Below are positions 1 to 64,000 of a stretch of DNA of 64,000 nt, piece by piece. The notes beneath the pieces are model-generated. The model was not told the DNA's origin and did no database searches. It saw nothing but the letters and a program-made list of their open reading frames with translations. How positions within the stretch are numbered: position 1 is the first letter of the stretch; every line of letters begins with the position of its first letter. The position numbers were made by a program, and so were the translations under genes. The DNA comes from an uncultured Jannaschia sp. (GTDB taxonomy: Bacteria; Pseudomonadota; Alphaproteobacteria; Rhodobacterales; Rhodobacteraceae), in assembly GCA_947494145.1 (NCBI GenBank), contig CANLTZ010000002.1:186001-250000 (forward strand), given 5' to 3'.

Positions 1-2
1 GC

Positions 3-194
3 AGCCAGTTGGGGTGCGCAGACGAAACCCGCCAGTTCGAATGGAAAGCGGTGGAATGGTTGACCCATACGCGACACGAATGGGATTGCGCCGATGGCCT
101 TGTGACCATGGATGTCCACGACGCCAGCCATCTAATCCCCCGTGGCTGGGTTGCGCGCCATCTGTCGGAGATTCTTTCCGCCCCCGGTGGCTGA
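3..194 (+). CDS. C-terminal fragment of an unrecognised protein (cut by window start)
   Basis: An open frame enters from the left edge and runs about 63 codons to a TGA at 192-194. The reading frame is open to base 3, so the true start lies outside the window. The visible part is mixed polar and aromatic with no motif or membrane segment I can name; it ends in a Gly-Gly tail. It lies about 70 bases upstream of, and on the same strand as, the DUF6455 gene. It could be a chance frame, but the even, codon-like composition and the clean gap after it favour the end of a real gene. I do not assign a function. Confidence 0.45.
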   Translation, partial: SQLGCADETRQFEWKAVEWLTHTRHEWDCADGLVTMDVHDASHLIPRGWVARHLSEILSAPGG

Positions 195-263
195 CTTTGC
201 GCTGGATCAAGGCGCGCGCCTTTACTCTGCGCCACAGAAGAACCCAAACAGGGGAGATACCGC

Positions 264-530
264 ATGGCCCGATCCAAGCCGCTGGGCGATATCCGCACGC
301 ATCTGATGCTGCTGCGCACCATGGCCGCAGAGACCGGGACAGACACCGTCCTGGCCTTTGAGGATGGTCGTCTGGCGCCGGAAGAATGGGCCGATGCCGT
401 CACCCGTTGCCGCCATTGTGGCTGGGCCGGAGCTTGCACAGCCTGGCTGGCCGAGCCCGAAGACCGGCCCCGCGACATTCCTGCCGCCTGTGCCAATGCG
501 CACTTGTTGGAGCGTGTGAAGGCGGAATAG
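264..530 (+). CDS. DUF6455 family small protein
   Basis: An 88-residue protein starting at an ATG with GGGGAG about 8 bases upstream. It has the layout I associate with DUF6455: an N-terminal helix (HLMLLRTMAAETG), a central acidic 'LAPEEWADAVTRC' segment, then a C-x2-C-x4-C cluster (CRHCGWAGAC) followed by a Trp and a last Cys in the 'PAACANAHLLERV' tail. The four cysteines suggest a small metal-binding or Fe-S-like site, but the family's role is unknown. No signal peptide or membrane segment. It stands alone, converging on rimO. Function is not assigned. Confidence 0.8.
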   Translation: MARSKPLGDIRTHLMLLRTMAAETGTDTVLAFEDGRLAPEEWADAVTRCRHCGWAGACTAWLAEPEDRPRDIPAACANAHLLERVKAE

Positions 531-654
531 GGGGCTATTGCTGGTTGGCCGCGCTGCGCGTGGCCCTGCGTCCTTCGGGCTAGAGTTTGGTCCTGGGGGT
601 GACGAGCAAAAGGTTGAAATGAACAAGAGCGGGTCAGGTCCTTTGAGAACCGGC

Positions 655-2019
655 CTAAACCAACCGGCCCCAAAGGTCGTATTCCGACGCCTCGTCGACC
701 TCGACGGTGACGATTTGGCCGGGGCTTAGGGCCTCGAACCCTGTATCTATGAAAAGGTTCCCGTCGATTTCGGGTGCATCCGACTTGGTCCGGCAGGTCG
801 CGCCTTCGTCATCGATCTCGTCCACGATCACGTCCAGCCGTCGGCCCACCTTGGCGGCCAGCTTGGCCGCGGAAATGGCCTGGGCCTTCTCCATGAAACG
901 CGCGAAGCGCTCGGCCTTCACGTCTTCGGGCACGTGGTCCGGCAAGGCGTTGGAGCGGGCCCCAGCCACGTTTTCATACTGAAACGCCCCAACCCGGTCG
1001 AGCTGTGCCTCGTCCAGCCAATCCAAGAGCGTCTGGAACTCCGCTTCCGTTTCGCCCGGATAGCCCACGATGAAGGTGGAGCGCAGGGCGATGTCGGGGC
1101 AGATGCCGCGCCATTCGGCGATGCGGTCCAGCGTCTTTTCTGCATGGGCAGGCCGCGCCATGCGCCGCAGCGTGTCGGGATGGGCGTGTTGGAACGGCAC
1201 GTCCAGATAGGGCAGCACAATGCCATCGGCCATCAGGGGGACCAGGTCGCGCACGAATGGGTAGGGGTACACGTAATGCAGCCGCACCCAGGCGCCCAGA
1301 CCCCCCAGATCCCGCGCCAGGTCCACGATGTGTGAACCCGCGCCCGCGCGATCCTTCCAATCCGTCCCATAGGCAGAGGTATCCTGGCTGATCACCAGAA
1401 GCTCCTTCACCCCCGCCTCCACCAGCTTTTCCGCCTCGCGGATCACTGCCTTGGCGGGCCGGGACGCAAGTCGGCCGCGCATATCGGGGATGATGCAGAA
1501 CTTGCACTTGTGGTTACAGCCCTCTGCGATCTTGAGGTAGCTGTAATGCCGAGGCGTCAGCGTCACGCCCGAGGCGGGCAGCAGGTCAACGAATGGGTCC
1601 GGCGCGGGCGGCACCGCGGCGTGGACGGCGTCCAGCACTTGCTCATATTGGTGCGGCCCGGTCACGGCCAGCACCGTGGGATGGGCGCCGGTGATGTAGT
1701 CGGGCTCCGCCCCCAAGCAGCCTGTGACGATGACGCGACCATTTTCGCGCAGCGCCTCCCCGATGGCATCCAGGCTTTCAGCTTTGGCGCTGTCGAGAAA
1801 GCCGCAGGTATTCACGATGACCGCTTCGGCGCCTGCGTAATCCGGACTGATCGCATATCCCTCGGCCCGGAGCCGGGTCAGAATGCGTTCGCTGTCCACC
1901 AGGGCTTTTGGACAGCCCAGGCTAACCATACCGATTTTCGGCTGGCCGGGCCGCGCATCGGACGGCAGCACGGCGCGGGGCGCCAGGTCTGGGCGAAGAT
2001 CGGGGGGATTTTGCGACAT
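655..2019 (-). CDS. rimO: ribosomal protein S12 methylthiotransferase RimO
   Basis: A 454-residue radical-SAM enzyme that adds a methylthio group to Asp88/89 of ribosomal protein S12. Three parts are visible: an N-terminal UPF0004/MTTase domain with conserved cysteines ([26 protein letters not shown]) for the auxiliary 4Fe-4S cluster; the radical-SAM core with C-x3-C-x2-C (CNHKCKFC) near residue 170; and a C-terminal TRAM-like beta domain that binds the substrate. The phrase '[10 protein letters not shown]' and the TRAM ending separate RimO from MiaB. I chose the ATG at 2019; a GTG three codons upstream (2028) would also be in frame. It is divergent from the AsmA gene. Confidence 0.95.
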
Positions 2020-2116
2020 GCAGGCCACATAGGCGGCATGACGCGGCGGTGGAACCCCTTGCCGCCGGGCCTTGGGCGATTCATCCTATGGGCGCTGACC
2101 GGAAAAGGGGCGTCCC

Positions 2117-4111
2117 ATGAAATGGCTGTTTCGCATCGCTGCCACGCTTGTGACGCTTGTCGTCGTGGCCGTCGCAGTTCTGTTCCTGATCCCCGCCGAA
2201 CGGGTCGCGGGCCTGGCCGCGGACCAGTTCGAGGCGGCAACGGGCCGCAGCCTGACTATCGAGGGCCCGGTGCGCGCCACGCTCTGGCCGCGCCTGGGCG
2301 TGCGGGCGCAAGGCATCCGCATCGCCAATGCCGAGTGGTCGGATCGTGGCCCCCTGCTGGAAGCAGACGCGCTGGAAGTCGGCGTGGCGCTCAGTTCCGT
2401 CATGGGCGACACGGTGCAGGTGGAATCGCTCGTCATCGACGGCGCGCGCCTGACGTTGGAACGCCGCGTGGATGGCAGCGCCAATTGGGACTTCGACACA
2501 CCGCCCTCGGACGCCACGGCATCGTCGAACAGTGGCGGCAGCAGTCGCGACATCGCCATCGACCGCGCGATGCTGCGCGGCGCCGAAATCACCTGGGTCG
2601 ACCAGCAAGCGGGCACCGACCTGAACCTGCGGGCTGTGGATGTGACCGCTACGACCGAAGGCGACGCGCTGGCCTTGGACCTGTCGGCCCTGCTCAACGG
2701 CCAGGCGGTGTCGCTCAATGCGTCCGTCGCCGGGTTGGAGCCGCTTCTCGACGGCGCCTTGACCCCCGTTACGGCAATGATCTCGGCGGGGGAATCGCGT
2801 ATCACAATCGAAGGCCGTGCCGATATCGACCCCACGTCCTTCGAGGGCCGGATCGACGCGCGCAGCAGCGACCGCTTCGCGGCACTGGCCGCCCTGGATA
2901 TCGCGCCGCCCGATCTGCCGCAGGGGCTTGGGCAAGGCGCCATCGGGTTTGAGGCCGCACTGACGCTCGCCCCCGCTGGCACCTTGCACTTGCGCGATAT
3001 GGTTCTGGAACTCGACCGCAACCGGCTTTCGGGTGCGCTCGACATCGACCCGTCGGGCGACCGCCCCCGCATCTCCGGCAGCTTGGCGGCCGATGCGCTG
3101 GACCTGACGGGTCTCAGCCGTGAAGGCCAGGGCGGTGAAACGGCCTTGGTGGCTGAGGCGGGCTGGGGGCAGGAGGCCATCGACGTCTCGGGTCTGTTTG
3201 CAGCCGACGCCGATCTGACCTTCGCGTCGGGCACAATCACTTTGGGCGATGCCACCCTGGATGAATTGCGCGCGCGCGTTACGCTCGACAATGGGCGCGC
3301 GGTGCTGACCTTCCAGCCGCTTCTGGCCTATGGCGGCAGCGTGACGGGCGATGTGGTCATCAATGGCCGCGGTGGTCTGTCTTCCCGCGCCAATCTGGAC
3401 CTGCAAGGCCTGCAAATGCAGCCTTTCCTGACTGAGTTTGCCGATTTCGACCGGCTGGTGGGCCAAGCCGACCTGAGCCTGCGCCTGCTGGGCGTGGGCG
3501 CCACGGCCCAGGCGCTGATGGACAGTCTGGAAGGCTCGGCTTCGGTGGCCATGGGCCAGGGGGAGCTTTTGGGCCTCGATATCGGGGGCATGGTCCGCAC
3601 CCTGGATCTGGGGTTTCGGGGTGAGGGACAGAAGACGATCTTCGACGGCCTGTCTGGGTCCTGGACGGTGACCAATGGCGTGGCGCGCGGAGAGGACTTC
3701 CAACTGGACGCGCCCTATTTGGCCGTCAGTGCCTCGGGTGATATCGACCTTGGCGCCCAGACCCTCGATTACAGCTTGTTGCCCACGCTGCGCCGCGATG
3801 CCCGCGAAGATGGCTTCACCGTGCCGATCCTGATGGATGGCCCCTGGTCCGACCCCCGTATCCGCCCCGATCTGGAGGCCCTGGCCCGCCAGCGCCTGGC
3901 CGTCACGGCCCGTGAAGAAGCCGCCCGCCTGGAAGAGCGCGTCCGTGAAGAGGCCGAGGCCGCGCGCCGCGCCGCCGAAGACGCCGCCCGTCAGCGCCTG
4001 GCAGAGGAACTGGACGTCGAGGCCGAAAGCCTCGACAGCCGCGAAGCCATCGAGGACGCGATCCGCAACCGCGTCGAAAGTGAACTGCTGGACCTTCTGG
4101 GCAATCGCTGA
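2117..4111 (+). CDS. AsmA family protein
   Basis: A 664-residue protein of the AsmA/TamB-like superfamily, thought to act in lipid or outer-membrane homeostasis from the inner membrane. Residues about 4-27 form one N-terminal membrane anchor (LFRIAATLVTLVVVAVAVLF), and the rest is predicted periplasmic, rich in short beta repeats typical of the AsmA groove. It has the usual 'AGLAADQFEAATGRSLTIEG' start and the C-terminal AsmA_2 type segment around residues 430-575 (LSLRLLGVG, ARGEDFQLDAPYLAVSASGDIDLGAQTLDY). The last about 85 residues are an Ala/Glu/Arg-rich helix, probably coiled coil. It is followed at 66 bases by psd-pssA, which fits a membrane-lipid context. Confidence 0.9.
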   Translation: MKWLFRIAATLVTLVVVAVAVLFLIPAERVAGLAADQFEAATGRSLTIEGPVRATLWPRLGVRAQGIRIANAEWSDRGPLLEADALEVGVALSSVMGDTVQVESLVIDGARLTLERRVDGSANWDFDTPPSDATASSNSGGSSRDIAIDRAMLRGAEITWVDQQAGTDLNLRAVDVTATTEGDALALDLSALLNGQAVSLNASVAGLEPLLDGALTPVTAMISAGESRITIEGRADIDPTSFEGRIDARSSDRFAALAALDIAPPDLPQGLGQGAIGFEAALTLAPAGTLHLRDMVLELDRNRLSGALDIDPSGDRPRISGSLAADALDLTGLSREGQGGETALVAEAGWGQEAIDVSGLFAADADLTFASGTITLGDATLDELRARVTLDNGRAVLTFQPLLAYGGSVTGDVVINGRGGLSSRANLDLQGLQMQPFLTEFADFDRLVGQADLSLRLLGVGATAQALMDSLEGSASVAMGQGELLGLDIGGMVRTLDLGFRGEGQKTIFDGLSGSWTVTNGVARGEDFQLDAPYLAVSASGDIDLGAQTLDYSLLPTLRRDAREDGFTVPILMDGPWSDPRIRPDLEALARQRLAVTAREEAARLEERVREEAEAARRAAEDAARQRLAEELDVEAESLDSREAIEDAIRNRVESELLDLLGNR

Positions 4112-4177
4112 CGTCCTCGCTGGACGCAGCGGGCCGCACGGGGTAAAGCCCTGCGGTCACACTGGAAAGGGCAGGTC

Positions 4178-4873
4178 ATGGGCGTAAGCCTTGTGGGAAC
4201 CGTTGTCAAACCGCTCCACCGCGAAGGGCCCAAATTCGTTGCGATCTTCGCTGCGGTCGCACTTGTGCTGTGGTTGATCTGGACGCCGTTGGGTCTGATC
4301 GGCCTGGGCCTGACTGTCTGGTGCTACTACTTTTTCCGAGACCCGGACCGCACCGTGCCCATGGACGAAGGGCTGATCGTGTCGCCCGCCGACGGTGTCG
4401 TGTCCCTGATCGAACCCGCCGTGCCCCCGGCCGAACTCGGGCTGGGGGAGGCGCCGTTGATTCGCATCTCCGTCTTCATGTCGGTCTTCAATTGCCACGT
4501 GAACCGCGCGCCTGTGGCGGGCGAGGTCACGGCCATTGCCTATCGGCCGGGCAAGTTTCTGTCAGCCGAACTCGACAAGGCGTCCGAGGAAAACGAACGC
4601 AACGGGATCGTTTTGACCATGGCTGACGGCACCAAGCTGGGGGTGGTGCAGATTGCGGGCCTCGTGGCGCGGCGCATCCTGTGCGAGGTCGACCAAGGCG
4701 CGCTGCTGGACCGGGGCGCGCGGTTTGGCATCATCCGTTTCGGGTCCCGTCTGGATGTCTATCTGCCCCAGGGCACCGCGCCCCGCGTGGCCATCGGCCA
4801 GACCATGGTGGCGGGCGAAACGGTGCTGGCCGTTCTGGGCGATGCTGTGCCCGCGACGGCCCGGACCGAGTGA
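4178..4873 (+). CDS. psd: phosphatidylserine decarboxylase proenzyme (short form)
   Basis: A 231-residue, pyruvoyl-dependent enzyme converting phosphatidylserine to phosphatidylethanolamine at the inner membrane. The length matches the short form of the family. Two hydrophobic segments lie in residues about 18-55. Candidate Asp-His-Ser self-cleavage residues are Asp72 (SPADGVV), His107 (NCHVNR) and Ser190 in RFGSR; short-form enzymes carry this FGS motif in place of LGST. Cleavage before Ser190 would give a small alpha chain with the pyruvoyl cofactor. The stop codon overlaps the pssA start (TGATG), so the two are translationally coupled and act in consecutive steps. Confidence 0.95.
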
Positions 4874-5601
4874 TGCCGCGCGTGCGCGAAAAGCGCGAGG
4901 GGCCACTGCCGCTTGTCTGGCTTTTGCCGAACCTGGTGACGATCTTGGGGTTGTGCTTCGGCCTGACGTCAATCCGCTTCACCTTCGATGACCGGTTCGA
5001 ATTGGCTGCTGGTCTGCTTATCCTGGCGGCGCTGGTGGATGGTATGGACGGGCTGCTGGCCCGGCGCCTCAACGCCGCGTCGCCCTTTGGGGCCGAGTTG
5101 GATTCGCTATCGGATTTCGTCTGTTTCGGCGTGGCGCCTGCCATGATGCTCTACCATTTCGGGCTAGAGGGCTTGGCGGGCATGGGCTGGATCGCGGCCT
5201 TGGTCTTCGCCATTTGCTGCTGCCTGCGGCTTGCCCGCTTCAACGTCGCTGCCAAGGCTGAAACCAATTCGCACGGCAGCTTCACCGGCGTCCCTGCGCC
5301 TGCGGGCGCCATGTTGGGAATCTTCCCGGTGACGCTGATGCTGTCGGGCTTGTGGGACCTGCGCGACCTGCCGGTTTTCATCGCGGCTTGGTCGGTTGGC
5401 GTGGGCGCGCTGATGATCGCACGGTTCCCGACGATTTCGCTGAAATCCATGCGGGTAAGCCGCGAAAACGTGGTCTATGTGCTGCTGGGCGCCGCCATCG
5501 TTATCGGGCTGATGCTGACGCGCATTTGGCTATTCCACGTGGGCGCTACGTTCATTTATCTGGCGCTACTGGCCTGGGGCGTGGTGCGGCGGAAGGTGTA
5601 G
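4873..5601 (+). CDS. pssA: CDP-diacylglycerol--serine O-phosphatidyltransferase
   Basis: A 242-residue membrane enzyme joining CDP-diacylglycerol and L-serine to give phosphatidylserine, the substrate of the upstream psd product. The CDP-alcohol phosphotransferase signature is complete: Asp56-Gly-x-Asp59-Gly-x2-Ala63-Arg64, then Gly73, Asp77 and Asp81. About six to seven hydrophobic segments are visible. The frame stays open upstream, but the ATG at 4873 overlaps the psd stop by one base and gives the normal family length, so I chose it. It is the last gene of the asmA-psd-pssA run and converges on the MurA-type gene. Confidence 0.95.
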   Translation: MPRVREKREGPLPLVWLLPNLVTILGLCFGLTSIRFTFDDRFELAAGLLILAALVDGMDGLLARRLNAASPFGAELDSLSDFVCFGVAPAMMLYHFGLEGLAGMGWIAALVFAICCCLRLARFNVAAKAETNSHGSFTGVPAPAGAMLGIFPVTLMLSGLWDLRDLPVFIAAWSVGVGALMIARFPTISLKSMRVSRENVVYVLLGAAIVIGLMLTRIWLFHVGATFIYLALLAWGVVRRKV

Positions 5602-5648
5602 TGGCTTGTGCCCCGGACTGGCTCCGAACCCGTCGACAAGAGATCGGC

Positions 5649-6941
5649 TCAGGCCCCTTCCCACCGGATATCCGCGCCCAGTTCGGTCAGATTCTCGATG
5701 AACCGCGGATGGGCCCGGCGCAGTGGGTCGGCATTCAGGATGCGCGACGAGCCGTCGATTTGGATGGCTGCGATCAGCAGGCCCACGACCACGCGGATAA
5801 TATAGGGCGCCTCCACTTCGGCGGGGCGCAGCCGGTTGTCGCCGAAGACGATCAGCCGGTGCGGGTCCGACAGATGGCAGCGCACGCCGAACTTGGCTAG
5901 TTCCGCGCTCCACCCCATGGCGCCTTCATAGACCTTGTTCCAGAACATCACGTCGCCCCGGCAGCCCACCGCGACGCCGATGGCCTGGGGCAGCAGATCG
6001 GCGGGGAAATAGGGCCAAGGTGCGGCTTCCACCTTGGGCGTCATCTGTGCGGTCAGCGGCGGCGTGACGTCTCGCGTCCAGCCGGTGACGGTGACGCGGC
6101 CCGGCGCCTGTTCGAATTGCAGGCCAAGCTTGGCGAATTGGTCCAGGATCAAAGGCATCTCGGCCAGGATGTCGGTTTCCACCGTGACGCGCCCGCCGCT
6201 CACGCCGCCCAGGGCGAGAAAGGTCGCCACTTCGTGGTGGTCGTCGGGCACCTGCGCTTCGGCCCCGGCTAGGGCGGGCACGCCCGTGACTGTCAGACGC
6301 GACGTGCCGATCCCTTCGATCTGCGCACCCATCTGCACCAACATGTGGCAGAGCGCCTGCACGTGAGGCTCCGACGCGGCGTTGGTCAGGACAGACGTGC
6401 CCTCGGCCCGACTGGCAATCAGCAGGAACGTCTCGGTCGCGGTGACGGAGGCGTATTCTGCCCAGATCGCTTGCGCATCGGGCCGGGCATCCAGCGTCAG
6501 ATCGACTTCGGCACTATCGGCCAACCGCGCCCCGAAGGTGCGCAAAATTGCGATATGGGGGTCGATTTCGCGGATACCCAAGGCGCAGCCCTTGGCATCC
6601 ACGTCAAAGCGCAGATGCCCATGGCGCAGCAGCACCGGCGCCAGCAGCATGATGGCGGAACGAATCCGGAGGGGAAGCTGCTCAATCGCTTCACTGCGGA
6701 TGGTTTCGGGATGCTGCAAGGCCAGCACGCCCGACGCCTTGTCATAGGCTACGTCCGACCCCAAGGCGCGAAAGTAATCCACAAACTTATCCACATCCGT
6801 GATATCGGGCACATTGGTCAGCCGCACCGGCGCGTCGCTCAGCAACGAGGCACACAGCATCGGCAGCACAGCGTTCTTGTTGCCATTGGGCCGGATGATG
6901 CCGTTCAGCGGACGGCCCCCTGTCACGATCAGATTGGCCAT
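5649..6941 (-). CDS. murA: UDP-N-acetylglucosamine 1-carboxyvinyltransferase (MurA-type, divergent)
   Basis: A 430-residue EPSP synthase-fold protein. MurA transfers enolpyruvate from PEP to UDP-GlcNAc in the first committed step of peptidoglycan synthesis. The catalytic features are present: Lys22-Asn23 (GNKNAVLP, where classical MurA has GAKN), an Arg-rich 'LRIRSAIMLL' segment, Cys119 in the active-site loop (AKGCALGIREIDPHI), and 'YFPADLLPQ', matching the Asp-bearing segment. Several otherwise conserved spots differ from textbook MurA (GNKN, HHEVATF), so it may be a second MurA-like paralogue rather than the essential copy. Forty-two bases upstream lies gcrA on the same strand, so they may be co-transcribed. 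Confidence 0.85.
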   Translation of the reverse strand: MANLIVTGGRPLNGIIRPNGNKNAVLPMLCASLLSDAPVRLTNVPDITDVDKFVDYFRALGSDVAYDKASGVLALQHPETIRSEAIEQLPLRIRSAIMLLAPVLLRHGHLRFDVDAKGCALGIREIDPHIAILRTFGARLADSAEVDLTLDARPDAQAIWAEYASVTATETFLLIASRAEGTSVLTNAASEPHVQALCHMLVQMGAQIEGIGTSRLTVTGVPALAGAEAQVPDDHHEVATFLALGGVSGGRVTVETDILAEMPLILDQFAKLGLQFEQAPGRVTVTGWTRDVTPPLTAQMTPKVEAAPWPYFPADLLPQAIGVAVGCRGDVMFWNKVYEGAMGWSAELAKFGVRCHLSDPHRLIVFGDNRLRPAEVEAPYIIRVVVGLLIAAIQIDGSSRILNADPLRRAHPRFIENLTELGADIRWEGA

Positions 6942-6983
6942 GGCCTTCCCTTCACCGATGCGTCGTGGGCTGCCAGGATTTTC

Positions 6984-7589
6984 CTAGCGCCGCCGGTCGC
7001 GACGCGACGACATGGGCTGGAATGCGACCGAGACATGGGCCTCGCAATAAGGCTTGCCGGCTTGAACCGGCAGCCCGCAGAACCAGAACTTGGCCGTGGC
7101 AGGGTCGCCGATGGGCCACTTACATGTCCGCTCCGTCAGCTCCATCAAGCTGATTTTCTTGGCCGTCTTCTCGACCGCGTTTACCTTGGCCAAAGCCTCG
7201 GGCGAAATCTCGTTGGCGGAGGGCTGGGGCGGCAGGGGTTGGCCTGCCATGAGCGGCTTGCGTAGCGGGGTAATATTCGTGCCCTGGGGCACGGCGGCCA
7301 TGGTGCGCGGCTCGTCGTCGTCCTCCTCCTCCTCGACCGCGGGCGCTGGAGGCTCGGGCTCGGGCTTTGGCGCCGCGGCCTCCGTTTTGGGCTTTGGCGG
7401 TTTGGGCGCGGGGGCTTCGGCCTTCGGCGCCTCTTCACCCTGATTGCGATTCGACAGACCAAGGCGGTGGACCTTGCCGATCACCGCATTGCGGGTCACG
7501 CCGCCCAGTTCCTTGGCGATTTGCGAGGCACTCGCCCCTTCGCCCCACATGCGCTTGAGTGTCTCGACGCGCTCGTCGGTCCAGGCCAT
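6984..7589 (-). CDS. gcrA: GcrA family cell-cycle regulator
   Basis: A 201-residue GcrA homologue. In alphaproteobacteria GcrA binds sigma70-RNA polymerase and activates promoters carrying GANTC sites methylated by CcrM, timing the cell cycle. The N-terminal 45 residues are the conserved DNA-binding helix-turn-helix (MAWTDERVETLKRMWGEG, AVIGKVHRLGLSNR). The middle (about 50-125) is Pro/Ala/Glu-rich and low complexity. The C-terminal sigma-interacting part ends with a Cys-bearing segment (TCKWPIGD, FWFCGLPV, PYCEAH) and a basic tail. It is divergent from the ABC permease gene across about 135 bases. Confident as to family. Confidence 0.95.
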   Translation of the reverse strand: MAWTDERVETLKRMWGEGASASQIAKELGGVTRNAVIGKVHRLGLSNRNQGEEAPKAEAPAPKPPKPKTEAAAPKPEPEPPAPAVEEEEDDDEPRTMAAVPQGTNITPLRKPLMAGQPLPPQPSANEISPEALAKVNAVEKTAKKISLMELTERTCKWPIGDPATAKFWFCGLPVQAGKPYCEAHVSVAFQPMSSRRDRRR

Positions 7590-7725
7590 TCGGGTCTCCT
7601 AAATCCTGCTCCGCCCCGGCCGCGCCCTTATCTCAATTTCGGGTAGGCGATCCCGGGGGAAGCCCTATTGTAAGCATGCCACGCCCCCGTCACAAGCGGG
7701 GCAGACCACATGTATCGGAGGCCCC

Positions 7726-8535
7726 ATGACCGACATCGCAGACGTGCAACAGGGCGTGCGCCGCTTCGGACGGGTCAACTGGCTGGGACTGCGCACCCTG
7801 ATGGAACGTGAGGTCCGGCGCTTCATGTCCGTCTGGACCCAGACATTGCTGGCGCCCTTGGTGACGGCGGGGCTTTTCATGGTGATTTTAACACTGGCCA
7901 TCGGCCCTGGCCGCGGCGATGTCATGGGCGTCAGCTTCGTCCATTTCCTGGCCCCCGGCCTTTTGATGATGACGGTCATCCAGAACAGCTTTGCCAATGT
8001 GTCGTCCTCGATCATCATCTCAAAGGTGCAGGGCAATATCGTCGACACGTTGATGCCGCCCCTGTCGGCGGCTGAACTGGTCGTTGGCTATCTGGCAGGC
8101 GGCATCCTGCGAGGGATGCTGGTGGCCGTGGCCATTGCGCTGATCCTCTTCCCGCTGATCGGGCTGGGGGTCGCCCACCCGATTGCGGCGCTGATCTGGG
8201 TCGCGCTAGGTGGCGCCTTTCTGGGCAGTCTGGGGCTGCTGGCCGGGGTCTTTGCGAATAAGTTCGACCAGATGGCGGCGATCACCAATTTCATCGTTGT
8301 CCCGCTCAGCTTTCTGTCGGGCACGTTCTATTCCTTGGAGGCCCTGCCGCCGCTGATGCAGACGCTTAGCCATGGTAACCCAGTCTTCTACGTCATCGAT
8401 GGGCTGCGTTATTCGGTGCTTGGCGTCTCCGATAGCTCACCTTGGGTAGGGTTTGTCGTTGTGGTGGCCAGTACGGGTGCCGTATCTGGTGTGGCCTGGT
8501 GGATGTTCCGCACGGGCTATCGCCTGAAGCCATGA
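7726..8535 (+). CDS. ABC-2 type transporter permease
   Basis: A 269-residue integral membrane protein of the ABC-2/NodJ-YadH permease family, with six hydrophobic helices and the family phrases 'FLAPGLLMM', 'SKVQGNIVDTLMPPLS' and 'SFLSGTFYSLEALPP'. Such proteins pair with an ATPase to export a lipid, glycan or drug. No ATPase gene is adjacent, so the partner must be encoded elsewhere and the substrate cannot be inferred. GGAGG lies 6 bases before the ATG. The stop overlaps the next gene's start (ATGA), coupling it to a secreted serine hydrolase. It is divergent from gcrA. Confidence 0.9.
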   Translation: MTDIADVQQGVRRFGRVNWLGLRTLMEREVRRFMSVWTQTLLAPLVTAGLFMVILTLAIGPGRGDVMGVSFVHFLAPGLLMMTVIQNSFANVSSSIIISKVQGNIVDTLMPPLSAAELVVGYLAGGILRGMLVAVAIALILFPLIGLGVAHPIAALIWVALGGAFLGSLGLLAGVFANKFDQMAAITNFIVVPLSFLSGTFYSLEALPPLMQTLSHGNPVFYVIDGLRYSVLGVSDSSPWVGFVVVVASTGAVSGVAWWMFRTGYRLKP

Positions 8536-9527
8536 TCCGCGCGGCGCTACTCCTCCTTTGCCTGGCTGCGCCCCTTTGGGCTGACCCAGCGGAGGAAGCC
8601 GCGCGCCTGGCGGACGTTGCGGGCCCCGGCGCGGTCGTGGCGATCTGGACGCCGGAAGGGCAGGTCATCGAAGTGGCTGGAACGCGCCAGCGCGGGGGCG
8701 ATCCGGTCCAGCCGGGGGATGCTTGGCATATCGGTTCCCTGACGAAATCCATGACAGCCACGCTGGCTGCACGGCTGGTGGAGCAGGGTGCCATCACCTG
8801 GGGCACGCCCGTTGACGCGCTTCTGCCCGATGCAGGCGCCGCGTGGGCCGATGTCACCCTGACGGAGTTGCTGCACCACCGCTCCGGCATGGCTGCAAAC
8901 TTGCCCCGCTGGCGTGCTGCCCTGCGCCCGGGGCGTGCGGCCTACCTGGCCCATATGCTGGCCTCCACACCGGCTGGGCCGCGGGGGGAGTTTCTCTATT
9001 CCAACGCAGGCTACGTCGTCGCAGGCGCGATGTTGGAGGCCGCGGGCGGTGCGGATTACGAGACCCTTCTGGCCCGTCATGTCTTCGCACCGCTTGGGAT
9101 GGAGAATGTCGGTTTCGGCGCGCCCGCCGACATCTGGGGTCACGACCCTGACCCCGTGGCGCCGGGCTGGCGTGCCGACAACCTGCCCGCCATGTCCGCC
9201 GCCGGGCGCGTCCACCTGCCGCCCGAAGCCATGCTGCGCTACCTCGCCGCCCATGCCAGCCAAGACGTGGGGTTCCTGCCCGACGCGGCCTGGGACATGC
9301 TCCATGAACCCGAAGGCGACTATGCCATGGGCTGGGCCGTGGGCGAGGGTGGCTTGACCCACGCGGGCTCCAACACGTTGTGGTTCGCGCGGATGTGGAT
9401 CGCGGAGGGGCGCGCGGTGTTCGTCGCGGTCAATTCCGGGGCGGAGGCGGCTCAACAGGCAACGGCGCAGTCGCTTGCCCGCGTATCCGCCCCTCCCGCC
9501 AGGCCAGAAGACCCGCCCCCAGAATGA
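8532..9527 (+). CDS. secreted serine hydrolase, beta-lactamase/PBP4* family
   Basis: A 331-residue penicillin-recognising-type serine hydrolase (class C beta-lactamase fold). A signal peptide covers about residues 1-17 (RAALLLLCLAAPLWA). The catalytic motifs are Ser69-x2-Lys72 (GSLTKS), Tyr156-Ser-Asn158 (LYSNAGY), and a late His-x-Gly (LTHAGSN). The family includes esterases, D-aminopeptidases and carboxypeptidases, and the substrate is unknown. The frame is open upstream, but the ATG at 8532 overlaps the permease stop and begins the signal peptide. Its last 98 bases overlap the 3' end of the opposite-strand DMT transporter gene. Confidence 0.88.
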   Translation: MIRAALLLLCLAAPLWADPAEEAARLADVAGPGAVVAIWTPEGQVIEVAGTRQRGGDPVQPGDAWHIGSLTKSMTATLAARLVEQGAITWGTPVDALLPDAGAAWADVTLTELLHHRSGMAANLPRWRAALRPGRAAYLAHMLASTPAGPRGEFLYSNAGYVVAGAMLEAAGGADYETLLARHVFAPLGMENVGFGAPADIWGHDPDPVAPGWRADNLPAMSAAGRVHLPPEAMLRYLAAHASQDVGFLPDAAWDMLHEPEGDYAMGWAVGEGGLTHAGSNTLWFARMWIAEGRAVFVAVNSGAEAAQQATAQSLARVSAPPARPEDPPPE

Positions 9528-10377
9528 TCAGGCTCGCCCCCGCCCAACCGATGGCATCGGGCACGACCCCGAACAGCGCGGCGTCATAAAGCCCCGCGAA
9601 GACCAATGTCAGATAGCTGAAGGGTGTCACGAAGCTTGCATCGGCCCGGGCCACGGCGTTGACGAAGAACCCTTGGGCGCAGGCCATGGTGATGCCCAAT
9701 GCGGCCAGCCCACCCCATTGCGCGGGGGTGGGTGCTTGCCAGACGGGGAAGGCCGTGGCAGCCGAGACGATCACGCCCAACCCGTTGGCCCAGACCAGCG
9801 TAGCCAGCAGGCCTTCGCTGCGGGTGAGCCGCTTGATGATCAGGATCTCACAGCCCAGAAACAGCGCCGCCCCCAGCGCCAGCAAAGCACCGGGCGCGAT
9901 CACGCCGCTGCCGGGGCGCAGCAGAAGCGCCGCCCCAAGAAGCGCGATGCAAGCCGCACCCCAGCGCACCGGCCCCACCCGTTCGCCCAGAAGCGGGATG
10001 GCCAGCATCATGGCCAAGACCGGGTTGAGGAAGGTGATTGCCGTGGCTTCTGCCAGGGGAATGGTGGCGACGGACGCGAACATCAGCGTCACGCCAGCCC
10101 AGCCGCAAAGGATGCGCCCCAGATGCAGCTTGGCATGGGCCAGGCCCAGCTTCGGCCGTAGGGCGGCGGCCACCGCGAAGATCGCCAGCGCGCCGAACAG
10201 ATACCGGCCGAAGGTGACCTGAAACGTAGGCAAGGCGGGCCCCAGCGTGTCGGTGCCCAAGGCTTTGGCGATCAGCGTGGTGGCGGCAATCAGCACCGTG
10301 GCTGCCACCATGAAGGCCACAGCGGCCAGCGGCGCGCCCGGATCTTTGGGCGCCGCGTCCGTCACACGCCCAGACAC
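9430..10377 (-). CDS. DMT-family (EamA) transporter
   Basis: A 315-residue membrane protein with ten hydrophobic helices arranged as two EamA repeats (first about 18-150, second about 165-290). Signatures include '[12 protein letters not shown]', '[26 protein letters not shown]' across the end of repeat one, and '[17 protein letters not shown]' in repeat two. Members export amino acids, nucleosides or other metabolites; the substrate is unknown. The start lies 16 bases inside the end of argF, so it is probably read from the argD-argF transcript. Its C-terminal coding region overlaps the convergent serine-hydrolase gene by 98 bases. Confidence 0.88.
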
Positions 10378-11288
10378 CAGCGCATGATGGCCTTCTGGGC
10401 ATGCAACCGGTTTTCAGCCTCATCGAAGATGACGGAATGGGGGCCGTCCATGACGGCGCTGGTGGCTTCCTCATCCCGGTGGGCGGGCAGGCAATGCATA
10501 AAGAGCGCGTCATCCTTGGCGTGTTCCATCAGCGCCTCGTTCACTTGATAGGGGCGCAGCATGTTATGGCGCCGCTCACGCGCGGTTTGGCTGTCATGCA
10601 TGGATATCCAAGTGTCCGCTACGACCAGATCGGCGCCGCTGACAGCCGCCACAGGGTCGCGCTCGATGGCGACGGAGGCGCCTGCCTTGCGCGCAAAGCC
10701 CAGCGCGTCGTCCTCCGGGTCCAATTGCGCGGGGCCGGAAAAAGTCAGGTCGAAGCCGAATTGCCCCGCCGCGTGGGCAAAGCTGGCGAAGACGTTGTTG
10801 CCGTCGCCGCACCAGGTGACTTTGGCCCCGTCGATGGGGCCGCGATGTTCCTCGAAGGTCATGACATCAGCCATGATCTGGCAGGGATGGGTGCGGTTGG
10901 TCAGCCCGTTGATGACGGGGACATCGGCATAGTCCGCCATTTCCAAAAGCGTGTCTTCTTCGAAGGTGCGGATCATGATGAGATCCACATAGCGGCTAAG
11001 CACCCGAGCCGTGTCGGCGATGGTTTCGCCATGGCCAAGCTGCATGTCGCCGCCCGACAGGACCATGGTTTCCCCGCCCATCTGGCGCACGCCCACATCG
11101 AAGCTGATGCGCGTGCGGGTGGACGGTTTTTCGAAAATGAGGGCGACCATGCGGCCCTTGAGCGGTTGTTCGTCATCGGGTGTGCCCTTGGGCCGCCCGG
11201 CGCGCGCATCCTTCATGGCGCGGGCATGGTCGATCATCTGCCGGAGCGCCGTGGGGTCGGTTTTGTGGATGTCGAGGAAATGGGTCAT
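10362..11288 (-). CDS. argF: ornithine carbamoyltransferase
   Basis: A 308-residue enzyme condensing ornithine and carbamoyl phosphate to citrulline, the sixth step of arginine synthesis. It has the carbamoyl-phosphate site Ser56-Thr-Arg-Thr-Arg60 ([10 protein letters not shown]), the 'HPCQIMAD' motif near residue 130, the ornithine loop 'SMHDSQT', and 'FMHCLPAHR' with the active-site Cys. Length is normal. It follows argD on the same strand after 109 bases that contain a dispersed repeat with a hairpin, and overlaps the downstream transporter gene by 16 bases. Confidence 0.96.
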
Positions 11289-11303
11289 GGGTTCGGTCTA
11301 TGT

Positions 11304-11364
11304 GGCTGGCCGCCGGGGGTTTTCCACCCCCGGACCCCCGGAGAGTATTTCGGCCAGGATGAAG
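11304..11364 (+). repeat. dispersed intergenic repeat family 1, copy a
   Basis: This segment between argD and argF contains a hairpin (CCGGGGGT 11313-11320 against ACCCCCGG 11326-11333) followed by a CCCCCGGAGAGTATTTCGGC block and CCAGGATGAAG. The same tail, 'CCGG(A/G)-(A)GTATTT-n2-CCAGGA(T/A)GAA', occurs four more times in intergenic gaps of this window (15721-15780, 24019-24063, 53211-53268, 56844-56880). It is not coding. It could be a transcript-end or processing element; the role is unknown. Confidence 0.75.
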
Positions 11365-11397
11365 AAGGGGCCGCCCGGGATGCGGGCGGCGGCTGTG

Positions 11398-12582
11398 TCA
11401 GGCGTCAACGGGCGCCAAGACGGCTGCGGCCTTGTCGAGACGGTCGAGCGCTTCGGTGATGTCGTCATCGGTGATGTTGAGCGCCGGCAGCAATCGGACC
11501 ACGTTGTCGGCGGCAGGGACCACGATGACCTGCTGGGCGAAGCCGGCCGAGACCACATCGCCGTTGGGCACCTTGCATTTGAGGCCGAGCATCAGGCCGG
11601 ACCCGCGCACCGCTTCGAACACATCCGGGTGGGAGGCGACCAGGCTTTCGAGGCCCTGGCGCATCCGCCCCGCCTTGCGGTTCACTTCGGCCAGGAAGGC
11701 TTCGTCCGCGACGTTGTCCATCACCGCATTGCCCACCGCGCAGGCCAGGGGGTTGCCGCCATAGGTGGACCCGTGGGTGCCAGCGGTCATGCCACAGGCC
11801 GCGTCTTCGGTGGCCAGAAGCGCGCCCAGGGGGAATCCGCCGCCGATGCCTTTGGCCACCATCATAATATCAGGCGTGACGCCCGCCCATTCATGGGCGA
11901 AGAGCTTGCCCGTCCGTCCCATCCCGCATTGCACTTCGTCGAAGATCAAAAGCGCGCCGGTTTCATCGCAGGCATCCCGCAGACCCTTTAGGCATTGATC
12001 GGGCACCGGAACGATGCCGCCTTCGCCCTGCACAGGCTCCAGGATCACAGCGGCGATGTCGGGGGCTTTCAAGGCTTCGGTCAAAGCGTCGTGGTCGCCG
12101 AAGGGGAGATGGCGGAAGCCCGGCAGCAAGGGGCCGAAGCCCGACGTCATCTTTTCCGAGCCCGCTGCGGCGATGCCCGCAGAGGAGCGTCCATGGAAGC
12201 TGCCGGTGAAGGCCAAGACGACATGGCGGTCGGGCTGGCCTTTATCTGTCCAGTATTTGCGCGCCATCTTCACGGCCAATTCGCAGGCCTCGGTGCCGGA
12301 ATTGGTAAAGAAAACCGTATCGGCGAAGGTCGCATCCACCAGCTTCTGGGCCAGCGCTTCCTGTTGCGGGATCTGGTACAGGTTCGACGTGTGCCACAAC
12401 GCCTGGGCCTGTTCGGTCAGCGCGCGGGTCAAGCCAGGATGAGCGTGGCCCAGCACGTTCACTGCGATCCCGGCGCCCAGATCCAGAAAACGTCGCCCAT
12501 CCGCTTCCACCAGCCAGGACCCTTCGCCCGAGACGAAGCTCAGGGGGGCGCGGTTATAGGTGGGCAGGATGGCGGGGATCAT
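11398..12582 (-). CDS. argD: acetylornithine/succinyldiaminopimelate transaminase
   Basis: A 394-residue class-III PLP aminotransferase. It makes N-acetylornithine from the semialdehyde in arginine synthesis and often doubles in lysine synthesis. Visible features are the N-terminal 'PTYNRAPLSFVSGEGSWL', the PLP phosphate contact 'FTNSGTEACELAVKMAR', the 'LIFDEVQCGMGRTG' segment with the cofactor-binding Asp, and the Schiff-base lysine in 'MMVAKGIGGGFPLGA'. Length is normal. It is first in the argD-argF-(DMT transporter) run and divergent from the cytochrome P460-like gene. I chose argD over other class-III members because of sequence phrases and the argF neighbour. Confidence 0.95.
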   Translation of the reverse strand: MIPAILPTYNRAPLSFVSGEGSWLVEADGRRFLDLGAGIAVNVLGHAHPGLTRALTEQAQALWHTSNLYQIPQQEALAQKLVDATFADTVFFTNSGTEACELAVKMARKYWTDKGQPDRHVVLAFTGSFHGRSSAGIAAAGSEKMTSGFGPLLPGFRHLPFGDHDALTEALKAPDIAAVILEPVQGEGGIVPVPDQCLKGLRDACDETGALLIFDEVQCGMGRTGKLFAHEWAGVTPDIMMVAKGIGGGFPLGALLATEDAACGMTAGTHGSTYGGNPLACAVGNAVMDNVADEAFLAEVNRKAGRMRQGLESLVASHPDVFEAVRGSGLMLGLKCKVPNGDVVSAGFAQQVIVVPAADNVVRLLPALNITDDDITEALDRLDKAAAVLAPVDA

Positions 12583-12727
12583 GGCCTCGGTCCTTTTGGT
12601 TGAATGAAGTCCCCGGCGTGGCGCAAATCGCGGGACCTGTCAACGAAGGCGATCACCACAACGTGTGATGCGCGTGTGCGGCAGGCCGGGTTTGGTTGGG
12701 CCATCGGACCTGAGGAGGAGCCGCCCA

Positions 12728-13300
12728 ATGACCCGCATATCCCTGATCGCCGCCGCACTGGCCCTGTTTGCCGCGCCCGTCTTTGCCGAAGACGTCTGTC
12801 CCGTCGAAGGCGACCGATGGGACCTCGACGAAGCCGGGGTGGACGCGCTGTACGCCTGCATGAAGGACCGGCTGGCCGAGGGCTATGGCCGCGAAGGCCA
12901 CCCGATCGGCAGTGTCTATCGCGACTGGAACGAGACAGCGACGCGCGCTGCCGTCACTGGACCCCATTCAGAGCGGTTCCTGCTGACCTTCGTCAACGAC
13001 ATTGCCGCCGAGCAATACCTGAAGTTTGAGGAAGGCGATTTCGAGATGCCCGTGGGCTCGATCCTGGCCAAAGAAAGCATTGGCGTGCGCAATGGCGAAG
13101 GGCGGGTTGGCCCGCTTCTAATCATGACGAAGGTGGATGACCGGCCCGAAACGGACAATTGGCTGTATACGGGCGTCCAGCCCAACGGAAAGGAACTGAA
13201 AGTCAGCCAGAGCTTCTGTCACGATTGCCATTCACCCTATGAGGCGAGCGATTCCATGGGGTATCCCGGCTTCGATGTACGGCTGACCGCCGCCGAGTGA
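12728..13300 (+). CDS. periplasmic cytochrome P460-family heme protein
   Basis: A 190-residue protein with a cleavable signal (RISLIAAALALFAAPVFA, about 3-20). A single c-type heme motif, C-H-D-C-H, lies near the C terminus (SFCHDCHSPYEAS), preceded by 'DNWLYTGVQPNGKELK'. A beta-rich body with one late CxxCH and a 'W-Y-G' strand is the layout of cytochrome P460-type proteins, which in some bacteria oxidise hydroxylamine; others have no known role. It starts at an ATG with GAGGAG about 8 bases upstream. It stands alone between argD and pcs. Confident of a secreted mono-heme protein, less so of the family. Confidence 0.72.
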   Translation: MTRISLIAAALALFAAPVFAEDVCPVEGDRWDLDEAGVDALYACMKDRLAEGYGREGHPIGSVYRDWNETATRAAVTGPHSERFLLTFVNDIAAEQYLKFEEGDFEMPVGSILAKESIGVRNGEGRVGPLLIMTKVDDRPETDNWLYTGVQPNGKELKVSQSFCHDCHSPYEASDSMGYPGFDVRLTAAE

Positions 13301-13307
13301 GCCGCCG

Positions 13308-13333
13308 CCGCTGTTACCCATGGGTAACAGCGG
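13308..13333. promoter_or_regulatory. perfect 26-bp palindrome between P460-like gene and pcs
   Basis: The two 13-base halves (CCGCTGTTACCCA at 13308-13320 and TGGGTAACAGCGG at 13321-13333) are exact reverse complements with no loop. It starts 8 bases after the P460-like gene's stop and 78 bases before the pcs start. No T-run follows, so a classical terminator is less likely than a dimeric regulator's operator for pcs. This is inference from symmetry only. Confidence 0.5.
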
Positions 13334-13411
13334 GTCCACCCTTGCTATGCTGAGACGGGGCGCAGGGGTCCCTCTCTCGACAAGGGGCCTGGCAACGGGC
13401 ACACCCGAAGC

Positions 13412-14107
13412 ATGTGGCCCCGCACCCGTGCCCTATCCGTCCATCTGCTGACCGCCACGGGGGTGGTCTTCGCCATGCTGTCGCTGCTGGCGGCGGTCGA
13501 GGGGGCTTGGTCGGGCATGTTCCTCTGGCTGCTCATGGCGCTCATCGTGGATGGCGTCGATGGGCCCTTGGCACGGCGCTGGGATGTGACGCTGCACGCG
13601 GCGCGCTTCGATGGGGTGCTGCTGGACCTGATCGTGGACTACCTGACTTATGTCTTCATCCCGGTCTATGCGCTTTATGCCAGTGGTTTGGTGCCGGGAT
13701 GGGCAGGCTGGGGTATCTTGATCGTCGTGCCGTTCGCCAGTGCGCTTTATTTCTGTGACACGCGGATGAAGACCGAGGATGCCAGTTTCGAGGGCTTTCC
13801 AGGCTGTTGGAACATGGTGGCGCTGGTGGTTTTCATCCTGGAGCCCAATCCTTGGCTGACGCTGATCGTGTCGACGCTTTTGGCCATCGCGATGTTTCTA
13901 CCTTTGCGCTTCGTACACCCCGTGCGCACGGCGCGTTGGCGGCCGCTGACGCTGGCAGTGACGGCCATGTGGATGGCTTTGGCCTTGGTGGCCGCCTGGG
14001 GCGAGTTCGGTCTGGGCGAGGCGCTCGGCTGGGTGTTCGCGGCCTGCAGCGCCTATCTGCTGGTCGCGGGGCTGGCGCAGCAGGCTTTGGATCGGCGGGT
14101 GGCTTGA
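13412..14107 (+). CDS. pcs: phosphatidylcholine synthase
   Basis: A 231-residue integral membrane CDP-alcohol phosphotransferase that condenses choline with CDP-diacylglycerol to make phosphatidylcholine directly. The catalytic signature is intact: Asp47-Gly-x-Asp50-Gly-x2-Ala54-Arg55, Gly68, Asp72, Asp76. The segment 'CDTRMKTEDASFEGFPGCWN' is typical of bacterial Pcs and separates it from PssA and PgsA. Roughly six to eight hydrophobic helices. With psd and pssA at 4.2-5.6 kb, the cell appears to make both PE and PC, as is usual for this group when choline is available. It converges on the lldD-like gene. Confidence 0.88.
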   Translation: MWPRTRALSVHLLTATGVVFAMLSLLAAVEGAWSGMFLWLLMALIVDGVDGPLARRWDVTLHAARFDGVLLDLIVDYLTYVFIPVYALYASGLVPGWAGWGILIVVPFASALYFCDTRMKTEDASFEGFPGCWNMVALVVFILEPNPWLTLIVSTLLAIAMFLPLRFVHPVRTARWRPLTLAVTAMWMALALVAAWGEFGLGEALGWVFAACSAYLLVAGLAQQALDRRVA

Positions 14108-14267
14108 CTGCGACGCGTCGCGTGTGGACGTGGCCAGAAATAAAGTAGCTTTGATCCAATCCAAGGATCGCAGAACCGCGGCACAACGATGGACCGGCTT
14201 GCGCATTCATCATCGCGTGAGCCGAGGTCGCGACTTGGAAAATCACGATGCAGGGACGTTTTTTTTA

Positions 14268-14378
14268 GCGGTTCTCGAAAAACCTGAAGCATCAGCTTTT
14301 TGAGAAACGTCGCAACATCAATGTGATAACAGGACGTTCTTCGGAAATACTGATTCAGGTTTGCCAAAAAACGCTTTA
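14268..14378 (-). repeat. dispersed repeat family 3, copy A (abuts lldD-like stop codon)
   Basis: About 111 bases running from GCGGTTCTCGAAAAACCTGA (14268-14287) to ACGCTTTA (14371-14378). The last three bases are the TAA stop of the minus-strand hydroxyacid dehydrogenase gene. The first 44 bases can fold as an imperfect hairpin (arm two ends near 14311). The same layout occurs at 54704-54813, also ending in a stop codon, and a hairpin-only version occurs at 53412-53457. Probably a 3'-end or terminator-type element of this genome; role inferred. Confidence 0.65.
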
Positions 14379-15527
14379 GACCTCCGGCATCGTCACCAGT
14401 CGCCCGGGTAATTCCGGCAGGTTTCGCGCGCCGATCTGGGTCATGTTGGCCTCCATATCCGCCCGCAGGATGTGGACGAGGTGGTCGAGGCCTCGCTCGC
14501 CCAATGCGCCCAAAGCATAGAACCAGGCCTTGCCCAGGAAGACGAAATCGGCGCCCAGGGCCAGTGCGCGCAGGATGTCGAGCCCGCCCGCCACGCCGGA
14601 GCAGTAATAGACCGGCACGCGCCCGGCTACGCGGGCCACGATGGGCGGCAGGGTGTCAATGGCGGCTGGCCCGCCCTCGAACTGGCGGCCCGAATGGTTC
14701 GACACCCAGATCGCATCGGCGCCCAGCCCGATGAGCCTGTCCACATCAGCCGGATCGCCCACGCCCTTGATGACCAGGGGGCCGTCCCATTCGTCGCGCA
14801 GTGCGGCGATATAGGCGTCGTCTGGCCAGCCTCTGATGACGCGGCCCGCATGGACGAAGGCATCCTTTCCGCCTTGCTGCGGCACGTAGCTTTCGGGGAA
14901 TTTCATGCGCGGCGGCCCCACCCGCGCCATGCCGAGTGCCCAGGCGGGCGACGCCGCAATGGAGGCGAGGATGCGCGGTGTCATCACCGGCGGCATGCGA
15001 ACCTGGGCACGGCGCTGACGTTCCCGTCGGCTTTCGCCGGGGACGTCCACGGTGACGACCAGCACCCGCCAGCCCGCCGCGGCGATGCGTTTAAGCATGT
15101 CACGCCGGATGGCCGGATCGGCGGCGGGATAGTGTTGGAACCAGCCCAGATCGCCTACGATAGGGCCGGTTTCTTCCGGGGTGACCGCGGCGATGGTGGA
15201 TTGGCCGCAGGGCAGGCCGTGGCGGGCGGCTGCCTGGGCCAACAGCCGTTCGGCATCGGGCCAGACGACACCACCCATGCCAACGGGCGCGATGCCAAAC
15301 GGCAGGGGATGGTCGCGGCCCAGGGTGCGGCAGGTCAGGTCGGGCGCGAAGGCCCCGCGCAGGATGGCGGGGCGAAATTGGATGGCGTCGAGCGCGTCTC
15401 GGTTGCGGCGCACGCCAAGCTCGGACCCGGTGCCGCTGTCGAGGAACTCGAAGGCGAAATGGGGCACCCGTCGCTTCGCGCGGGCGCGAAGGTCGGAGAT
15501 TGCGGGGAAGGCGGTGTCGAGATCCAT
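14376..15527 (-). CDS. FMN-dependent alpha-hydroxy acid dehydrogenase (LldD-like)
   Basis: A 383-residue TIM-barrel flavoenzyme of the L-lactate dehydrogenase/glycolate oxidase family. Marks include an N-terminal 'LRARAKRRVPHFAFEFLDSGTG', the FMN segment 'LPFGIAPVGMGGVVWPDAE', the Lys strand 'PLVIKGVGDPADVDRL', the catalytic 'SNHSGRQFEGGPAAID' (His as base, Arg binding the carboxylate; most relatives have SNHGGRQ), and the phosphate-binding 'GADFVFLGKAWFYALGA'. The substrate could be lactate, glycolate or mandelate. The open frame runs upstream through a poly-G/C tract into meaningless Pro/Gly runs, so I chose the ATG at 15527. Family 3 repeat copy A starts at its stop. Confidence 0.88.
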   Translation of the reverse strand: MDLDTAFPAISDLRARAKRRVPHFAFEFLDSGTGSELGVRRNRDALDAIQFRPAILRGAFAPDLTCRTLGRDHPLPFGIAPVGMGGVVWPDAERLLAQAAARHGLPCGQSTIAAVTPEETGPIVGDLGWFQHYPAADPAIRRDMLKRIAAAGWRVLVVTVDVPGESRRERQRRAQVRMPPVMTPRILASIAASPAWALGMARVGPPRMKFPESYVPQQGGKDAFVHAGRVIRGWPDDAYIAALRDEWDGPLVIKGVGDPADVDRLIGLGADAIWVSNHSGRQFEGGPAAIDTLPPIVARVAGRVPVYYCSGVAGGLDILRALALGADFVFLGKAWFYALGALGERGLDHLVHILRADMEANMTQIGARNLPELPGRLVTMPEV

Positions 15528-15582
15528 GGTGCTTTGGTTGACGGGCGGGGGACGCGCTGTCCAGCCTCTGCGCGTCTGATGG

Positions 15583-15726
15583 GTGGGGCGGGGGGGGGGG
15601 GCCCCCCCCCGGCCCGCCCCCCCCCCCCCCCCGGGGGGGGGGGGGGCCAGACCGGCGGCGGGGCGCGCGGGGGGGGGTGGGGGGGGGGGGGCGGGGGGGG
15701 GTTGGGGGGGGGGGGGGCGGGGGGCC
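15583..15726. repeat. extreme poly-G/poly-C low-complexity tract
   Basis: About 144 bases made almost wholly of G and C homopolymer runs (16 C in a row from 15617, runs of 8-15 G), with only a handful of A or T. It sits between the lldD-like start and repeat family 1 copy b. In all frames it gives only Gly/Pro/Arg runs. It could be a true G-quadruplex-forming tract, but a mis-assembled or mis-called stretch is at least as likely. It is treated as non-coding. Confidence 0.85.
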
Positions 15727-15780
15727 AGCCCCCCGTCGCGCAAAGCGCGACTCCCCCCGGGATATTTCTGCCAGGAAGAA
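15721..15780 (+). repeat. dispersed intergenic repeat family 1, copy b
   Basis: Reads GGGGCCAGCCCCCC, then a perfect hairpin GTCGCGC-aaa-GCGCGAC (15735-15751), then TCCCCCCGGGATATTTCTGC and CCAGGAAGAA. Copy d at 53211-53268 carries the same GGCCAGCCCCC-hairpin-CCCCCGG-TATTT-CCAGGA order on the other strand, so the conserved unit is about 58 bases. It lies between the quinone reductase and hydroxyacid dehydrogenase genes and is non-coding. Confidence 0.8.
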
Positions 15781-15807
15781 CGGGCGCGGCTATTGCTGGT
15801 TGTCGTG

Positions 15808-16797
15808 TCAGCGGACCCGGAGGGTGATCTTGCCGATATGGTCCCCTGCTTCCATGCGGGCATGGGCGGCGGCGGCCTCTTCCAGGGGGAAGGTCTGGTC
15901 CATGACCGGGGCCACGCGGCCGGTGTCCAGGAGGGGCCAGATTTCGGTGCGGAGGGCTTCGGCGATGCGGGCTTTCGCCAGCTCCGATTGTGGGCGCAGG
16001 GTGGAGCCGGTAATGGTCAGGCGGCGCACCATGACCTGGGCGAAGTTGAGTTCCACCTTGGGGCCTTGCAGGAAGGCGATCTGCACCAAGCGACCATCAT
16101 CGGCCAGGGCGCGGATGTTGCGGGGTAGGTAGTCTCCGCCCACCATGTCGAGGATGAGGTCGGCGCCGCCCTCTGCGCGCAGGACCTCGACGAAGTCAGC
16201 TTCCCGGTAATTGATGGTTTCGGCGCCGAGTTCCGCGCAGGCGGCCGTTTTCTGGGCGCTTCCCGCCGTGGCGAAGACCCGCGCGCCGCGGGCGGCGGCC
16301 AGTTGGATGGCGGTCGTCCCGATGCCGGAGCTGCCGCCATGGACAAGGAAGCGTTCACCGCCGCGCAGCGCACCGCGGTCGAAGACGTTGGTCCAGACGG
16401 TGAAGTAGGTTTCGGGCAGGGCGGCGGCGCGGCGCATGTCGAAGTCTTGGGGCAAGCGCAGCGCGTGATCGGCGGGGGTGGTGGCGTATTCGGCATAGCC
16501 GCCGCCGGGCAGCAGCGCGCAGACTTTGTCCCCTGCGGACCAACGGGTCACGCCCGGCCCGATGGCGGCGACGGTGCCAGCGCATTCGAGGCCGGGAAGG
16601 TCCGAGGCGCCGGATGGCGGGTCGTAGGCGCCGGCGCGTTGCAGGGCATCGGGCCGGTTCACCCCAGCATGGTCGACGGCAATGAGGATGTCGCCGGGGC
16701 CCGGTTGCGGCACGGGGCGCGAGGTCACGCGGAGCACTTCGGGCCCGCCAGGCTTGGTGATTTCGACGGCACGCATGGTGTCGGGAAGGTCGGTCAT
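15808..16797 (-). CDS. NAD(P)H-quinone oxidoreductase, PIG3-type MDR family
   Basis: A 329-residue medium-chain dehydrogenase/reductase without structural zinc. The N-terminal GroES-like domain has 'VDHAGVNRPDALQRAGAYDPP' and 'LPGLECAGTVAAIG'. The Rossmann domain carries 'LVHGGSSGIGTTAIQLA' near residue 150, the quinone-reductase form of the nucleotide motif. The sequence ends 'GDHIGKITLRV', typical of PIG3/quinone oxidoreductases. It likely reduces quinones or enones with NADPH. GGAG precedes the ATG at 16797; a later ATG (MRAVEITKPGG) is an alternative. It stands upstream of the lldD-like gene, separated by the poly-G tract and repeat copy b. Confidence 0.9.
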   Translation of the reverse strand: MTDLPDTMRAVEITKPGGPEVLRVTSRPVPQPGPGDILIAVDHAGVNRPDALQRAGAYDPPSGASDLPGLECAGTVAAIGPGVTRWSAGDKVCALLPGGGYAEYATTPADHALRLPQDFDMRRAAALPETYFTVWTNVFDRGALRGGERFLVHGGSSGIGTTAIQLAAARGARVFATAGSAQKTAACAELGAETINYREADFVEVLRAEGGADLILDMVGGDYLPRNIRALADDGRLVQIAFLQGPKVELNFAQVMVRRLTITGSTLRPQSELAKARIAEALRTEIWPLLDTGRVAPVMDQTFPLEEAAAAHARMEAGDHIGKITLRVR

Positions 16798-17167
16798 GGG
16801 CGGGCTCCGTCCGGCTAAGTTGGACGTTGATAGCCTCGCATATGTCGGCGTGTCGAGCGGCTGTGGGGCGCGGTTTGAGGCGCGGCTTGCACATATGAGT
16901 CTACTCGAGACTACCTCTTAGGTGCCACATTGGGTGGGTTTTGGCATGTCCGAAGGAATTTCTGGGTTATGGTCAGTGCATTGGTTGCGGGAATAGCGCG
17001 GTGGGTCGAGGTCGCCACTAAATGCGTTGGGCCTCAATTCGTGCAGGAGTCGTCGAAGGTGCGGTTTGAGCCCAAAATAGTCGGATGCAGCAAGGTGCAA
17101 AGATGATCCGAAACCGCGCAAAACAGATAACCAGGGAAGCGTGGTGGCTGTACTAGCTATTTGAAAT
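16798..17167. other. intergenic stretch, lower GC toward its right side, no gene seen
   Basis: About 370 bases between the start of the quinone reductase gene and the end of the low-GC orphan gene. Composition shifts from the GC-rich backbone to mixed sequence near 16880-16920. A short inverted repeat, AGTCT-n5-AGACT (16898-16912), lies about 100 bases upstream of the quinone reductase start and could be an operator. No convincing open frame, RNA gene or repeat was seen. Confidence 0.5.
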
Positions 17168-18151
17168 CTAGTCAGCTTCAAACGAAACGACATGTATATC
17201 TTTATCGCTCGCCACCGCAAACCTGAGACCGGAACTGTCGATTGCAATAGGTGGCAGGCTATCGATGTGACAAATGATACTGCTAGTTTGCTTGCCCGAA
17301 TGGATATGTGGCCATTCGCTGACCACGGCACCGTCGGACACTCTTATCAGCTTGGGATACTCGTAAAAGGAAACAACATAGTCTTCGCCTAGCGGCATGA
17401 GTTGACCAAGTTTCGTATCTGGTACGGACAATTTCGACCATCGCCTAGACTTGATTGACCAGCATCCGAGAGATCCGGGTGCGAACTCCTCCTCTTCATC
17501 CACTTCAAGGCTTTCACTGTTTGCAGCCAAGATTAGCTCATCATTCACCCAAGAACATGCGGAAATCTCGTTGGCTGAATCGACAGTATCGTATGGAGTG
17601 TCCAGATCACTTTTTGCATTGAACTCTGGTAGTCTATAGATATTGGCGGCATCCATAGGGTGCCAAACCCAACCTGCGCTCATTAGATGGGTTCCCGAGG
17701 GATTTATGCTGAGCCTTGAGTGGAAAAAGTCAGGAGGGTTTCGCTCGCCACTATTCGAAAGACGTTGGCCCGAAACAGCTTCCTCTATCTCCAACTGGTT
17801 ATAACCACCCGGGCAATGGATAATCATGGTTGGCTGTCCCTCTCTTTCCCAAAGACAAAGTGGGTATTCATAAGCATGGGCCTGATAGTAACTTCGATTG
17901 ATCTCCCTTACGACTTCGCCATCATTCAAGACAATCGCTTTTGTCCCAAGTCGTTTGTAAACAACTGCTATATCTCCAGTACTTGTGGCTATTGCAGCAT
18001 CAAAGTCTCCAGCATAACTGACAGGGGGTCTCGTCACTGATCCATCCGATGAAAATCGAGTGCCTCCCGCGACCCAGTCAATCAAATCACCGTCCTGCCA
18101 AACGAGTGAGCGTACGGCGGGGTACTTTATTTTTCGCTCCACAAACTTCAT
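17168..18151 (-). CDS. lower-GC orphan protein, predicted beta-propeller-like
   Basis: A 327-residue protein I cannot assign. The sequence shows repeated short beta strands with Gly/Asp turns and phrases such as 'FHSRLSINPSGTHLMSAGW', 'VNDELILAANSESLEVDEEE' and 'GEDYVVSFYEYPKLIRVSDG', suggesting a WD40/TolB-like propeller. There is no signal peptide or membrane helix. I chose the ATG at 18151 (MKFVERKIKYP); an in-frame start at 18247 would add 32 Ser/Thr-rich residues. Its base composition and codon use are clearly less GC-rich than the flanking genes, which indicates recent horizontal acquisition as a single-gene insertion. Confidence 0.65.
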   Translation of the reverse strand: MKFVERKIKYPAVRSLVWQDGDLIDWVAGGTRFSSDGSVTRPPVSYAGDFDAAIATSTGDIAVVYKRLGTKAIVLNDGEVVREINRSYYQAHAYEYPLCLWEREGQPTMIIHCPGGYNQLEIEEAVSGQRLSNSGERNPPDFFHSRLSINPSGTHLMSAGWVWHPMDAANIYRLPEFNAKSDLDTPYDTVDSANEISACSWVNDELILAANSESLEVDEEEEFAPGSLGCWSIKSRRWSKLSVPDTKLGQLMPLGEDYVVSFYEYPKLIRVSDGAVVSEWPHIHSGKQTSSIICHIDSLPPIAIDSSGLRFAVASDKDIHVVSFEAD

Positions 18152-18474
18152 ATTGGTATAGTTCCGATGCGCGGTGTCTGACTGACGCGACGTACCGCTC
18201 GCAATCAGAGAGGCAAGAGTCAGGCTTGCGGTTGAGTTGTCGGTCAAAGTAACGAGGTGGAAGAAATAGCCGTTCTATCAGACCTGCTTATGGTTCGCTT
18301 TAGTCCACATTGCCGTCAATCCGCGGCTGGTTCTGTGACACCAGGTTTCACCAAAAGAGTAGGGTCTGGGAGGTCAGCTGCATGCCAGATATCAGACGCC
18401 AGATCCGTGAAGCGCCGCATTTTCGAAGATGCCCGCCGGGCCAAACGCGGCTCCTGAATATCCGATGGCTCCCA

Positions 18475-19182
18475 CTACCCGTCCACCCCAGACCCCGATT
18501 GGTCACGCCATAGCCCCGGCAAGTCGCCGCGGGGCATCCGTGCCGGGGCCTTGATGCGGGACAGGATCATGTTGGGTCCCGCCATCATGCGTGACAGGAT
18601 GGGGGAATCCTTGACGCGGGCTTTGACCTTCTCGATTTGCATCACACCGTCGATACGGCGGTCGAGGAAATCCCAGGTCTCGCGATAGCCCTCTGACTGG
18701 TCGCCCAGCCAGTAGAGCACGGTGGACGAATAGACGCCCGAAAGGGTGGCCCGTTTGGTGTACCAGTTCACGTCGTCGGATTGGTCGCCCAGAGTGTCCC
18801 AAATGGCGTCGCAGGTGCCCCACATGGCGCGCAGGCCCTCGGGGGCGTGCATGGGGAGCGCGAATAGCGTCATGCCGCGGCGCACGGCTTCCCGCTCGGT
18901 CTCCGACAGGTCGAGGCGGATACGGACGGCGTGGGCGATGCGGTCGCGGAAGCGCATCTCGGACAGGTCTTCGGATTTGAGGCGTTCGATCATGCGATCA
19001 TCGCCGCGGGTGTGGAAGGCCAGCGCCATGTCGAGCGCGCCGCGCGGGAAGGCCGCCTTGCCCTGGGCGGGGGTCACCTGAGCATCGCGGAGTGCCGCGC
19101 GGAAGGTGGCCTCGGACCAGCCATCGAAGGGGACATGTGTGATGGCGGCATCGAGGATGCGGTCTTTCAGGGCGGCGTGCAT
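18475..19182 (-). CDS. COQ9 family protein (ubiquinone biosynthesis factor)
   Basis: A 235-residue homologue of COQ9, a TetR-fold lipid-binding protein that supports the hydroxylation steps of ubiquinone synthesis. The N-terminal TetR-like helices are visible (MHAALKDRILDAAITHVPFDGW, TFRAALRDA). The C-terminal COQ9 domain has 'PLHAPEGLRAMWGTCDAIWDTLGDQSDDVNWYTKR' variants and 'LSGVYSSTVLYWLGD', the lipid-binding helix region. GGAG precedes the ATG. It is divergent from rpsU across 117 bases, a frequent neighbour pair in Rhodobacteraceae. Family assignment is firm, the exact biochemical role less so. Confidence 0.9.
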   Translation of the reverse strand: MHAALKDRILDAAITHVPFDGWSEATFRAALRDAQVTPAQGKAAFPRGALDMALAFHTRGDDRMIERLKSEDLSEMRFRDRIAHAVRIRLDLSETEREAVRRGMTLFALPMHAPEGLRAMWGTCDAIWDTLGDQSDDVNWYTKRATLSGVYSSTVLYWLGDQSEGYRETWDFLDRRIDGVMQIEKVKARVKDSPILSRMMAGPNMILSRIKAPARMPRGDLPGLWRDQSGSGVDG

Positions 19183-19299
19183 GGCAGATCTCCGGCGTTT
19201 GGGGCACTTGTCTGGACAAGCTAGGTGCGTCTGTCTATAGGACCATTTCCTGCACCCGATGCCGGGACAACCTCAACTTAGAAAGGTGGTGAAAACCAC

Positions 19300-19506
19300 A
19301 TGCAGGTCAGCGTTCGCGACAACAATGTCGATCAGGCCCTCCGGGCTTTGAAGAAGAAGTTGCAGCGTGAGGGCGTCTTCCGCGAGATGAAGCTCAAGCA
19401 GCATTTCGAGAAGCCCTCCGAGAAGAAGGCGCGCCAGAAGGCCGAGGCCATTCGCCGTGCCCGTAAGCTCGCACGCAAGAAGGCACAGCGCGAAGGGATG
19501 ATGTAA
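19300..19506 (+). CDS. rpsU: 30S ribosomal protein S21
   Basis: A 68-residue basic protein with the S21 opening '[25 protein letters not shown]' pattern and a Lys/Arg/Ala-rich C-terminal helix. It binds the 30S subunit near the 3' end of 16S rRNA and helps mRNA start-site recognition. Length is normal for alphaproteobacteria. GAAAGGTGGTG upstream supplies the ribosome site. A strong intrinsic terminator follows at 19534-19566, so it is a single-gene transcript. Confidence 0.97.
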
Positions 19507-19533
19507 ATCACCCTGGCGTTTGCCCATTGAACG

Positions 19534-19566
19534 ACCCCCGGTGCCTGATGGCGGCGGGGGTTTTTT
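19534..19566 (+). terminator. intrinsic terminator of rpsU
   Basis: ACCCCCG (19534-19540) pairs with CGGGGGT (19555-19561) around a GC-rich loop and is followed directly by six T residues (19561-19566). It lies 28 bases after the rpsU stop. Confidence 0.85.
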
Positions 19567-19705
19567 GTTGGTGCGTCACTTGGGGCGGTGCTTCCGGTCC
19601 GGGGTGGAGCAGCGGTGACGGAGGTTCCCTGCTCCATTCGGCGTCTCTATGGTTCACGCGGATTCACGCGGGCGCCGTCTTTGTGCGGGTGTCTGCCACC
19701 ACCCG

Positions 19706-20089
19706 TCAGCCCAAAGGCAAAGGCGCCATGCGGATCAGGCGGCTATTGGACAGGGCGGCTTCGCGCAACGGCATGGCGGCGCGATAATCGGGGTCGTCGA
19801 GCATGGTGACGAAGGCGGCGATGTCCGGGTATTCGGCCAGAAAGGCCAGATCCCAGCGGGCGGCGTCCGGGCCGATCAGGATCTGTTCGGGTTGGGCCAT
19901 CCAGACCAGTTTGCCGCCGACGCGCGCAAAGATCGGGGCGGTGGCCCGGCCATAGGCGGCGTAGCATTCTTGACCGGTCATGTCGTGGCCCGCCGCTTGG
20001 CGGCGGAATTGCAGCAGGTTGAGCATTTGGACAGGGCCGGGCCGGGGATTGTCGTGCAGTTGGGCGATGGCGTCTTTGGGGGTGGTCAT
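19706..20089 (-). CDS. DUF1330 domain protein (dimeric alpha-beta barrel)
   Basis: A 127-residue protein with the DUF1330 pattern: 'GPVQMLNLLQFR', 'YAAYGRATAPIFARVGGKLVWMA', 'WDLAFLAEYPDIAAFVTMLDDPDYRAAMPLREAAL' (split here by strand). The fold is a ferredoxin-like dimeric barrel related to EthD and ABM proteins; the biochemical role is unknown. AAGGAGG lies about 9 bases before the ATG. It is the last gene of a minus-strand run that begins at the acyl-CoA dehydrogenase, with about 110 bases between it and the MFS gene. Confidence 0.85.
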   Translation of the reverse strand: MTTPKDAIAQLHDNPRPGPVQMLNLLQFRRQAAGHDMTGQECYAAYGRATAPIFARVGGKLVWMAQPEQILIGPDAARWDLAFLAEYPDIAAFVTMLDDPDYRAAMPLREAALSNSRLIRMAPLPLG

Positions 20090-20202
20090 GGGGGCGCCTC
20101 CTTTTAGGAAAGGGCTCGCATGGATGGGTGCGGCTGGCTACGCACAAGGGCGCGACGGAGTGCACCGTGCATTGCTTGGGTCTTGTCAGATTGGCGGATG
20201 TT

Positions 20203-21645
20203 TCATGCCACCGCAGGCCGCACCGTTACCCAAGCCATCGCTGCAGATGCCCCGGCCAGGGCCACGCCGACCCAGGCGGCCAGGGCGAAGCTGACAAGCA
20301 GGTCCGACGACAAAAGCACTACGCCCAGAAGGGCCGTGGCCACCAGACCTCCGATCCGGCTGACGGCGTTGTTTATGCCCGAGGCGACGCCCACATGGTC
20401 GTCTCCCGCTGAAGCCAGCACTGCCGAGGTCAGTGGCGCCACAGAGGCTGACATGCCCAGGGCCAGCACAACCAGCGCGGGAAGGATGTGGAGGGTGTAG
20501 GAGACGTCCGTCGCCGGAACGCGGGTGAAGAGCCCGAAGCCCAGGGCCACCAGTGCGGCCCCAACGGTCAACATCACGCGGGGACCGAACTGGTCGGACA
20601 ACGCGCCCCCCGTATAGCGCGAGGCCAGCGCCAGGATGGCCGGAAATGGCAGGATGGCGGCGCCCGCGGCGGTGGACGAAAAGCCCAAGCTTTGGATCAG
20701 GATGTAGGGCAGCAAAAGCAGCAACCCGCCCAAAGCGGCATAGAGCAGGAAGGTAAAGCCGCTTAGGCCAGAAAAGGTACGGTCGGTGAACAGCCCCAGC
20801 GGCACCATGGCGCGGGGGCCCTTCTGCGCCTCCACCGCCAAGAACGCGCCGCAGGCCGCCACGCCCAGCGCCAAAGCGCCCAACGTGGGGGCGGTGGCCC
20901 CCTGGGCAGGCAGGGCGATCAACCCCCAGATCAGCGCCAGCAGGCCCAGCGTGATCAAGCCCGCGCCGGTCCAGTCGAGGGCGGCACAATCGTCTTCGGC
21001 AGCCCGACTTTCGCGGACGGACTGGCCCGCAATGGCATAGGCGGCAAGCGCGATTGGCACGATGGCGGCAAAGGCCCAACGCCAGCCCGCCAGGTCCACA
21101 ATCACGCCGCCCGCCACCGGGGCCAGCGCCCCCGCCGCTGCCCCCGCGCCCGCCCAGGTGCCCACGGCGCGACCCCGTTCTTTTCCGGTAAAGGCATCGG
21201 CGATGATGGCGAGCGAAGCAGGCGCCAGCAGCGCAGCGCCTAGCCCTTCCAGAACGCGCGCGGCTAGGAATACTGGAAAGGACCAAGCCAAAGCGCAGAG
21301 CGCGCAAGCCGCGGCAAAGACCAGAAGGCCCGCACGAAACATGCGCTTGCGACCGTAATGGTCGCCCATGGCCCCACCCAGCAGGACAAGCGCACCCAGT
21401 GGCAGCAGGTACGAATTGACGATCCACTGCGCGCCGGTCGGGCCCACGGCGAAGTCCGCCTGCATCTGCGGCAGCGCCACATTGACGATGGAGCCGACGA
21501 CGAAGGCCAGGCTGGACCCCATGATGCAGGCGATCAGGGTGCCGCGTTTGTCGGGGCAGGGGGCGGTGGTTTGTGGCGCGCCCGGCAGGCAGGGAAGGGG
21601 CAGCGCGTTGGAGATGGCCTTAGCTTTCGTACTCGAAGCCGCCAT
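20203..21645 (-). CDS. MFS transporter, DHA2 (EmrB/QacA-like) drug-efflux type
   Basis: A 480-residue membrane protein with 14 likely helices, as in the DHA2 family. The conserved loop 2-3 motif is 'GAMGDHYGRKRMFRAGL', preceded by 'QWIVNSYLLPLGALVLLGG'. Motif C-like 'GAGAAAGALAPVAGGVIVD' occurs in helix 5, typical of proton antiporters. It probably exports hydrophobic compounds; no substrate can be given. The assigned start overlaps the end of the upstream lipoprotein gene by 26 bases; a shorter start at 'MGSSLAFVVG' would cut into helix 1, so I keep the longer one. Confidence 0.88.
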   Translation of the reverse strand: MAASSTKAKAISNALPLPCLPGAPQTTAPCPDKRGTLIACIMGSSLAFVVGSIVNVALPQMQADFAVGPTGAQWIVNSYLLPLGALVLLGGAMGDHYGRKRMFRAGLLVFAAACALCALAWSFPVFLAARVLEGLGAALLAPASLAIIADAFTGKERGRAVGTWAGAGAAAGALAPVAGGVIVDLAGWRWAFAAIVPIALAAYAIAGQSVRESRAAEDDCAALDWTGAGLITLGLLALIWGLIALPAQGATAPTLGALALGVAACGAFLAVEAQKGPRAMVPLGLFTDRTFSGLSGFTFLLYAALGGLLLLLPYILIQSLGFSSTAAGAAILPFPAILALASRYTGGALSDQFGPRVMLTVGAALVALGFGLFTRVPATDVSYTLHILPALVVLALGMSASVAPLTSAVLASAGDDHVGVASGINNAVSRIGGLVATALLGVVLLSSDLLVSFALAAWVGVALAGASAAMAWVTVRPAVA

Positions 21646-22243
21646 CGGTGATCACGCGCACCGGCGGCCGCTCGGGTGAGCTTTCATCGACGGTGTCGTC
21701 GAAGACCTTGGTTTCGGTCACACCTGGCAAAGTTGCAAAGTCATGCATGATGCGCTGCGGATACCACGCGCGGCGAATGCTGGTGAAGCCAAGACTTTGA
21801 AGAATACCCGACACCGTTTGTCCGCACGTCGCCCGCGCCGCTGGGCCGTGGGCGGCCACTAGCTGCAGTGCACGTTCGGCAACCTCCGGCGGAACGACGA
21901 TATCCTGGCGCACCATGTGAAAGGCCGGGCGCGCGTGGTAATCCACGTAGAAGTCCAGAATTGTCGGTGTGATGCCGTAAAGGACATCCCCCCGTTCGGG
22001 CACGGTTGGATGATACCAACTGCCGGCTGGGTCAAAAAGGACGCGCTGGCTGCCCGACACCATCAACGCGGAATGGCCGCCCGTGCCATCGCGATTGTTG
22101 ATGGCCGTGAACAGCGTCAGCGTGGGTGGGCCGTCGGCGCGAAAGGCGCGGCGTTCGATGTCGGCGTCGCTTGCCCCCGCTTCGACACCTACACAGGCGG
22201 CGAGAAACGGCAGCAGGGCAAGAACCGTAAGCAGCCGAAGCAT
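21620..22243 (-). CDS. lipoprotein with His...Cys layout of a permuted NlpC/P60-like enzyme
   Basis: A 207-residue lipoprotein: signal 'RLLTVLALLPFLAAC' with lipobox LAAC, Cys at about residue 17. The mature part has 'NRDGTGGHSALMVSG', then 'PERGDVLYGI', and later 'ARATCGQTVSGILQSLGF'. A histidine in a GGHSA context followed by a cysteine heading a helix is the order seen in circularly permuted papain-like/NlpC-P60 amidases, so it may be a cell-wall or lipid amidase; this is inference. The ATG at 22243 was chosen because it starts the signal. It follows coxIV by 5 bases and overlaps the MFS gene by 26. Confidence 0.75.
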   Translation of the reverse strand: MLRLLTVLALLPFLAACVGVEAGASDADIERRAFRADGPPTLTLFTAINNRDGTGGHSALMVSGSQRVLFDPAGSWYHPTVPERGDVLYGITPTILDFYVDYHARPAFHMVRQDIVVPPEVAERALQLVAAHGPAARATCGQTVSGILQSLGFTSIRRAWYPQRIMHDFATLPGVTETKVFDDTVDESSPERPPVRVITDGGFEYES

Positions 22244-22248
22244 TGGGT

Positions 22249-22386
22249 TCAGGTCCGGAAGATCGCCAGGAAAACCAGAATGCCGATGATGACGATCACC
22301 GTCCATTTGGTGAAGGTCATGAACCCCGCAAAGGTCTTTTCCTGCTCGGTGGTATCCATGCTGCCGTGTTCACGCTCATCGGCCAT
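22249..22386 (-). CDS. aa3-type cytochrome c oxidase subunit IV
   Basis: A 45-residue protein: polar N terminus (MADEREHGSMDTTEQEKTFA) then 'GFMTFTKWTV' and one hydrophobic helix ending AIFRT. It closely follows the pattern of the small subunit IV of Rhodobacter-type aa3 oxidases, where 'QEKTFAGF' precedes the single membrane span. This subunit sits at the edge of complex IV; its function is not established. ATG at 22386 with GGAGAGACC upstream; stop at 22249-22251. No other cytochrome oxidase genes are near, so it is unlinked from the catalytic subunits, as is common in the group. Confidence 0.88.
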   Translation of the reverse strand: MADEREHGSMDTTEQEKTFAGFMTFTKWTVIVIIGILVFLAIFRT

Positions 22387-22477
22387 GATTGGTCTCTCCG
22401 GTCTGATCCAGCGCCGCTTTAACGGAAGGCTTGGGCGCTGTCACGTGGCCTGTGGCCCTTGTGGTTAGGATTGGGGG

Positions 22478-22936
22478 TCAAGCTTCCGTCGTCTCACGTT
22501 CTTCCAGCGCGCGGGCAAGGCGGAAGCCGATGCGTTCGGGTTCCGGGTGGCTGGACGGTTTGGGGACGGCGCGCAGCAAGATATTGAGTTGGTTGACGTG
22601 TTGGATGGTCTGGGCCTGGCGCCCCTGTTCGTCCACGCCGGTGAAGGTGATGATATCGGGGGCATGGAATCCGATGCCTTGGATGCGAAGCTGGCCGCCA
22701 AAGCCGCCGGTGAAGCCCATGGCGGCTTCCTGGTCGTCGGCCAGCGATTCCTCGAAATGCTTCAGATACAGAATAACGCGCTGATAGGCCCATTCCGCCG
22801 GGCTTTGGGGCACGTGCTTCTTGACGCCTTCGGGCACGGCGGGCGCATGATCGCGGCCATCGGCGCGCAGCTCGCAAGCTTTGGGGAGGGCTGCGGCCTC
22901 CATGGCGTCGGCGGTGGTGTGATTGCTGTCCATCAT
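22478..22936 (-). CDS. DUF6173 family protein
   Basis: A 152-residue soluble protein. It has the motifs I associate with DUF6173: 'PAEWAYQRVILYLKHFEESL', 'EAAMGFTGGFGGQLRIQGIGF', 'DIITFTGVDEQG' and 'TIQHVNQLNILLRAVPK'. No signal or membrane segment; function unknown. I chose the ATG at 22936; a GTG two codons upstream and an ATG one codon downstream are also possible. It lies 15 bases after the MBL-fold gene on the same strand and 91 bases before coxIV. Confidence 0.82.
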   Translation of the reverse strand: MMDSNHTTADAMEAAALPKACELRADGRDHAPAVPEGVKKHVPQSPAEWAYQRVILYLKHFEESLADDQEAAMGFTGGFGGQLRIQGIGFHAPDIITFTGVDEQGRQAQTIQHVNQLNILLRAVPKPSSHPEPERIGFRLARALEERETTEA

Positions 22937-22951
22937 AGGCACAAGCTTGGG

Positions 22952-24004
22952 TCAGGCAGCCTGGAAGGTCCAGACGCCATCGTGCCGCGTCTCGCGCCGG
23001 GCGCGGCCCGTCAGCCACAGATGTTGTAGATGCGCCGCAGCCTCGAAGAAGGCCAAGGCATAGGTTGGACCGCTTACTTCGCGCTTGAACAGGGGCGCGA
23101 AGCATTCGCCCCCGGTGCGCGGTGTCGCAATATGGGCCTCCAGCCGGTTGAGCGCGGTCACATGGTTCAGCCGCAGGCTCGCCATACGTCGCGGCAGCCC
23201 GCGATAAGGTGTCTTGTGGCCGGGCAGAACAAGCTGGTCTTCGCGTGCCATCGGCATAAGCCGGTCGCAGGCCGCCAACCAATCGCCCACCGGGTCCCCA
23301 TTCGCCTCGGTGGGGTACAGACCCAGATTGGGCGAAATCCCCGGCAGAAGCTGGTCGCCGCCCAGCACAAGCGGGCCGCCCACTTCGTAAAGAACCGCAT
23401 GTTCGGGCGCGTGGCCATCGCCCTGCGCCACATGCCAATCACGCCCGCCCAAATGCACGACCTCGCCCGCCTGGATACGGGTGTAGCCCACCGGCAGGGG
23501 CGCGACCATGTCGGCAAAGTTGAACGGCCGCTCCTTTGCGCGCTCGGCCAGAATGTCTGGGTCCATGCCCCACTGGTGGCAGAAGTTCAGCGTCTCGGGC
23601 GTGGGCACGGGTTGTTCATCCAGAACCAACATCCGCGCCATCAGCCAGGCGGTTCGGGTTGCCAGAAGATCGGCCCCTTGACCCATGAGCCACCCGGCCA
23701 ACCCGATATGGTCCGGGTGGTGATGGGTGGCCAGCACGCGCAGCACCGGCAGCCCACCCAAGGGCCCGGCCATCAGGGTTTCCACAATCGTACGGGTCCG
23801 CTTCGTGTCGAAGCCGGTATCAACCATGGCCCAGCCATCGTCTTCGCGCAGAAAGTAGATGTTTACGTGGTCCAGTGCCATTGGCAGCGGCAACCGCGCC
23901 CAAAGCACACCATCGGCCACTTCGATCACCTCGCCTTCACGCGGCGGGCTGTCCCAGGGGAAATCCAACCCGGCATAGCCGTCGGGGATATCGATATCCT
24001 TCAT
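22952..24004 (-). CDS. MBL-fold metallo-hydrolase
   Basis: A 350-residue metallo-beta-lactamase-fold hydrolase. The dinuclear metal motif is 'ATHHHPDHIGLAGW' (HxHxDH class, here H-H-H-P-D-H), with 'QGDGHAPEHAVLY' supplying another His, 'LVLGGDQLLPGISPNLGLYP' the bridging Asp, and 'VLPGHKTPYRGL' the last His. A C-terminal helical domain with 'RLEAHIATPRTGGECFAPLF' resembles LACTB2/RNase-Z-like members used in acyl or thioester metabolism. The substrate is unknown. It lies downstream of the acyl-CoA dehydrogenase gene, which hints at a thioesterase-like role, but repeat copy c separates them. Confidence 0.88.
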   Translation of the reverse strand: MKDIDIPDGYAGLDFPWDSPPREGEVIEVADGVLWARLPLPMALDHVNIYFLREDDGWAMVDTGFDTKRTRTIVETLMAGPLGGLPVLRVLATHHHPDHIGLAGWLMGQGADLLATRTAWLMARMLVLDEQPVPTPETLNFCHQWGMDPDILAERAKERPFNFADMVAPLPVGYTRIQAGEVVHLGGRDWHVAQGDGHAPEHAVLYEVGGPLVLGGDQLLPGISPNLGLYPTEANGDPVGDWLAACDRLMPMAREDQLVLPGHKTPYRGLPRRMASLRLNHVTALNRLEAHIATPRTGGECFAPLFKREVSGPTYALAFFEAAAHLQHLWLTGRARRETRHDGVWTFQAA

Positions 24005-24018
24005 CGCGTCCGGCCCTG

Positions 24019-24063
24019 CTTCTTCCTGGCGAAAATATCCCGGGGAGCGCGAGGGGCTGGCCC
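24019..24063 (-). repeat. dispersed intergenic repeat family 1, copy c
   Basis: On the minus strand it reads GGGCCAGCCCC, TCGCGC, TCCCCGGGATATTTTCGCC, AGGAAGAAG. It lacks a full GTCGCGC/GCGCGAC hairpin but keeps the rest of the family order seen in copies b and d. It lies between the acyl-CoA dehydrogenase stop and the MBL-fold start. Confidence 0.75.
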
Positions 24064-24107
24064 AAGGGTCCGCTTGCGGGCCCGTTGCTCCGCCTCGCCC
24101 GAACCCT

Positions 24108-25778
24108 TCAGGCCGCGACCACGTCGTCGCTGACCGCAAACAGCGCCCCCGCACCTGACCGGGCCTTGGCCATCTCGGCCATGGCTTCCGGCAGCAGCAT
24201 GGCAGCCGCCACATCGGCCAGCGGCTTGCGGGCTGGGTCGGCGGCAGCGGCGCGCAAGTGATAGGCGGTGCCCAACAAGCGGGCGAAGGCGGCCAGATAG
24301 GGGACGGCCCCGGCAAAGCGGTCCTGCATGTCTTGGGCCAGCATCCATTCGGTCAGCGTGCGCAACTCGGCCACGGTGACATCCAGCCGGTCGTGGCCCA
24401 AAGCCGCCATCTCATCGAGGATGCTATAGGCCATGGCGCCGTCATCCATCATCTTGCGGCCCACCAGATCCATGGCTTGGATGCCGTTCGTGCCCTCATA
24501 GATCGCAGTCACCCGGACATCGCGGGCATATTGCGCGGCCCCGGTTTCTTCCACGAAACCCATGCCACCATGGACCTGTATTCCCTGGGACGCGATCTCG
24601 ATCCCGGTATCGGTGCCATAGGCCTTGGCGATGGGCGTCAGGAACGCGCCACGGGTTTTCCACGCCGCCTCCCCGGTGGCCTTGGCCATGTCCAGCGCCA
24701 CGGCCGTATCCATGGCAAGGGCCCTTGCAGCGAAGGTATGGACCTTCATCGACAGGACCATGCGGCGCACATCTGCGTGGTGCAGGATGGTGTCGACACC
24801 ATCGGCGGTGCGGCCCTGGCGGCGTTCCAGCGCGTAATCGATGGCGTGCTGCATGGCCGCTTCCGCGATGCTGAGGCCCTGGACGGCCACGCCCAGGCGG
24901 GCATTGTTCATCATGGTGAACATAGCGGCCATGCCCTTATGGGGCTCGCCCACAAGCCAGCCCTTGGCGCCGTCATATTCCATCACCGCCGTGGGTGAGC
25001 CATGGAGGCCCAGCTTATGTTCCAGGCTGACGACCTTCAGCGTGTTGGCCACGCCCACGCTGCCGTCGTCATTGGGCAGTTTCTTGGGCACCATGAAGAG
25101 CGAAATCCCCTTGGTCCCTTCCGCCGCGTCGGGCAGGCGGGCCAGGACCAGGTGGCAGACGTTCTCGGTGAAGTCGTTATCGCCCCAGGAGATATAGATT
25201 TTCTGGCCGGTGATCGCGTAAGTGCCGTCGCCATTGGGCTCGGCCTTGGTACGCAGCGCCCCCACATCCGAGCCTGCCTGCGGCTCGGTCAGGTTCATGG
25301 TGCCGGTCCATTCGCCCGAGATGAGCTTGGGGATATAAAGCTCTTTCAACTCGTCGGAGGCATGGGCCTCCAACGCCTCGATCTGGCCCTGGGTCATCAG
25401 CGGGTTCAGTTGCAGCGACAGACAGGCAGAGCCGACCATTTCATTGACCGCCATGGTCAGCGTGATGGGCAGGCCCATGCCGCCATGTTCGGGGTCGGCG
25501 GACATGCCGATCCAGCCACCATCGGCGATAGCCTGGAAGCCATCGGCGAAACCGGGCGAGGTGCGGACTACGCCGTTTTCCAGCCGGGCAGGGTGTAAGT
25601 CGCCCTGGCGGTTCAGCGGGGCCAAAATCTCAGTTGCCATCTTGCCCGCTTCGGTCAGGATGGCGTCGACCGTTTCGGGCGTGGCTTCGGCAAAGGCTTC
25701 GGTCGCGGCGACCTGGTCGAAACCGACCACGTTGTCGAGCACGAAACGAATCTCAGATACCGGGGCGCGGTATGGCAT
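24108..25778 (-). CDS. acyl-CoA dehydrogenase, DmdC-like
   Basis: A 556-residue FAD enzyme of the long ACAD subfamily that includes 3-methylmercaptopropionyl-CoA dehydrogenase DmdC of the DMSP demethylation pathway. It opens with 'MPYRAPVSEIRFVLDNVVGFD', typical of that branch. It has the ACAD signature 'GTMNLTEPQAGSDVGALRT' and 'QGIQVHGGMGFVEETGAAQYARDVRV' followed by 'AIYEGTNGIQAMDLVGRK' with the catalytic Glu, and a C-terminal extra helical domain. Roseobacters carry several paralogues, so the true substrate may be another acyl-CoA. GGGAGG precedes the ATG. It heads the minus-strand run and is divergent from tsaC. Confidence 0.88.
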   Translation of the reverse strand: MPYRAPVSEIRFVLDNVVGFDQVAATEAFAEATPETVDAILTEAGKMATEILAPLNRQGDLHPARLENGVVRTSPGFADGFQAIADGGWIGMSADPEHGGMGLPITLTMAVNEMVGSACLSLQLNPLMTQGQIEALEAHASDELKELYIPKLISGEWTGTMNLTEPQAGSDVGALRTKAEPNGDGTYAITGQKIYISWGDNDFTENVCHLVLARLPDAAEGTKGISLFMVPKKLPNDDGSVGVANTLKVVSLEHKLGLHGSPTAVMEYDGAKGWLVGEPHKGMAAMFTMMNNARLGVAVQGLSIAEAAMQHAIDYALERRQGRTADGVDTILHHADVRRMVLSMKVHTFAARALAMDTAVALDMAKATGEAAWKTRGAFLTPIAKAYGTDTGIEIASQGIQVHGGMGFVEETGAAQYARDVRVTAIYEGTNGIQAMDLVGRKMMDDGAMAYSILDEMAALGHDRLDVTVAELRTLTEWMLAQDMQDRFAGAVPYLAAFARLLGTAYHLRAAAADPARKPLADVAAAMLLPEAMAEMAKARSGAGALFAVSDDVVAA

Positions 25779-25849
25779 CGGGAACCTCCCATTCGGCGAT
25801 GTGGCGCTGTAGTCGTTGACTTGGACGTCAACCTAGGCACTGACACCAT

Positions 25850-26815
25850 ATGGCATCAACCGAAACACGACGTCACGTTCGCGTGCTCCGCCCGTCAGAA
25901 CTGGCGGAGGCAGCGGATATCTTGCGCGGCGGCGGGCTTTTGGCCTTCCCGACCGAGACGGTCTATGGGCTGGGCGGGGATGCGACAGACGGCGTGGCGG
26001 TGGCGCGCATCTTCGCGGCCAAGGGGCGGCCCAGTTTCAACCCGCTGATCGTCCATGTAGGCGATGTGGCGGCGGCCCGGCGCATTGCGGTTTTAGACCC
26101 CTTGGCCGAGGACTTGGCCGCGCGTTTCTGGCCCGGGCCCTTGACCTTGGTCGCACCTCTGCGGGCCGGTCACGGGCTGTCCGGGTTGGTGACTGGGGGC
26201 CTGGATACTGTGGCGATCCGGGTGCCAGCGGCGCCCCTGGCGCGGGCGTTGCTGGCGGCGGTGGGGCGGCCCGTTGCGGCGCCCTCGGCCAATACATCCG
26301 GCCGCATCAGCGCCACCAGGGCGACCCATGTGGTGGATGATTTGGGGGCGGCGGTGGACGGCGTGCTGGATGGCGGGCCCTGCCCGGTGGGGCTCGAATC
26401 GACTATCCTTGCAGCCACGCCACCCCGGCTGTTGCGCGAAGGTGGACTGGCGGCTGAAGAAATCGAGGAGGTGACCGGCCCGTTGGCGCGGGATGTTACG
26501 CCGGGGCGTGTCCAGGCGCCCGGTCAGTTGGCATCTCATTACGCGCCGCAGCGTCTGGTGCGGTTGGGGGTGACGGCGGCGCAACCAGATGCGGTGCTGA
26601 TCGGGTTCGGACCCGTCGATGGGACCTTGAACCTGTCAGGCGGGGGCGATCTGACGGAAGCTGCGGCCAACCTGTTCGACTACCTGCATGCCGCAGACCG
26701 GCTTGCGGCGGTGCAAGCTGTCCCGTTCATCGACGTCGCGCCCATCCCCGAGATCGGGCTGGGACGGGCCATCAACGACCGGCTTCGCCGTGCCGCGGCG
26801 CCGCGTCAGGCGTGA
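25850..26815 (+). CDS. L-threonylcarbamoyladenylate synthase (Sua5-type)
   Basis: A 321-residue two-domain enzyme making threonylcarbamoyl-AMP for t6A37 modification of ANN-decoding tRNAs. The N-terminal YrdC domain has 'GGLLAFPTETVYGLGGDAT', 'IFAAKGRPSFNPLIVHV' (K-G-R-P nucleotide motif) and 'RPVAAPSANTSGRISAT'. After a linker with 'APGQLASHYAPQ', the Sua5 domain (about 225-318) follows, which separates it from the short TsaC form. The start is an ATG with a weak ribosome site. The 3' end overlaps the convergent yqgE gene by 10 bases. Confidence 0.95.
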   Translation: MASTETRRHVRVLRPSELAEAADILRGGGLLAFPTETVYGLGGDATDGVAVARIFAAKGRPSFNPLIVHVGDVAAARRIAVLDPLAEDLAARFWPGPLTLVAPLRAGHGLSGLVTGGLDTVAIRVPAAPLARALLAAVGRPVAAPSANTSGRISATRATHVVDDLGAAVDGVLDGGPCPVGLESTILAATPPRLLREGGLAAEEIEEVTGPLARDVTPGRVQAPGQLASHYAPQRLVRLGVTAAQPDAVLIGFGPVDGTLNLSGGGDLTEAAANLFDYLHAADRLAAVQAVPFIDVAPIPEIGLGRAINDRLRRAAAPRQA

Positions 26816-27381
26816 CCGGCGGAATTGGAAAGCGCTTCGAGCGAGATACCCAGATCGGCCACGGCACGTTTCCATTTCAAGGCGTCATCTTGGTCGAAGA
26901 TCAGGTCGGTATCCGCGTTGGCGGTCAGCCAGATATTGTTGGAAAGCTCCGCCTCAAGTTGGCCAGGCCCCCAGCCGCAATAGCCCATGGTCAGCAGGTG
27001 TCGGACGGGCCCTTCGCCGCGGCCCAGCAACGACAGAAGCGTGCGGCTTCCCGTCATCCGTAAGGCGGGCAGGATGCGAAGCGTCTGCGCGCCTTCGTCA
27101 TAGTCGGGCGAATGCAGAACGAAGCCGCGCGTGCCCTCGGCCGGGCCACCGAGACGGATCCGCGTGGCGAAATTGGCTTCCCCGCCATCAAGCCCCAATT
27201 CTGAGAAGAGCCGACGCAATGTCATGTCGGAGGCAGGGCGGTTAACCATCAACCCCATCGCCCCTGCCGGAGAATGGGCGCAAACGAGGACGACAGCACG
27301 CCGAAACGTAGGGTCGACCATGGCGGGCATGGCCACCAAAAGCGTGCCCGTAAGGCCATATTCTAACGTGTCCGAAAACAT
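26806..27381 (-). CDS. YqgE/AlgH family protein
   Basis: A 191-residue UPF0301 protein. It has 'LTGTLLVAMPAMVDPTFRRAVVLVCAHSPAGAMGLMVNRP' (given in pieces; the start of the domain), 'RLGGPAEGTRGFVLHS' and 'MGYCGWGPGQLEAEL', the family hallmarks. The biochemical function is unknown; a link to alginate regulation was proposed in Pseudomonas. The frame is open far upstream, but the ATG at 27381 gives the usual family length. It is divergent from the DsbD-domain gene over an AT-rich 137-base gap, and its end overlaps the sua5-type gene. Confidence 0.93.
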   Translation of the reverse strand: MFSDTLEYGLTGTLLVAMPAMVDPTFRRAVVLVCAHSPAGAMGLMVNRPASDMTLRRLFSELGLDGGEANFATRIRLGGPAEGTRGFVLHSPDYDEGAQTLRILPALRMTGSRTLLSLLGRGEGPVRHLLTMGYCGWGPGQLEAELSNNIWLTANADTDLIFDQDDALKWKRAVADLGISLEALSNSAGHA

Positions 27382-27517
27382 AGACAGTATATATGTCAAT
27401 TTTGCTTTACATACAATGTTTTCCAACGTCGATTTGCACGGATCCGCAATTGCGCGGGGTCGATCGGTGCCGTGTTCTTGATTTCGAATTTCGGAAATCG
27501 CTTGTATATCTCTGCGC

Positions 27518-28315
27518 ATGATCCGGTCCTTTCGCCTTGTCGCGCTGACGGTTGTCGCCGCAGCACTTTCGCCCCTGCCTGCCCAAGCGCAGCTTTCCAG
27601 CATGGCCGAAGCCGTGACCATCGAGCTCATGCCTGGGTGGCGACAGGAAGATGGCAGTCATATCGCGGGGTTACGCGTTTCACTGGAGCCGGGTTGGAAG
27701 ACCTACTGGCGCAGCGCCGGGTCTGCCGGGATCTCCCCGCGGATGGATTGGCGCGGGTCACGGAATGTCCGTTCGGTCACGCCGCTCTGGCCGACGCCCA
27801 GCGTGTTCGGCCCCCCCGGGGCTTTGTCCATCGGCTATGAGACGGATTTTGTTCTTCCCTTGCTGATCCAGACCGACAGCCGTGGACCTGTCCAGCTATC
27901 TGGTCAGTTGGATATCGGGGTCTGTGCCGAGATTTGCGTACCGGCGAGCTTGCGGCTGGCCGGAGAATTGCCGGCCGTGGGCGCGCCCAGCGTAGATCTA
28001 CGCGACGCGTTGTCGGATCGGCCGCAAAATGTGACAGCCAATGTGACTTGCCGACTGGGCGCGACCGAAGACGGCCTGCGCCTGACAGCCGAAACGCGCC
28101 TGCCGTCACAGGGCGGGCAGGAAGCGGTGGTCTTTGAGATACCCGACCCCTCCATCTGGATCGCGGATGCCGTTGTAACCCGCGAGGGTGACCGCCTGAG
28201 CGCTGCGTCGGACCTGTTGGCAGGGGGCGGACCCATGTCGGTGGATCGAGGAGAGGTGCGCATTACGGTGATTGGGCAGGATGGCGCCGTCGAGTTGCAG
28301 GGATGCACCGGATGA
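27518..28315 (+). CDS. periplasmic DsbD N-terminal-domain protein
   Basis: A 265-residue secreted protein with a signal peptide (about 1-24, cutting after PAQA). Two beta-rich halves match the DsbD-alpha/DsbC-type immunoglobulin-like domain: 'LEPGWKTYWRSAGSAGISPRMDW' style opening, then Cys136-x3-Cys140 (GVCAEICVP), the cysteine pair that passes electrons in DsbD. The transmembrane and thioredoxin parts of full DsbD are absent, so it must work with a separate membrane partner such as CcdA/ScsB. It could serve cytochrome c or copper-stress thiol chemistry. It is followed by a short conserved-looking ORF. Confidence 0.85.
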   Translation: MIRSFRLVALTVVAAALSPLPAQAQLSSMAEAVTIELMPGWRQEDGSHIAGLRVSLEPGWKTYWRSAGSAGISPRMDWRGSRNVRSVTPLWPTPSVFGPPGALSIGYETDFVLPLLIQTDSRGPVQLSGQLDIGVCAEICVPASLRLAGELPAVGAPSVDLRDALSDRPQNVTANVTCRLGATEDGLRLTAETRLPSQGGQEAVVFEIPDPSIWIADAVVTREGDRLSAASDLLAGGGPMSVDRGEVRITVIGQDGAVELQGCTG

Positions 28316-28421
28316 CCGGCGTGACCCCGCGTCGCAGGCGAAATTTCGCAAAACTGCGAAGGTTTCCCTTGAAGCCCCCCCAAGCTCGCGCCACCTTCTG
28401 CCGTGTAGAAGGGAGAAAGCG

Positions 28422-28559
28422 ATGACAAAAGCACGCGGCCCCATCGAAAAATTGGCTGACGCCGTGAAGGACAAGTTGTCCGACCTGCTTGGCGCGCTTG
28501 CCCCGCAGCCCGATGCGATTCCGATCCCGGTTCGCCCGGATCGTCGCCCGCCGCGGTAA
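28422..28559 (+). CDS. small hypothetical protein (45 aa)
   Basis: A short protein starting at an ATG with GGGAGA 7 bases upstream: an amphipathic helix (about residues 7-27, IEKLADAVKDKLSDLLGALA) and a Pro/Arg-rich tail ending RPDRRPPR. A clear ribosome site, codon-like composition and a good intrinsic terminator 50 bases after the stop support a real small gene. No family is recognised. The amphipathic helix suggests membrane-surface or partner binding, but that is speculative. Confidence 0.55.
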   Translation: MTKARGPIEKLADAVKDKLSDLLGALAPQPDAIPIPVRPDRRPPR

Positions 28560-28609
28560 GCCGGTCTTCGCCCTGGAGTTGGGCAAACGTCTTGACGTGA
28601 AACGTGTGA

Positions 28610-28639
28610 AGGCGCCTGCGGTCTTGCAGACGCCTTTTT
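28610..28639 (+). terminator. intrinsic terminator after the 45-aa gene
   Basis: AGGCG-c-CTGC (from 28610) pairs with GCAG-a-CGCCT around GGTCTT, followed by five T residues ending at 28639. It closes the DsbD-domain/small-protein transcript. Confidence 0.8.
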
Positions 28640-28972
28640 GTCTGCTTGGCGCTTCTCGGAGGGTAAGCTGTGTCAGCCTCACCAAAGGGTGCTGAAGCCC
28701 AGTATCGAGATGGGTAACATGCGGACCACGGTCTGATACCGGCAACCACGTCCAGATGTTACCGCAGCGCCCCTTGACCCTAAGTCAGATCTTGTGGGCG
28801 CAGGGACTTCCCCGGTCCGGCGATCCTGTTGGGCTTGGTGCCACGCTCCGGCAGAGCGATGACCGGATCGCCATCGAACGCGCCAAGTCACTGACCCGCT
28901 CGCCGCATCACATCCCATCATTGGACCGGTTTCAAAACCGCTCAACCAGCCATAGCTTTGAAACCCGCCCCT
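28640..28972. other. 333-base gap, no gene recognised
   Basis: Between the terminator and the NUDIX gene end. Short open frames exist on both strands but show no codon bias, ribosome site or recognisable motif. A segment near 28918-28960 (GGACCGGTTTCAAAACCGCT) superficially recalls a tRNA anticodon stem, but no tRNA folds around it. Confidence 0.5.
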
Positions 28973-29437
28973 TCAGGACGCGGCCTTGCGCAGCATGGGC
29001 CCGGCAATCGGTGCCTTCTTCGGCTTCACAATGAGGGAGCGGAGCATCTCAGCCAAGTCGGCTTCATCCACCTTCTGGGCCGCTTTGCGAAGCGGGAACC
29101 AGCGGCGCTTCCGCTCATCCATTTCCTTCCAATCGTCTTTCAGCTTGTCGACGATCATCGGATAGACCTGAACGATGCAAAGCTGCGTCGTCCCGTCATC
29201 CATCCGTTTGTCATAGCTGTACGTGCCAAAGACTTCTTTGGCGATGTGTCCCTTGGCGCCCGCTTCTTCCAGCGCTTCGATAGCGGCGGCGGCCCAAGGG
29301 TCCACACCCTTCATTGTCCAGCCCTTCGGGACGATCCAACGGCCTGTATCGCGCGAGGTGATCATCAACACTTCGACTTCGTCGTCGTCATTCCAGCGCA
29401 GCGGAAGGGCTGCGATCTGTTTCTTCGCATTCTTCAT
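28973..29437 (-). CDS. NUDIX hydrolase (diphosphoinositol-polyphosphate phosphatase-like)
   Basis: A 154-residue NUDIX-fold protein. The box reads 'GWTMKGVDPWAAAAIEALEEAGAKG': the C-terminal EAxEEAG part with metal-binding glutamates is intact, while the first Glu of the classic G-x5-E is replaced, as in the DIPP-like branch common in rhizobia and roseobacters. Start 'MKNAKKQIAALPLRW' at 29437 is the usual start of that branch. The substrate could be a dinucleoside polyphosphate or similar; not determinable here. It lies downstream of gph with a 112-base gap. Confidence 0.88.
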   Translation of the reverse strand: MKNAKKQIAALPLRWNDDDEVEVLMITSRDTGRWIVPKGWTMKGVDPWAAAAIEALEEAGAKGHIAKEVFGTYSYDKRMDDGTTQLCIVQVYPMIVDKLKDDWKEMDERKRRWFPLRKAAQKVDEADLAEMLRSLIVKPKKAPIAGPMLRKAAS

Positions 29438-29549
29438 TGTCTTTGCCTCTGTCGCGCCCGATCTGTCGCGGGCGTCGTTGGTACACAAAATATCACTCCA
29501 ATATCTGGTCGTTATTCCATGGAAGCGAATCGGTTGCAAATTGCCTAAG

Positions 29550-30212
29550 TCATTTTTGTGTCAATAATCCTAACAATTCAGCAACATTTGAAAGCTCTAC
29601 CCGTGGGGCGGTGTCCGGTAAGGGCGTGTGGGCATAGCCCCAGCTGAGGTGGATGTAGGGCAGGCCAGCGGCTTGGGCAGTGGCGCAGTCGACGGCGGAA
29701 TCACCCACGAACAGCGCCTCATTAGCCATGCAGCCTAATTGTGCCAGCGCGTGCGACAAAGGCGCAGGGTCCGGTTTACGGTTGGGCAGCGTGTCGCCGC
29801 CCACGATGGTCGCGAAAGGGCCCAGCTTGAGCGCGTTGACCACCTGGCGGGCGGGCGCTTCGGGTTTATTGGTGCACAGACCCATGGCAATGCCGCGCGC
29901 ATCAAGGGCCGCTAACGTGTCACGCACGCCCGGGAAGACGGTGACCCCGTTGACCGGGTCGGCGTTGTAGATCGCGGTGAAGCGGGCCAATGCCGCGTCT
30001 TGCAGGGCCGGATCGGCACCGGCCCAATGCAGACACCGCGCCACCAGCGTCGGCACGCCGTTGCCCACAAAGCCGGTGACCGTCGCCAGGTCGGGCTGGG
30101 GCAAGGCCAGCCCATCCAGCATCGCACAGACGGAAACGTGCAAGGACGGCGCGCTGTCGATCAACGTGCCGTCCAAGTCAAACAGGACGGCACGGGGGCT
30201 GAGCGGCGTCAC
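29550..30212 (-). CDS. gph: phosphoglycolate phosphatase (HAD family)
   Basis: A 220-residue HAD-superfamily hydrolase with motif I 'VLFDLDGTLIDSAP' (nucleophile and acid aspartates), motif II 'LCTNKPEAPARQVV', the Lys motif 'LPNRKPDPAPL' and motif IV 'ALFVGDSAVDCATA'. These match Gph/CbbZ-type phosphatases that clear 2-phosphoglycolate from DNA repair or Rubisco oxygenation. Its start overlaps the end of the molybdenum oxidoreductase gene by 4 bases, so translation is coupled. Assignment to phosphoglycolate rather than another sugar phosphate is by family resemblance. Confidence 0.9.
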   Translation of the reverse strand: MTPLSPRAVLFDLDGTLIDSAPSLHVSVCAMLDGLALPQPDLATVTGFVGNGVPTLVARCLHWAGADPALQDAALARFTAIYNADPVNGVTVFPGVRDTLAALDARGIAMGLCTNKPEAPARQVVNALKLGPFATIVGGDTLPNRKPDPAPLSHALAQLGCMANEALFVGDSAVDCATAQAAGLPYIHLSWGYAHTPLPDTAPRVELSNVAELLGLLTQK

Positions 30213-32443
30213 GCGAAGTCGACGTCGCGGGCAAATGGCATCTGGCGCAGGCGCTGGCCGGTGGCAGCAAAGATAGCGTTGCCCAGTGCGGGCGCGGCAG
30301 GGGGCAGCCCCGGCTCACCCGCGCCGCGGATGTCTCCGGTCGTGCCCAGCCCGCGCACTTGGACGCGAGGCACCTGCCATTGGCGCATGCCTTCATAGCC
30401 GTCGTAGTTCCATTGCTCGGGCGCGTGGTCGGCGAATGTGATTTCCGAGAACATGGCGTGGCTCAGCCCGAAAAGCGCGCCGCCGGAAAGCTGCGCATCA
30501 AGGTTCACGGGGTCGAGGACGCGGCCCACTTCGGCGGCGATCCAGACGTCTGTCAGGCGCAGGCCCGCATCGGTTTGTTCGACCTCGACGATCTGGGCGC
30601 AAGGCACGCCGAAGGAAAAGGCGAAGCCCACGCCGCGTCCGCGCCCCGGCCCCGGCTGTGGCCCGTCCCAAGACGCCATCTCGGCCGCGGCCTCCAACAC
30701 GCCGCGCGATGGCGCGTGGTGTAGAAGGCGCAGGCGTTCGGCCACCGGATCGGCGCCCGCCTGATGGATCAGCTCATCCAGCAAGGTCTCGAAGAAGAAG
30801 CCGTTATGGGACGCCCCCACCGACCGCCAGGACGAGACCGGGATGGTGGCGGGCACGCGCACACCTGTTACCCGCCGGTCGGGGATGGCATAGGGCGCGT
30901 CCCAGGCGGCGGCGACAATGGCCACGTCGGGCCCCATGACCGGAAAGCCCAGCCGCCCCACCTGGCTTTCGGCCACGGATTGCGCGGCGATGGTCAGATC
31001 CAGGCTGCGCACCTGGCCGCCTTCGGTCGTGCCGGCGCCCCGCGCGATGGCCATGGGGCGCAGGAAGGGATGGGTCATGTCCTGTTCGCGCGACCAGGTC
31101 ATGCGCACGGGGCGACCCGGATGCTGCATGGCGATTTCGGCTGTCTGGGTGACCCACAGGAATTCCAGGCGATGCCCGAAGCTGCCGCCGGATTGTAGGT
31201 TATGGACCTCGACCTGCTCGGTATCCTGCCCGGTGACCTTGGCCACTTGCTGCGCCACGAAAGTGGGCGCCTGGTGGGCCGTCCAGACCTGCGTGCGCTC
31301 GGGCGTGTAAAGCACCGTGGCGTTCGCAGGCTCCAACGGGGCGTGGTGCAGGAAGGGCACGCGGTATTCGGTGTCCAGACGCGTGCCCGGCGCGGCGTCC
31401 ACGTCGCCTTCGTCGGTGAAGCGGCTGTCGCGGTCGCCACTGTCCAAAGCGGCCTCGTGCAGCGCCCAGAGGCCATCGTTATCAGCTGGCCCGTCTTGCG
31501 GTCCCCAATCGAAGCGGATGGTCTGGGCCGCCTTGATGGCGCGCCAGGTATTGTCTGCCACCACGGCGGCGCCGTCGGTGATGGCGTAGATGGCGACGAT
31601 GCCGGGCATGGCCTCGGCCTCAGCTACGTCCATCGACGCCATGCCGCCGCCCAGTACCGGGTTCGTCACCACCGTCGCATGCAGCATATCTGGCAGAGTA
31701 ACGTCCGTGCCATAGCGCGCGGTGCCGGTGGATTTCGCCACGATATCGGTGCGCCGCATGGGCTTGCCCAAGGCGCGCCATTGGGCAGGGTCGCGCAGCG
31801 GGGCCTCGATTGGCTCCAATGCGGCGGCGTCCGCGGCCAGTTCCGTGTAGGGGAGGCGCGTGCCGTCGGGCGCAATGACGTGGCCGTCTTCGGTGGAAAG
31901 CGCGTCGCGCTCCACGCCCAATCGCTGGGCCACGGCTTCCTTCAACGTCTCCCGCGCGGACGCCCCGGCGGCGCGCAGCTTGTCATAGGCGTCGGGCACG
32001 GTGGTGGACCCGCCCGTTAGGTGCAGGCCGGTGAACTTGCCGATCACATCCGAGGCAGCGCGGCCCGTGCGGGCGACGAAGCCGTCATCCCAGGCGGCCA
32101 GCGGGAAGCCCTCGGCCGACACCTTGCCGTTGTAGTAGGCCGATGAAGCAGGCCCGAACGAGGTGCGTACAACGCTTGGATCCACATCCAATTCTTCGGC
32201 CAGCAGATGGGCCTGGATGGACACGGCGCCCTGGCCCACATCGGCGCGGGGCGTGATCAGCGTGATCCCATCGGCGTCGATCAGCACATAGGGGTTCAGC
32301 GTGGCCGCGCCCTCGGGCAGATCGGCCAGCAGCGGGTTTTCAACGTCGCGGCGATAGGCCCAGACCCCGAAGGCCACGCCGCCCGCAATGGCGGCCGAGC
32401 CGATCAGGAAGGTGCGGCGGGCGATGGTGCGAAGCTTGCCCAT
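30209..32443 (-). CDS. molybdopterin-binding aldehyde/isoquinoline-type oxidoreductase, large subunit
   Basis: A 744-residue xanthine-oxidase-family molybdenum subunit of the periplasmic (IorB-like) branch. A twin-arginine signal is at the N terminus (IARRTFLIGSAAIAGGVAFG, with RR near residue 8-9), so the folded enzyme is exported. Moco-binding motifs include 'QSGGSFGHRLEF' and, at the C terminus, 'AGEPGLPPAAPALGNAIF' with the catalytic Glu. No FAD subunit is encoded nearby, consistent with electrons leaving through the 2Fe-2S subunit to a cytochrome. The substrate is unknown: aldehydes or N-heterocycles. I chose the ATG at 32443, which overlaps the small-subunit stop. Confidence 0.9.
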   Translation of the reverse strand: MGKLRTIARRTFLIGSAAIAGGVAFGVWAYRRDVENPLLADLPEGAATLNPYVLIDADGITLITPRADVGQGAVSIQAHLLAEELDVDPSVVRTSFGPASSAYYNGKVSAEGFPLAAWDDGFVARTGRAASDVIGKFTGLHLTGGSTTVPDAYDKLRAAGASARETLKEAVAQRLGVERDALSTEDGHVIAPDGTRLPYTELAADAAALEPIEAPLRDPAQWRALGKPMRRTDIVAKSTGTARYGTDVTLPDMLHATVVTNPVLGGGMASMDVAEAEAMPGIVAIYAITDGAAVVADNTWRAIKAAQTIRFDWGPQDGPADNDGLWALHEAALDSGDRDSRFTDEGDVDAAPGTRLDTEYRVPFLHHAPLEPANATVLYTPERTQVWTAHQAPTFVAQQVAKVTGQDTEQVEVHNLQSGGSFGHRLEFLWVTQTAEIAMQHPGRPVRMTWSREQDMTHPFLRPMAIARGAGTTEGGQVRSLDLTIAAQSVAESQVGRLGFPVMGPDVAIVAAAWDAPYAIPDRRVTGVRVPATIPVSSWRSVGASHNGFFFETLLDELIHQAGADPVAERLRLLHHAPSRGVLEAAAEMASWDGPQPGPGRGRGVGFAFSFGVPCAQIVEVEQTDAGLRLTDVWIAAEVGRVLDPVNLDAQLSGGALFGLSHAMFSEITFADHAPEQWNYDGYEGMRQWQVPRVQVRGLGTTGDIRGAGEPGLPPAAPALGNAIFAATGQRLRQMPFARDVDFA

Positions 32444-32901
32444 TACGCGCCCTCCGCCTGGGCGGCGCGGCGGATGGCGGCGCGGATACGGGGATAACTG
32501 GCGCAGCGGCACAGATTGCCAGACATGGCGTCGTCAATATCTTCATCCGTCGGGTTGGGCGTGGTGCGGAGCAGATCCACCGCCTGCATGATCTGGCCCG
32601 ATTGGCAGTAGCCGCATTGCGCGACCTGTTCCTCGATCCAAGCCTTTTGGACGGGATGGGGCGCCTCGGGCGTGCCCAGCCCTTCGACGGTGGTCACCTC
32701 GGCCCCGTCCAAATCGCCCGCTTGCACCTGGCAGGACCGCACCGCCACGCCGTCCAGCAGCACCGTGCAGGCGCCGCAGGCGGCGATGCCGCAGCCATAT
32801 TTCGGACCCAGAATCCCCAGCTCATCGCGCAGAAGCCACAAAAGCGGCATGTCGGGTTCGACCTCGATCTGGTGGGATGTTCCGTTGACGGTGACTTGCA
32901 T
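32443..32901 (-). CDS. (2Fe-2S)-binding small subunit of the molybdenum oxidoreductase
   Basis: A 152-residue protein with two 2Fe-2S clusters. The plant-ferredoxin-type set is '[17 protein letters not shown]...RSC' near residues 36-60, and the helical set is '[11 protein letters not shown]' plus '[11 protein letters not shown]'. There is no export signal, so it is expected to travel with the TAT-tagged large subunit. Stop and start of the two genes overlap by one base. It is upstream of the large-subunit and gph genes, forming a three-gene coupled unit, and divergent from the PhyH gene. Confidence 0.94.
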
Positions 32902-33008
32902 GGGGCCTCCGGTTGGCGTTGCCTCGCGGTCTGTTATGTAAGGGCTTTAGCGCACAGATGCGACACCCGTCTCTGGACGGGACGCAACGTCTGGGGCAGG
33001 GATGGAGG

Positions 33009-33806
33009 ATGACCACCTTGACCCGCCTGCCCGAGACGCTTTGCGCCGATTTCGCCCGTGATGGCGCCGTTTGCCTGCGCGGCCTCTTCGCCGACCATGT
33101 GGGGGCCTTGCGCGACGGTGTCGCCCAGAACATGGCCGCCCCCGGCCCCCATGCGGCGGAAAACACCGTGACGGGTGAGGCGGGCCGCTTCTTTGACGAC
33201 TACGTCAATTGGACGCGTATCCCCGCCTTCGAGGCCGCCGCACGCGACCCAGCGATTGCGGCTGCGGCCGCTGATCTGATGGGTTCGGACGCGGTGCAGT
33301 TGTTCCACGACCACGTTCTGGTCAAAGAGCCCGGAACAACGCGCGCCACGCCCTGGCACCAGGATGGGCCCTATTACTTCGTCGGCGGGCGTCAGAATGT
33401 GAGCTTCTGGGTGCCGCTCGACCCGGTGGGCGCGGCGACCTTGCGGTTGGTGGCGGGCTCTCACCTTTGGGACAAGCCAGTCTTGCCCACCCGCTGGCTG
33501 TCGCAGGAGGCGTTCTTTCCCGGCGACTATCGGCCCGTGCCCGACCCCGATGCGGAGGACATGCGCGTGCTGGAATGGGCGTTGGAGCCTGGGGACGCGG
33601 TGGCATTTTCCTTCGCCGCGCTGCACGGCGCGCGCGGCAACCGCGCGTCGGCCCGCCGCCGGGCCTTTTCGCTGCGGTATGTGGGCGACGATGCGCGGGT
33701 CGTGGACCGCCCCCGCCCCACATCTCCGCCATTTCCTGGCCATGGTATGGCTGCCGGGGATCGCCTGCGCGAAGATTGGTTCCCCGTCGTCTGGAGGCGT
33801 CCATGA
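33009..33806 (+). CDS. phytanoyl-CoA dioxygenase (PhyH) family protein
   Basis: A 265-residue Fe(II)/2-oxoglutarate dioxygenase-fold protein. The iron ligands His-x-Asp are in 'TPWHQDGPYYFVGG', the distal His is in 'AALHGARGN', and an Arg follows (NRASARRRAF) that would bind 2-oxoglutarate. GGAGG precedes the ATG at 33009. The stop overlaps the start of the ureidoglycine aminohydrolase gene (ATGA), so it is co-translated with ureide genes. Members hydroxylate a wide range of small molecules; the link to purine breakdown is by position only. Confidence 0.88.
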   Translation: MTTLTRLPETLCADFARDGAVCLRGLFADHVGALRDGVAQNMAAPGPHAAENTVTGEAGRFFDDYVNWTRIPAFEAAARDPAIAAAAADLMGSDAVQLFHDHVLVKEPGTTRATPWHQDGPYYFVGGRQNVSFWVPLDPVGAATLRLVAGSHLWDKPVLPTRWLSQEAFFPGDYRPVPDPDAEDMRVLEWALEPGDAVAFSFAALHGARGNRASARRRAFSLRYVGDDARVVDRPRPTSPPFPGHGMAAGDRLREDWFPVVWRRP

Positions 33807-34612
33807 CCCCCGGTGGCCTGCCCCCGCAATCGGCGCTGATGACTCAGCGTGCCGTCTTTACCGACGCCTATGCCGTCATCCCGCGGGGTTGCATGACGGA
33901 TATCGTGACGTCTTTCCTGCCGGGCTGGCGCGGCATGCGCATGTGGATATTGGCCCGGCCCCTTACCGGCTTTTCGGAGACGTTTTCCCACTACCTGGTG
34001 GAGCTTGAGGCCGGTGGCGGCAGCGACGCGCCCGAAATCGACGGGGCGGCGCAAGCGGTCCTGTACGTGGTCGCGGGGCACCTTTCGCTGGTGCTGGACG
34101 GAACCACCTCTGCACTCGGGCCCGGAGGCTATGCCTACATTCCTCCCGGCGCCGATTGGTCCGTAACAGCCCAGGACGCCGCGCGTTTCCACTGGATCCG
34201 CAAGCGCTGGCAACCGGCGCCGGGGGTGTCTGCCCCCACCGCCTTCGTGACGCACGAGGCCAAGGGCACCGTGATCGAGATGCCGGACACCGATGGCCGC
34301 TGGGCCACGACCCGTTTCGTCGACCCAGCCGATATGGCCCATGATTTCCATGTAAACATCGTCACCTTCCAACCCGGCGGCACCATCCCCTTCGAAGAAA
34401 CCCATGTCATGGAGCACGGTCTCTTCGTCCTGGAAGGCAAGGCCGTCTACCGGCTGAACCGCGACTGGGTCGAGGTGGAAGCAGGCGATTTCATGTGGTT
34501 ACGGGCGTTCTGCCCCCAGGCGTGCTATGCAGGCGGGCCGGGGGCGTTTCGCTATTTGCTCTATAAGGATGTGAACCGCCATGCGGGCCTGAGCGGCACG
34601 TTTGGGGGATGA
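33803..34612 (+). CDS. (S)-ureidoglycine aminohydrolase
   Basis: A 269-residue bicupin that releases ammonia from (S)-ureidoglycine to give (S)-ureidoglycolate, a late step of purine catabolism. The C-terminal cupin holds the Mn-binding set 'FEETHVMEHGLFVLEG' (Glu, His, His) plus Gln in 'AFCPQACYAG'. The N-terminal cupin 'LYVVAGHLSLVLDG...LGPGGYAYIPPGADW' lacks metal ligands, as in known family members. It is coupled to the PhyH gene by a 4-base overlap and followed in 25 bases by uraH, which supports the pathway assignment. Confidence 0.9.
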   Translation: MTPGGLPPQSALMTQRAVFTDAYAVIPRGCMTDIVTSFLPGWRGMRMWILARPLTGFSETFSHYLVELEAGGGSDAPEIDGAAQAVLYVVAGHLSLVLDGTTSALGPGGYAYIPPGADWSVTAQDAARFHWIRKRWQPAPGVSAPTAFVTHEAKGTVIEMPDTDGRWATTRFVDPADMAHDFHVNIVTFQPGGTIPFEETHVMEHGLFVLEGKAVYRLNRDWVEVEAGDFMWLRAFCPQACYAGGPGAFRYLLYKDVNRHAGLSGTFGG

Positions 34613-34637
34613 AGGATTTGGCTAGGGGACGACGCTG

Positions 34638-34979
34638 ATGGCAGGCTATCTGACAACACATGTGCTTGATACGGCACGAGGAATGCCCGCTGCAGGACTG
34701 CGGGTTGAGCTATTCCGGAACGGCACCCGCTTGGCCGAAAGGGTCACCAACGCCGATGGCCGCACCGACACGCCCATTCTGGGGCAAGACGCATTTCAGA
34801 TCGGGTCTTATGAATTGGTCTTCCATGCGGGCGATTGGCTGCGCGCCCAGCGGCTGGTGTCGGGCGATGTGCTGTTTCTCGACCAAATCCCCCTCCGCTT
34901 CGGGCTGTCTGAGGACGCCCATTTCCACGTGCCGCTTCTGCTGAGCCCGTATGGCTATTCGACATATCGAGGAAGTTGA
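34638..34979 (+). CDS. uraH: 5-hydroxyisourate hydrolase
   Basis: A 113-residue transthyretin-related protein hydrolysing 5-hydroxyisourate to OHCU after urate oxidation. It has the N-terminal '[14 protein letters not shown]' with the catalytic His, a central 'VTNADGRTD' and '[10 protein letters not shown]', and the diagnostic C-terminal Tyr-Arg-Gly-Ser. Length is normal, with no signal peptide. It acts on the product of PuuD encoded 0.5 kb downstream. Its stop overlaps the start of the following unknown gene by one base. Confidence 0.96.
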
Positions 34980-35449
34980 TGGGGCCCGTCCTGACAGATT
35001 GGCTGAGGGAGATCCGTCGGAATGTGACGTTTCTCCTCCTCATCGCGGCGTGTGTCTCAGCCGTCGCAGCGGGGGCGAAGGCGATCCACCATCTGGTATG
35101 GACCGCACCCATTGAGGCAAACCTGTTGGCGATGCGTCCCACGGGCCTTGAAGCGGCTGTTCTTTCCGATTGGAATTGCGACTGCGCACCGGGACCCGGC
35201 GGCCATGAAGCCGCGCTGGTCCTCTTTCACGTGGACGGCCTGTCCACGCGAACGTTGGCCGCGGCGGGATGGACGGCTGGGCCACGCGATGGAGCATATG
35301 CACGCGATTGGGCCCGCAAAAGAGGCAACCCGCCTTTTCCGGATGGTGTAAGCGCAGATTGGAAAGGTGATTTCTGGCTTCAACGCGGCAGGAACACGTA
35401 CCTTGCGAATGTCACCAATGGCCAGGTTCTGATGGCATTTCACGACTAA
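34979..35449 (+). CDS. unknown membrane-anchored protein in the urate operon
   Basis: A 156-residue protein with one N-terminal membrane helix (about residues 17-36, TFLLLIAACVSAVAAGAKAI) and a soluble, probably periplasmic part with 'SDWNCDCAPGPGGHEAALVLFHVDG' pieces, a C-x-C pair and aromatic-rich 'GDFWLQRGRNTYLANV'. No family is recognised. It is translationally coupled to uraH (TGATG) and only 8 bases before puuD, so it probably serves urate oxidation or its electron path. The CxC could bind metal or act in thiol chemistry. Confidence 0.7.
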   Translation: MGPVLTDWLREIRRNVTFLLLIAACVSAVAAGAKAIHHLVWTAPIEANLLAMRPTGLEAAVLSDWNCDCAPGPGGHEAALVLFHVDGLSTRTLAAAGWTAGPRDGAYARDWARKRGNPPFPDGVSADWKGDFWLQRGRNTYLANVTNGQVLMAFHD

Positions 35450-35457
35450 GGATCGAC

Positions 35458-36690
35458 ATGTACGACTTCGCCATCTTCATGGATTGGATCGAATTCGCGG
35501 TGCGGTGGCTGCATGTCATCACGGCCATCGCCTGGATCGGGTCGTCGTTTTACTTCATCGCGCTCGATCTGGGGCTGAACCGCTCCATCCGCGGACCCGC
35601 AGATGGGGAGGAATGGCAGGTCCATGGCGGCGGGTTCTACCATATCCAGAAGTACCTCGTCGCGCCCGAAGCGATGCCGGAGCATCTGACCTGGTTCAAA
35701 TGGGAAAGCTACGCCACCTGGCTGTCGGGTGCCGCACTGCTTGCCTTGGTCTATTGGCTGGGCGCTGAGTTCTATACCATTGACCCCGAAAAGCTCTCCA
35801 TGACGGCCTGGCAAGCCGCCCTGGTCTCGGCGGCGTTTCTCGCTGTGGGTTGGGTGGGCTATGACCTGCTGTGCAAATCCCCCCTAAAGGAACACCCCAC
35901 CGTCGTTATGTTGGTGCTGTTCGCGGGCATCGTGGCCGCGTCCTGGGCGTTGAACCAGGTCTTCACGGGCCGCGCGGCGGCTTTGCATCTGGGCGCCATG
36001 ACGGCCACGATCATGTCGGCCAACGTCTTCTTCGTCATCATGCCCAATCAGCGGATCGTGGTCGAAGACCTCAAGGCCGGGCGGGTTCCCGACGCCAAAT
36101 ACGGTGCCATCGCCAAGCTGCGCTCGACCCACAACAACTATCTGACATTGCCTGTGATTTTCCTGATGTTGTCCAATCACTACCCGCTGGCGGTGGGCAC
36201 GGATAATGCGTGGATCATTGCGGCGCTGGTCTTCCTGATGGGTGTCACGATCCGGCATTTCTTCAACACGATGCATCTGCGCCAGCCCCGGCCCTGGTGG
36301 ACCTGGGGCGCGACGGCGGTGATTTTCGTGCTGATCATGTGGCTCAGCACCGCGCCCCTGTTCGACACCTATGAAGAGGCCGAAGCGCGCGCGTTGACGC
36401 CTGCCGAATTGCGCTTCGCCTCGGCTGAGGGGTTCGGCGCGGCGGCGGATGTGGTGATCGGCAATTGCTCCATGTGCCACGCGCGGGAACCCGTCTGGCC
36501 CGGCCTGCTTTGGGCGCCCAAGGGCGTGCATCTGGAAACGGAGGCCGACATCGCGGCCCATGCGCGGCAGGTCTATCTGCAAGCCGGGGTCAGCCACGCG
36601 ATGCCGCCAGCGGTGATGGGCCGGCTGGATCCGGTGGATCAAGCGGCCATCGTGAATTGGTATCGGGCAGGCCGCGCTGGGGGCGGGTGA
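35458..36690 (+). CDS. puuD: urate hydroxylase (membrane PuuD with cytochrome c domain)
   Basis: A 410-residue integral membrane urate hydroxylase converting urate to 5-hydroxyisourate. The N-terminal about 300 residues have eight or so helices ('RWLHVITAIAWIGSSFYFIA', 'LTWFKWESYATWLSG', 'MPNQRIVVEDLKAG', 'STHNNYLTLPVIFLMLSNHYP'). The C-terminal domain (about 320-405) is a cytochrome c with Cys-Ser-Met-Cys-His near residue 341, passing electrons to the respiratory chain instead of oxygen. It is last in the PhyH-ureidoglycine hydrolase-uraH-orfX-puuD run and converges on glpR across a repeat element. Confidence 0.95.
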   Translation: MYDFAIFMDWIEFAVRWLHVITAIAWIGSSFYFIALDLGLNRSIRGPADGEEWQVHGGGFYHIQKYLVAPEAMPEHLTWFKWESYATWLSGAALLALVYWLGAEFYTIDPEKLSMTAWQAALVSAAFLAVGWVGYDLLCKSPLKEHPTVVMLVLFAGIVAASWALNQVFTGRAAALHLGAMTATIMSANVFFVIMPNQRIVVEDLKAGRVPDAKYGAIAKLRSTHNNYLTLPVIFLMLSNHYPLAVGTDNAWIIAALVFLMGVTIRHFFNTMHLRQPRPWWTWGATAVIFVLIMWLSTAPLFDTYEEAEARALTPAELRFASAEGFGAAADVVIGNCSMCHAREPVWPGLLWAPKGVHLETEADIAAHARQVYLQAGVSHAMPPAVMGRLDPVDQAAIVNWYRAGRAGGG

Positions 36691-36724
36691 GTCAGGGCGT
36701 GAGCAATGGAGGCCAAGCTGCGCT

Positions 36725-36892
36725 GGACCGGAATCAAGCCCGCAGGGCGCCGGTCCATCGACGGGCCGCCCCCACGGCCCGGCGATTTGTTTGACATTGG
36801 TCCGAAGCACCGGGCTTTCGCGGATGTGGTTGCCATCAAGCGCGATAGCTGATCGGCCTGATCGCCGAACCGCGGCCCGTCGATGGACCGGC
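36725..36892 (-). repeat. dispersed repeat family 2, copy a, with distant inverted arm
   Basis: On the minus strand 36767-36725 reads GGCCCGTCGATGGACCGGCG, CCCTGCGGGCTTGATTCCGG, TCC: 39 of 43 bases match 44648-44690 on the plus strand. GCCGGTCCATCGACGGGCCG (36749-36768) has an exact reverse complement at 36873-36892, so the 104-base spacer could be looped out. It lies between the convergent puuD and glpR ends. No gene is in the gap. A bidirectional terminator or mobile-element remnant is possible. Confidence 0.75.
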
Positions 36893-36947
36893 TGCTCACC
36901 TGAATTGCAGAAGGTGGTCTTTTAGCGGCCCGACGACGCGCGCGTCC

Positions 36948-37706
36948 TCACGCCCCCACCGCCACCAATATCTCCGTCCCACTCTCAGCGCACAGACCCC
37001 GCAACGACGCAGGCGGCGCTACATCCGTCACCCACACATCCACTTGCTCCAGCGACGCAATCCGCACCGGCGCTTGACGCCCGAGCTTACCACCATCGGC
37101 CACCAAAATGCGGCGGCGGGCCTGGCGCAGGATGGCCTGGGCCACCTCCACCTCGCCTGGATCGAAATCCAGCAGGTCACCTGACGCGTCCAGGGCCGAG
37201 CAGCCGATCACCGCGATATCCACCTTGAAGCGCGCCACGGCGGCGGCGGCTATGGGGCCGATCAGGCCCCCATCGGCGCGGCGCAGCGTGCCACCGGTGA
37301 CCACCACTTCGGCCTCGGTTTCCGCCAAAGTCGTGGCGACGTTGAGGTTGTTGGTGACCACCATGAGCCCCGCATGGGCACGCAATGCGTGGGCCACGGC
37401 CTCGGTCGTCGTTCCGATATTCAGAAAGACCGACGCCCGGTCGGGCACCAGACCCGCCGTGGCGCGGCCAATGGCGGCCTTGGCCTCCGCCCCCAGGGCG
37501 CGGCGATCCGCATAGCCGATATTGCTCACGCCCGACGGCAGGACGGCCCCGCCATGGACACGGGTCAGGCGCCCCGCCTCCGACAGATCGGATAGGTCGC
37601 GGCGAATGGTCTGGACGGTGACGCCCAAGGTTTCGGCCAGACCGTCCACGGTGACGCGCCCGTCGCGGCGGGCGATGTCGAGGATCTGGGGATGACGGAA
37701 GCTCAT
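36948..37706 (-). CDS. glpR: DeoR-family repressor, GlpR-like
   Basis: A 252-residue DeoR-type regulator. The N-terminal HTH has 'RHPQILDIARRDGRVTVDGL' and 'LGVTVQTIRRDLSDLSEAG', followed by 'RLTRVHGGAVLP', the family signature. The sugar-phosphate-sensing domain has 'LNIGTTTEAVAHAL' and 'VVTNNLNVATTL', and 'DFDPGEVEVAQAIL' near the C terminus. Its position divergent from glpD makes it the likely glycerol-3-phosphate-responsive repressor of glpD and of itself. I chose the ATG at 37706; the frame is open to 37802 but would cover the intergenic operator region. Confidence 0.9.
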   Translation of the reverse strand: MSFRHPQILDIARRDGRVTVDGLAETLGVTVQTIRRDLSDLSEAGRLTRVHGGAVLPSGVSNIGYADRRALGAEAKAAIGRATAGLVPDRASVFLNIGTTTEAVAHALRAHAGLMVVTNNLNVATTLAETEAEVVVTGGTLRRADGGLIGPIAAAAVARFKVDIAVIGCSALDASGDLLDFDPGEVEVAQAILRQARRRILVADGGKLGRQAPVRIASLEQVDVWVTDVAPPASLRGLCAESGTEILVAVGA

Positions 37707-37718
37707 CGGCACCTCACA

Positions 37719-37790
37719 GTTCGTTTCGCTGCGGATACCACCATTGCACGCGTCAAAAGGAAAGCGTAGTTGTTCGATTATGTTCGTTTT
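37719..37790. promoter_or_regulatory. putative GlpR operators (TTCG repeats) between glpR and glpD
   Basis: The divergent gap holds two pairs of TTCG: 37720 and 37725 next to the glpR start, and 37773 and 37783 (TGTTCGATTATGTTCG) next to the glpD start. Direct TTCG-rich repeats are a common style of DeoR-type operator. No other TTCG cluster is this dense nearby. Inferred. Confidence 0.45.
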
Positions 37791-37800
37791 GGAGGCTCCC

Positions 37801-39375
37801 ATGCGCGATTCCTACGACCTTTTCATCATCGGCGGCGGCATCAATGGCTGCGGCATCGCGCGGGATGCGGCGGGGCGCGGCCTGTCCGTGGGGCTCGCCG
37901 AAATGGGCGATCTGGCCGGGGCCACGTCTTCGTCTTCCACGAAACTCTTCCATGGGGGCCTGCGCTACCTGGAATATTGGGAGGTCCGGCTGGTGCGCGA
38001 AGCCCTGCTGGAACGCGATGTGCTGTTGCGCAACATGCCCCATATCAGCTGGCCCATGCGCTTCGTTCTGCCGCTCTCGCCCGAGATGCGGTTCGAAGGC
38101 GGCACGCCCACATCGAAGCTGCTGGGGACGGTGATGCCGTGGCTCAAGGGCAAGCGGCCCGATTGGCTGATCCGCACGGGGTTGGCCATGTATGACGCGC
38201 TGGCGAAGTCCAAGATCATGCCGGGCACGCGCTCCATTTCGCTGGACGGCACGCCCGAAGGCGCACCGCTAGAGGACCGGTTCCACAAGGCCTTCGAGTA
38301 TTCCGACGCCTGGGTCGAAGATTCGCGTCTGGTGGTCCTGAACGCCCGCGACGCCGCCGCGCGGGGCGCCGATGTCAACGTGCGCACCAAGGTGATCAGC
38401 GCGGAACGCGATGGCGACGAATGGGTGATCACGCTGGACGGCGAACGCAGCGGTGATGTGCGCGCTAAGATGCTGGTCAACGCGGCGGGGCCTTGGGTCG
38501 GTGACGTCATCCACGGTGTGATGCGGGCCAACACACCCGAAGGCGTGCGGCTGGTCCGCGGCAGTCATATCGTGACCAAGCGACTTTACGATCACGACAA
38601 ATGCTATTTCTTTCAAGGGGCTGATGGGCGGATCATCTTTTCGATCCCATATGAATACGACTATACCCTGATCGGGACGACCGACGCGGAACACGACGAC
38701 CCGGACCGCGCCCCCGAGTGCACGGATGCGGAGCGGGATTACCTGCTGAACTTCGCCAACGGCTATTTCAAACGCGATCTGAGCGCCGACGACGTGGTCT
38801 GGACCTATTCCGGCGTGCGCCCGCTTTACGATGACGGGGCCAGTTCGGCCACGGCGGCGACGCGGGAATATGTGCTGAAGGTGGATACGACCGGCGGGGC
38901 GCCGGTGCTGAACGTCTTCGGCGGCAAGATCACCACGTTCCGGCGGCTGGCCGAGAACGCCATGGACAAGATCGAGGCGCATCTGCCGACCCTGTCCGGC
39001 AAGTGGACACATAACGCACCGCTACCCGGCGGGGATTTCCCGGTGGACGGGCAGCGCGCGCAGGTGGCAACGTTGCAAGCCGCCTATCCGTTTCTGGACG
39101 ACCATTGGGCCCTGCGCTTGGTCCGGGCTTACGGCACCGAGGCGGCAGAAGTCTTGGGCGAGGCCAAGACGGCGGCTGATTTGGGCGAAGATTTCGGCGC
39201 CACGCTGACGGCGGCCGAGGTCGCCTGGCAGATGGACCGGGAATGGGCGCGCGAGGCGGCGGACGTGCTTTGGCGCCGCACCAAGCTGGGGCTGCGGTTG
39301 GATGAGGCGCAGGTCGCGCGGCTCGGGGCGTGGATGGCAGAACGGCGCGCGGGGGCCGCTGCGGCGGCGGAGTAG
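37801..39375 (+). CDS. glpD: aerobic glycerol-3-phosphate dehydrogenase
   Basis: A 524-residue membrane-associated flavoenzyme oxidising sn-glycerol-3-phosphate to dihydroxyacetone phosphate and feeding quinones. It has the FAD motif 'DLFIIGGGINGCGIARDAAG', then 'GDLAGATSSSSTKLFHGGLRYLE' (in parts), the signature for GlpD, plus 'VNAAGPWVGDV' and 'VRGSHIVTKRLY', and the C-terminal domain after about residue 390. Length is normal. GGAGG lies 5 bases before the ATG. Divergent from glpR; no glycerol kinase or transporter is in the window. Confidence 0.95.
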   Translation: MRDSYDLFIIGGGINGCGIARDAAGRGLSVGLAEMGDLAGATSSSSTKLFHGGLRYLEYWEVRLVREALLERDVLLRNMPHISWPMRFVLPLSPEMRFEGGTPTSKLLGTVMPWLKGKRPDWLIRTGLAMYDALAKSKIMPGTRSISLDGTPEGAPLEDRFHKAFEYSDAWVEDSRLVVLNARDAAARGADVNVRTKVISAERDGDEWVITLDGERSGDVRAKMLVNAAGPWVGDVIHGVMRANTPEGVRLVRGSHIVTKRLYDHDKCYFFQGADGRIIFSIPYEYDYTLIGTTDAEHDDPDRAPECTDAERDYLLNFANGYFKRDLSADDVVWTYSGVRPLYDDGASSATAATREYVLKVDTTGGAPVLNVFGGKITTFRRLAENAMDKIEAHLPTLSGKWTHNAPLPGGDFPVDGQRAQVATLQAAYPFLDDHWALRLVRAYGTEAAEVLGEAKTAADLGEDFGATLTAAEVAWQMDREWAREAADVLWRRTKLGLRLDEAQVARLGAWMAERRAGAAAAAE

Positions 39376-39432
39376 GGCGTCGCCTGCTTCCCATGGACCG
39401 GCTCTGCCCGCCGCCGCATGGGGGCTCGCGCG

Positions 39433-40716
39433 TCAGTTGCAGTAAAGCAAGTCCTGAAACCGGGCCCGCAGCGCACGGGCTTCGGGTGCGACCAGCAACG
39501 GGTCCTCCCGAAGTGCTCGGGCGATCAATGCGGCGATGGCAGGGGCATCCGCCGCCCTGACACGTCGGCGGGCCAATTCGGGTGTACCCAGGCGCAGACC
39601 GTTCAGGTCTCCGTCGATTTCGGGCAGGGGCAGACCGATGCCGCAGGTCAGAAAGCCCGCCTGTTCAAGGCGTTTGGCTGTCGTCTGACCGCCCCCGAAA
39701 GGTCGGGCATCAAGCGCGAATTGATGGCTGTCGGTTGTGCCATGGACAGGCAGATCTTGCACCCGCAGTGCTTCAGCCAGGGCAGCCGCCAGGTCCACCA
39801 TGGCGCGGGCATAGGCCGCCCCGTGGATGCACCAATCTTGCAGCGTGACGGCCAGGGCTGCGGTGCGGGCCACGTCGAAATTCGCGGTCAGGCCGGGGAA
39901 GGCGGTGGCCTCCAACGCCTGGGCGATGTCGGGTTCGTTGGTGACGATCAAACCACCCGCCGGGCCGCCCAGCGACTTATAGGTGGACATGGTCATCAGA
40001 TGCGCGCCTTCGGCCAGCGGGTCGGGCCAGGTGCCGCCCGCGATGGGTCCACAAAGATGGGCGGCGTCGAACATCAGATGCGCGCCCACCTCGTCGGCGA
40101 TCTCACGCAAGGCAGGGACTGGGTGGGGGTGCAGGTTGAGCGAGGCACCGATCGTGATGAGGCGCGGTTTGACCTTGCGGGCCAGGCTGCGCAGTGCGTC
40201 CACATCCACGGAATACCGCGCGGCATCCACCGGGGCAGGGTGGATCGTGAGGCCATAGAGCCCCGCGCAACCGGCCTGGTGGTGTGTGACGTGGCCGCCG
40301 ATGGAGGCGGGCGGGGCGATCACGGTGTCGCCGGGCCGGGCCAGCGCCATGAACGCCATCAGGTTCGCCATGGCGCCCGAAGGCACGCGAAATTCGGCGA
40401 AACGCGCGCGGAAGACGGCACAGGCAAGGCGGGCGGCGATGGTCTCGATCCGCTCGGCATGGGCCAGGCCCATTTCATATTTCTCACCCGGATAGCCCAG
40501 GGACGGGCGGCTGCCGATGCCCGACGCCAGCAGCGCCTCGGCCCGCGGGTTCATCACATTGGTGGCGGGGTTGAGGTTGAAGGCCGTGTCATGGGCCGCG
40601 CGCAAGTCTGCGGCAGCGGCCTCGACTTCGGCCACGGGGTCGGCAGGCAGGGGCAGGGCTTCGATGCGGGCGCGGGCGGCGTCGGGCAGCCAGGGGCGGG
40701 GGGCAAGATCGGTCAT
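39433..40716 (-). CDS. serine hydroxymethyltransferase-like PLP enzyme
   Basis: A 427-residue fold-type I PLP protein with the SHMT outline: 'FNLNPATNVMNPRAEALLASGIGSRPSLGYPGEKYE' region (pieces), 'SGAMANLMAFMALARPGD' and 'HLMFDAAHLCGPIAGG'. The Schiff-base lysine lies in 'MTMSTYKSLGGPAGG' where GlyA has STTHKTLRGPRGG, so the His before Lys and the Arg after it are lost. That argues for a different substrate, such as alpha-methylserine or another beta-hydroxy amino acid. It is divergent from a LysR gene that may regulate it. Confidence 0.8.
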   Translation of the reverse strand: MTDLAPRPWLPDAARARIEALPLPADPVAEVEAAAADLRAAHDTAFNLNPATNVMNPRAEALLASGIGSRPSLGYPGEKYEMGLAHAERIETIAARLACAVFRARFAEFRVPSGAMANLMAFMALARPGDTVIAPPASIGGHVTHHQAGCAGLYGLTIHPAPVDAARYSVDVDALRSLARKVKPRLITIGASLNLHPHPVPALREIADEVGAHLMFDAAHLCGPIAGGTWPDPLAEGAHLMTMSTYKSLGGPAGGLIVTNEPDIAQALEATAFPGLTANFDVARTAALAVTLQDWCIHGAAYARAMVDLAAALAEALRVQDLPVHGTTDSHQFALDARPFGGGQTTAKRLEQAGFLTCGIGLPLPEIDGDLNGLRLGTPELARRRVRAADAPAIAALIARALREDPLLVAPEARALRARFQDLLYCN

Positions 40717-40747
40717 GGGGGATGTGTGGAAGGGTGGCGCCTAGTGG

Positions 40748-40787
40748 TCAATTCAGGTTTAATGAAATTGAGGGTCAGATAATCTGA
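40748..40787. promoter_or_regulatory. two inverted repeats between the SHMT-like and LysR genes
   Basis: TCAAT-n14-ATTGA spans 40748-40771 and contains a T-n11-A LysR-box spacing. Right after it TCAGAT-A-ATCTGA (40775-40787) is a perfect 13-base palindrome ending 8 bases before the LysR start. Together they look like a LysR operator serving both divergent genes. Inferred from symmetry and position. Confidence 0.5.
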
Positions 40788-40795
40788 GGGTCCCT

Positions 40796-41635
40796 ATGTC
40801 GGTCAAACCTCCGCCCGTGCCCGATCTGCCGCTTGGTGCCCTGCGGGCCATGGAAGCGGCGGGGCGGTTGGGGGGCTTTGCGCCTGCCGCTGCGGAACTT
40901 GGCGTGACGCCGGGCGCCATCACCGCCCATGTCAAAGCGTTGGAGGCGCGGTTGGGTGTCGCCCTTTTCACGCGCGGCGCCAGGGGCGTGTCACTGACAG
41001 AGGCCGGGCGGCGGGCCATGCCCGCGCTGACGCAGGCCTTCGATGCGATGGACGCGGCCAAGGCGGCCTTGCGGGCAGAGGCCGCGCCGCTGAGCCTCTC
41101 CATCGCGGCGCTGCCCGCGGTGGCGCAACTTTGGCTGAGGCCGCGCATAGCGCTGATGGATAAGGCGTTTCCGGGGGTGAACGTCTCGATCGCGGCCATG
41201 GAAGGACTGCCGGTGGCGAAACGCGCGGCCTTCGACATCACCGTCTTCATGGGGCCCGGAGGGCGCGACGCTCTGGTGCCTGTGGCCGCGCCCGGCGCCG
41301 AAGGTGCGCCACGACTTACGGATGCGGCCTGGGCCGGGGATTGGGCGCGCTGGCAGGACGGCGCGCCTGATACCTGGCCGCCGGGGCGGGGCACAGGGCC
41401 TGTCCATTCGCTTTATGCCTTGGCGGTGGACGATGCCTTGCAGGGGCGCGGTGTGCTGATGGCGCGATTGTCCTTGGTGGCCGAGCTGATCGCCGCCGGT
41501 CGGTTGGTCGAACTCGGCCCCCGTGTGCCCATCGCGGAAGGCATCGTCGCAAGGCCCCGCAACGCCGCCCCGGCCACCCAGCGGGCGGTCAGGTGGTTGC
41601 AGGCGCGCATCGAAGGTGACAGCGTTGCGCCATGA
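40796..41635 (+). CDS. LysR-family transcriptional regulator
   Basis: A 279-residue regulator with the LysR HTH ('LPLGALRAMEAAGRLGGFAP', 'AAELGVTPGAITAHVKALEARLGVALFTRGARGVSLTEAG' in parts) and a GcvA-like C-terminal effector domain ending 'RAVRWLQARI'. It is closest in style to GcvA/TrpI regulators of amino-acid genes. Its stop overlaps the SGNH hydrolase start by 4 bases, so it leads a four-gene plus-strand unit, and it is divergent from the SHMT-like gene. Either could be its target. Confidence 0.92.
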   Translation: MSVKPPPVPDLPLGALRAMEAAGRLGGFAPAAAELGVTPGAITAHVKALEARLGVALFTRGARGVSLTEAGRRAMPALTQAFDAMDAAKAALRAEAAPLSLSIAALPAVAQLWLRPRIALMDKAFPGVNVSIAAMEGLPVAKRAAFDITVFMGPGGRDALVPVAAPGAEGAPRLTDAAWAGDWARWQDGAPDTWPPGRGTGPVHSLYALAVDDALQGRGVLMARLSLVAELIAAGRLVELGPRVPIAEGIVARPRNAAPATQRAVRWLQARIEGDSVAP

Positions 41636-42294
41636 CTACGATCCTCGTCTTCGGCGACAGCAATTCCCACGGCACCCTTCCGATATCGAGGATCGGTCAG
41701 CTTGATCGCCACCCCCCAGACGCGCGGTGGCCGGATATCGTCGGCCAAGTCCTGGGGGTCACGGTCATCAACGAAGGCCATCCGGGGCGCACCAGTGTCC
41801 ATGACGACCCCATAGATGGCGCCCACAAGAACGGGGCGCGCGCGCTGCCCGTGCTGCTGGAAAGCCATCGCCCAGTGGACTTGGTAGCGATCATGCTGGG
41901 CACCAATGATTGCAAGGCGCGATTTGGCCTGCGCGGCTGGGATATCGCCGCAGGCTTGGGCAAGCTGGCGCAGGCGGTCCGGGCCTCCGATGCGGGGCCG
42001 GCTGGGCGCGCGCCCGATGTGCTGCTGATCGCGCCTGTCCCGGTGGAGGAAGCGGGCGTGTTGGCAGAGATGTTCCAGGGCGGCCGCGCCCGGTCCCGGG
42101 CCATCGCACCCGCTTTGCGCGGCGAGGCCGATCGGCTCGGCTGCGGCTTCTTCGATGCCGGCCGCGTAGCCGAAGTGGACCCGCTGGACGGGGTGCATAT
42201 GGGGGCCGCGGCGCAGCGCGCCTTGGGCATGGCGCTGGCCGATGCGGTGGGCGCAAGGTTGGAGGAGGGGAGAGGACATGCTGAAAGGGATTGA
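41632..42294 (+). CDS. SGNH/GDSL-family hydrolase
   Basis: A 220-residue SGNH esterase. Block I is 'ILVFGDSNSHGTLP' with the nucleophile Ser, block III 'VAIMLGTNDCKARFG' (Gly/Asn oxyanion), block V 'DPLDGVHMGAAAQ' (Asp-His). There is no signal peptide, so it is cytoplasmic. The family deacylates sugars or lipids. Being coupled at both ends (4-base overlap with lysR, 17-base overlap with the RbsD/FucU gene) it may release a sugar for the mutarotase and kinase that follow. The substrate is not known. Confidence 0.9.
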   Translation: MTTILVFGDSNSHGTLPISRIGQLDRHPPDARWPDIVGQVLGVTVINEGHPGRTSVHDDPIDGAHKNGARALPVLLESHRPVDLVAIMLGTNDCKARFGLRGWDIAAGLGKLAQAVRASDAGPAGRAPDVLLIAPVPVEEAGVLAEMFQGGRARSRAIAPALRGEADRLGCGFFDAGRVAEVDPLDGVHMGAAAQRALGMALADAVGARLEEGRGHAERD

Positions 42295-42727
42295 TCCGCG
42301 GCTTGACGCAGAGGTGCTGCATGTGCTGCGCGCTATGGGCCACGGCGACACACTGATTTTGTGTGACACGAACTTCCCCGCCGACACCATGTCCCGGGGC
42401 ACTGTCCGCGGGTCGCTGGTGACCATGGACAATCTATTGCTCGCCGAAGCCTGCGGCGCCATCCTTAGCGTCTTGCCGCTGGACACCTTTGTCGACGATT
42501 TCGCCGCCCGGATGGAGGTCGTGGATGCCCCCGACACCATCCCCGACGTGCAGCAAGAAGTGGCCGACGCTATCCGCGCCACCGGAGAGGCGCGGCCCAT
42601 GGTGCCGGTCGAGCGCTTCGCCTTCTATGACATGGCGCGTCAGGCCTATGCCGTGATCCGCACCGGCGAGCGGCGGTTTTATGGCTGCATCATGCTGCGC
42701 AAGGGGGTCATCGGGCCAGATGGGTAA
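42278..42727 (+). CDS. RbsD/FucU family sugar mutarotase
   Basis: A 149-residue protein of the RbsD/FucU family, which interconvert alpha and beta anomers of ribose or fucose. It has 'LKGIDPRLDAEVLHVLRAMGHGD' (the catalytic His region, in parts), 'ILCDTNFPADTM' and the C-terminal 'FYGCIMLRKGVI'; the length and Tyr/Gly ending favour FucU over RbsD. AGAGG precedes the ATG. It overlaps its upstream and downstream neighbours (17 and 8 bases), forming a tight operon with a ribokinase. Confidence 0.92.
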   Translation: MLKGIDPRLDAEVLHVLRAMGHGDTLILCDTNFPADTMSRGTVRGSLVTMDNLLLAEACGAILSVLPLDTFVDDFAARMEVVDAPDTIPDVQQEVADAIRATGEARPMVPVERFAFYDMARQAYAVIRTGERRFYGCIMLRKGVIGPDG

Positions 42728-43637
42728 CGTCGTCGTCTTGGGCATCTTCGTGGCCGATGCCACCTTCCGCGCCGACCGCCAGCCCAAGATCGGCGAGACG
42801 CTGTTGGGCCGCAGCTTTGCCTTGGGCCCCGGGGGCAAGGGGTCGAACCAGGCGGTTGCGGCAGGGCGCGCGGGCGCAGACGTCACCATGCTAACCCGGC
42901 TGTGCCGGGACACGTTCGGTGCCATGGCGAAACAGGTCTGGGCTGAGGCCGGTGTGACCTCCGCGGCGATCGAGGGCGACACGCCCACGGGGGCGGCGTT
43001 CATCTTCATCGAGCACGGCACGGGCGACAACGCCATCATCGTCGCCCCGGGGGCCGCGGGTGAGTTGTCGGTTTCCGATATCGAGGCGAATGCGGATCTG
43101 ATCGGCGGCGCCTCGGTCTTCATGACGCAGTTGGAGCAGCCCATGGCGGCGGCGTTTCGGGCTTTGGACGTGGCGCGCGCAGGCGGTGCTGTGACCATTT
43201 TGAACCCGGCGCCGGGCGCGGCCTTGCCGGATGGGATGCTGGCTTTGTGCGATTACGTCACGCCCAACGAGACCGAGGCAGAGGATCTGACCGGCATCCC
43301 GGTGACCGACCAGGACAGCGCGCGCGCGGCGGCGGCGGCCTTGCTGGAGGCAGGTGTTCAAAAGGCCGCGGTACTGACGCTCGGGGCGCAGGGGGCTTAT
43401 TATCACGGGGCGGAGCACAGTCTTCTTGTGCCCGCCTTCAATGCAGGCCCAGTGGCCGAAACCACGGGCGCGGGCGACGCTTTCAACGGCGCCTTCGCCA
43501 CCGCCTTGGCCGAAGGCCGAGACCCGGTGGAGGCCGCGCGGTTCGGCTGCGCCACGGCTGCGATTTCTGTGACACGGCCCGGAGCGGCGGCGTCGATGCC
43601 GCTGCGCGCCGAGATCGACGCGCTGTTGGCAGGCTGA
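42720..43637 (+). CDS. rbsK: ribokinase (PfkB family)
   Basis: A 305-residue PfkB-family sugar kinase. It has the N-terminal 'LGRSFALGPGGKGSNQAVAAGRAGADV' (substrate glycines, in parts), 'NPAPGAALPDGM', 'TPNETEAEDLTG', and the ATP/anion motif 'ETTGAGDAFNGAFATAL' with the catalytic Asp. Ribose or a similar pentose is the likely substrate. The ATG overlaps the mutarotase gene by 8 bases. No sugar ABC transporter is in the window, so uptake must be encoded elsewhere. Confidence 0.92.
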   Translation: MGNVVVLGIFVADATFRADRQPKIGETLLGRSFALGPGGKGSNQAVAAGRAGADVTMLTRLCRDTFGAMAKQVWAEAGVTSAAIEGDTPTGAAFIFIEHGTGDNAIIVAPGAAGELSVSDIEANADLIGGASVFMTQLEQPMAAAFRALDVARAGGAVTILNPAPGAALPDGMLALCDYVTPNETEAEDLTGIPVTDQDSARAAAAALLEAGVQKAAVLTLGAQGAYYHGAEHSLLVPAFNAGPVAETTGAGDAFNGAFATALAEGRDPVEAARFGCATAAISVTRPGAAASMPLRAEIDALLAG

Positions 43638-43758
43638 GGCTGGATCGGCGGGCGCGCAGGACGTATGTTAATCGTATAGGGTCAACTGGGTCGCATCCGC
43701 ATCCCTGGGGGCCGCGGCCTTCCATGGGGCCATGAATCAAGTGTTGGGGGACGCTCAG

Positions 43759-44535
43759 ATGACGACATTGCCCGACCCCGTTGCCTCAGCCCCCACGGAA
43801 GTGGGCCCTGTCAGCTTGGCCGATATCGGTGCCGCCTTGCGCGCGGGCTTCGCCGATTTCCGCGCCGCCCCGCTCTGGGGGCTGTTTTTCGCCAGCGTCT
43901 ATGTGGTGGGCGGGTTCTTTCTGATCTGGGTCGGGGCGGGGCCCTTCACTTGGACGTTGGCCATGTCGCTGGGCTTTCCGCTCGTGGCGCCGTTCCTGGC
44001 AGTGGGCCTTTACGAGGTGAGCCGCCGGTTGGAGCGGGGCGCGCCTTTGGATGCGGCGGGCATTCTTGGCGTGGTCTGGCATGAGCGAACGCGCCAGATC
44101 CCCTGGGCGGGGGCGGTCATTTTGATCTATTTCCTGTTCTGGACCTTCGTTTCGCACATGCTGTTTGCGCTCTTCATGGGCCCTGCAGCGCTTCTGGGGC
44201 CACCGGATACCTTGGCGGCCTATCTCAGCGGTCGGGGGCTTGCGATGGTGGTGGTCCAGATAGGCTTCGGCGGGGCCTGTGCGTTTTTGCTGTTCGGTTT
44301 GACCGCCATTTCGCTGCCCATGTTGTTGGAGCGCGAGGTGGATTTCGTCACCGCCATGCGTATCAGCCTCGGCCTCGTGCGCGCCAATGTGGGGGTGATG
44401 CTGGTCTGGGCGGCGATCATCGCAGTGGCGACTTTCGTGGCGATGATGCCGTGGTTCCTGGGGCTTTTCGTGGTGCTGCCGGTGTTGGGCCATGCCAGTT
44501 GGCATCTCTACCGCCGGGCGGTGCCTGCGGGGTAG
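43759..44535 (+). CDS. DUF2189 domain membrane protein
   Basis: A 258-residue integral membrane protein with about six helices and the DUF2189 layout: a start like 'SLADIGAALRAGFADFRAAPLWGLFFASVYVVGG' (in parts), 'LVAPFLAVGLYEVSRRLERG', 'AISLPMLLEREVDFVTAM' and the closing 'VLPVLGHASWHLYRRAV'. The function is unknown. I chose the ATG at 43759 because GGGGGA lies 8 bases upstream; an in-frame ATG at 43732 would add nine residues. It is followed by a strong hairpin (repeat family 2 copy b) and converges on hpnE. Confidence 0.88.
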   Translation: MTTLPDPVASAPTEVGPVSLADIGAALRAGFADFRAAPLWGLFFASVYVVGGFFLIWVGAGPFTWTLAMSLGFPLVAPFLAVGLYEVSRRLERGAPLDAAGILGVVWHERTRQIPWAGAVILIYFLFWTFVSHMLFALFMGPAALLGPPDTLAAYLSGRGLAMVVVQIGFGGACAFLLFGLTAISLPMLLEREVDFVTAMRISLGLVRANVGVMLVWAAIIAVATFVAMMPWFLGLFVVLPVLGHASWHLYRRAVPAG

Positions 44536-44622
44536 GGGCGCGGCTTTCTGCCAGTAGCTTTTCCAAATAACCGGTCGATCCAAGCTTGCAGCAAAGACAA
44601 CCGTCCTCGGGTCAACTCGTAA

Positions 44623-44690
44623 GCCGATCCATCGCCGGGCCGGGGGCGGCCCGGCGATGGATCGGCGCCCTATGGGCTTGATTCCGGTCC
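44623..44690 (+). repeat. dispersed repeat family 2, copy b, forming a 19-bp perfect hairpin
   Basis: GCCGATCCATCGCCGGGCC (44623-44641) is an exact reverse complement of 44648-44666, with a 6-base loop. The right arm continues as GCCCTATGGGCTTGATTCCG, matching the 36725-36767 copy. It sits between the convergent DUF2189 and hpnE ends, where it could stop transcription from both sides, though no T-run follows. Confidence 0.8.
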
Positions 44691-44713
44691 GGGCCCGGCA
44701 CCACGCCCAGGCC

Positions 44714-45961
44714 TCACCCCAAAGCCAACTCGCCCGCCCGAACCCCCGACCGGATCGCCGCTTCCAACGTCGCTGGCAGGCCGGTATCGGTATGATCGCC
44801 AGCCAGCCAAAGGTTTGGCCAAGGCGTGCGCGCATCGTGGCGGCGCGCGGCTCCCGTGGGGGATTGGTCTGGCGTGGCCGCGCGTTCGCGCAGCAGCCGC
44901 GCTGTGGGCATGGTGGCAGGCACCGCCCCGCCATGGGCCGCGATGGCCCGGGAGACGTCTGACCAGAGCCGCGCCAAGGCCGCGTCGCGGGGCAGGTCGG
45001 CCAGAGGCGACGCCTCCTCCGCCGAGACGGTCACCGACACGACATCGCCCCGGCGGAATAGCCAATGGGCGTCGCAGCCCAGAAGCGCCATGAAGGGCGG
45101 CAGGGCATTGTCGGGGGCAAGGAAATGGGCGTTCAGGATGGCGCGACCCGGCTTTGGCAGGGTGTGTTGCGGCAGAAGTCCCGCGGCTTGACGCGGCGGG
45201 ACGGCGAGGATGGCATCATCATCTGGGCCAAGCCTGTGGGTGGTCTCGGCGGTTTGGATCGCGTCAAGCCGGGCGCCCCCATCGAGCGCGGTCACCGCTG
45301 TGCGGTAGGTGATGGGCACAACCCGGGTGGCCAGCACGTCAAGTGCAGGGTCGATCAGGGCGGGCCCTAGCCCCTGGGGCGCCAGAACCGGACGTGCGGC
45401 GGCGGCGCCCTTGGCGAAGCTGCGCAAGATGGCGGCGCGCAGCAGGGGGGCGGAGCCGGTTTCGGGTGGCTCATTTAGGACGGCGCGGCACATCGGGTCC
45501 CAGAAGCGGTCGAAGGCTGGGCCGGGCGCCATAATCTGTCCGATGGTCCGCCCGGCGGGCGCCACCAATAGCCGTGCCATGTCCCGCGCCAGCGCGGCGA
45601 CCGACACGCCCGGAGGGCGTGCGCCCTTCGCCAGAGCCCCGAAGGGGCCATCGCCTGGACGCACGGTCCAGGCTTCGCCGGAGGCGAGGTCCAGGAAGGG
45701 AAACGCCGACTCTTCCATGTGCAACGCATCGGCGGCGCCGATGCGGTCGGCCCAATCCAGCACCGCGCGGTTGGCCGACAGGATCAGGTGATTGCCGTTG
45801 TCGATCAGCCGCCCCAGCTTGTCGTCCCGGTACGACCGGCAGCGCCCGCCCGCCTTGGGCGAGGCTTCCAGCACGCGCACCGCGCGGCCCCGGGCCGACA
45901 GATGCTCAGCCGCGACCAGGCCCGCGAGGCCCGCGCCGATGACGAAGGTTGTCCCGCTCAC
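44714..45961 (-). CDS. hpnE: hydroxysqualene dehydroxylase HpnE
   Basis: A 415-residue FAD-dependent amine-oxidase-fold enzyme that reduces hydroxysqualene to squalene, the third step of the HpnCDE route. It has the dinucleotide motif 'TFVIGAGLAGLVAAEHLSARG' (parts), 'GGRCRSYRDDKLGRLIDNGNH', and the C-terminal FAD contact 'NLWLAGDHTDTGLPATLEAAIRSG'. These match HpnE better than CrtI because of the short substrate domain and 'NGNH'. It begins at a GTG overlapping the hpnD stop (GTGA). No squalene-hopene cyclase is adjacent; divergent carotenoid-type genes are. Confidence 0.92.
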   Translation of the reverse strand: MSGTTFVIGAGLAGLVAAEHLSARGRAVRVLEASPKAGGRCRSYRDDKLGRLIDNGNHLILSANRAVLDWADRIGAADALHMEESAFPFLDLASGEAWTVRPGDGPFGALAKGARPPGVSVAALARDMARLLVAPAGRTIGQIMAPGPAFDRFWDPMCRAVLNEPPETGSAPLLRAAILRSFAKGAAAARPVLAPQGLGPALIDPALDVLATRVVPITYRTAVTALDGGARLDAIQTAETTHRLGPDDDAILAVPPRQAAGLLPQHTLPKPGRAILNAHFLAPDNALPPFMALLGCDAHWLFRRGDVVSVTVSAEEASPLADLPRDAALARLWSDVSRAIAAHGGAVPATMPTARLLRERAATPDQSPTGAARRHDARTPWPNLWLAGDHTDTGLPATLEAAIRSGVRAGELALG

Positions 45962-46824
45962 CCCGGTCGAGCCACCGTGACCACGCCGTCGAGCAGCTTG
46001 CCCAGCCGCGACCGGCGGGGCGGGGGCTTGGACCAATCGGCCTCCCAACGGGCGAGCAGACGCTCATAGGGGCCCATCATCATGAGCGCGGGCAGCAGGG
46101 GCGTGCGACTATGTGCCGGGATTTCCACCGTGGCCGCGTCGAAGGCGGCGCGCGCCTCGCGGCCCAGGGCGGCGCGGGCGCGCGGCAGGCCCGGGTGCCT
46201 TGCCACGGCCTGGGGGTCTGCGGGCAGCCCGGCCTCGGCCAAGACATGGGCGGGCAGATAGAGCCGCCCCATGGCGGCATCGGCCTCCACATCGCGCAGG
46301 ATGTTGGTCATTTGCAGCCCGCGCGCCAGGCTCAGCGCGAAGCGTTCAGACGGGGCGCCGCACCAGGCGCCGAAACAGCGCATGGACAGGATGCCTACGG
46401 CGCCTGCCACGCGGCGAATATAGGCGGCCAGTTCTTCGGCGGAGGGGGCGATGATGGATCGCGCATCCATGCGCATCCCGTCCAGGATCAGCATGAATTC
46501 CTGACGCGGCAGCTCCAGCCAATCCGCGGCATGGGCGATTTCGGCGCCGATGGCGGTGTGGGGACGGCCTTGGAAGACCTCGTCCATCTCAGCCTCCCAT
46601 CGGTCCAGCAGCTCGGCGCGCTGACGCGTGCAATCAGAGCCCGGCGCATCGCCATCGGCGATGTCGTCCACGGCGCGGCAGAAGGCGTAGACGGCGTGGA
46701 TCGCCCGGCGGCGGGTTTCGGGCAGGATGCGCATGCCTGCCGCGAAGCTCGACCCAGCAGAGGCCACGACGCGGCGGACCTCGGCCATGTCCTGTGGCGG
46801 GGTGCTGGCGGGCGCGAAACTCAT
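45958..46824 (-). CDS. hpnD: presqualene diphosphate synthase HpnD
   Basis: A 288-residue trans-isoprenyl synthase condensing two farnesyl diphosphates to presqualene diphosphate. Both Asp-rich motifs are intact: 'FCRAVDDIAD' near residue 50 and 'QMTNILRDVEAD' near 170, with 'GRLYLP' after the second as in squalene and phytoene synthases. It could be misnamed CrtB, but the hpnC and hpnE partners on both sides decide for HpnD. The ATG overlaps the hpnC stop (ATGA) and the stop overlaps hpnE, so all three are translationally coupled. Confidence 0.93.
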   Translation of the reverse strand: MSFAPASTPPQDMAEVRRVVASAGSSFAAGMRILPETRRRAIHAVYAFCRAVDDIADGDAPGSDCTRQRAELLDRWEAEMDEVFQGRPHTAIGAEIAHAADWLELPRQEFMLILDGMRMDARSIIAPSAEELAAYIRRVAGAVGILSMRCFGAWCGAPSERFALSLARGLQMTNILRDVEADAAMGRLYLPAHVLAEAGLPADPQAVARHPGLPRARAALGREARAAFDAATVEIPAHSRTPLLPALMMMGPYERLLARWEADWSKPPPRRSRLGKLLDGVVTVARPG

Positions 46825-47696
46825 GTGAGGGCCGCCCAGAGGCCCCGCGCCCCTGCTTTCACAAAATCCGCACGCCGCAGCGCCACCCGGCCCGCTAGGG
46901 GGTCGCCCTTGCGCAGCAGGATCGCGAGGCGGTTGGCCAGGGCCAGCGTGGCCGCAGCTTGGCCGCGCAGGCCCCGCGCGCGGATCAGTCCGGGCAAGGG
47001 GGCGGCCGCGCGCAGCAAGTCGTCGGTTGCATCCAGCGTGCGGCCCATCACCTCGGCCAAGGCAGGCGGCAAGGCAGGCGCGGTCAGGTCGGCATCCTTG
47101 GCGCCTGCCTCGGCCATCCAGTCGCCGGGCAGGTAGCGGCGGCCCAGATCGCGGTAATCGTCGCCCATATCTTGCAGGTGGTTGAGCACTTGCAGCGCGG
47201 CGCAAAGCGCGTCGGACGGCGCGTAGGTGGCTGCGTCTTCGCCGTGGATGACCAGCAGGAAGCGACCCACGGGCGCGGCTGAGGCGTCGCAATAGTCCAT
47301 CAGGTCGGCCCAATCGGTGCAGGCGATGCCGCCTGCGTCACGGCGGAAGGCCCCTAGCAGCTTCAGGGCGGCAGCGGTCGCAGCGGGATCCGTATCGCAG
47401 AGCGCGTGGTGTAGCGCGGCACCCGGGCCAGAGCCTTCGCCGGTCAAAAGCTCGTGTTCCAAGGTGGCGACGCGCGCCAAGCGCGTGTCCGGCGTCGCCT
47501 CCGCGTCATCGGCGGCATCATCTGCGCTGCGGGCATAGCGATAGAATGCCACAACCTGCGCCCGCTGGGCCTTGGGCAGAAGCCAAGACGCGACGGGAAA
47601 ATTCTCAGCCGCAGCCGCACGTTCCAACGCCGCAACCGCGGCGGGAGAGGGGGCAGCCGAGGCGCCTTGACTTGAGGTTACTTGCACGGAGGCCAT
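46821..47696 (-). CDS. hpnC: hydroxysqualene synthase HpnC
   Basis: A 291-residue trans-isoprenyl-synthase-fold enzyme that converts presqualene diphosphate to hydroxysqualene. The first Asp motif is 'YRYARSADDAADD', the second 'LNHLQDMGDDYRDLGRRYLP', both in the HpnC style. The N terminus has 'AAAAENFPVASWLLPKAQRAQV', a typical HpnC opening. I chose the ATG at 47696; a TTG at 47750 is also in frame. It is first in hpnCDE and divergent from the DUF2141/carotenoid genes across 75 bases, so both halves may share one control region. Confidence 0.93.
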   Translation of the reverse strand: MASVQVTSSQGASAAPSPAAVAALERAAAAENFPVASWLLPKAQRAQVVAFYRYARSADDAADDAEATPDTRLARVATLEHELLTGEGSGPGAALHHALCDTDPAATAAALKLLGAFRRDAGGIACTDWADLMDYCDASAAPVGRFLLVIHGEDAATYAPSDALCAALQVLNHLQDMGDDYRDLGRRYLPGDWMAEAGAKDADLTAPALPPALAEVMGRTLDATDDLLRAAAPLPGLIRARGLRGQAAATLALANRLAILLRKGDPLAGRVALRRADFVKAGARGLWAALT

Positions 47697-47771
47697 GCTG
47701 AACAATCCGTTCTCGCGTGACAACCGTTCCCTTCGTTCTAAATCGCCCAATCATCGGGTGAAGGGAGAAAT

Positions 47772-48173
47772 ATGAGACTTGTCATGACCCTGTTTCTTGG
47801 TTTGGCCACCCAGGCCGCCGCCGGGGACATTTCGGTGGATGTGACCAATTTGCGCTCCGTCCAGGGGGATATCCGCGTGGCGATCTGCCCCCGCGACACC
47901 TTTACCAAACCTACATGCGCCCATCGCGCCAGTGCGCCTGCCTCGGCAGGACGCGTGGTTGTGCGCGGTGTGCCTGCGGGCACCTATGCGGTGCAGGCCT
48001 TTCACGATGAAAACGGCGATGGCGATCTGAACCGCCGGGGTTTTCGGGTCAGCGAAGGGCTGGCTTTTTCCAATGACGCCCGCATCCGCTTTGGTCCGCC
48101 CCGCTTTCGCGACGCGGCGATCGAGGTGACCGGGGATGCGGCACTGACGCTCAACATGAGGTATTACGAATGA
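47772..48173 (+). CDS. DUF2141 domain secreted protein
   Basis: A 133-residue secreted protein: signal peptide 'RLVMTLFLGLATQAAAG' (1-18), then a beta-sandwich DUF2141 domain with 'ISVDVTNLRSVQGDIRVAIC', 'GVPAGTYAVQAFHDENGDGDLNRRGF' (parts; a Ca-loop-like DENGDGDL) and 'DAALTLNMRY' end. The function is unknown; such genes often sit beside terpenoid or carotenoid genes. GAAGGGAG precedes the ATG. It overlaps the following desaturase gene by 4 bases, so it is the lead gene of the plus-strand carotenoid unit. Confidence 0.88.
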   Translation: MRLVMTLFLGLATQAAAGDISVDVTNLRSVQGDIRVAICPRDTFTKPTCAHRASAPASAGRVVVRGVPAGTYAVQAFHDENGDGDLNRRGFRVSEGLAFSNDARIRFGPPRFRDAAIEVTGDAALTLNMRYYE

Positions 48174-49717
48174 ACGCAATCACGGACGGACAGGCGCGGC
48201 GTGTCGTGGTCATCGGGGCCGGGCCCGGGGGGCTTGCCGCGGCCATGTTGCTGCGCGCCTCGGGCGCCCATGTGACCCTGCTGGAAAAATCGGACCGCGT
48301 GGGCGGTCGCACGGCGAGCTTCACGCAAGATGGCTTCACCTTCGATTACGGGCCGACGTTTTACCTGTACCCCGAAGTGCTGCGCGAGATTTTCGCCGCC
48401 TGCGGGCGGTCGTTGGATGAGGAAGTGGATTTGCGCCGCCTCGACCCGATGTACCGGCTGCAATTCGACAATGGCAACACGTTCGACGCCACCGCCGATG
48501 TGGAGCGTTTGACGGCCGAAGCCGCGCGCATCAGCCCCGAAGACGCGCCCAACGTTCACAAATACCTGACGGAGAACTCTGACAAGTTCGACGTGTTCAA
48601 ACCCATCCTGCAACGCCCTTTCAACGGGCCGCAGGACCTGTTCAAAATGGATATGCTGCGGGCCTTCCCGCTGTTCCGGCCCTGGCTGACGGTCGACCAG
48701 GATCTGCGGCGCTGGTTCAAGCATCCCGACCTGCGTCTGGCTTTCAGCTTCCAGTCCAAATATCTGGGCATGTCGCCCTTTAAGTGCCCGTCACTGTTCA
48801 CGATTGTGGCCCATGTGGAATACGGCTTCGGCGTCTTCCACCCCATTGGCGGCTGCAACGCGATCCCGCGGGCCATGGCGCGCGTGGCGACCGAGATGGG
48901 CGTCGAAATCCGGCTGAGCGAAGGCGCCGAGGAAATCGAATTCGACGGTCGCCAGGCCCGCGCCGTGCGCACCGAGGCGGATACGATCCCGGCGGATGCG
49001 GTGGTGGTGAATGGCGATTTCGCCTCGACCATCCCGAAGCTCATTCCCAATGCCAAGCGGAAGCGCTGGACGGACCGGAAGATCGACAAGAAGAAGTTCA
49101 GCTGCTCGACCTTCATGCTTTATCTCGGCATTGAGGGCACGCTAGATGACATGCATCACCACACGATCTTCCTTTCCGAAGACTACCTGCACAACATCCA
49201 GGAAATCGATGAGGGCCGCGCCCCACAGGAACCTACGATCTACGTCCAGAATGCGGGTGTGACCGACCCGACCCTGGCGCCTGAGGGGCATTCGACGCTG
49301 TATGTCTTGGTGCCCACGGGCAACCTGTCGGGCCCTGAGGAGTGGGAAACACTCGGCCCGATCTATCGCGAGAAAATCCTCGACCGGCTGTCCAAGCTGT
49401 CAGGTCACGACATTCGGCCGCGCATTCGCACGGAACGGATGATCACCCCCGCCGATTGGGAAGCACAGATGGGCATCTTCCGCGGTGCCACCTTCAACCT
49501 GGCCCATAATCTCGGCCAGATGCTCCACTGGCGGCCGCGCAACCGGTTCGAAGACGTGGACGGCGTCTACCTGACCGGCGGCGGCACCCATCCGGGCAGC
49601 GGGTTGCCCACCATTTTCGAGAGCGCGAAGATCGCGTCCAAACTGGCGGCGGACGATCTGGGCCTGCCGGAGCCGGGCGCCATCGCGCCCATGACCTTCA
49701 GGGAGGCCGCGGAATGA
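48170..49717 (+). CDS. CrtI/CrtN-type carotenoid desaturase or oxidase (first copy)
   Basis: A 515-residue FAD enzyme of the phytoene-desaturase family: 'VVVIGAGPGGLAAAMLLRAS' at the N terminus, 'EKSDRVGGRTASFTQDGFTFDYGPTFYLYP' (parts), and the C-terminal 'GVYLTGGGTHPGSGLPTIFES' FAD site. In C30 pathways this family includes CrtN (dehydrosqualene/squalene desaturase) and CrtP (diaponeurosporene oxidase). Because hpnCDE makes squalene next door, I infer it desaturates squalene or oxidises its product. Which of the two copies does which step cannot be told by eye. Coupled to DUF2141 and to the next gene by 4-base overlaps. Confidence 0.85.
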   Translation: MNAITDGQARRVVVIGAGPGGLAAAMLLRASGAHVTLLEKSDRVGGRTASFTQDGFTFDYGPTFYLYPEVLREIFAACGRSLDEEVDLRRLDPMYRLQFDNGNTFDATADVERLTAEAARISPEDAPNVHKYLTENSDKFDVFKPILQRPFNGPQDLFKMDMLRAFPLFRPWLTVDQDLRRWFKHPDLRLAFSFQSKYLGMSPFKCPSLFTIVAHVEYGFGVFHPIGGCNAIPRAMARVATEMGVEIRLSEGAEEIEFDGRQARAVRTEADTIPADAVVVNGDFASTIPKLIPNAKRKRWTDRKIDKKKFSCSTFMLYLGIEGTLDDMHHHTIFLSEDYLHNIQEIDEGRAPQEPTIYVQNAGVTDPTLAPEGHSTLYVLVPTGNLSGPEEWETLGPIYREKILDRLSKLSGHDIRPRIRTERMITPADWEAQMGIFRGATFNLAHNLGQMLHWRPRNRFEDVDGVYLTGGGTHPGSGLPTIFESAKIASKLAADDLGLPEPGAIAPMTFREAAE

Positions 49718-51228
49718 GCAAGGTCGGTATCATCGGGGGCGGCTTGGGCGGCCTTGCGGCTGCGGCAACGCTTGCGGCACGGGGCCATGACGTGACCCTG
49801 TTTGAGAAGAACGCCTGGTTGGGCGGCAAGGCGGCGCTGCTGGATGAAGACGGCTTCCGCTTCGATATGGGCCCGACCATCCTGACCATGCCCCGCGTGT
49901 TGGAACGGGTCTTCCAGGAAGCGGGCCGCGACATGGCCGACTATCTGGATCTGCGCCGCCTCGACCCGCAATGGCGCTGCTTTTACGATGATGGCACGGT
50001 GCTGGATTTGCGCGACGACATGGCCAAGTCCAAGGCGGAAATCGCCCACCTGTCGCCCGATGCCGCCGACGGGTTCGAAAAGTTCATGGCCGTGGCTTCG
50101 CGTCTGTCGGACGTGTCCGACCGCTTCTTCTTCTGGAAGTCGGTCGAAGACCTGCGCGATACGATGAACATGAAGGAAAACATGAACGCGTCCACCCTGT
50201 CGGACGTGCTTGCCCTGCGCATGCACCGCACCGTGGCGGGCCAGATCAAGCGCGACGTCAAGGACGCGCGCGTGGCGCAGATGTTGGAACACTTCATCCA
50301 ATATGTGGGCTCATCCCCATTGGCATCGCCCGCGGTTTTGTGTGGCATCGCGCAGATGCAATTGGGCGAAGGCGTCTGGTATCCAATGGGCGGTACCCGC
50401 GCGGTGCCGATGGCGCTGACGCGGCTGGGCGAAGAACTGGGCGTAGATTACCGCACGGGTGTCGATGTCTCCAAGATCGAGATGCAGGGCGGTCGCGCCG
50501 CCGCCATTGTCGCCAACGGGGAACGGATCGTCTTTGACAAGATCGTGTCCAACATGGACTCGGTGCGCACCTACCGCGAACTGGTTGGCGGAAATCCGTG
50601 GGATGAATTCAGTACCAAAAAGCGCGAAGCGGCCTGCTCGGGCATCGTTCTCTATTTGGGGCTCAACAAGGCCTATGACCATCTGGCGCACCATAACTTC
50701 GTCTTCTCCCGCGACCCGAAGGAAGAATTCGGCGCCATCTACGATAAGGGCATGCCCGCCCCGGACCCCACCGCCTATATCGCCGCGCCCGCACGGACCG
50801 AACCTGGCGTGGCCCCCGACGGGGGCGAGGCGCTTTATGTCCTGGTCCACACGCCCCATCTGCGCGACGGCCACGATTGGGCCAAGATGCTGCCCGTTGA
50901 GCGGGCCAAGATCATGTCGAAGCTCGCCCGTAGTGCGGGGATGGAGGATCTGGAAGACCGCATCGTCTTTGAGCGCACGCTGACACCTCAGGACATCCAT
51001 GATCGCTACAAGGTGCTGGATGGCGCCATTTACGGGCTCGTCAGCCATGGCCGCGTGATGGGGGCCTTCAAGCCCGGCAACCGGTCGCGCCAGGTGCCGG
51101 GGCTCTATCTGGCCGGGGGCAGCGCCCATCCGGGGCCGGGGATGCCCATGGCGTTGATGTCAGGCTGGATCGCCGCCGATACGCTGCATCAGGACGCCAC
51201 GGCCAATTCCGTCGTGGCGGCGGAGTGA
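49714..51228 (+). CDS. CrtI/CrtN-type carotenoid desaturase or oxidase (second copy)
   Basis: A 504-residue paralogue of the upstream protein: 'SKVGIIGGGLGGLAAAATLA', 'EKNAWLGGKAALLDEDGFRF', 'DMGPTILTMPRVL', and the FAD end 'GLYLAGGSAHPGPGMPMALMS'. The 'GGKA' and 'GPTILTMP' phrases recall CrtI/CrtN desaturases. It is coupled to the first copy by a 4-base overlap. Two consecutive family members with squalene-forming genes fit a desaturase plus a terminal oxidase (CrtN and CrtP). A C40 role as in CrtI/CrtD is the alternative, but no phytoene synthase, lycopene cyclase or GGPP synthase gene is in the window. Confidence 0.85.
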   Translation: MSKVGIIGGGLGGLAAAATLAARGHDVTLFEKNAWLGGKAALLDEDGFRFDMGPTILTMPRVLERVFQEAGRDMADYLDLRRLDPQWRCFYDDGTVLDLRDDMAKSKAEIAHLSPDAADGFEKFMAVASRLSDVSDRFFFWKSVEDLRDTMNMKENMNASTLSDVLALRMHRTVAGQIKRDVKDARVAQMLEHFIQYVGSSPLASPAVLCGIAQMQLGEGVWYPMGGTRAVPMALTRLGEELGVDYRTGVDVSKIEMQGGRAAAIVANGERIVFDKIVSNMDSVRTYRELVGGNPWDEFSTKKREAACSGIVLYLGLNKAYDHLAHHNFVFSRDPKEEFGAIYDKGMPAPDPTAYIAAPARTEPGVAPDGGEALYVLVHTPHLRDGHDWAKMLPVERAKIMSKLARSAGMEDLEDRIVFERTLTPQDIHDRYKVLDGAIYGLVSHGRVMGAFKPGNRSRQVPGLYLAGGSAHPGPGMPMALMSGWIAADTLHQDATANSVVAAE

Positions 51229-51232
51229 TCGC

Positions 51233-52045
51233 TTGGCGGGGCGAGACATAGATCGCCCTGCCGCCCCTGCGGGCGACCCCGTTGCCTTGCGCTCCGCCCG
51301 CATGGTGCGCTTCTTCAACGGGGTGATGCAGCGGCAGATGCATCGCGGCTTCCGCGCGGCCCGGCTGCTGCGCCCCGGCCTTCCCGATCTCCCGCCCGAC
51401 ACGCCCTTGGTCATCTACTCCAATCACCCCGGCTGGTGGGATCCGGCCTTCTGCATCGTGCTCCAGGCCAATCTGATGCCGGAGCGCGAAGGCTATGGCC
51501 CCATGGAGGCCGCGGCGTTGGAACGCTACGGCTTCATGAAGCGCATCGGCTTATTCGGGGTCGATCCGGGTTCTGCCGCGGGCGCGGCGCGGTTCTTGCG
51601 CGTGGGCGAACATGTCCTGTCGGATCCGCGTCGGGTGATCTGGATGACGGCCCAGGGCCGCTTTGCCGACCCGCGCGAACGCCCGGTGACGCTGCTGGGC
51701 GGTCTGGCGCATCTGATGGCCCGCGTGCCGGGCGCGGTGGCTTTGCCATTGGCGCTGGAATATCCGTTCTGGTCCGAAAAGCGACCCGAAGCGCTGGCGG
51801 GCTTCGGCGCGCCCCTGCGCATCGAAGGCGCCGTGGATGTCTGGCAGGACGCGCTGGAGGCCGGTCTGACCGACGCGCAGGACACGCTGGCCGCCGCTGC
51901 GATGGCCCGCGACCCCGCCGCGTTCGACACGATTGTCGGTGGCGCCCGCGGCGTAGGCGGTATCTATGGCGCCTGGTCGCGGCTGCGCGCGGCCATGGGC
52001 GGGCGACGCTACGACCCCGACCATGTGACGGATACTTCCGCATGA
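51233..52045 (+). CDS. PlsC-like acyltransferase in the carotenoid cluster
   Basis: A 270-residue glycerol-phosphate-acyltransferase-fold protein with the catalytic His-x4-Asp (SNHPGWWDP) and a later 'MTAQGRFADPRERP' block in the place of the PEGTRS substrate motif. No clear membrane helix apart from hydrophobic patches. In this position it is likely to acylate the sugar of a glycosylated carotenoid, doing the job of CrtO in staphyloxanthin-like pathways; this is inference. The annotated start is a TTG five bases after the desaturase stop; an internal ATG (MVRFFNGV) near 51302 is an alternative. Confidence 0.8.
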   Translation: MAGRDIDRPAAPAGDPVALRSARMVRFFNGVMQRQMHRGFRAARLLRPGLPDLPPDTPLVIYSNHPGWWDPAFCIVLQANLMPEREGYGPMEAAALERYGFMKRIGLFGVDPGSAAGAARFLRVGEHVLSDPRRVIWMTAQGRFADPRERPVTLLGGLAHLMARVPGAVALPLALEYPFWSEKRPEALAGFGAPLRIEGAVDVWQDALEAGLTDAQDTLAAAAMARDPAAFDTIVGGARGVGGIYGAWSRLRAAMGGRRYDPDHVTDTSA

Positions 52046-52061
52046 CCGATGGGGGTTTACT

Positions 52062-53186
52062 ATGCTGACATTTCTCGCTTTCGGAGCGCTCTGCCTGGCC
52101 GGGCTCTATGCGGTCGTGACGCTTGTGAACCTGTCGATCTTCCGCGCCCCAGGCCGGATGTTGGACGGCGGAGAGGCGGTTTCCGTCCTCATTCCCGCGC
52201 GCGATGAGGCAGCGAATATCGGCGCCGCAGTGGATGCGGTGCTGGCGCAAGAAGGCGCCACGCTAGAAGTCATCGTGCTCGACGATGGCTCCACTGACGG
52301 GACCGACCGAATTGTCATGGGGCTGGCCAATGGCGATGACCGCGTGCGGCTTGTGCGCGGCGCTGACCTGCCTGCAGGTTGGAACGGCAAGCAACATGCC
52401 TGTCACCAACTGGCCGCCGAGGCGCAACATCCCGTGCTGCTCTTCGTCGATGCCGATGTGCGGCTCGCGCGCGATGCGGTGGCGCGGATGCAAGGCTATA
52501 TGGTGCGCCGCAAGCTGGACCTGGTGTCGGGCTTTCCGCGGCAGATCACCCGCTCCTTTGCGGAACTGGTGACCATCCCGCAGATCCTGGTGCTGCTGCT
52601 GGGTTATCTGCCCTTCCCCATGGCGCGCATCTTCCGCGGCGCAGGCTTCGCGGCGGGCTGCGGCCAACTGATGATGGTGCGCGCCGCGGCTTACACTGCG
52701 GCGGGCGGCCATGCCGCGTTTCGCGACCGGATGCATGACGGGCTGAACCTGCCCCGCAATGTGCGCCTGTCGGGCGGACGCACGGACATTCTGGACGCCA
52801 CGCCCATCGCGCGGGTTCGGATGTACGACAACTGGTCCGATATCTGGCAAGGCTTCACCAAGAACGCGACCGAAGGCATGGCCAAGCCCGTGGCCTTGCC
52901 CATCTGGACGGTGCTTCTGGCGGGCGGACACATCCTGCCGCCGCTTCTCGTATTGCTCGCCTGGGCCGCTGGCGCGGGCCAAGCCTTTGAGGTCGCCCTC
53001 CTGGCCACGGTCCTGGTCTTAGGCGCCCGGGCGGTGCTGGCCTGGAAGGTGCGCCAGTCCTGGTTAGCGGTACTGCTGCACCCCATTGGCGTGGCGGTGA
53101 CCCTCTGGATCCAATGGTCCGCTTTCATGGGCGCCCGCCGCGGCGAACGGGCCGTCTGGCGCGGGCGGACCTACGACGTAAACTGA
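52062..53186 (+). CDS. family 2 glycosyltransferase, CrtQ-like
   Basis: A 374-residue membrane-associated GT-A glycosyltransferase. The N-terminal helix (about 1-27) is followed by 'VSVLIPARDEAANIGAAV', 'EVIVLDDGSTDGTD', 'GWNGKQHACHQL' and the metal-binding 'LLFVDADVRL'. Three to four helices lie at the C terminus (about 160-185, 285-345). This order with 'GWNGKQHAC' is typical of 4,4'-diaponeurosporenoate glycosyltransferase (CrtQ)-like and hopanoid HpnB-like enzymes. Its place after two desaturases and an acyltransferase favours carotenoid glycosylation. GGGGG lies before the ATG. Confidence 0.85.
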   Translation: MLTFLAFGALCLAGLYAVVTLVNLSIFRAPGRMLDGGEAVSVLIPARDEAANIGAAVDAVLAQEGATLEVIVLDDGSTDGTDRIVMGLANGDDRVRLVRGADLPAGWNGKQHACHQLAAEAQHPVLLFVDADVRLARDAVARMQGYMVRRKLDLVSGFPRQITRSFAELVTIPQILVLLLGYLPFPMARIFRGAGFAAGCGQLMMVRAAAYTAAGGHAAFRDRMHDGLNLPRNVRLSGGRTDILDATPIARVRMYDNWSDIWQGFTKNATEGMAKPVALPIWTVLLAGGHILPPLLVLLAWAAGAGQAFEVALLATVLVLGARAVLAWKVRQSWLAVLLHPIGVAVTLWIQWSAFMGARRGERAVWRGRTYDVN

Positions 53187-53210
53187 GACCCGGCCTCACC
53201 TCCGCCTTCT

Positions 53211-53268
53211 TTCATCCTGGTCGAAATACTCCGGGGGAGTCGCGCTTGCGCGACGGGGGCTGGCCCCC
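53211..53268 (-). repeat. dispersed intergenic repeat family 1, copy d
   Basis: On the minus strand: GGGGGCCAGCCCCC, perfect hairpin GTCGCGC-aa-GCGCGAC (53239-53254), TCCCCCGGAGTATTTCGACC, AGGATGAA. It matches copy b almost base for base, although the two are 37 kb apart and inverted. It lies just after the glycosyltransferase stop, in the convergent gap before the araC gene. Confidence 0.8.
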
Positions 53269-53411
53269 TCCCACGATTGCGATCAGCTTGCCGGGCTGTG
53301 GCTTGGTGCCCAGCCACACGCCACTGTTTTTGAGATGTCGCTCTCCTATCTGCAGGGGAAGCGTCATGGCCCGTCGTCGGGCCCAAGGCCATGCCGGGCG
53401 CAGATTTTTAA

Positions 53412-53457
53412 AGCGGTTCTCGGAAAACCTGATGGCTCAGGTTTTTCGAGAACCGCT
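53412..53457 (-). terminator. perfect 21-bp hairpin after the araC stop (family 3, copy C)
   Basis: AGCGGTTCTCGGAAAACCTGA (53412-53432) pairs with 53437-53457 around TGGC, with one G-T pairing mismatch at most. It starts 5 bases after the minus-strand araC stop and is followed on that strand by TTTAAAAATC, so it can serve as an intrinsic terminator. Its first arm is the same sequence that opens copies A (14268) and B (54704). Confidence 0.75.
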
Positions 53458-53462
53458 ATCGG

Positions 53463-54456
53463 TCAGGCCCGCCGCTTGCGGCGCCAATGGCCGGGCGGGA
53501 CGCCCATGGCCTTGGTAAAGGCTGCCGTCATGTGGGATTGGCTGGAAAAGCCGCAATCGTGGGCGACATGGGCCAGTGGCTCGGACGTGTTGTCCAGCAT
53601 CTGGCAAACGCGGTCGATGCGCCGCTGGGTCAGATGCCGATGCGGGCTGTCGCCGGTGGCGGCGCGGAAGGCGCGGCTGAAGCGGTATACGTTCATTCCT
53701 GCAAGCTGGGCGAGTTCCGCCATGGGGACCTGTTCGCCCAGGCGGTCCTCCATCACCTCGATGATCCGGGCGAGTGTCTTCGTGTCGAGGGCGCGGGCGC
53801 CGGGATCGGACGGCGTTGTCACCTGACCGGCGAGTCGCAACAGGTTGGCGACGATCATGTAGGCGGAACTGTCGGCATAAAGCGGGCCGGACGGGTTCCC
53901 GGCGGCGGCCTCGTCGGCGAAGTCGGTGACCAGATGGTTCAGAAGCGGGTCGCGGAGCATGCGGGCGTGGAGCGGCTCGGTGTCGAGGGGGCGGGCGGCG
54001 CGGCCGAGGCTGGCCCAGGCCTCGTGGAAAAGGGTGGGGGGCAGGGGCGATCGCGTCGACGTCGAACGCGTCGGCGACGGTGATGGCAGTGGCCTGGTCC
54101 GGCGGGGCCAGGAGCATCTGTCCGGGACGGCCGATATCGTGGAACGTTTCGGCACCTTGGTCGACTTTCAGCCGACCGTGGCCGCGCCGAGCCAGCGTGA
54201 GCATGTATTCGTCGACGGGCGGGTCGCCGACATCGCCCGGCGGGTTGTTGCGGACCTCCACCACGCCGATCCCAAAGGTGCCCACGGCCCGATGGGCGGT
54301 GACATAGGGCGCGTTGGCGTAGGGCGCGTTGGCGTCCAGGCCCGCGGCGACGAGGTCAAGATAGGACGTATCCGCCCGCTTGCGCCGGGTCGAAGACGGC
54401 GCCCGTGGCGGGGACGTCGGAGCGGGGGCTGTCCTACGGCGTGTTCGGGTCGTCAT
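53463..54456 (-). pseudogene. AraC-family regulator gene with a frameshift
   Basis: The N-terminal about 138 residues (MTTRTRRRTAPAPTSPP start at 54456, with GGGGAGGG upstream) are in one frame and include 'FGIGVVEVRNNPPGD' and 'LTLARRGHGRLKVDQG', a cupin-like sensor opening. The rest, with 'LHARMLRDPLLNHLVTDFAD' and the AraC HTH domain ('MAELAQLAGMNVYRFSRAF', 'VAHDCGFSSQSHMTAAFTKA'), is in the +1-shifted frame. Dropping one base from the six-G run at 54036-54041 restores one protein of about 330 residues. A perfect 15-base tandem duplication (54305-54334) repeats NAPYA. Either a true mutation or a sequencing error in the homopolymer. Confidence 0.75.
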
Positions 54457-54481
54457 CGTACCCTCCCCGGATTGTGGTGAT

Positions 54482-54599
54482 TTAGAGCGTGTCGCGTTTA
54501 ACTGGATTCGTATATTCACCGGGCGGTTCGAGGCAGCGTTTGCTTCGCATAACGCGTTCGAACTGTCCGGTGAATTCGATCGAACGCGACACGCTCTAA
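54482..54599. mobile_element. MITE-like palindromic element upstream of araC
   Basis: The ends TTAGAGCGTGTCGCGTT (54482-54498) and AACGCGACACGCTCTAA (54583-54599) are perfect 17-base inverted repeats. Inside, TATTCACCGGGCGGTTCGA and TTCGAACTGTCCGGTGAAT extend the pairing with a few mismatches, leaving a short centre. Total 118 bases, no open frame. The size, long terminal repeats and TTA/TAA ends are typical of a miniature inverted-repeat element moved by an absent transposase. It begins about 26 bases upstream of the araC start codon. Confidence 0.7.
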
Positions 54600-54703
54600 G
54601 ACGTCCATATCGGAAAATAGTGGCGCCATAGTTCGCAGGCTTTCGAAATCGTCGTTTGTCGATTTTTGCGGTTTCGAAGCGCGATTGCGTTCCGCGCCAT
54701 GGC

Positions 54704-54813
54704 GGTTCTCGGAGAATCTGAGACATCAGACTCACGAGCGCGATCGAAATGTCAGTGTTATGTCGGGACGCTAATCGAAAATGCTGATTGTTAGCCTTCC
54801 GAAGGCCGCTTTA
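54704..54813 (-). repeat. dispersed repeat family 3, copy B (abuts msrA stop codon)
   Basis: Runs from GCGGTTCTCGGAGAATCTGA to GGCCGCTTTA, whose last three bases (54811-54813) are the TAA stop of msrA on the minus strand. Similar to copy A at 14268-14378 in length, in its two ends and in inner blocks (ATCAG, GGACG, ATGCTGATT against ATACTGATT). The hairpin is less perfect than in copies A and C. Confidence 0.65.
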
Positions 54814-55461
54814 GGCGCCCACCCCCACCGGGCAGGTCACGCCGGTGCCGCCGATGCCGCAATAGCCGCCTGGGTTCTTCGACAAGTATTGCTGGTGGTA
54901 ATCTTCGGCGTGGTAGAATACCGGCGCGTCGATAATCTCGGTGGTGACCGCGCCGTAGCCTGCGGATAGCAGCCGCTGAGCAAAGGCATCACGGCTGGTC
55001 TCAGACGCTGCGCGCTGGCTGTCGGAATAGGTATAGATGCCCGAGCGGTACTGCGTGCCCACATCGTTGCCCTGGCGCATGCCCTGGGTCGGGTCGTGGC
55101 CTTCCCAGAAGACCTTGAGCAGGTCCGCGTAAGTCACAACTGACGGGTCAAAGATGACGCGCACCACCTCATTGTGGCCCGTCCGGCCCGAGCAGACTTC
55201 GTCATAGGTGGCGTTGGGCGTGTAGCCGCCCGCATAGCCCACCAGGGTCATGTGGACGCCCGGCAGTTTCCAGAACATCCGCTCCACCCCCCAAAAACAG
55301 CCCATGCCGAACATGGCCTCCTCCATCCCATCGGGGACGTCGTTGCTGAGCGGCGTGTCGAAGACATGGTGTGTCGCGGCGGTTGGAATGGGGGTGTCGC
55401 GACCGGGCAGGGCCTCATCGGCGGCGATCATCTCGGCTTTCTTACGGAAGAGCTGGAACAT
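54811..55461 (-). CDS. msrA: peptide-methionine (S)-S-oxide reductase
   Basis: A 216-residue repair enzyme reducing methionine-S-sulfoxide. The catalytic Cys is in '[16 protein letters not shown]' near residue 54. It has '[29 protein letters not shown]' (parts), '[22 protein letters not shown]' and the C-terminal '[16 protein letters not shown]' with two candidate resolving cysteines. An N-terminal about 40-residue extension precedes the core. AGGAGA lies before the ATG at 55461. It is downstream of an MFS gene with a 59-base gap, and its stop is fused to repeat copy B. Confidence 0.95.
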
Positions 55462-55520
55462 TGGCGTGTCTCCTTTGTCGAATATGTAGGGGCCACACCG
55501 CGCGCCGCCAGGGGCTGCGG

Positions 55521-56750
55521 CTATTCTGCCGCCGCAGGCATGGGGCGCGCCAGCCGCGTCTCGTGGCCTGCCACGGGGTGGCGCGGCACCAGGGTCGACA
55601 GACCCAGGGAAATCAGCGCCATGAGGGCCGCCAGCAGATAGACAGACACGGGCGAGGTCAGCCACAGGTAGCCCAGAGAGGCGGGCAGGAAGACCGCGGC
55701 AATGTGGTTGATCGTGAAGGCCACGGCGGCGGTGGGGGCGATATCTGCGGGATCGGCGATCTTCTGGAAATACGTCTTGATGGCCAGGGCCAGCGAAAAG
55801 AAGATGTGGTTGATGACATAAAGCAGCCCCGCCATCCACACGCCCCAGTCGAAGACATAGAGCCCAGCATAAAGCAGGAAGATGGTCGATAGCCCCGCAT
55901 ATTCCACGATCAGCGCGGCGCGTTCGCCGAAATACCCCACGGCCCGGCCCACCAGCGGCGCAGTGACCATGTTGACGGCCAAGGTGCCCATGAAGAGCGC
56001 CGTGATTTCGTGGACGTCCAGACCGTAGCGCTCCACCATCATGAAGCCTGCGAAGACGATGAAGATCTGCCGCCGTGCGCCCGACATGAATTGCAGCGCG
56101 TAATAGAGCCAATAGCGCTTGCGCAGCACCATCTTCTTGGTCTGGGGATGGGGGCTTTCGAATTGCGGGAAGATCAGGAAGGCCGCCAGCGCGATCAGGG
56201 CCGTGGTGCCGCCCGCGACCCAGTAAACCAGATCATAACTCAGGTCGAAGGCCCGCCAAGTCAACACGATGCAGCCATAGGCCGCAAAGGTGGCGCCCGA
56301 CCCGATGGCCAGGAGCGTGCCCAGCATTCGAGGCGCCTTGTCTTTGGGCAGCCATTGGAGCTGAAGGCTCTGGTTCACGGTTTCATAGTAGTGAAACCCG
56401 ATGGAGCTGATGAGCGTGATCATCAGGATGCCACCCAGCGAAGGGAATTGCGCCGTCAACGCCGTGGCCAGTCCCAGCATGATAAGTGAGACCAGCGCCA
56501 ACACCTGTTCGCGCATAAACAGGATGACGACGATGACCCCTATGGCCAAGAAACCTGGGATTTCGCGCACGGTGTGCAGCCAGCCGATATCGGCCCCGTC
56601 GAAGCCCGCCACCTCGACTGTGAAGTTGTTGAGAAGCGCGGACCAAGTGGCAAAGGCGATGGGCATGGCCACGGCCATGAGCATCAGAAGCGCCTCGGGA
56701 CGGCGCCAGATCGGCATCTTGTGGGCCTCAGCCAGTGGCAGCGATTTCAT
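55521..56750 (-). CDS. MFS transporter
   Basis: A 409-residue major-facilitator protein with 12 likely helices. The usual loop 2-3 GxxxDRxGRR motif is not clear; there are '[20 protein letters not shown]', '[27 protein letters not shown]' (parts) and '[21 protein letters not shown]' in the second half. I recognise this as the roseobacter MFS type often beside msrA, with no known substrate. A central loop with basic '[25 protein letters not shown]' divides the halves. Upstream on the same strand lies a repeat copy and a truncated LysR gene. Confidence 0.85.
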
Positions 56751-56843
56751 GGGATTGGGCTACGCCTGTGGGGCGGGTCTGTCCATTGGCGTTTTGTGGG
56801 GGATGCGCGCATGGGGTGTGCCCGGGCGCATATTGGGTCTGAC

Positions 56844-56880
56844 GGCGCCTCCGGCGGGAGTATTTTTGCCAGGATGAAGA
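56844..56880 (+). repeat. dispersed intergenic repeat family 1, copy e
   Basis: GGCGCCTCCGGCGGGAGTAT followed by TTTTGCCAGGATGAAGA. It keeps the CTCC-GGAG mini-hairpin and the GAGTATTTTTGCCAGGATGAAG core of the family, without the GTCGCGC hairpin. It lies between the MFS start and the end of the truncated LysR gene. Confidence 0.75.
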
Positions 56881-56893
56881 CGCGCGGTTCGCG

Positions 56894-57262
56894 TCAGCCG
56901 GTGAGCCAGTCAATGACGGCGCGGGTGCGGCGGGGTAGGCGGGTGCGGCTGGGATAGAGAAGCCAGAGCGTAGTTTCGCCGGCATCAAGCGCGCCATGCC
57001 ATTGAGGCAGAAAATCGGTAAGGCGGTTTGCTGCGAAGTCGCGGCCCATGAGCCAATCGGCCAGCAGGGTGGGGCCCAGGCCTTGCAGCGCCGCCTGGGG
57101 CAAGGCCAGGGGTGCAGTGAAGCACAGGCGGCCCTTGATGGCGATGGATTGGGTGTCGTCGCCTTGGCGGACGTGTAACAGGTCGGGCTGACCCGGGCGG
57201 TCGTGGAGCAGGCAATCGTGGTCTTGCAGCGCCGCCGGCTTGGATAAAGGTGACGTGCCGGG
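56894..57262 (-). pseudogene. C-terminal remnant of a LysR-family regulator
   Basis: About 120 codons of a LysR substrate-binding domain: 'LSKPAALQDHDCLLHDRPGQPD', 'GRLCFTAPLALPQAALQGLG', 'LLADWLMGRDFAANRLTDFL' and a clean end at 'RAVIDWLTG'. The DNA-binding domain and first half of the effector domain are missing. Beyond about 57260 the frame continues only into the antisense of the SDR fragment. It points away from that fragment, so a deletion probably removed the 5' halves of a divergent regulator/target pair. Confidence 0.72.
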
Positions 57263-57263
57263 G

Positions 57264-57691
57264 GCGTCAACTTGACCGGTGCCTACCATTGCCTGCGCGC
57301 GGTGCTCCCGGGGATGCGCGCGCGCGGGGAGGGCGTAGTGGTCAACATGTCTTCGGGCGCGGCTACGGGCGCGCTTGAAGGCTGGTCGCATTATTGCGCG
57401 ACTAAGGCTGGGCTGCTGTCGCTGACGCGGGTGACGCAAAAGGAGCTGGTGGGTTCCGGCATCGACGTGGTCGGGCTGTCGCCCGGGACGGTGGCCACGG
57501 GCATGCAGCGGGCAATCCGCGCCTCGGGGATCAACCCGGTATCGCGACTTGATTGGGCGGACTACATCCCAGCTGAGGATGTGGCGCAGGCCGTGGCCTG
57601 GTTGATCCGGGACGGTGCGGCGCGCCATGGGGGCGCGGATTTCTTGCTCAAGTCACCTGAGGGACGGGCGGAGGCGGGGCTTACCCGTTGA
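57264..57691 (+). pseudogene. C-terminal remnant of a short-chain dehydrogenase/reductase
   Basis: About 142 codons: 'VNLTGAYHCLRAVLPGMRAR', then the catalytic strand 'VVVNMSSGAATGALEGWSHY' with Ser and Tyr, 'CATKAGLLSLTRVTQKEL' with the Lys, and 'GLSPGTVATGMQR'. The N-terminal Rossmann half (TGxxxGxG) is absent and no start codon with a ribosome site precedes the conserved part. The frame begins at the junction with the truncated LysR gene. Non-functional as it stands unless expressed from an unrelated start. Confidence 0.75.
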
Positions 57692-58055
57692 AGCGTTGGA
57701 AACCCTTGGGACGATGCAATGGGCCATAATACGCCTTCATAGGGCGCTCCGCGGTCGCTGCCCATGGGCCGGGAGATCTCCAACCCGGTCGACAAGGCGG
57801 GGCTGCAGCGACCGCGCAGGGCCTTCACGATGCTGCCGTCATAGAAGAAGGTCTCGACTGTCAGCTGGCGGGGGTTCTGGTCCAGATAGCGGGCTTTACG
57901 CAACGCGCGGTTGCCCGCATAGGTCAGCGACAGGACGGGTGGTCGCCCGCCATAAAGCAGGTCAAGACGCGATCGGGGCCGTTCTGGTCCTGGGCCGTGG
58001 CGGGCATGCAGGCTGTAAGCAGGGCAAGGGACAGGGGTGCGAAACGGCTCAACAT
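57692..58055 (-). pseudogene. frameshifted small secreted-protein gene
   Basis: An ATG at 58055 opens a signal peptide (MLSRFAPLSLALLTACMPATA) and then 'QDQNGPDRVLTCF', but the frame closes after about 43 residues. Shifting one base at the AAA run near 57954-57956 continues into 'GGRPPVLSLTYAGNRALRKA', 'QLTVETFFYDGSIVKALRGR' and 'GVLWPIASSQGF'. Joined, this is a secreted protein of about 120 residues of unknown family. The 3' end is unclear because the shifted frame runs on into the SDR remnant. Either a real decay event or a single-base sequence error. Confidence 0.5.
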
Positions 58056-58208
58056 GGGCCGGGTTTATGGGCGTCAGGGTAGCCCCGGGCGCAATGGGGC
58101 GCTTGACAGCCACGGTCTGATTGGGCCCTTTGCGCCGCTTTATCGTGAGTGACGAAGGTCTTGAGATATCGGCACCTTCCAAATACCGCGTCAGCGGAGG
58201 AGGGCGCG

Positions 58209-59051
58209 ATGCAATGGGTTCTGCAAGATTTTGAGGACACGCGGAAACTGGCCGAAGCGCTGGACCGCCAGGGCTGCGCCCATACGTGGCACAGGGTGGT
58301 GCCCTTTGTGGGCGACTTGATCCCGGAACCTGTGGTGGCGAATCCCGGCCGCGTCGTGATGTTCGGCTCCTACTCGCTTTGGCGCTATGCGAAGCGCCAC
58401 GGCTACCGGCCCGGGGTCTTTATGATCCGGCCATTCGTGGGGGAGGAGGCCTGGCACCCCCATCTGCTCAACGGGGCGGATGCGCTCTTTTTGATGCTGC
58501 GCGACATCCCCGGATCGCTGCCCGACGATGGTCGTGCCTGGTTTATCCGGCCCGTGGATGACAGCAAGGCGGAACCGGGGGGCGTGCGGTCTTCGGGCGA
58601 CATCCACGACAGGGCGCACAAGGTCCTGGCGCTCGATGCCGCGGACATTCCCGATGGATCCCTGCGCCACGACACCGAGCTGATGCTGACCCGGCCCGTG
58701 CGCATCATGAAGGAGTGGCGGCTATGGGTCGTGGACGATGTGGTGGTGACCTACTCGCTCTATAAGGAGGGCCGTCGCGTCGTTTACCGTACCGAGATCG
58801 ACGACGACGCATTGACCTTTGCGCGCCGCATGGTCGCGTTGAACCCGGGTTTTGCGCGGGCCTATGTGATGGATGTCTGCCGCACGGAGGACGGGCTGCG
58901 CCTGTTGGAAACGAACTGCCTGAATGCTGCGGGTTTCTACGCGGCTGATCTTGGTAAGCTCGTTGCTGCGATTGAGGGGATAGGGACACCTTCAGGCGCA
59001 TCAGAGGTCCCTCTGGAAACGGGATCGTGCCAAGGTAAAGCGCCCAGTTAG
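58209..59051 (+). CDS. ATP-grasp domain protein (DUF4343-like)
   Basis: A 280-residue protein with an ATP-grasp-like layout: an N-terminal domain ('WHRVVPFVGDLIPEPVV', 'GRVVMFGSYSLWRYAKRHG'), a central 'WFIRPVDDSKAEPGGVRSSG', and the C-terminal metal/ATP segment 'RAYVMDVCRTEDGLRLLETNCLNAAGFY' (parts), where Asp, Glu and Asn match the Mg ligands of ATP-grasp ligases. It would join a carboxylate to an amine or thiol; substrate unknown. GGAGG precedes the ATG at 58209. It stands alone before the convergent AraC pair. Confidence 0.85.
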   Translation: MQWVLQDFEDTRKLAEALDRQGCAHTWHRVVPFVGDLIPEPVVANPGRVVMFGSYSLWRYAKRHGYRPGVFMIRPFVGEEAWHPHLLNGADALFLMLRDIPGSLPDDGRAWFIRPVDDSKAEPGGVRSSGDIHDRAHKVLALDAADIPDGSLRHDTELMLTRPVRIMKEWRLWVVDDVVVTYSLYKEGRRVVYRTEIDDDALTFARRMVALNPGFARAYVMDVCRTEDGLRLLETNCLNAAGFYAADLGKLVAAIEGIGTPSGASEVPLETGSCQGKAPS

Positions 59052-59089
59052 CCCATGGGAGGGCCCATGGTGGCTGCCGGAGAGGCGCC

Positions 59090-60004
59090 TTAAGCTGCCA
59101 TCGTGCCGCGGGCGGCCCGGCGCCATCGACCGGGTGACGTACCCATGCGTTTGGCAAAGGCGTTGGTCATGTGAGCCTGGCTGGAGAAGCCTGTGGAATA
59201 GGCGATGTCCGCCAGCTTCTCCTCGCTATGGAGCAGCCTGTCCTTGATGCGGGCCATGCGGCGATCAATCAGGAATTGATGCGGTGCCTGACCGGTCGTT
59301 GCCTTGAAGGCGCGGATGAAGGCGAATTTCTCCATATCCAGCAGGTTCGCAAGGGTATCGATGCCCCCGGTCCGATCCAGATTGGTTTCCAGATGGTCGG
59401 TGACGCGGGCAAGTTCGGACGCGGACAGACGGTTGCGGCGCGGCATGACCTTGGCGACGTCGTAGCGGCGACGCAGGATCAGAACCGCGATTTGAGTGGC
59501 CAGCAGGTCGACATATAGTTCCCCGCCAGCGGCAGGTGTTCGGGCCTCATCCAGAAGCGCCCCAGCCAAGACTTCGAGGCGTGGCTCGAACGTGCCCTGA
59601 AAGCCGAGCGGTCGCATCTTGTCTGGATCGCCCCGGGCCATGGCACGCGCTGCGTCGCGAAATATGGACCCGTCGATATATATCTGTTGCAGTTGGGCGC
59701 GCCCGGCCACTTCTTGAAAGACCGGAGTATGCGCTTGAACGAAGGACATGGTCCCCACGGTCATTGAGACATTCTGACGTTTGCCGGTTTCCAGATCGGT
59801 ATCGATCCAACCGCGGTGGTGGCCGCCGTGGAATACTTCCAGCATGTGGAAGTCGATCATGTCGCCCTTGACGCGGCACGACCCCTGGTCGGCGACCAAG
59901 GTATTCACCCGCCGCCAGTTTGCCCCGTGTTGTTCCCGGATGGTCGCCTGGAAGCGCTGCTCCATCTTGTCGACCATGTCCTGCCGTTTGATGAGCCGCG
60001 TCAT
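59090..60004 (-). CDS. AraC-family regulator (tandem copy 1)
   Basis: A 304-residue AraC regulator. The N-terminal sensor half (about 1-195) has 'DFHMLEVFHGGHHRGWIDTD' and 'AQLQQIYIDGSIFRDAARAM'. The C-terminal HTH pair has 'TLANLLDMEKFAFIRAFKAT', 'GQAPHQFLIDRRMARIKDRL', 'LADIAYSTGFSSQAHMTNAF'. It is a close paralogue of the next gene over its whole length, strongest in the DNA-binding domain, so it arose by tandem duplication. GGGAGGG precedes the ATG. The ligand and target are unknown. Confidence 0.92.
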   Translation of the reverse strand: MTRLIKRQDMVDKMEQRFQATIREQHGANWRRVNTLVADQGSCRVKGDMIDFHMLEVFHGGHHRGWIDTDLETGKRQNVSMTVGTMSFVQAHTPVFQEVAGRAQLQQIYIDGSIFRDAARAMARGDPDKMRPLGFQGTFEPRLEVLAGALLDEARTPAAGGELYVDLLATQIAVLILRRRYDVAKVMPRRNRLSASELARVTDHLETNLDRTGGIDTLANLLDMEKFAFIRAFKATTGQAPHQFLIDRRMARIKDRLLHSEEKLADIAYSTGFSSQAHMTNAFAKRMGTSPGRWRRAARGTMAA

Positions 60005-60111
60005 CCTGGCCCCTCCCTCCCGGTTGGGCGCGGTACGCCCGTCTTAGGACAGGCAGTTAGGGCAAGGCCTGTCGACGTATTGCAATTTCCTGCAGCCGGG
60101 TCGCCGCGAAG

Positions 60112-61023
60112 TCAGGGCGCTGTCACACCCTTGGCGGCATCGCGCCATTTCCCGGGGGTGTTGCCAACCCGTTTGGCGAAGGCACTGGTCATGTGGGCCT
60201 GGCTGGAAAAACCGGTGGCATAGGCAATGTTGGCCAGCGTTTCATTGCTATGGAGCAGCTTGTTCTTAATGCGCGCCATACGGCGGTCGATTAGGAATTG
60301 GTGCGGCGCCTGACCCGTGGTTTCCTTGAAGGCGCGGATGAAGGCGAACTTTTCCATGTCGATAAGCTCGGCCAGCGTGTCGATGCCACCGGTCTCCGCC
60401 AGATCCGCTTCCAGGTGGTCGGTCACGCGTGCCAGTTCAGCCGGGGAGAGCATTCTGCGCCGGGTCGCCGTTTTGGGCGTGTCGTAGCGCCGCCGCAGAA
60501 CCATAAGCGCCAGCTGCGTCGCCACCGCATCGGCATAGATTTCGCCGCCCGCTGATGGGATGCGGGCTTCGTCCAACAGGGCATCGGCAAGCAGTTTGAT
60601 GCGCGGATCGAAGATGCCGCCAAAGCCGAGCGGTTTGATCGCACACGGATCGCCCGGCGTGATGGCCTCAGCGGCGTCCCGAAAGATGGAATCGTCGATG
60701 AAGACATGCTGGATGCTGTGCTGGCCATCGATCTCGCAGGCGATGGGGCTATGCGCTGGCAAGAAGTGCATGCATCCGGCAACTTTGGTGACATCAAGGC
60801 GGTCACCTGTTTCAGCCTCCATTTCGGCCTGGGACTGGGCCTTGCCGCCTGTGCAAAGCTCCAACGTGTGGAAGTCCGTTTGCCCTGCGTAAGCGCATGA
60901 GCGTTGTTCAGCCACCAGAACGCTAACACGGCGCCACGAAGCGCCCGTCCATTCTGCCACTCGGGCGTTGCCGTTTTCTTCCATTTCGTCGGCCATCTGG
61001 CCGCGCGTCAAAGTCTCGGCCAT
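60112..61023 (-). CDS. AraC-family regulator (tandem copy 2)
   Basis: A 303-residue paralogue of the preceding regulator with the same order of blocks: 'SWRRVSVLVAEQRSCAYAG', 'DFHTLELCTGGKAQSQAEM', 'QHVFIDDSIFRDAAEAI', then 'TLAELIDMEKFAFIRAFKET' and 'LANIAYATGFSSQAHMTSAF'. The DNA-binding helices are nearly the same as in copy 1, so the two may bind similar sites while sensing different ligands. I chose the ATG at 61023 (GGGGGAG 7 bases upstream); an ATG at 61038 adds five residues. About 107 bases separate the copies. Confidence 0.92.
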   Translation of the reverse strand: MAETLTRGQMADEMEENGNARVAEWTGASWRRVSVLVAEQRSCAYAGQTDFHTLELCTGGKAQSQAEMEAETGDRLDVTKVAGCMHFLPAHSPIACEIDGQHSIQHVFIDDSIFRDAAEAITPGDPCAIKPLGFGGIFDPRIKLLADALLDEARIPSAGGEIYADAVATQLALMVLRRRYDTPKTATRRRMLSPAELARVTDHLEADLAETGGIDTLAELIDMEKFAFIRAFKETTGQAPHQFLIDRRMARIKNKLLHSNETLANIAYATGFSSQAHMTSAFAKRVGNTPGKWRDAAKGVTAP

Positions 61024-61190
61024 CTCGATCTCCCCCATTGCAGGCGGCGGCGGGACGCCTGCAAGCAGGCGGACAATCTAACTCATCCTTACGTTACGTT
61101 ATTGCAGTTTTCTGCAACTTTTGCATGTGAAGGTTACGGGCGCCTTTAGAAACATGGCGGGTTTGCCATGCGCGCGGACCGCGTGCCCCT

Positions 61191-61234
61191 TGAAAAAAGG
61201 GGGCGGCCCGGTCGCCATTGGGCAAACGGGCCGC
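61191..61234 (-). terminator. intrinsic terminator of homospermidine synthase gene
   Basis: On the minus strand GCGGCCCG (61234-61227) pairs with CGGGCCGC (61210-61203), followed by CCCCCTTTTTT (61193-61198 is the A-run on the plus strand). It lies about 20 bases past the hss stop. Confidence 0.75.
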
Positions 61235-61251
61235 GCTACCTGACCAATCCG

Positions 61252-62685
61252 CTACGACGCCAGTACGTTGCGGAAGAGCCAGGGATCGGACGGGTCGATG
61301 TTTTCGGGAAAGTGCTGCCAGCGGTCCTGCAGTGGGGTCCAGTCGGTGTAGTGGGCTTCAACCGGGCCAAGGTAGGGGGTCTGGATTTCCAGACATCGGG
61401 CGTGGTCCATCTCATCGGTTTCGACGATGCCGGAATTGGGGTTTTCAAGCGCCCAGACCATGCCGGCCAGCACGGCCGACGTAACTTGCAGCCCCGTCGC
61501 GTTCTGATCGGGGGCGAGGCGGCGGGTTTCCTCGTTCGACAGGCGGGAGCCGTACCAGAGCGCGTTCTTTTCGTGTCCAAACAGCAGAACGCCAAGCTCA
61601 TCAATGCCTTCGACGATTTCGTCTTCGCCAAGGATATGGTGCGTGGGCTGCTGGCGGCCTGCGCCGAACATCTCATGCAGGCTGAGGACGGCATCGTCAC
61701 AAGGGTGATAGGCGTAATGCACGGTGGGGCGGTATTGGGGCCAGCTGCCTTCGCCGACGGTATAGTAATCGGCGATGGAAATGGCCTCGTTATGGGTAAC
61801 CAGAAAGCCGAATTGCGGCCCGGGCGTGGGGCACCAGGTATGGACCCGCGTGATCGCGCCCGGACGGTTTAGCCAGATGGCGGCTTGGCAGCCCTTTCCG
61901 TGGCGGCGGGCGTTTTCGGGCAACCAGGTTTCGTGGGTGCCCCAACCCAGTTCCGCCGGCTGGAAACCTTCAGCAATGAAACCTTCGACCGACCAGGTGT
62001 TCACAAAGGTATCGCGGGGCCGGGGGGCGTTTCGGGCCTGCGTGTCGCGTTCGGCGATGTGGACACCTTTGACGCCTAGGCTTTGCATCAGCTTGGCCCA
62101 GCCCAGGCGGTCGCTCGGCGCGGACCCGGAATGGCCGGTATCTTCGGCCAGACGCAGAAGGGCGGCCTTCACGAACCAAGACACCATGCCAGGATTGGCG
62201 CCGCAGCAGGACACGGCCGTCGTGCCGCCCGGATTGGCTTCTTTTTCATCCCGCACGGCCTGGCGCAGCGCGTAATTGGTACGGTCGGCATTGCGACGAT
62301 CTTCGAAGTAGAAACCGGCCCAGGGTTCCACGACGGTATCGATGTAGGGTACGCCGATTTCGCGGCAGAAGCGCATCAGTTCCAAGGACGACGTGTCCAC
62401 CGATAGGTTCACGCAGAAGCCAGCGCCTGGGGTCAGGACATCGCCGAGGACATCGCGGTAATTGTCGGGCGTCAATGCCACCTGGCGGTGGGCGATGCCG
62501 CGGGCGCGCAGCTCGGCGCAGGCGCTGTCTGAGGGTTCGATGACCAGAAAGCGGTCGCGATCATAGTCGAAATGCCGATCTATCAGCGGCAGCGTCCCCC
62601 GCCCTATGGAGCCGAAGCCGATCATCACGACCGCACCGTCGATACGGGCGTGAATGGGCCCGGAAGGGGCGGCGGCGTCGGACAT
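61252..62685 (-). CDS. hss: homospermidine synthase
   Basis: A 477-residue NAD-dependent enzyme making sym-homospermidine from putrescine (or spermidine), the main long polyamine of many alphaproteobacteria. It has the Rossmann motif 'VVMIGFGSIGRGTLPLIDRH' near residue 20, 'CVNLSVDTSSLELMRFC', 'PYIDTVVEPWAGFY', 'SCCGANPGMVSWFVK' and 'WGTHETWLPENA', all typical of bacterial Hss; length is normal. GGAG precedes the ATG. It stands alone, with a terminator after it and an uncharacterised gap before it. Confidence 0.95.
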   Translation of the reverse strand: MSDAAAPSGPIHARIDGAVVMIGFGSIGRGTLPLIDRHFDYDRDRFLVIEPSDSACAELRARGIAHRQVALTPDNYRDVLGDVLTPGAGFCVNLSVDTSSLELMRFCREIGVPYIDTVVEPWAGFYFEDRRNADRTNYALRQAVRDEKEANPGGTTAVSCCGANPGMVSWFVKAALLRLAEDTGHSGSAPSDRLGWAKLMQSLGVKGVHIAERDTQARNAPRPRDTFVNTWSVEGFIAEGFQPAELGWGTHETWLPENARRHGKGCQAAIWLNRPGAITRVHTWCPTPGPQFGFLVTHNEAISIADYYTVGEGSWPQYRPTVHYAYHPCDDAVLSLHEMFGAGRQQPTHHILGEDEIVEGIDELGVLLFGHEKNALWYGSRLSNEETRRLAPDQNATGLQVTSAVLAGMVWALENPNSGIVETDEMDHARCLEIQTPYLGPVEAHYTDWTPLQDRWQHFPENIDPSDPWLFRNVLAS

Positions 62686-63958
62686 GATCGTCTCCGTCTA
62701 TCGTTTTATGCGCCTTAGCCTATCCCCCTACGCGGTGAAAGGTGACGGCGCGGGACGAGGGGGCCTTCATCGGCGTTGGAACACGGTATAGAACGGCTCT
62801 TGGTGAATGGCAGATCAAACGTGCACACGGTGCTGCGCAGCAGCAAAGACGGTGCGGATCAGGTTCTGTCCGACCCATTTGTGCCCCTGTTCCCAAGGGG
62901 TTTTGGGCTGACTTTCCGTGGTTCCTTCCAAGCGATGGGCAGCGGCAGTTCCGCTGCTGCTCACGGAGATGGTGCCGCAGGGTCACCTTTGATCACGCCG
63001 GATCGCGTTTTGGTGTGTTCGGGGGGTGATTGCGGATATCAAAGACCACCCGAGCGGTTGAAATCGAAATGCGGTGGCTCTGAATGGGCCGGGCAGATCG
63101 ATATTAGACCCTGCCGCCAGGACCACCACGCGGCCGAATTGGTGATCGATGCTGTCACCAGCGGCCGCTTCCTTTCCCAAGTCTCCGAAATGTACCGGGC
63201 CTGCGGCTTCGCAGGGTGCCACAAACTCCGCGTCGGGCCGCGAGCCCACCGGCTCGCTACGGAGGGGCGTTACCGGTTTCGGAATGGCACAGACTTGGTC
63301 GTGGAAGGCGGGGGCGAGCAACTCGCCATCGCGCGCGGGATTTACCCTGGAGCAAGTTTGCCCGCCGCGCCGGTTTTTTCCACCATCGCAGATAACCTTG
63401 GCGGAGCGTGCGGAACCGTGCGCCAAAACGAGATTAAGTAGGTTTGCCTCAGCAAGCGCCAAGTTCAAACACGGCAATCGTGTCCCTACGGATCAGATAC
63501 GTCAGATGACAGGTCGGGCGTGCGGTATAGCCCTTGGCGTCAAGATGGGGATGCGAGAGCGGGTTGCCCCTGCTGGGTCAAGGGTCGCGCGGGCCATGGG
63601 TTGGGTGACGTCGTGGGGCGCCATCGCGCTCAAATCCAGCCCGTGCCGCCTGTCGAGGAAGATGGCGAGGTGATCGTGGCGGCGCTTGCTCGGTATGCGC
63701 TGGGTCCCAGGGATGAACACCGCCAGGGCGGGGCCGCTGATGAAAGCGCGCTCATGGGCCACGCCAATGGCGTCAGCCGGCATGGGAAAGCTTCCGGATC
63801 AAGGGGCGGGCTGTTCCGCCGCGACGGCGCCCCGCTATCCTTCTACTTGTGATGGTTCAAGGGATTGCCGGTGCGGTGGCGAGCGTCGCGGGTGCACCAA
63901 AGACGTTCCGCCTCAAGACCCTGCATCCCATATGGTCATAGCCTTACTTAAAAACGCT
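62686..63958. other. 1.27-kb stretch with no recognisable gene
   Basis: Between the hss start and the window-end fragment. Overlapping open frames exist on both strands (for example 62776-63441 plus, 62983-63477 minus, 63502-63783 minus), but none has a ribosome site, a recognisable motif or codon composition like its neighbours. GC at third positions is uneven and several small hairpins occur (GCAGCGG-n5-CCGCTGC near 62940). It may be decayed coding DNA or a mobile-element remnant. I see no tRNA, no repeat shared with the three families, and no terminal inverted repeats. Confidence 0.5.
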
Positions 63959-64000
63959 TCACGCTGCTGGCTCATCGGCCAGGCCCAAAATACGGTCGGC
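63959..64000 (-). CDS. possible C-terminal end of a gene cut by the window edge
   Basis: On the minus strand the last 42 bases read 13 open codons (ADRILGLADEPAA) and a TGA at 63961-63959. The sequence resembles a natural protein end, but it is too short to test. No function can be given. Confidence 0.25.
   Translation of the reverse strand, partial: ADRILGLADEPAA

Follow-up and report, generated by a model that had tools for sequence, protein, structure and literature searches.

A divergent eight-gene block for a predicted squalene-route C30 carotenoid pathway in a Rhodobacteraceae-type genome

Introduction

The route from squalene to C30 carotenoids is established for several other bacteria, and the gene block described here adds a further example. 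In Azospirillum brasilense Sp7, deletion of crtNPOQ leads to loss of the pigment and accumulation of squalene (PMC13274349). The genes of this species are distributed over two loci, i.e. hpnCDE on plasmid p1 and crtNPOQ on plasmid p3 (PMC13274349). The order of the latter is crtN-crtP-acyltransferase-glycosyltransferase, an aldehyde dehydrogenase gene (aldH) is adjacent to the crt genes, and a DUF2141 gene follows the glycosyltransferase gene.

In Methylorubrum extorquens AM1 (META1p1815-1817, 3663-3665, 3670), the genes are found at more than one locus, with shc beside hpnCDE, and the product is an acyl-glucosyl diapolycopenedioate (PMC10448405; our comparisons with this species are based on the published text and not on sequences); an m/z of 885.55 [M-H]- is given for the compound. 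Its pathway has squalene synthesis by HpnCDE, CrtN, CrtP and a glycosyltransferase in common with the present block. The glycosyltransferase step and the step of the PlsC-like (lysophospholipid-type) acyltransferase, which replaces CrtO, were shown by deletion and complementation, and AldH is not identified there.

Two further systems are related. The staphyloxanthin operon crtOPQMN of Staphylococcus, for which a plasmid-borne pigment operon of S. pasteuri served as our yardstick, shares CrtN/CrtP-type oxidations, a family-2 glycosyltransferase and, as a concept, acylation. The C40 pathway of phototrophic Rhodobacterales, with crtB, crtI, crtD and a crtE candidate, draws on the same enzyme superfamilies, but serves a C40 backbone.

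Results

The block comprises eight genes within about 8.5 kb of the window, i.e. the whole stretch of 64,000 nt that was analyzed. An earlier note on this DNA had described hpnCDE and crt genes that are arranged head-to-head across 75 bases, and this layout was confirmed, with hpnE-hpnD-hpnC on the minus strand and DUF2141-crtN-crtP-acyltransferase-glycosyltransferase on the plus strand. The 75-base region between the two operons (47697..47771) putatively contains the promoters of both. Most genes had been said to be coupled by 4-base overlaps, which is true of four of the six junctions (hpnC/hpnD, hpnD/hpnE, DUF2141/crtN-like and crtN-like/crtP-like); the crtP-like/acyltransferase and acyltransferase/glycosyltransferase junctions are short gaps. 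The gene order from crtN to the glycosyltransferase gene is the same as in A. brasilense Sp7, but the two loci of that species are represented by one divergent block here, aldH is missing, and the DUF2141 gene leads the crt operon. The identities to the Sp7 homologues are 56% for CrtN, 67% for CrtP, 55% for the acyltransferase, 52% for the glycosyltransferase, 46% for DUF2141, 47% for HpnC, 39% for HpnD, and 45% for HpnE.

The squalene half begins with hpnE (44714..45961, minus strand, 415 aa, GTG start), the gene of a hydroxysqualene dehydroxylase. It scores 303.1 bits with TIGR03467, above the cut-off of 283.05, and is the only copy in the genome to do so. The predicted presqualene diphosphate synthase gene hpnD (45958..46824, minus strand, 288 aa) and the predicted hydroxysqualene synthase gene hpnC (46821..47696, minus strand, 291 aa, ATG at 47696) stay below the curated cut-offs, with 228.0 versus 278.6 bits for TIGR03465 and 228.6 versus 250.45 bits for TIGR03464, respectively. 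Of the three Hpn proteins, HpnE alone exceeds its cut-off in the kind of model search proposed in the earlier note; a tree places the other two next to the respective proteins of A. brasilense Sp7 and of S. fredii NGR234. The support is 100/100 for the HpnC clade and 93/95 for the group of the block HpnD, the HpnD of Sp7 and NGR234, and the second HpnD of the genome. CrtM-type sequences form a clade of their own in this tree; the block contains HpnC and HpnD only, where the staphyloxanthin operon has CrtM. A fifth squalene/phytoene-synthase-like gene, on contig C3, was rejected as a further HpnD or HpnC (43.6 versus 278.6 bits with the HpnD model and no match to the HpnC model).

The crtN-type desaturase gene (48170..49717, plus strand, 515 aa) and the crtP-type terminal oxidase gene (49714..51228, plus strand, 504 aa) encode flavoenzymes that score 529.2 and 421.1 bits, respectively, with TIGR02734 (cut-off 238.1). 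In the trees they group with CrtN and CrtP of A. brasilense Sp7, outside the clades of the genome's own CrtI and CrtD. In a second tree the CrtP type adjoins CrtP of S. pasteuri (support 93/83), and the CrtN-type clade is a weakly supported neighbor of CrtI (75/59). AU tests rejected the CrtP type with CrtI (p 7e-5), the CrtN type with CrtD (p 0.007), and both types as one clade (p 4e-5). Placing the CrtN type with CrtN of Bacillota instead is compatible with the data (p 0.35), and so, at the 0.05 level, is a grouping of the CrtP type and CrtD (p 0.076).

The acyltransferase gene (51233..52045, plus strand) encodes at most 270 aa, its start codon being uncertain. The protein has no Pfam or NCBIfam match up to an E-value of 0.001 and no PDB sequence match up to an E-value of 1, and is 54.7% identical to its Sp7 homologue. 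Its HX4D motif reads HPxWWD in all 29 aligned sequences, while two of the seven rows of a first alignment read HPSWWE. The structure model matches PlsC of T. maritima (5kym) with a Z-score of 16.1 (rmsd 2.9, 188 aligned residues) and GPAT1 with a Z-score of 16.4, which, together with the motif, assigns the modeled protein to the PlsC/LPLAT superfamily. The family-2, CrtQ-like glycosyltransferase (52062..53186, plus strand, 374 aa) scores 81.1 bits with PF00535 (cut-off 23.3) and is 52% identical to the Sp7 homologue and 23% identical to the glycosyltransferase of the S. pasteuri pigment operon. The gene at the crtO position of the S. pasteuri plasmid is annotated only as hypothetical, and we take it to be CrtO from its position; BLASTP at 1e-3 links it to none of the eight block proteins. 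Fold and motif agree with the earlier suggestion that a PlsC-fold enzyme stands in for the unrelated CrtO. The suggestion is right but not new, as this exchange has already been published for M. extorquens (PMC10448405).

The DUF2141 gene (47772..48173, plus strand, 133 aa, ATG at 47772) scores 80.4 bits with PF09912 (cut-off 24.4). By eye, the N-terminus of the protein resembles a signal peptide, and the model is a beta-sandwich with a pLDDT of 92.8. No PDB match was found by sequence up to an E-value of 1 or by fold at an E-value of 0.001 or better; the best structural match, a DUF4876 protein (Z-score 8.8 over 84 residues), shares a common beta-sandwich that gives no functional hint. The gene overlaps crtN by 4 bases here and the glycosyltransferase gene by 4 bases in A. 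brasilense. Of 80 relatives, 33 carry a DUF2141 gene close to the block. Sphingomonadales have one beside crtG (PMC5989583). Among the publications found on DUF2141, none joins it to C30 carotenoids. Tentatively, and with considerable doubt, DUF2141 proteins might be secreted proteins that are dedicated to carotenoid pathways and could e.g. bind or place the glycosylated pigment at the cell surface.

The same gene set was found again in dozens of named genomes. Among the 80 relatives, all of which were picked by the acyltransferase, the CrtN type is present in 77, the CrtP type in 78, and the glycosyltransferase in 76, and hpnC, hpnD and hpnE occur in all 22 Rhodobacterales loci. We compared Rhodobacterales loci that span roughly 3 kb to the left and up to 9 kb to the right of the block. 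In 21 of 21 loci, DNA similarity to the window is restricted to positions 44734-53195, with one 0.7-kb match elsewhere (to locus L040) as the sole exception; hpnCDE and the pigment genes are thus one common DNA block. The recurrence of the gene set and the restricted similarity argue against a chance assembly. Among the matches listed in a literature search on C30 carotenoids in Rhodobacteraceae and relatives, no title or opening of an abstract describes the block; surveys of the squalene route may already include Rhodobacterales. A search for the M. extorquens AM1 locus with a 20-base primer part (PMC10448405) in 397 genomes of one family, allowing up to 2 mismatches, yielded four matches; each has 2 mismatches, and the surrounding sequence of up to 3 kb contains none of the block genes.

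We also searched for genes of competing or missing steps. The window has no tblastn match (E 1e-3) to the genome's own SHC, its own CrtE candidate or two CrtY, and the own CrtB matches hpnC and hpnD alone, in agreement with the earlier observation that the window lacks squalene-hopene cyclase, phytoene synthase, lycopene cyclase and GGPP synthase. Outside the window, crtB, crtI, crtD and a crtE candidate are located on contig C4. Contig C6 carries shc, a second hpnD-like gene, and genes that resemble hpnA, hpnG, hpnH and hpnN. The genome contains no second recognizable hpnC or hpnE outside the block.

Four cluster-type AldH were used as tblastn queries (E 1e-3), and none has a match in the 64-kb window. 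No ortholog was found genome-wide when one of these types was searched (matches to E 1e-10) and the three others were compared with the nine loci so found. The best own homolog of the one type is 34% identical over about 320 residues, i.e. no closer to it than generic family members. A cluster-type AldH is nearby in 62 of the 80 relatives. Five of the 22 Rhodobacterales loci likewise show no AldH; one of these (L048) is a contig of 6.6 kb whose end lies shortly behind the acyltransferase gene.

Discussion

Taken together, the sequence data suggest that the genes of the block very probably specify a C30 carotenoid pathway that proceeds via squalene, as in Azospirillum and Methylorubrum. The block has what characterizes such clusters, i.e. 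HpnC/D/E, CrtN and CrtP types orthologous to functionally tested ones, and a glycosyltransferase as well as a PlsC-type acyltransferase next to crtP. What we observe is the gene content, the genome context, the predicted folds, and the orthology to genes whose deletion phenotypes have been published; from these we infer every reaction of the pathway in this organism as well as its exact end product. HpnD, HpnC and HpnE would convert farnesyl diphosphate to squalene, which the CrtN-type enzyme would desaturate to a diapocarotenoid. The CrtP-type enzyme would oxidize the terminal methyl groups to aldehydes, and an aldehyde dehydrogenase encoded outside the block would form the acid. The glycosyltransferase may then generate a glycosyl ester, and acylation of the sugar by the PlsC-fold enzyme may yield an amphipathic membrane pigment, with the DUF2141 protein as a putative secreted accessory protein. 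The acylated glycosyl diapocarotenoid that had been proposed as the product is favored by CrtN/CrtP orthology and the PlsC fold, with the acid step left without a cluster-type AldH.

The genome has its own shc and C40 genes, both of which figure among the circumstances that the earlier note had named as refuting a C30 function. A role of the two flavoenzymes on C40 substrates, as an extra desaturase and oxidase of the phototrophic carotenoid pathway, is very improbable. The genes on contig C4 would fit such a role, as would the AU test, which does not separate the CrtP type from CrtD at p 0.05, and the weak sister position of the CrtN type to CrtI. However, the trees weaken it, as the two enzymes group with A. 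brasilense enzymes whose deletion blocks a squalene-derived pigment (PMC13274349). In addition, genes for squalene synthesis are part of the block, and a phytoene synthase gene is not. A somewhat less remote, but still quite unlikely, explanation is that hpnCDE mainly supply squalene for hopanoids and lie beside the carotenoid genes by accident, so that the latter take leftover squalene. The hopanoid genes on contig C6, including the second hpnD-like gene, speak for it, and the hopanoids probably depend on the block, because it alone has a recognizable hpnC and hpnE. Yet shc is on another contig and not in this cluster, hpnCDE and the pigment genes are shared as one DNA block in these loci, and none of the 19 Rhodobacterales relatives that were searched and that show this head-to-head arrangement has shc, which weakens a function for hopanoids only. 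The C30 carotenoid pathway thus remains the preferred function, because the flavoenzymes are outside the CrtI/CrtD clades and 19 of 19 searched relatives lack shc, while the squalene of the block is probably shared with the hopanoid pathway.

As no cluster-type AldH was found, the acid for the glycosyl ester is not accounted for. A variant that is compatible with the proposed C30 backbone is that the pathway stops before the carboxylic acid, resulting in an aldehyde- or alcohol-ended diapocarotenoid, with a sugar, if any, attached via a hydroxyl group. We regard this as unlikely. It would agree with the AldH results for window and genome and with the five Rhodobacterales loci without AldH, but the glycosyltransferase and the acyltransferase have been kept and are close relatives of their counterparts in AldH-containing clusters. 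In addition, deletion of two AldH homologs had no effect in M. extorquens, which still makes the acid (PMC10448405); therefore, another enzyme can perform this step, and AldH is, by current evidence, not a defining gene of the cluster type. The lineage may have an unrecognized enzyme for the conversion of the aldehyde to the acid, or CrtP itself may catalyze it.

Two concrete gaps that lend themselves to testing are left in an otherwise mapped pathway, namely the recurrent DUF2141 gene and the aldehyde dehydrogenase that is missing, and the single-locus cluster (hpnCDE-crtNP-acyltransferase-glycosyltransferase, 8.5 kb) is a handy unit for heterologous expression. The block adds a Rhodobacteraceae-type genome to those with a squalene route to C30 pigments. 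As this genome has genes for C40 carotenoids and hopanoids as well, the organism appears to split farnesyl diphosphate and squalene among three products.

Organization of the gene block

The window's genome (4.9 Mb in 53 contigs, 98% complete) carries at 44714-53186 of the window (contig C2, 186001-250000) two divergent gene rows named by HMM search, i.e. hpnC-hpnD-hpnE on the minus strand and, on the plus strand, the genes for DUF2141, a CrtN type and a CrtP type flavoenzyme, an acyltransferase, and a family-2 glycosyltransferase (GT). The arrangement described in the earlier note was confirmed, with 75 bases between the rows and four 4-base overlaps (hpnC/hpnD, hpnD/hpnE, DUF2141/crtN, and crtN/crtP); short gaps separate crtP from the acyltransferase gene and the latter from the GT gene. 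HpnE scored above its curated cut-off, HpnC and HpnD below theirs, and the acyltransferase had no match in Pfam or NCBIfam. Just outside the block lies an AraC-type regulator gene (53463-54155, minus strand), in a region with no DNA similarity to the loci of relatives.

Plasmid p3 of Azospirillum brasilense Sp7 has an identical crtN-crtP-acyltransferase-GT order, but DUF2141 follows the GT gene, an aldehyde dehydrogenase (AldH) gene flanks the row, and the hpnCDE homologues are on a separate plasmid, p1. According to the accessible text of PMC13274349, deletion of crtNPOQ or hpnCDE abolishes the pigment of this strain, and squalene accumulates in the crtNPOQ mutant. Judging by gene order, crtO and crtQ of that study would correspond to the acyltransferase and GT genes discussed here.

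Phylogeny of the flavoenzymes

The two enzymes, called CrtI/CrtN-type in the earlier note, were placed with Sp7 CrtN and CrtP, apart from the CrtI and CrtD clades. Maximum-likelihood analysis of 50 rows, drawn from 15 of the 80 loci and from references, united the first enzyme with Sp7 CrtN (98/95); the second grouped with Sp7 CrtP (84/99). Separate clades were formed by CrtI, represented by five rows with the genome's own among them, and by CrtD, represented by two. A second, 36-row tree excluded HpnE, the row from Cytobacillus, and six loci. In it, CrtP from a Staphylococcus pasteuri plasmid adjoins the CrtP type (93/83), and the CrtN type stands beside CrtI with weak support (75/59). For this set, three groupings were rejected, namely that of the CrtP type and CrtI (p 7e-5), that of the CrtN type and CrtD (p 0.007), and that of both types as a single clade (p 4e-5). 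Placement of the CrtN type with Bacillota CrtN (p 0.35) or of the CrtP type with CrtD (p 0.076) was not rejected.

The acyltransferase

All 29 aligned sequences share the HPxWWD (HX4D) motif unchanged; in a wider first alignment, E replaces D in two of seven rows. The AlphaFold2 model (pLDDT 88.5) resembles Thermotoga maritima PlsC (Z 16.1, rmsd 2.9, 188 residues) and human GPAT1 (Z 16.4), and PatA, a mycobacterial acyltransferase, was the top Foldseek hit. The earlier note's idea of a PlsC-fold enzyme in place of CrtO is thus correct in kind but not new, because deletion and complementation are reported in the accessible text of PMC10448405 to show that META1p3664, a lysophospholipid-type acyltransferase of Methylorubrum extorquens AM1, adds the acyl group to the glucosyl diapolycopenedioate that the adjacent GT, META1p3663, produces; a CrtO search in that strain found no homologue. 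A Cytobacillus spongiae plasmid has a row encoding a carotenoid biosynthesis protein, a distant acyltransferase relative (23%), a GT2, and a CrtI-family protein, and Bacillota might also use PlsC-type carotenoid acylation.

Distribution of the block

Seven Alphaproteobacterial members served as anchors for a scan of the acyltransferase family in genomes of 84,980 species, which yielded 429 relatives; the best 80 were retained for locus comparison. After removal of matches under set bit scores, the genes present in these best 80 of 429 loci were those of the CrtP type (78 loci), the CrtN type (77), GT (76), AldH (62), HpnE (40), HpnC (39), and HpnD (at least 24), the last count being a lower bound because fused or divergent HpnC/HpnD may score under one name. 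We took 22 loci to be Rhodobacterales by genus name (Palleronia, Jannaschia, Rubellimicrobium, Limimaricola, and others); all 22 contain hpnC, hpnD, and hpnE. DNA similarity between the window and 21 of these loci, which extend about 3 kb to the left and at most 9 kb to the right of the block, was limited to 44734-53195 in 21 of 21 cases, apart from one additional 0.7-kb match to L040 outside the block. The acyltransferase occurs in 9 of 394 genomes of the family and 7 of 385 of the class (the window's included in both), and is absent from the sole other sampled genome of the genus. The patchy occurrence and sharp edges suggest horizontal movement of the block, the genes of which are plasmid-borne in some relatives.

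Several loci have additional features. On a Microvirga ossetica plasmid, an apparent HpnC-HpnD fusion of 552 aa precedes hpnE and ispH, and crtN is separated from crtP by a methyltransferase gene. A sulfotransferase gene directly 3′ of the GT gene in 13 of the best 80 of 429 loci (L030-L033, L040, L041, L116 of Palleronia sp. LCG004, where it is PF13469, and seven Azospirillum loci, e.g. L052 and L056) hints at sulfated C30 carotenoids. A DUF4126-family gene adjoins the AldH gene in 16 of these 80 (L115, whose copy scores slightly below the Pfam cut-off, and other Azospirillum loci).

DUF2141 and aldehyde dehydrogenase

DUF2141 lies near the block in 33 of the best 80 of 429 loci, which are related rather than independent. 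Its position varies: it is found between hpnC and crtN in Rhodobacterales, directly after the GT gene in A. brasilense (4-base overlap) and Acidisphaera, and beyond AldH in Salinisphaera and other genomes. With 62 matches across 190 genomes of the class (two of them in the window's genome) and roughly 3 Mb per genome, about 0.2% of 20-kb stretches would be expected to contain it. In Rhodobacterales, all 11 searched genomes having DUF2141 in the block contain no other copy. Its absence from the block in 8 of 22 Rhodobacterales loci, and from the entire genome in 9 of the 36 block-carrying genomes searched, speaks against a general role. A beta-sandwich was modelled with confidence (pLDDT 92.8), with no informative match in the structure search; the alignment has two near-invariant cysteines, a DENxN loop, and a start that by eye resembles a signal peptide. 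The genome's second copy (contig C6, around 78038-78364) lies beside a metallophosphoesterase gene, and the 3.3 kb examined there contain no recognised carotenoid gene. In Sphingomonadales, DUF2141 adjoins crtG, with no role assigned in the accessible text of PMC5989583 (also PMC9241875).

None of four types of AldH encoded near the block in relatives is present in the 64-kb window. Genome-wide, the Jannaschia seosinensis type (L028) retrieved nine loci, the best with 34% identity over about 320 residues; the other three types, compared with those nine only, were no closer. AldH is present in 17 of the 22 Rhodobacterales loci; of the remaining five, all but L048, a 6.6-kb contig, are full-length. 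Among the best 80 of 429 loci, 18 have no AldH, and some absences may reflect truncation, 11 of these loci being shorter than 15 kb. The acid-step enzyme of M. extorquens likewise has no assigned gene in the accessible text of PMC10448405.

Competing uses of squalene and the C30 reading

The earlier note had found no gene for squalene-hopene cyclase, phytoene synthase, lycopene cyclase, or GGPP synthase in the window; elsewhere in the genome, shc (contig C6) and crtB (C4) are present, and the crtE candidate (C4) remained below cut-off, its best NCBIfam match being farnesyl diphosphate synthase. On C4, crtB and crtD exceed NCBIfam equivalog cut-offs and crtI its family cut-off. The C6 hopanoid cluster (220000-238000) has shc (756 bits; cut-off 431) and hpnH above their thresholds; genes resembling hpnA, hpnG, and hpnN and another hpnD-like one score below theirs. 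Hopanoid squalene probably derives from the hpnCDE of the block, because the C6 cluster lacks hpnC and hpnE, no further hpnE in the genome exceeds the cut-off, and the fifth of five SQS_PSY genes (C3, around 288404-288892) has no match to HpnC and only a weak one to HpnD (43.6 bits). In Rhodobacterales, shc was found in 0 of 19 searched genomes with the block (completeness unstated); hpnCDE is therefore retained in the block where no hopanoid cyclase was seen. The accessible part of a 2025 Alphaproteobacteria survey shows only Limibaculum, Rhodovulum, and Thermohalobaculum for Rhodobacterales and names Jannaschia, Palleronia, and Rubellimicrobium seemingly among genera without the genes, so that shc is apparently rare in the order (PMC12583986).

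The reading of the block as a probable squalene-route C30 carotenoid cluster is supported by orthology, context, and predicted fold. The points of interest are the compact one-locus arrangement, the missing AldH, and the recurrent DUF2141 gene.
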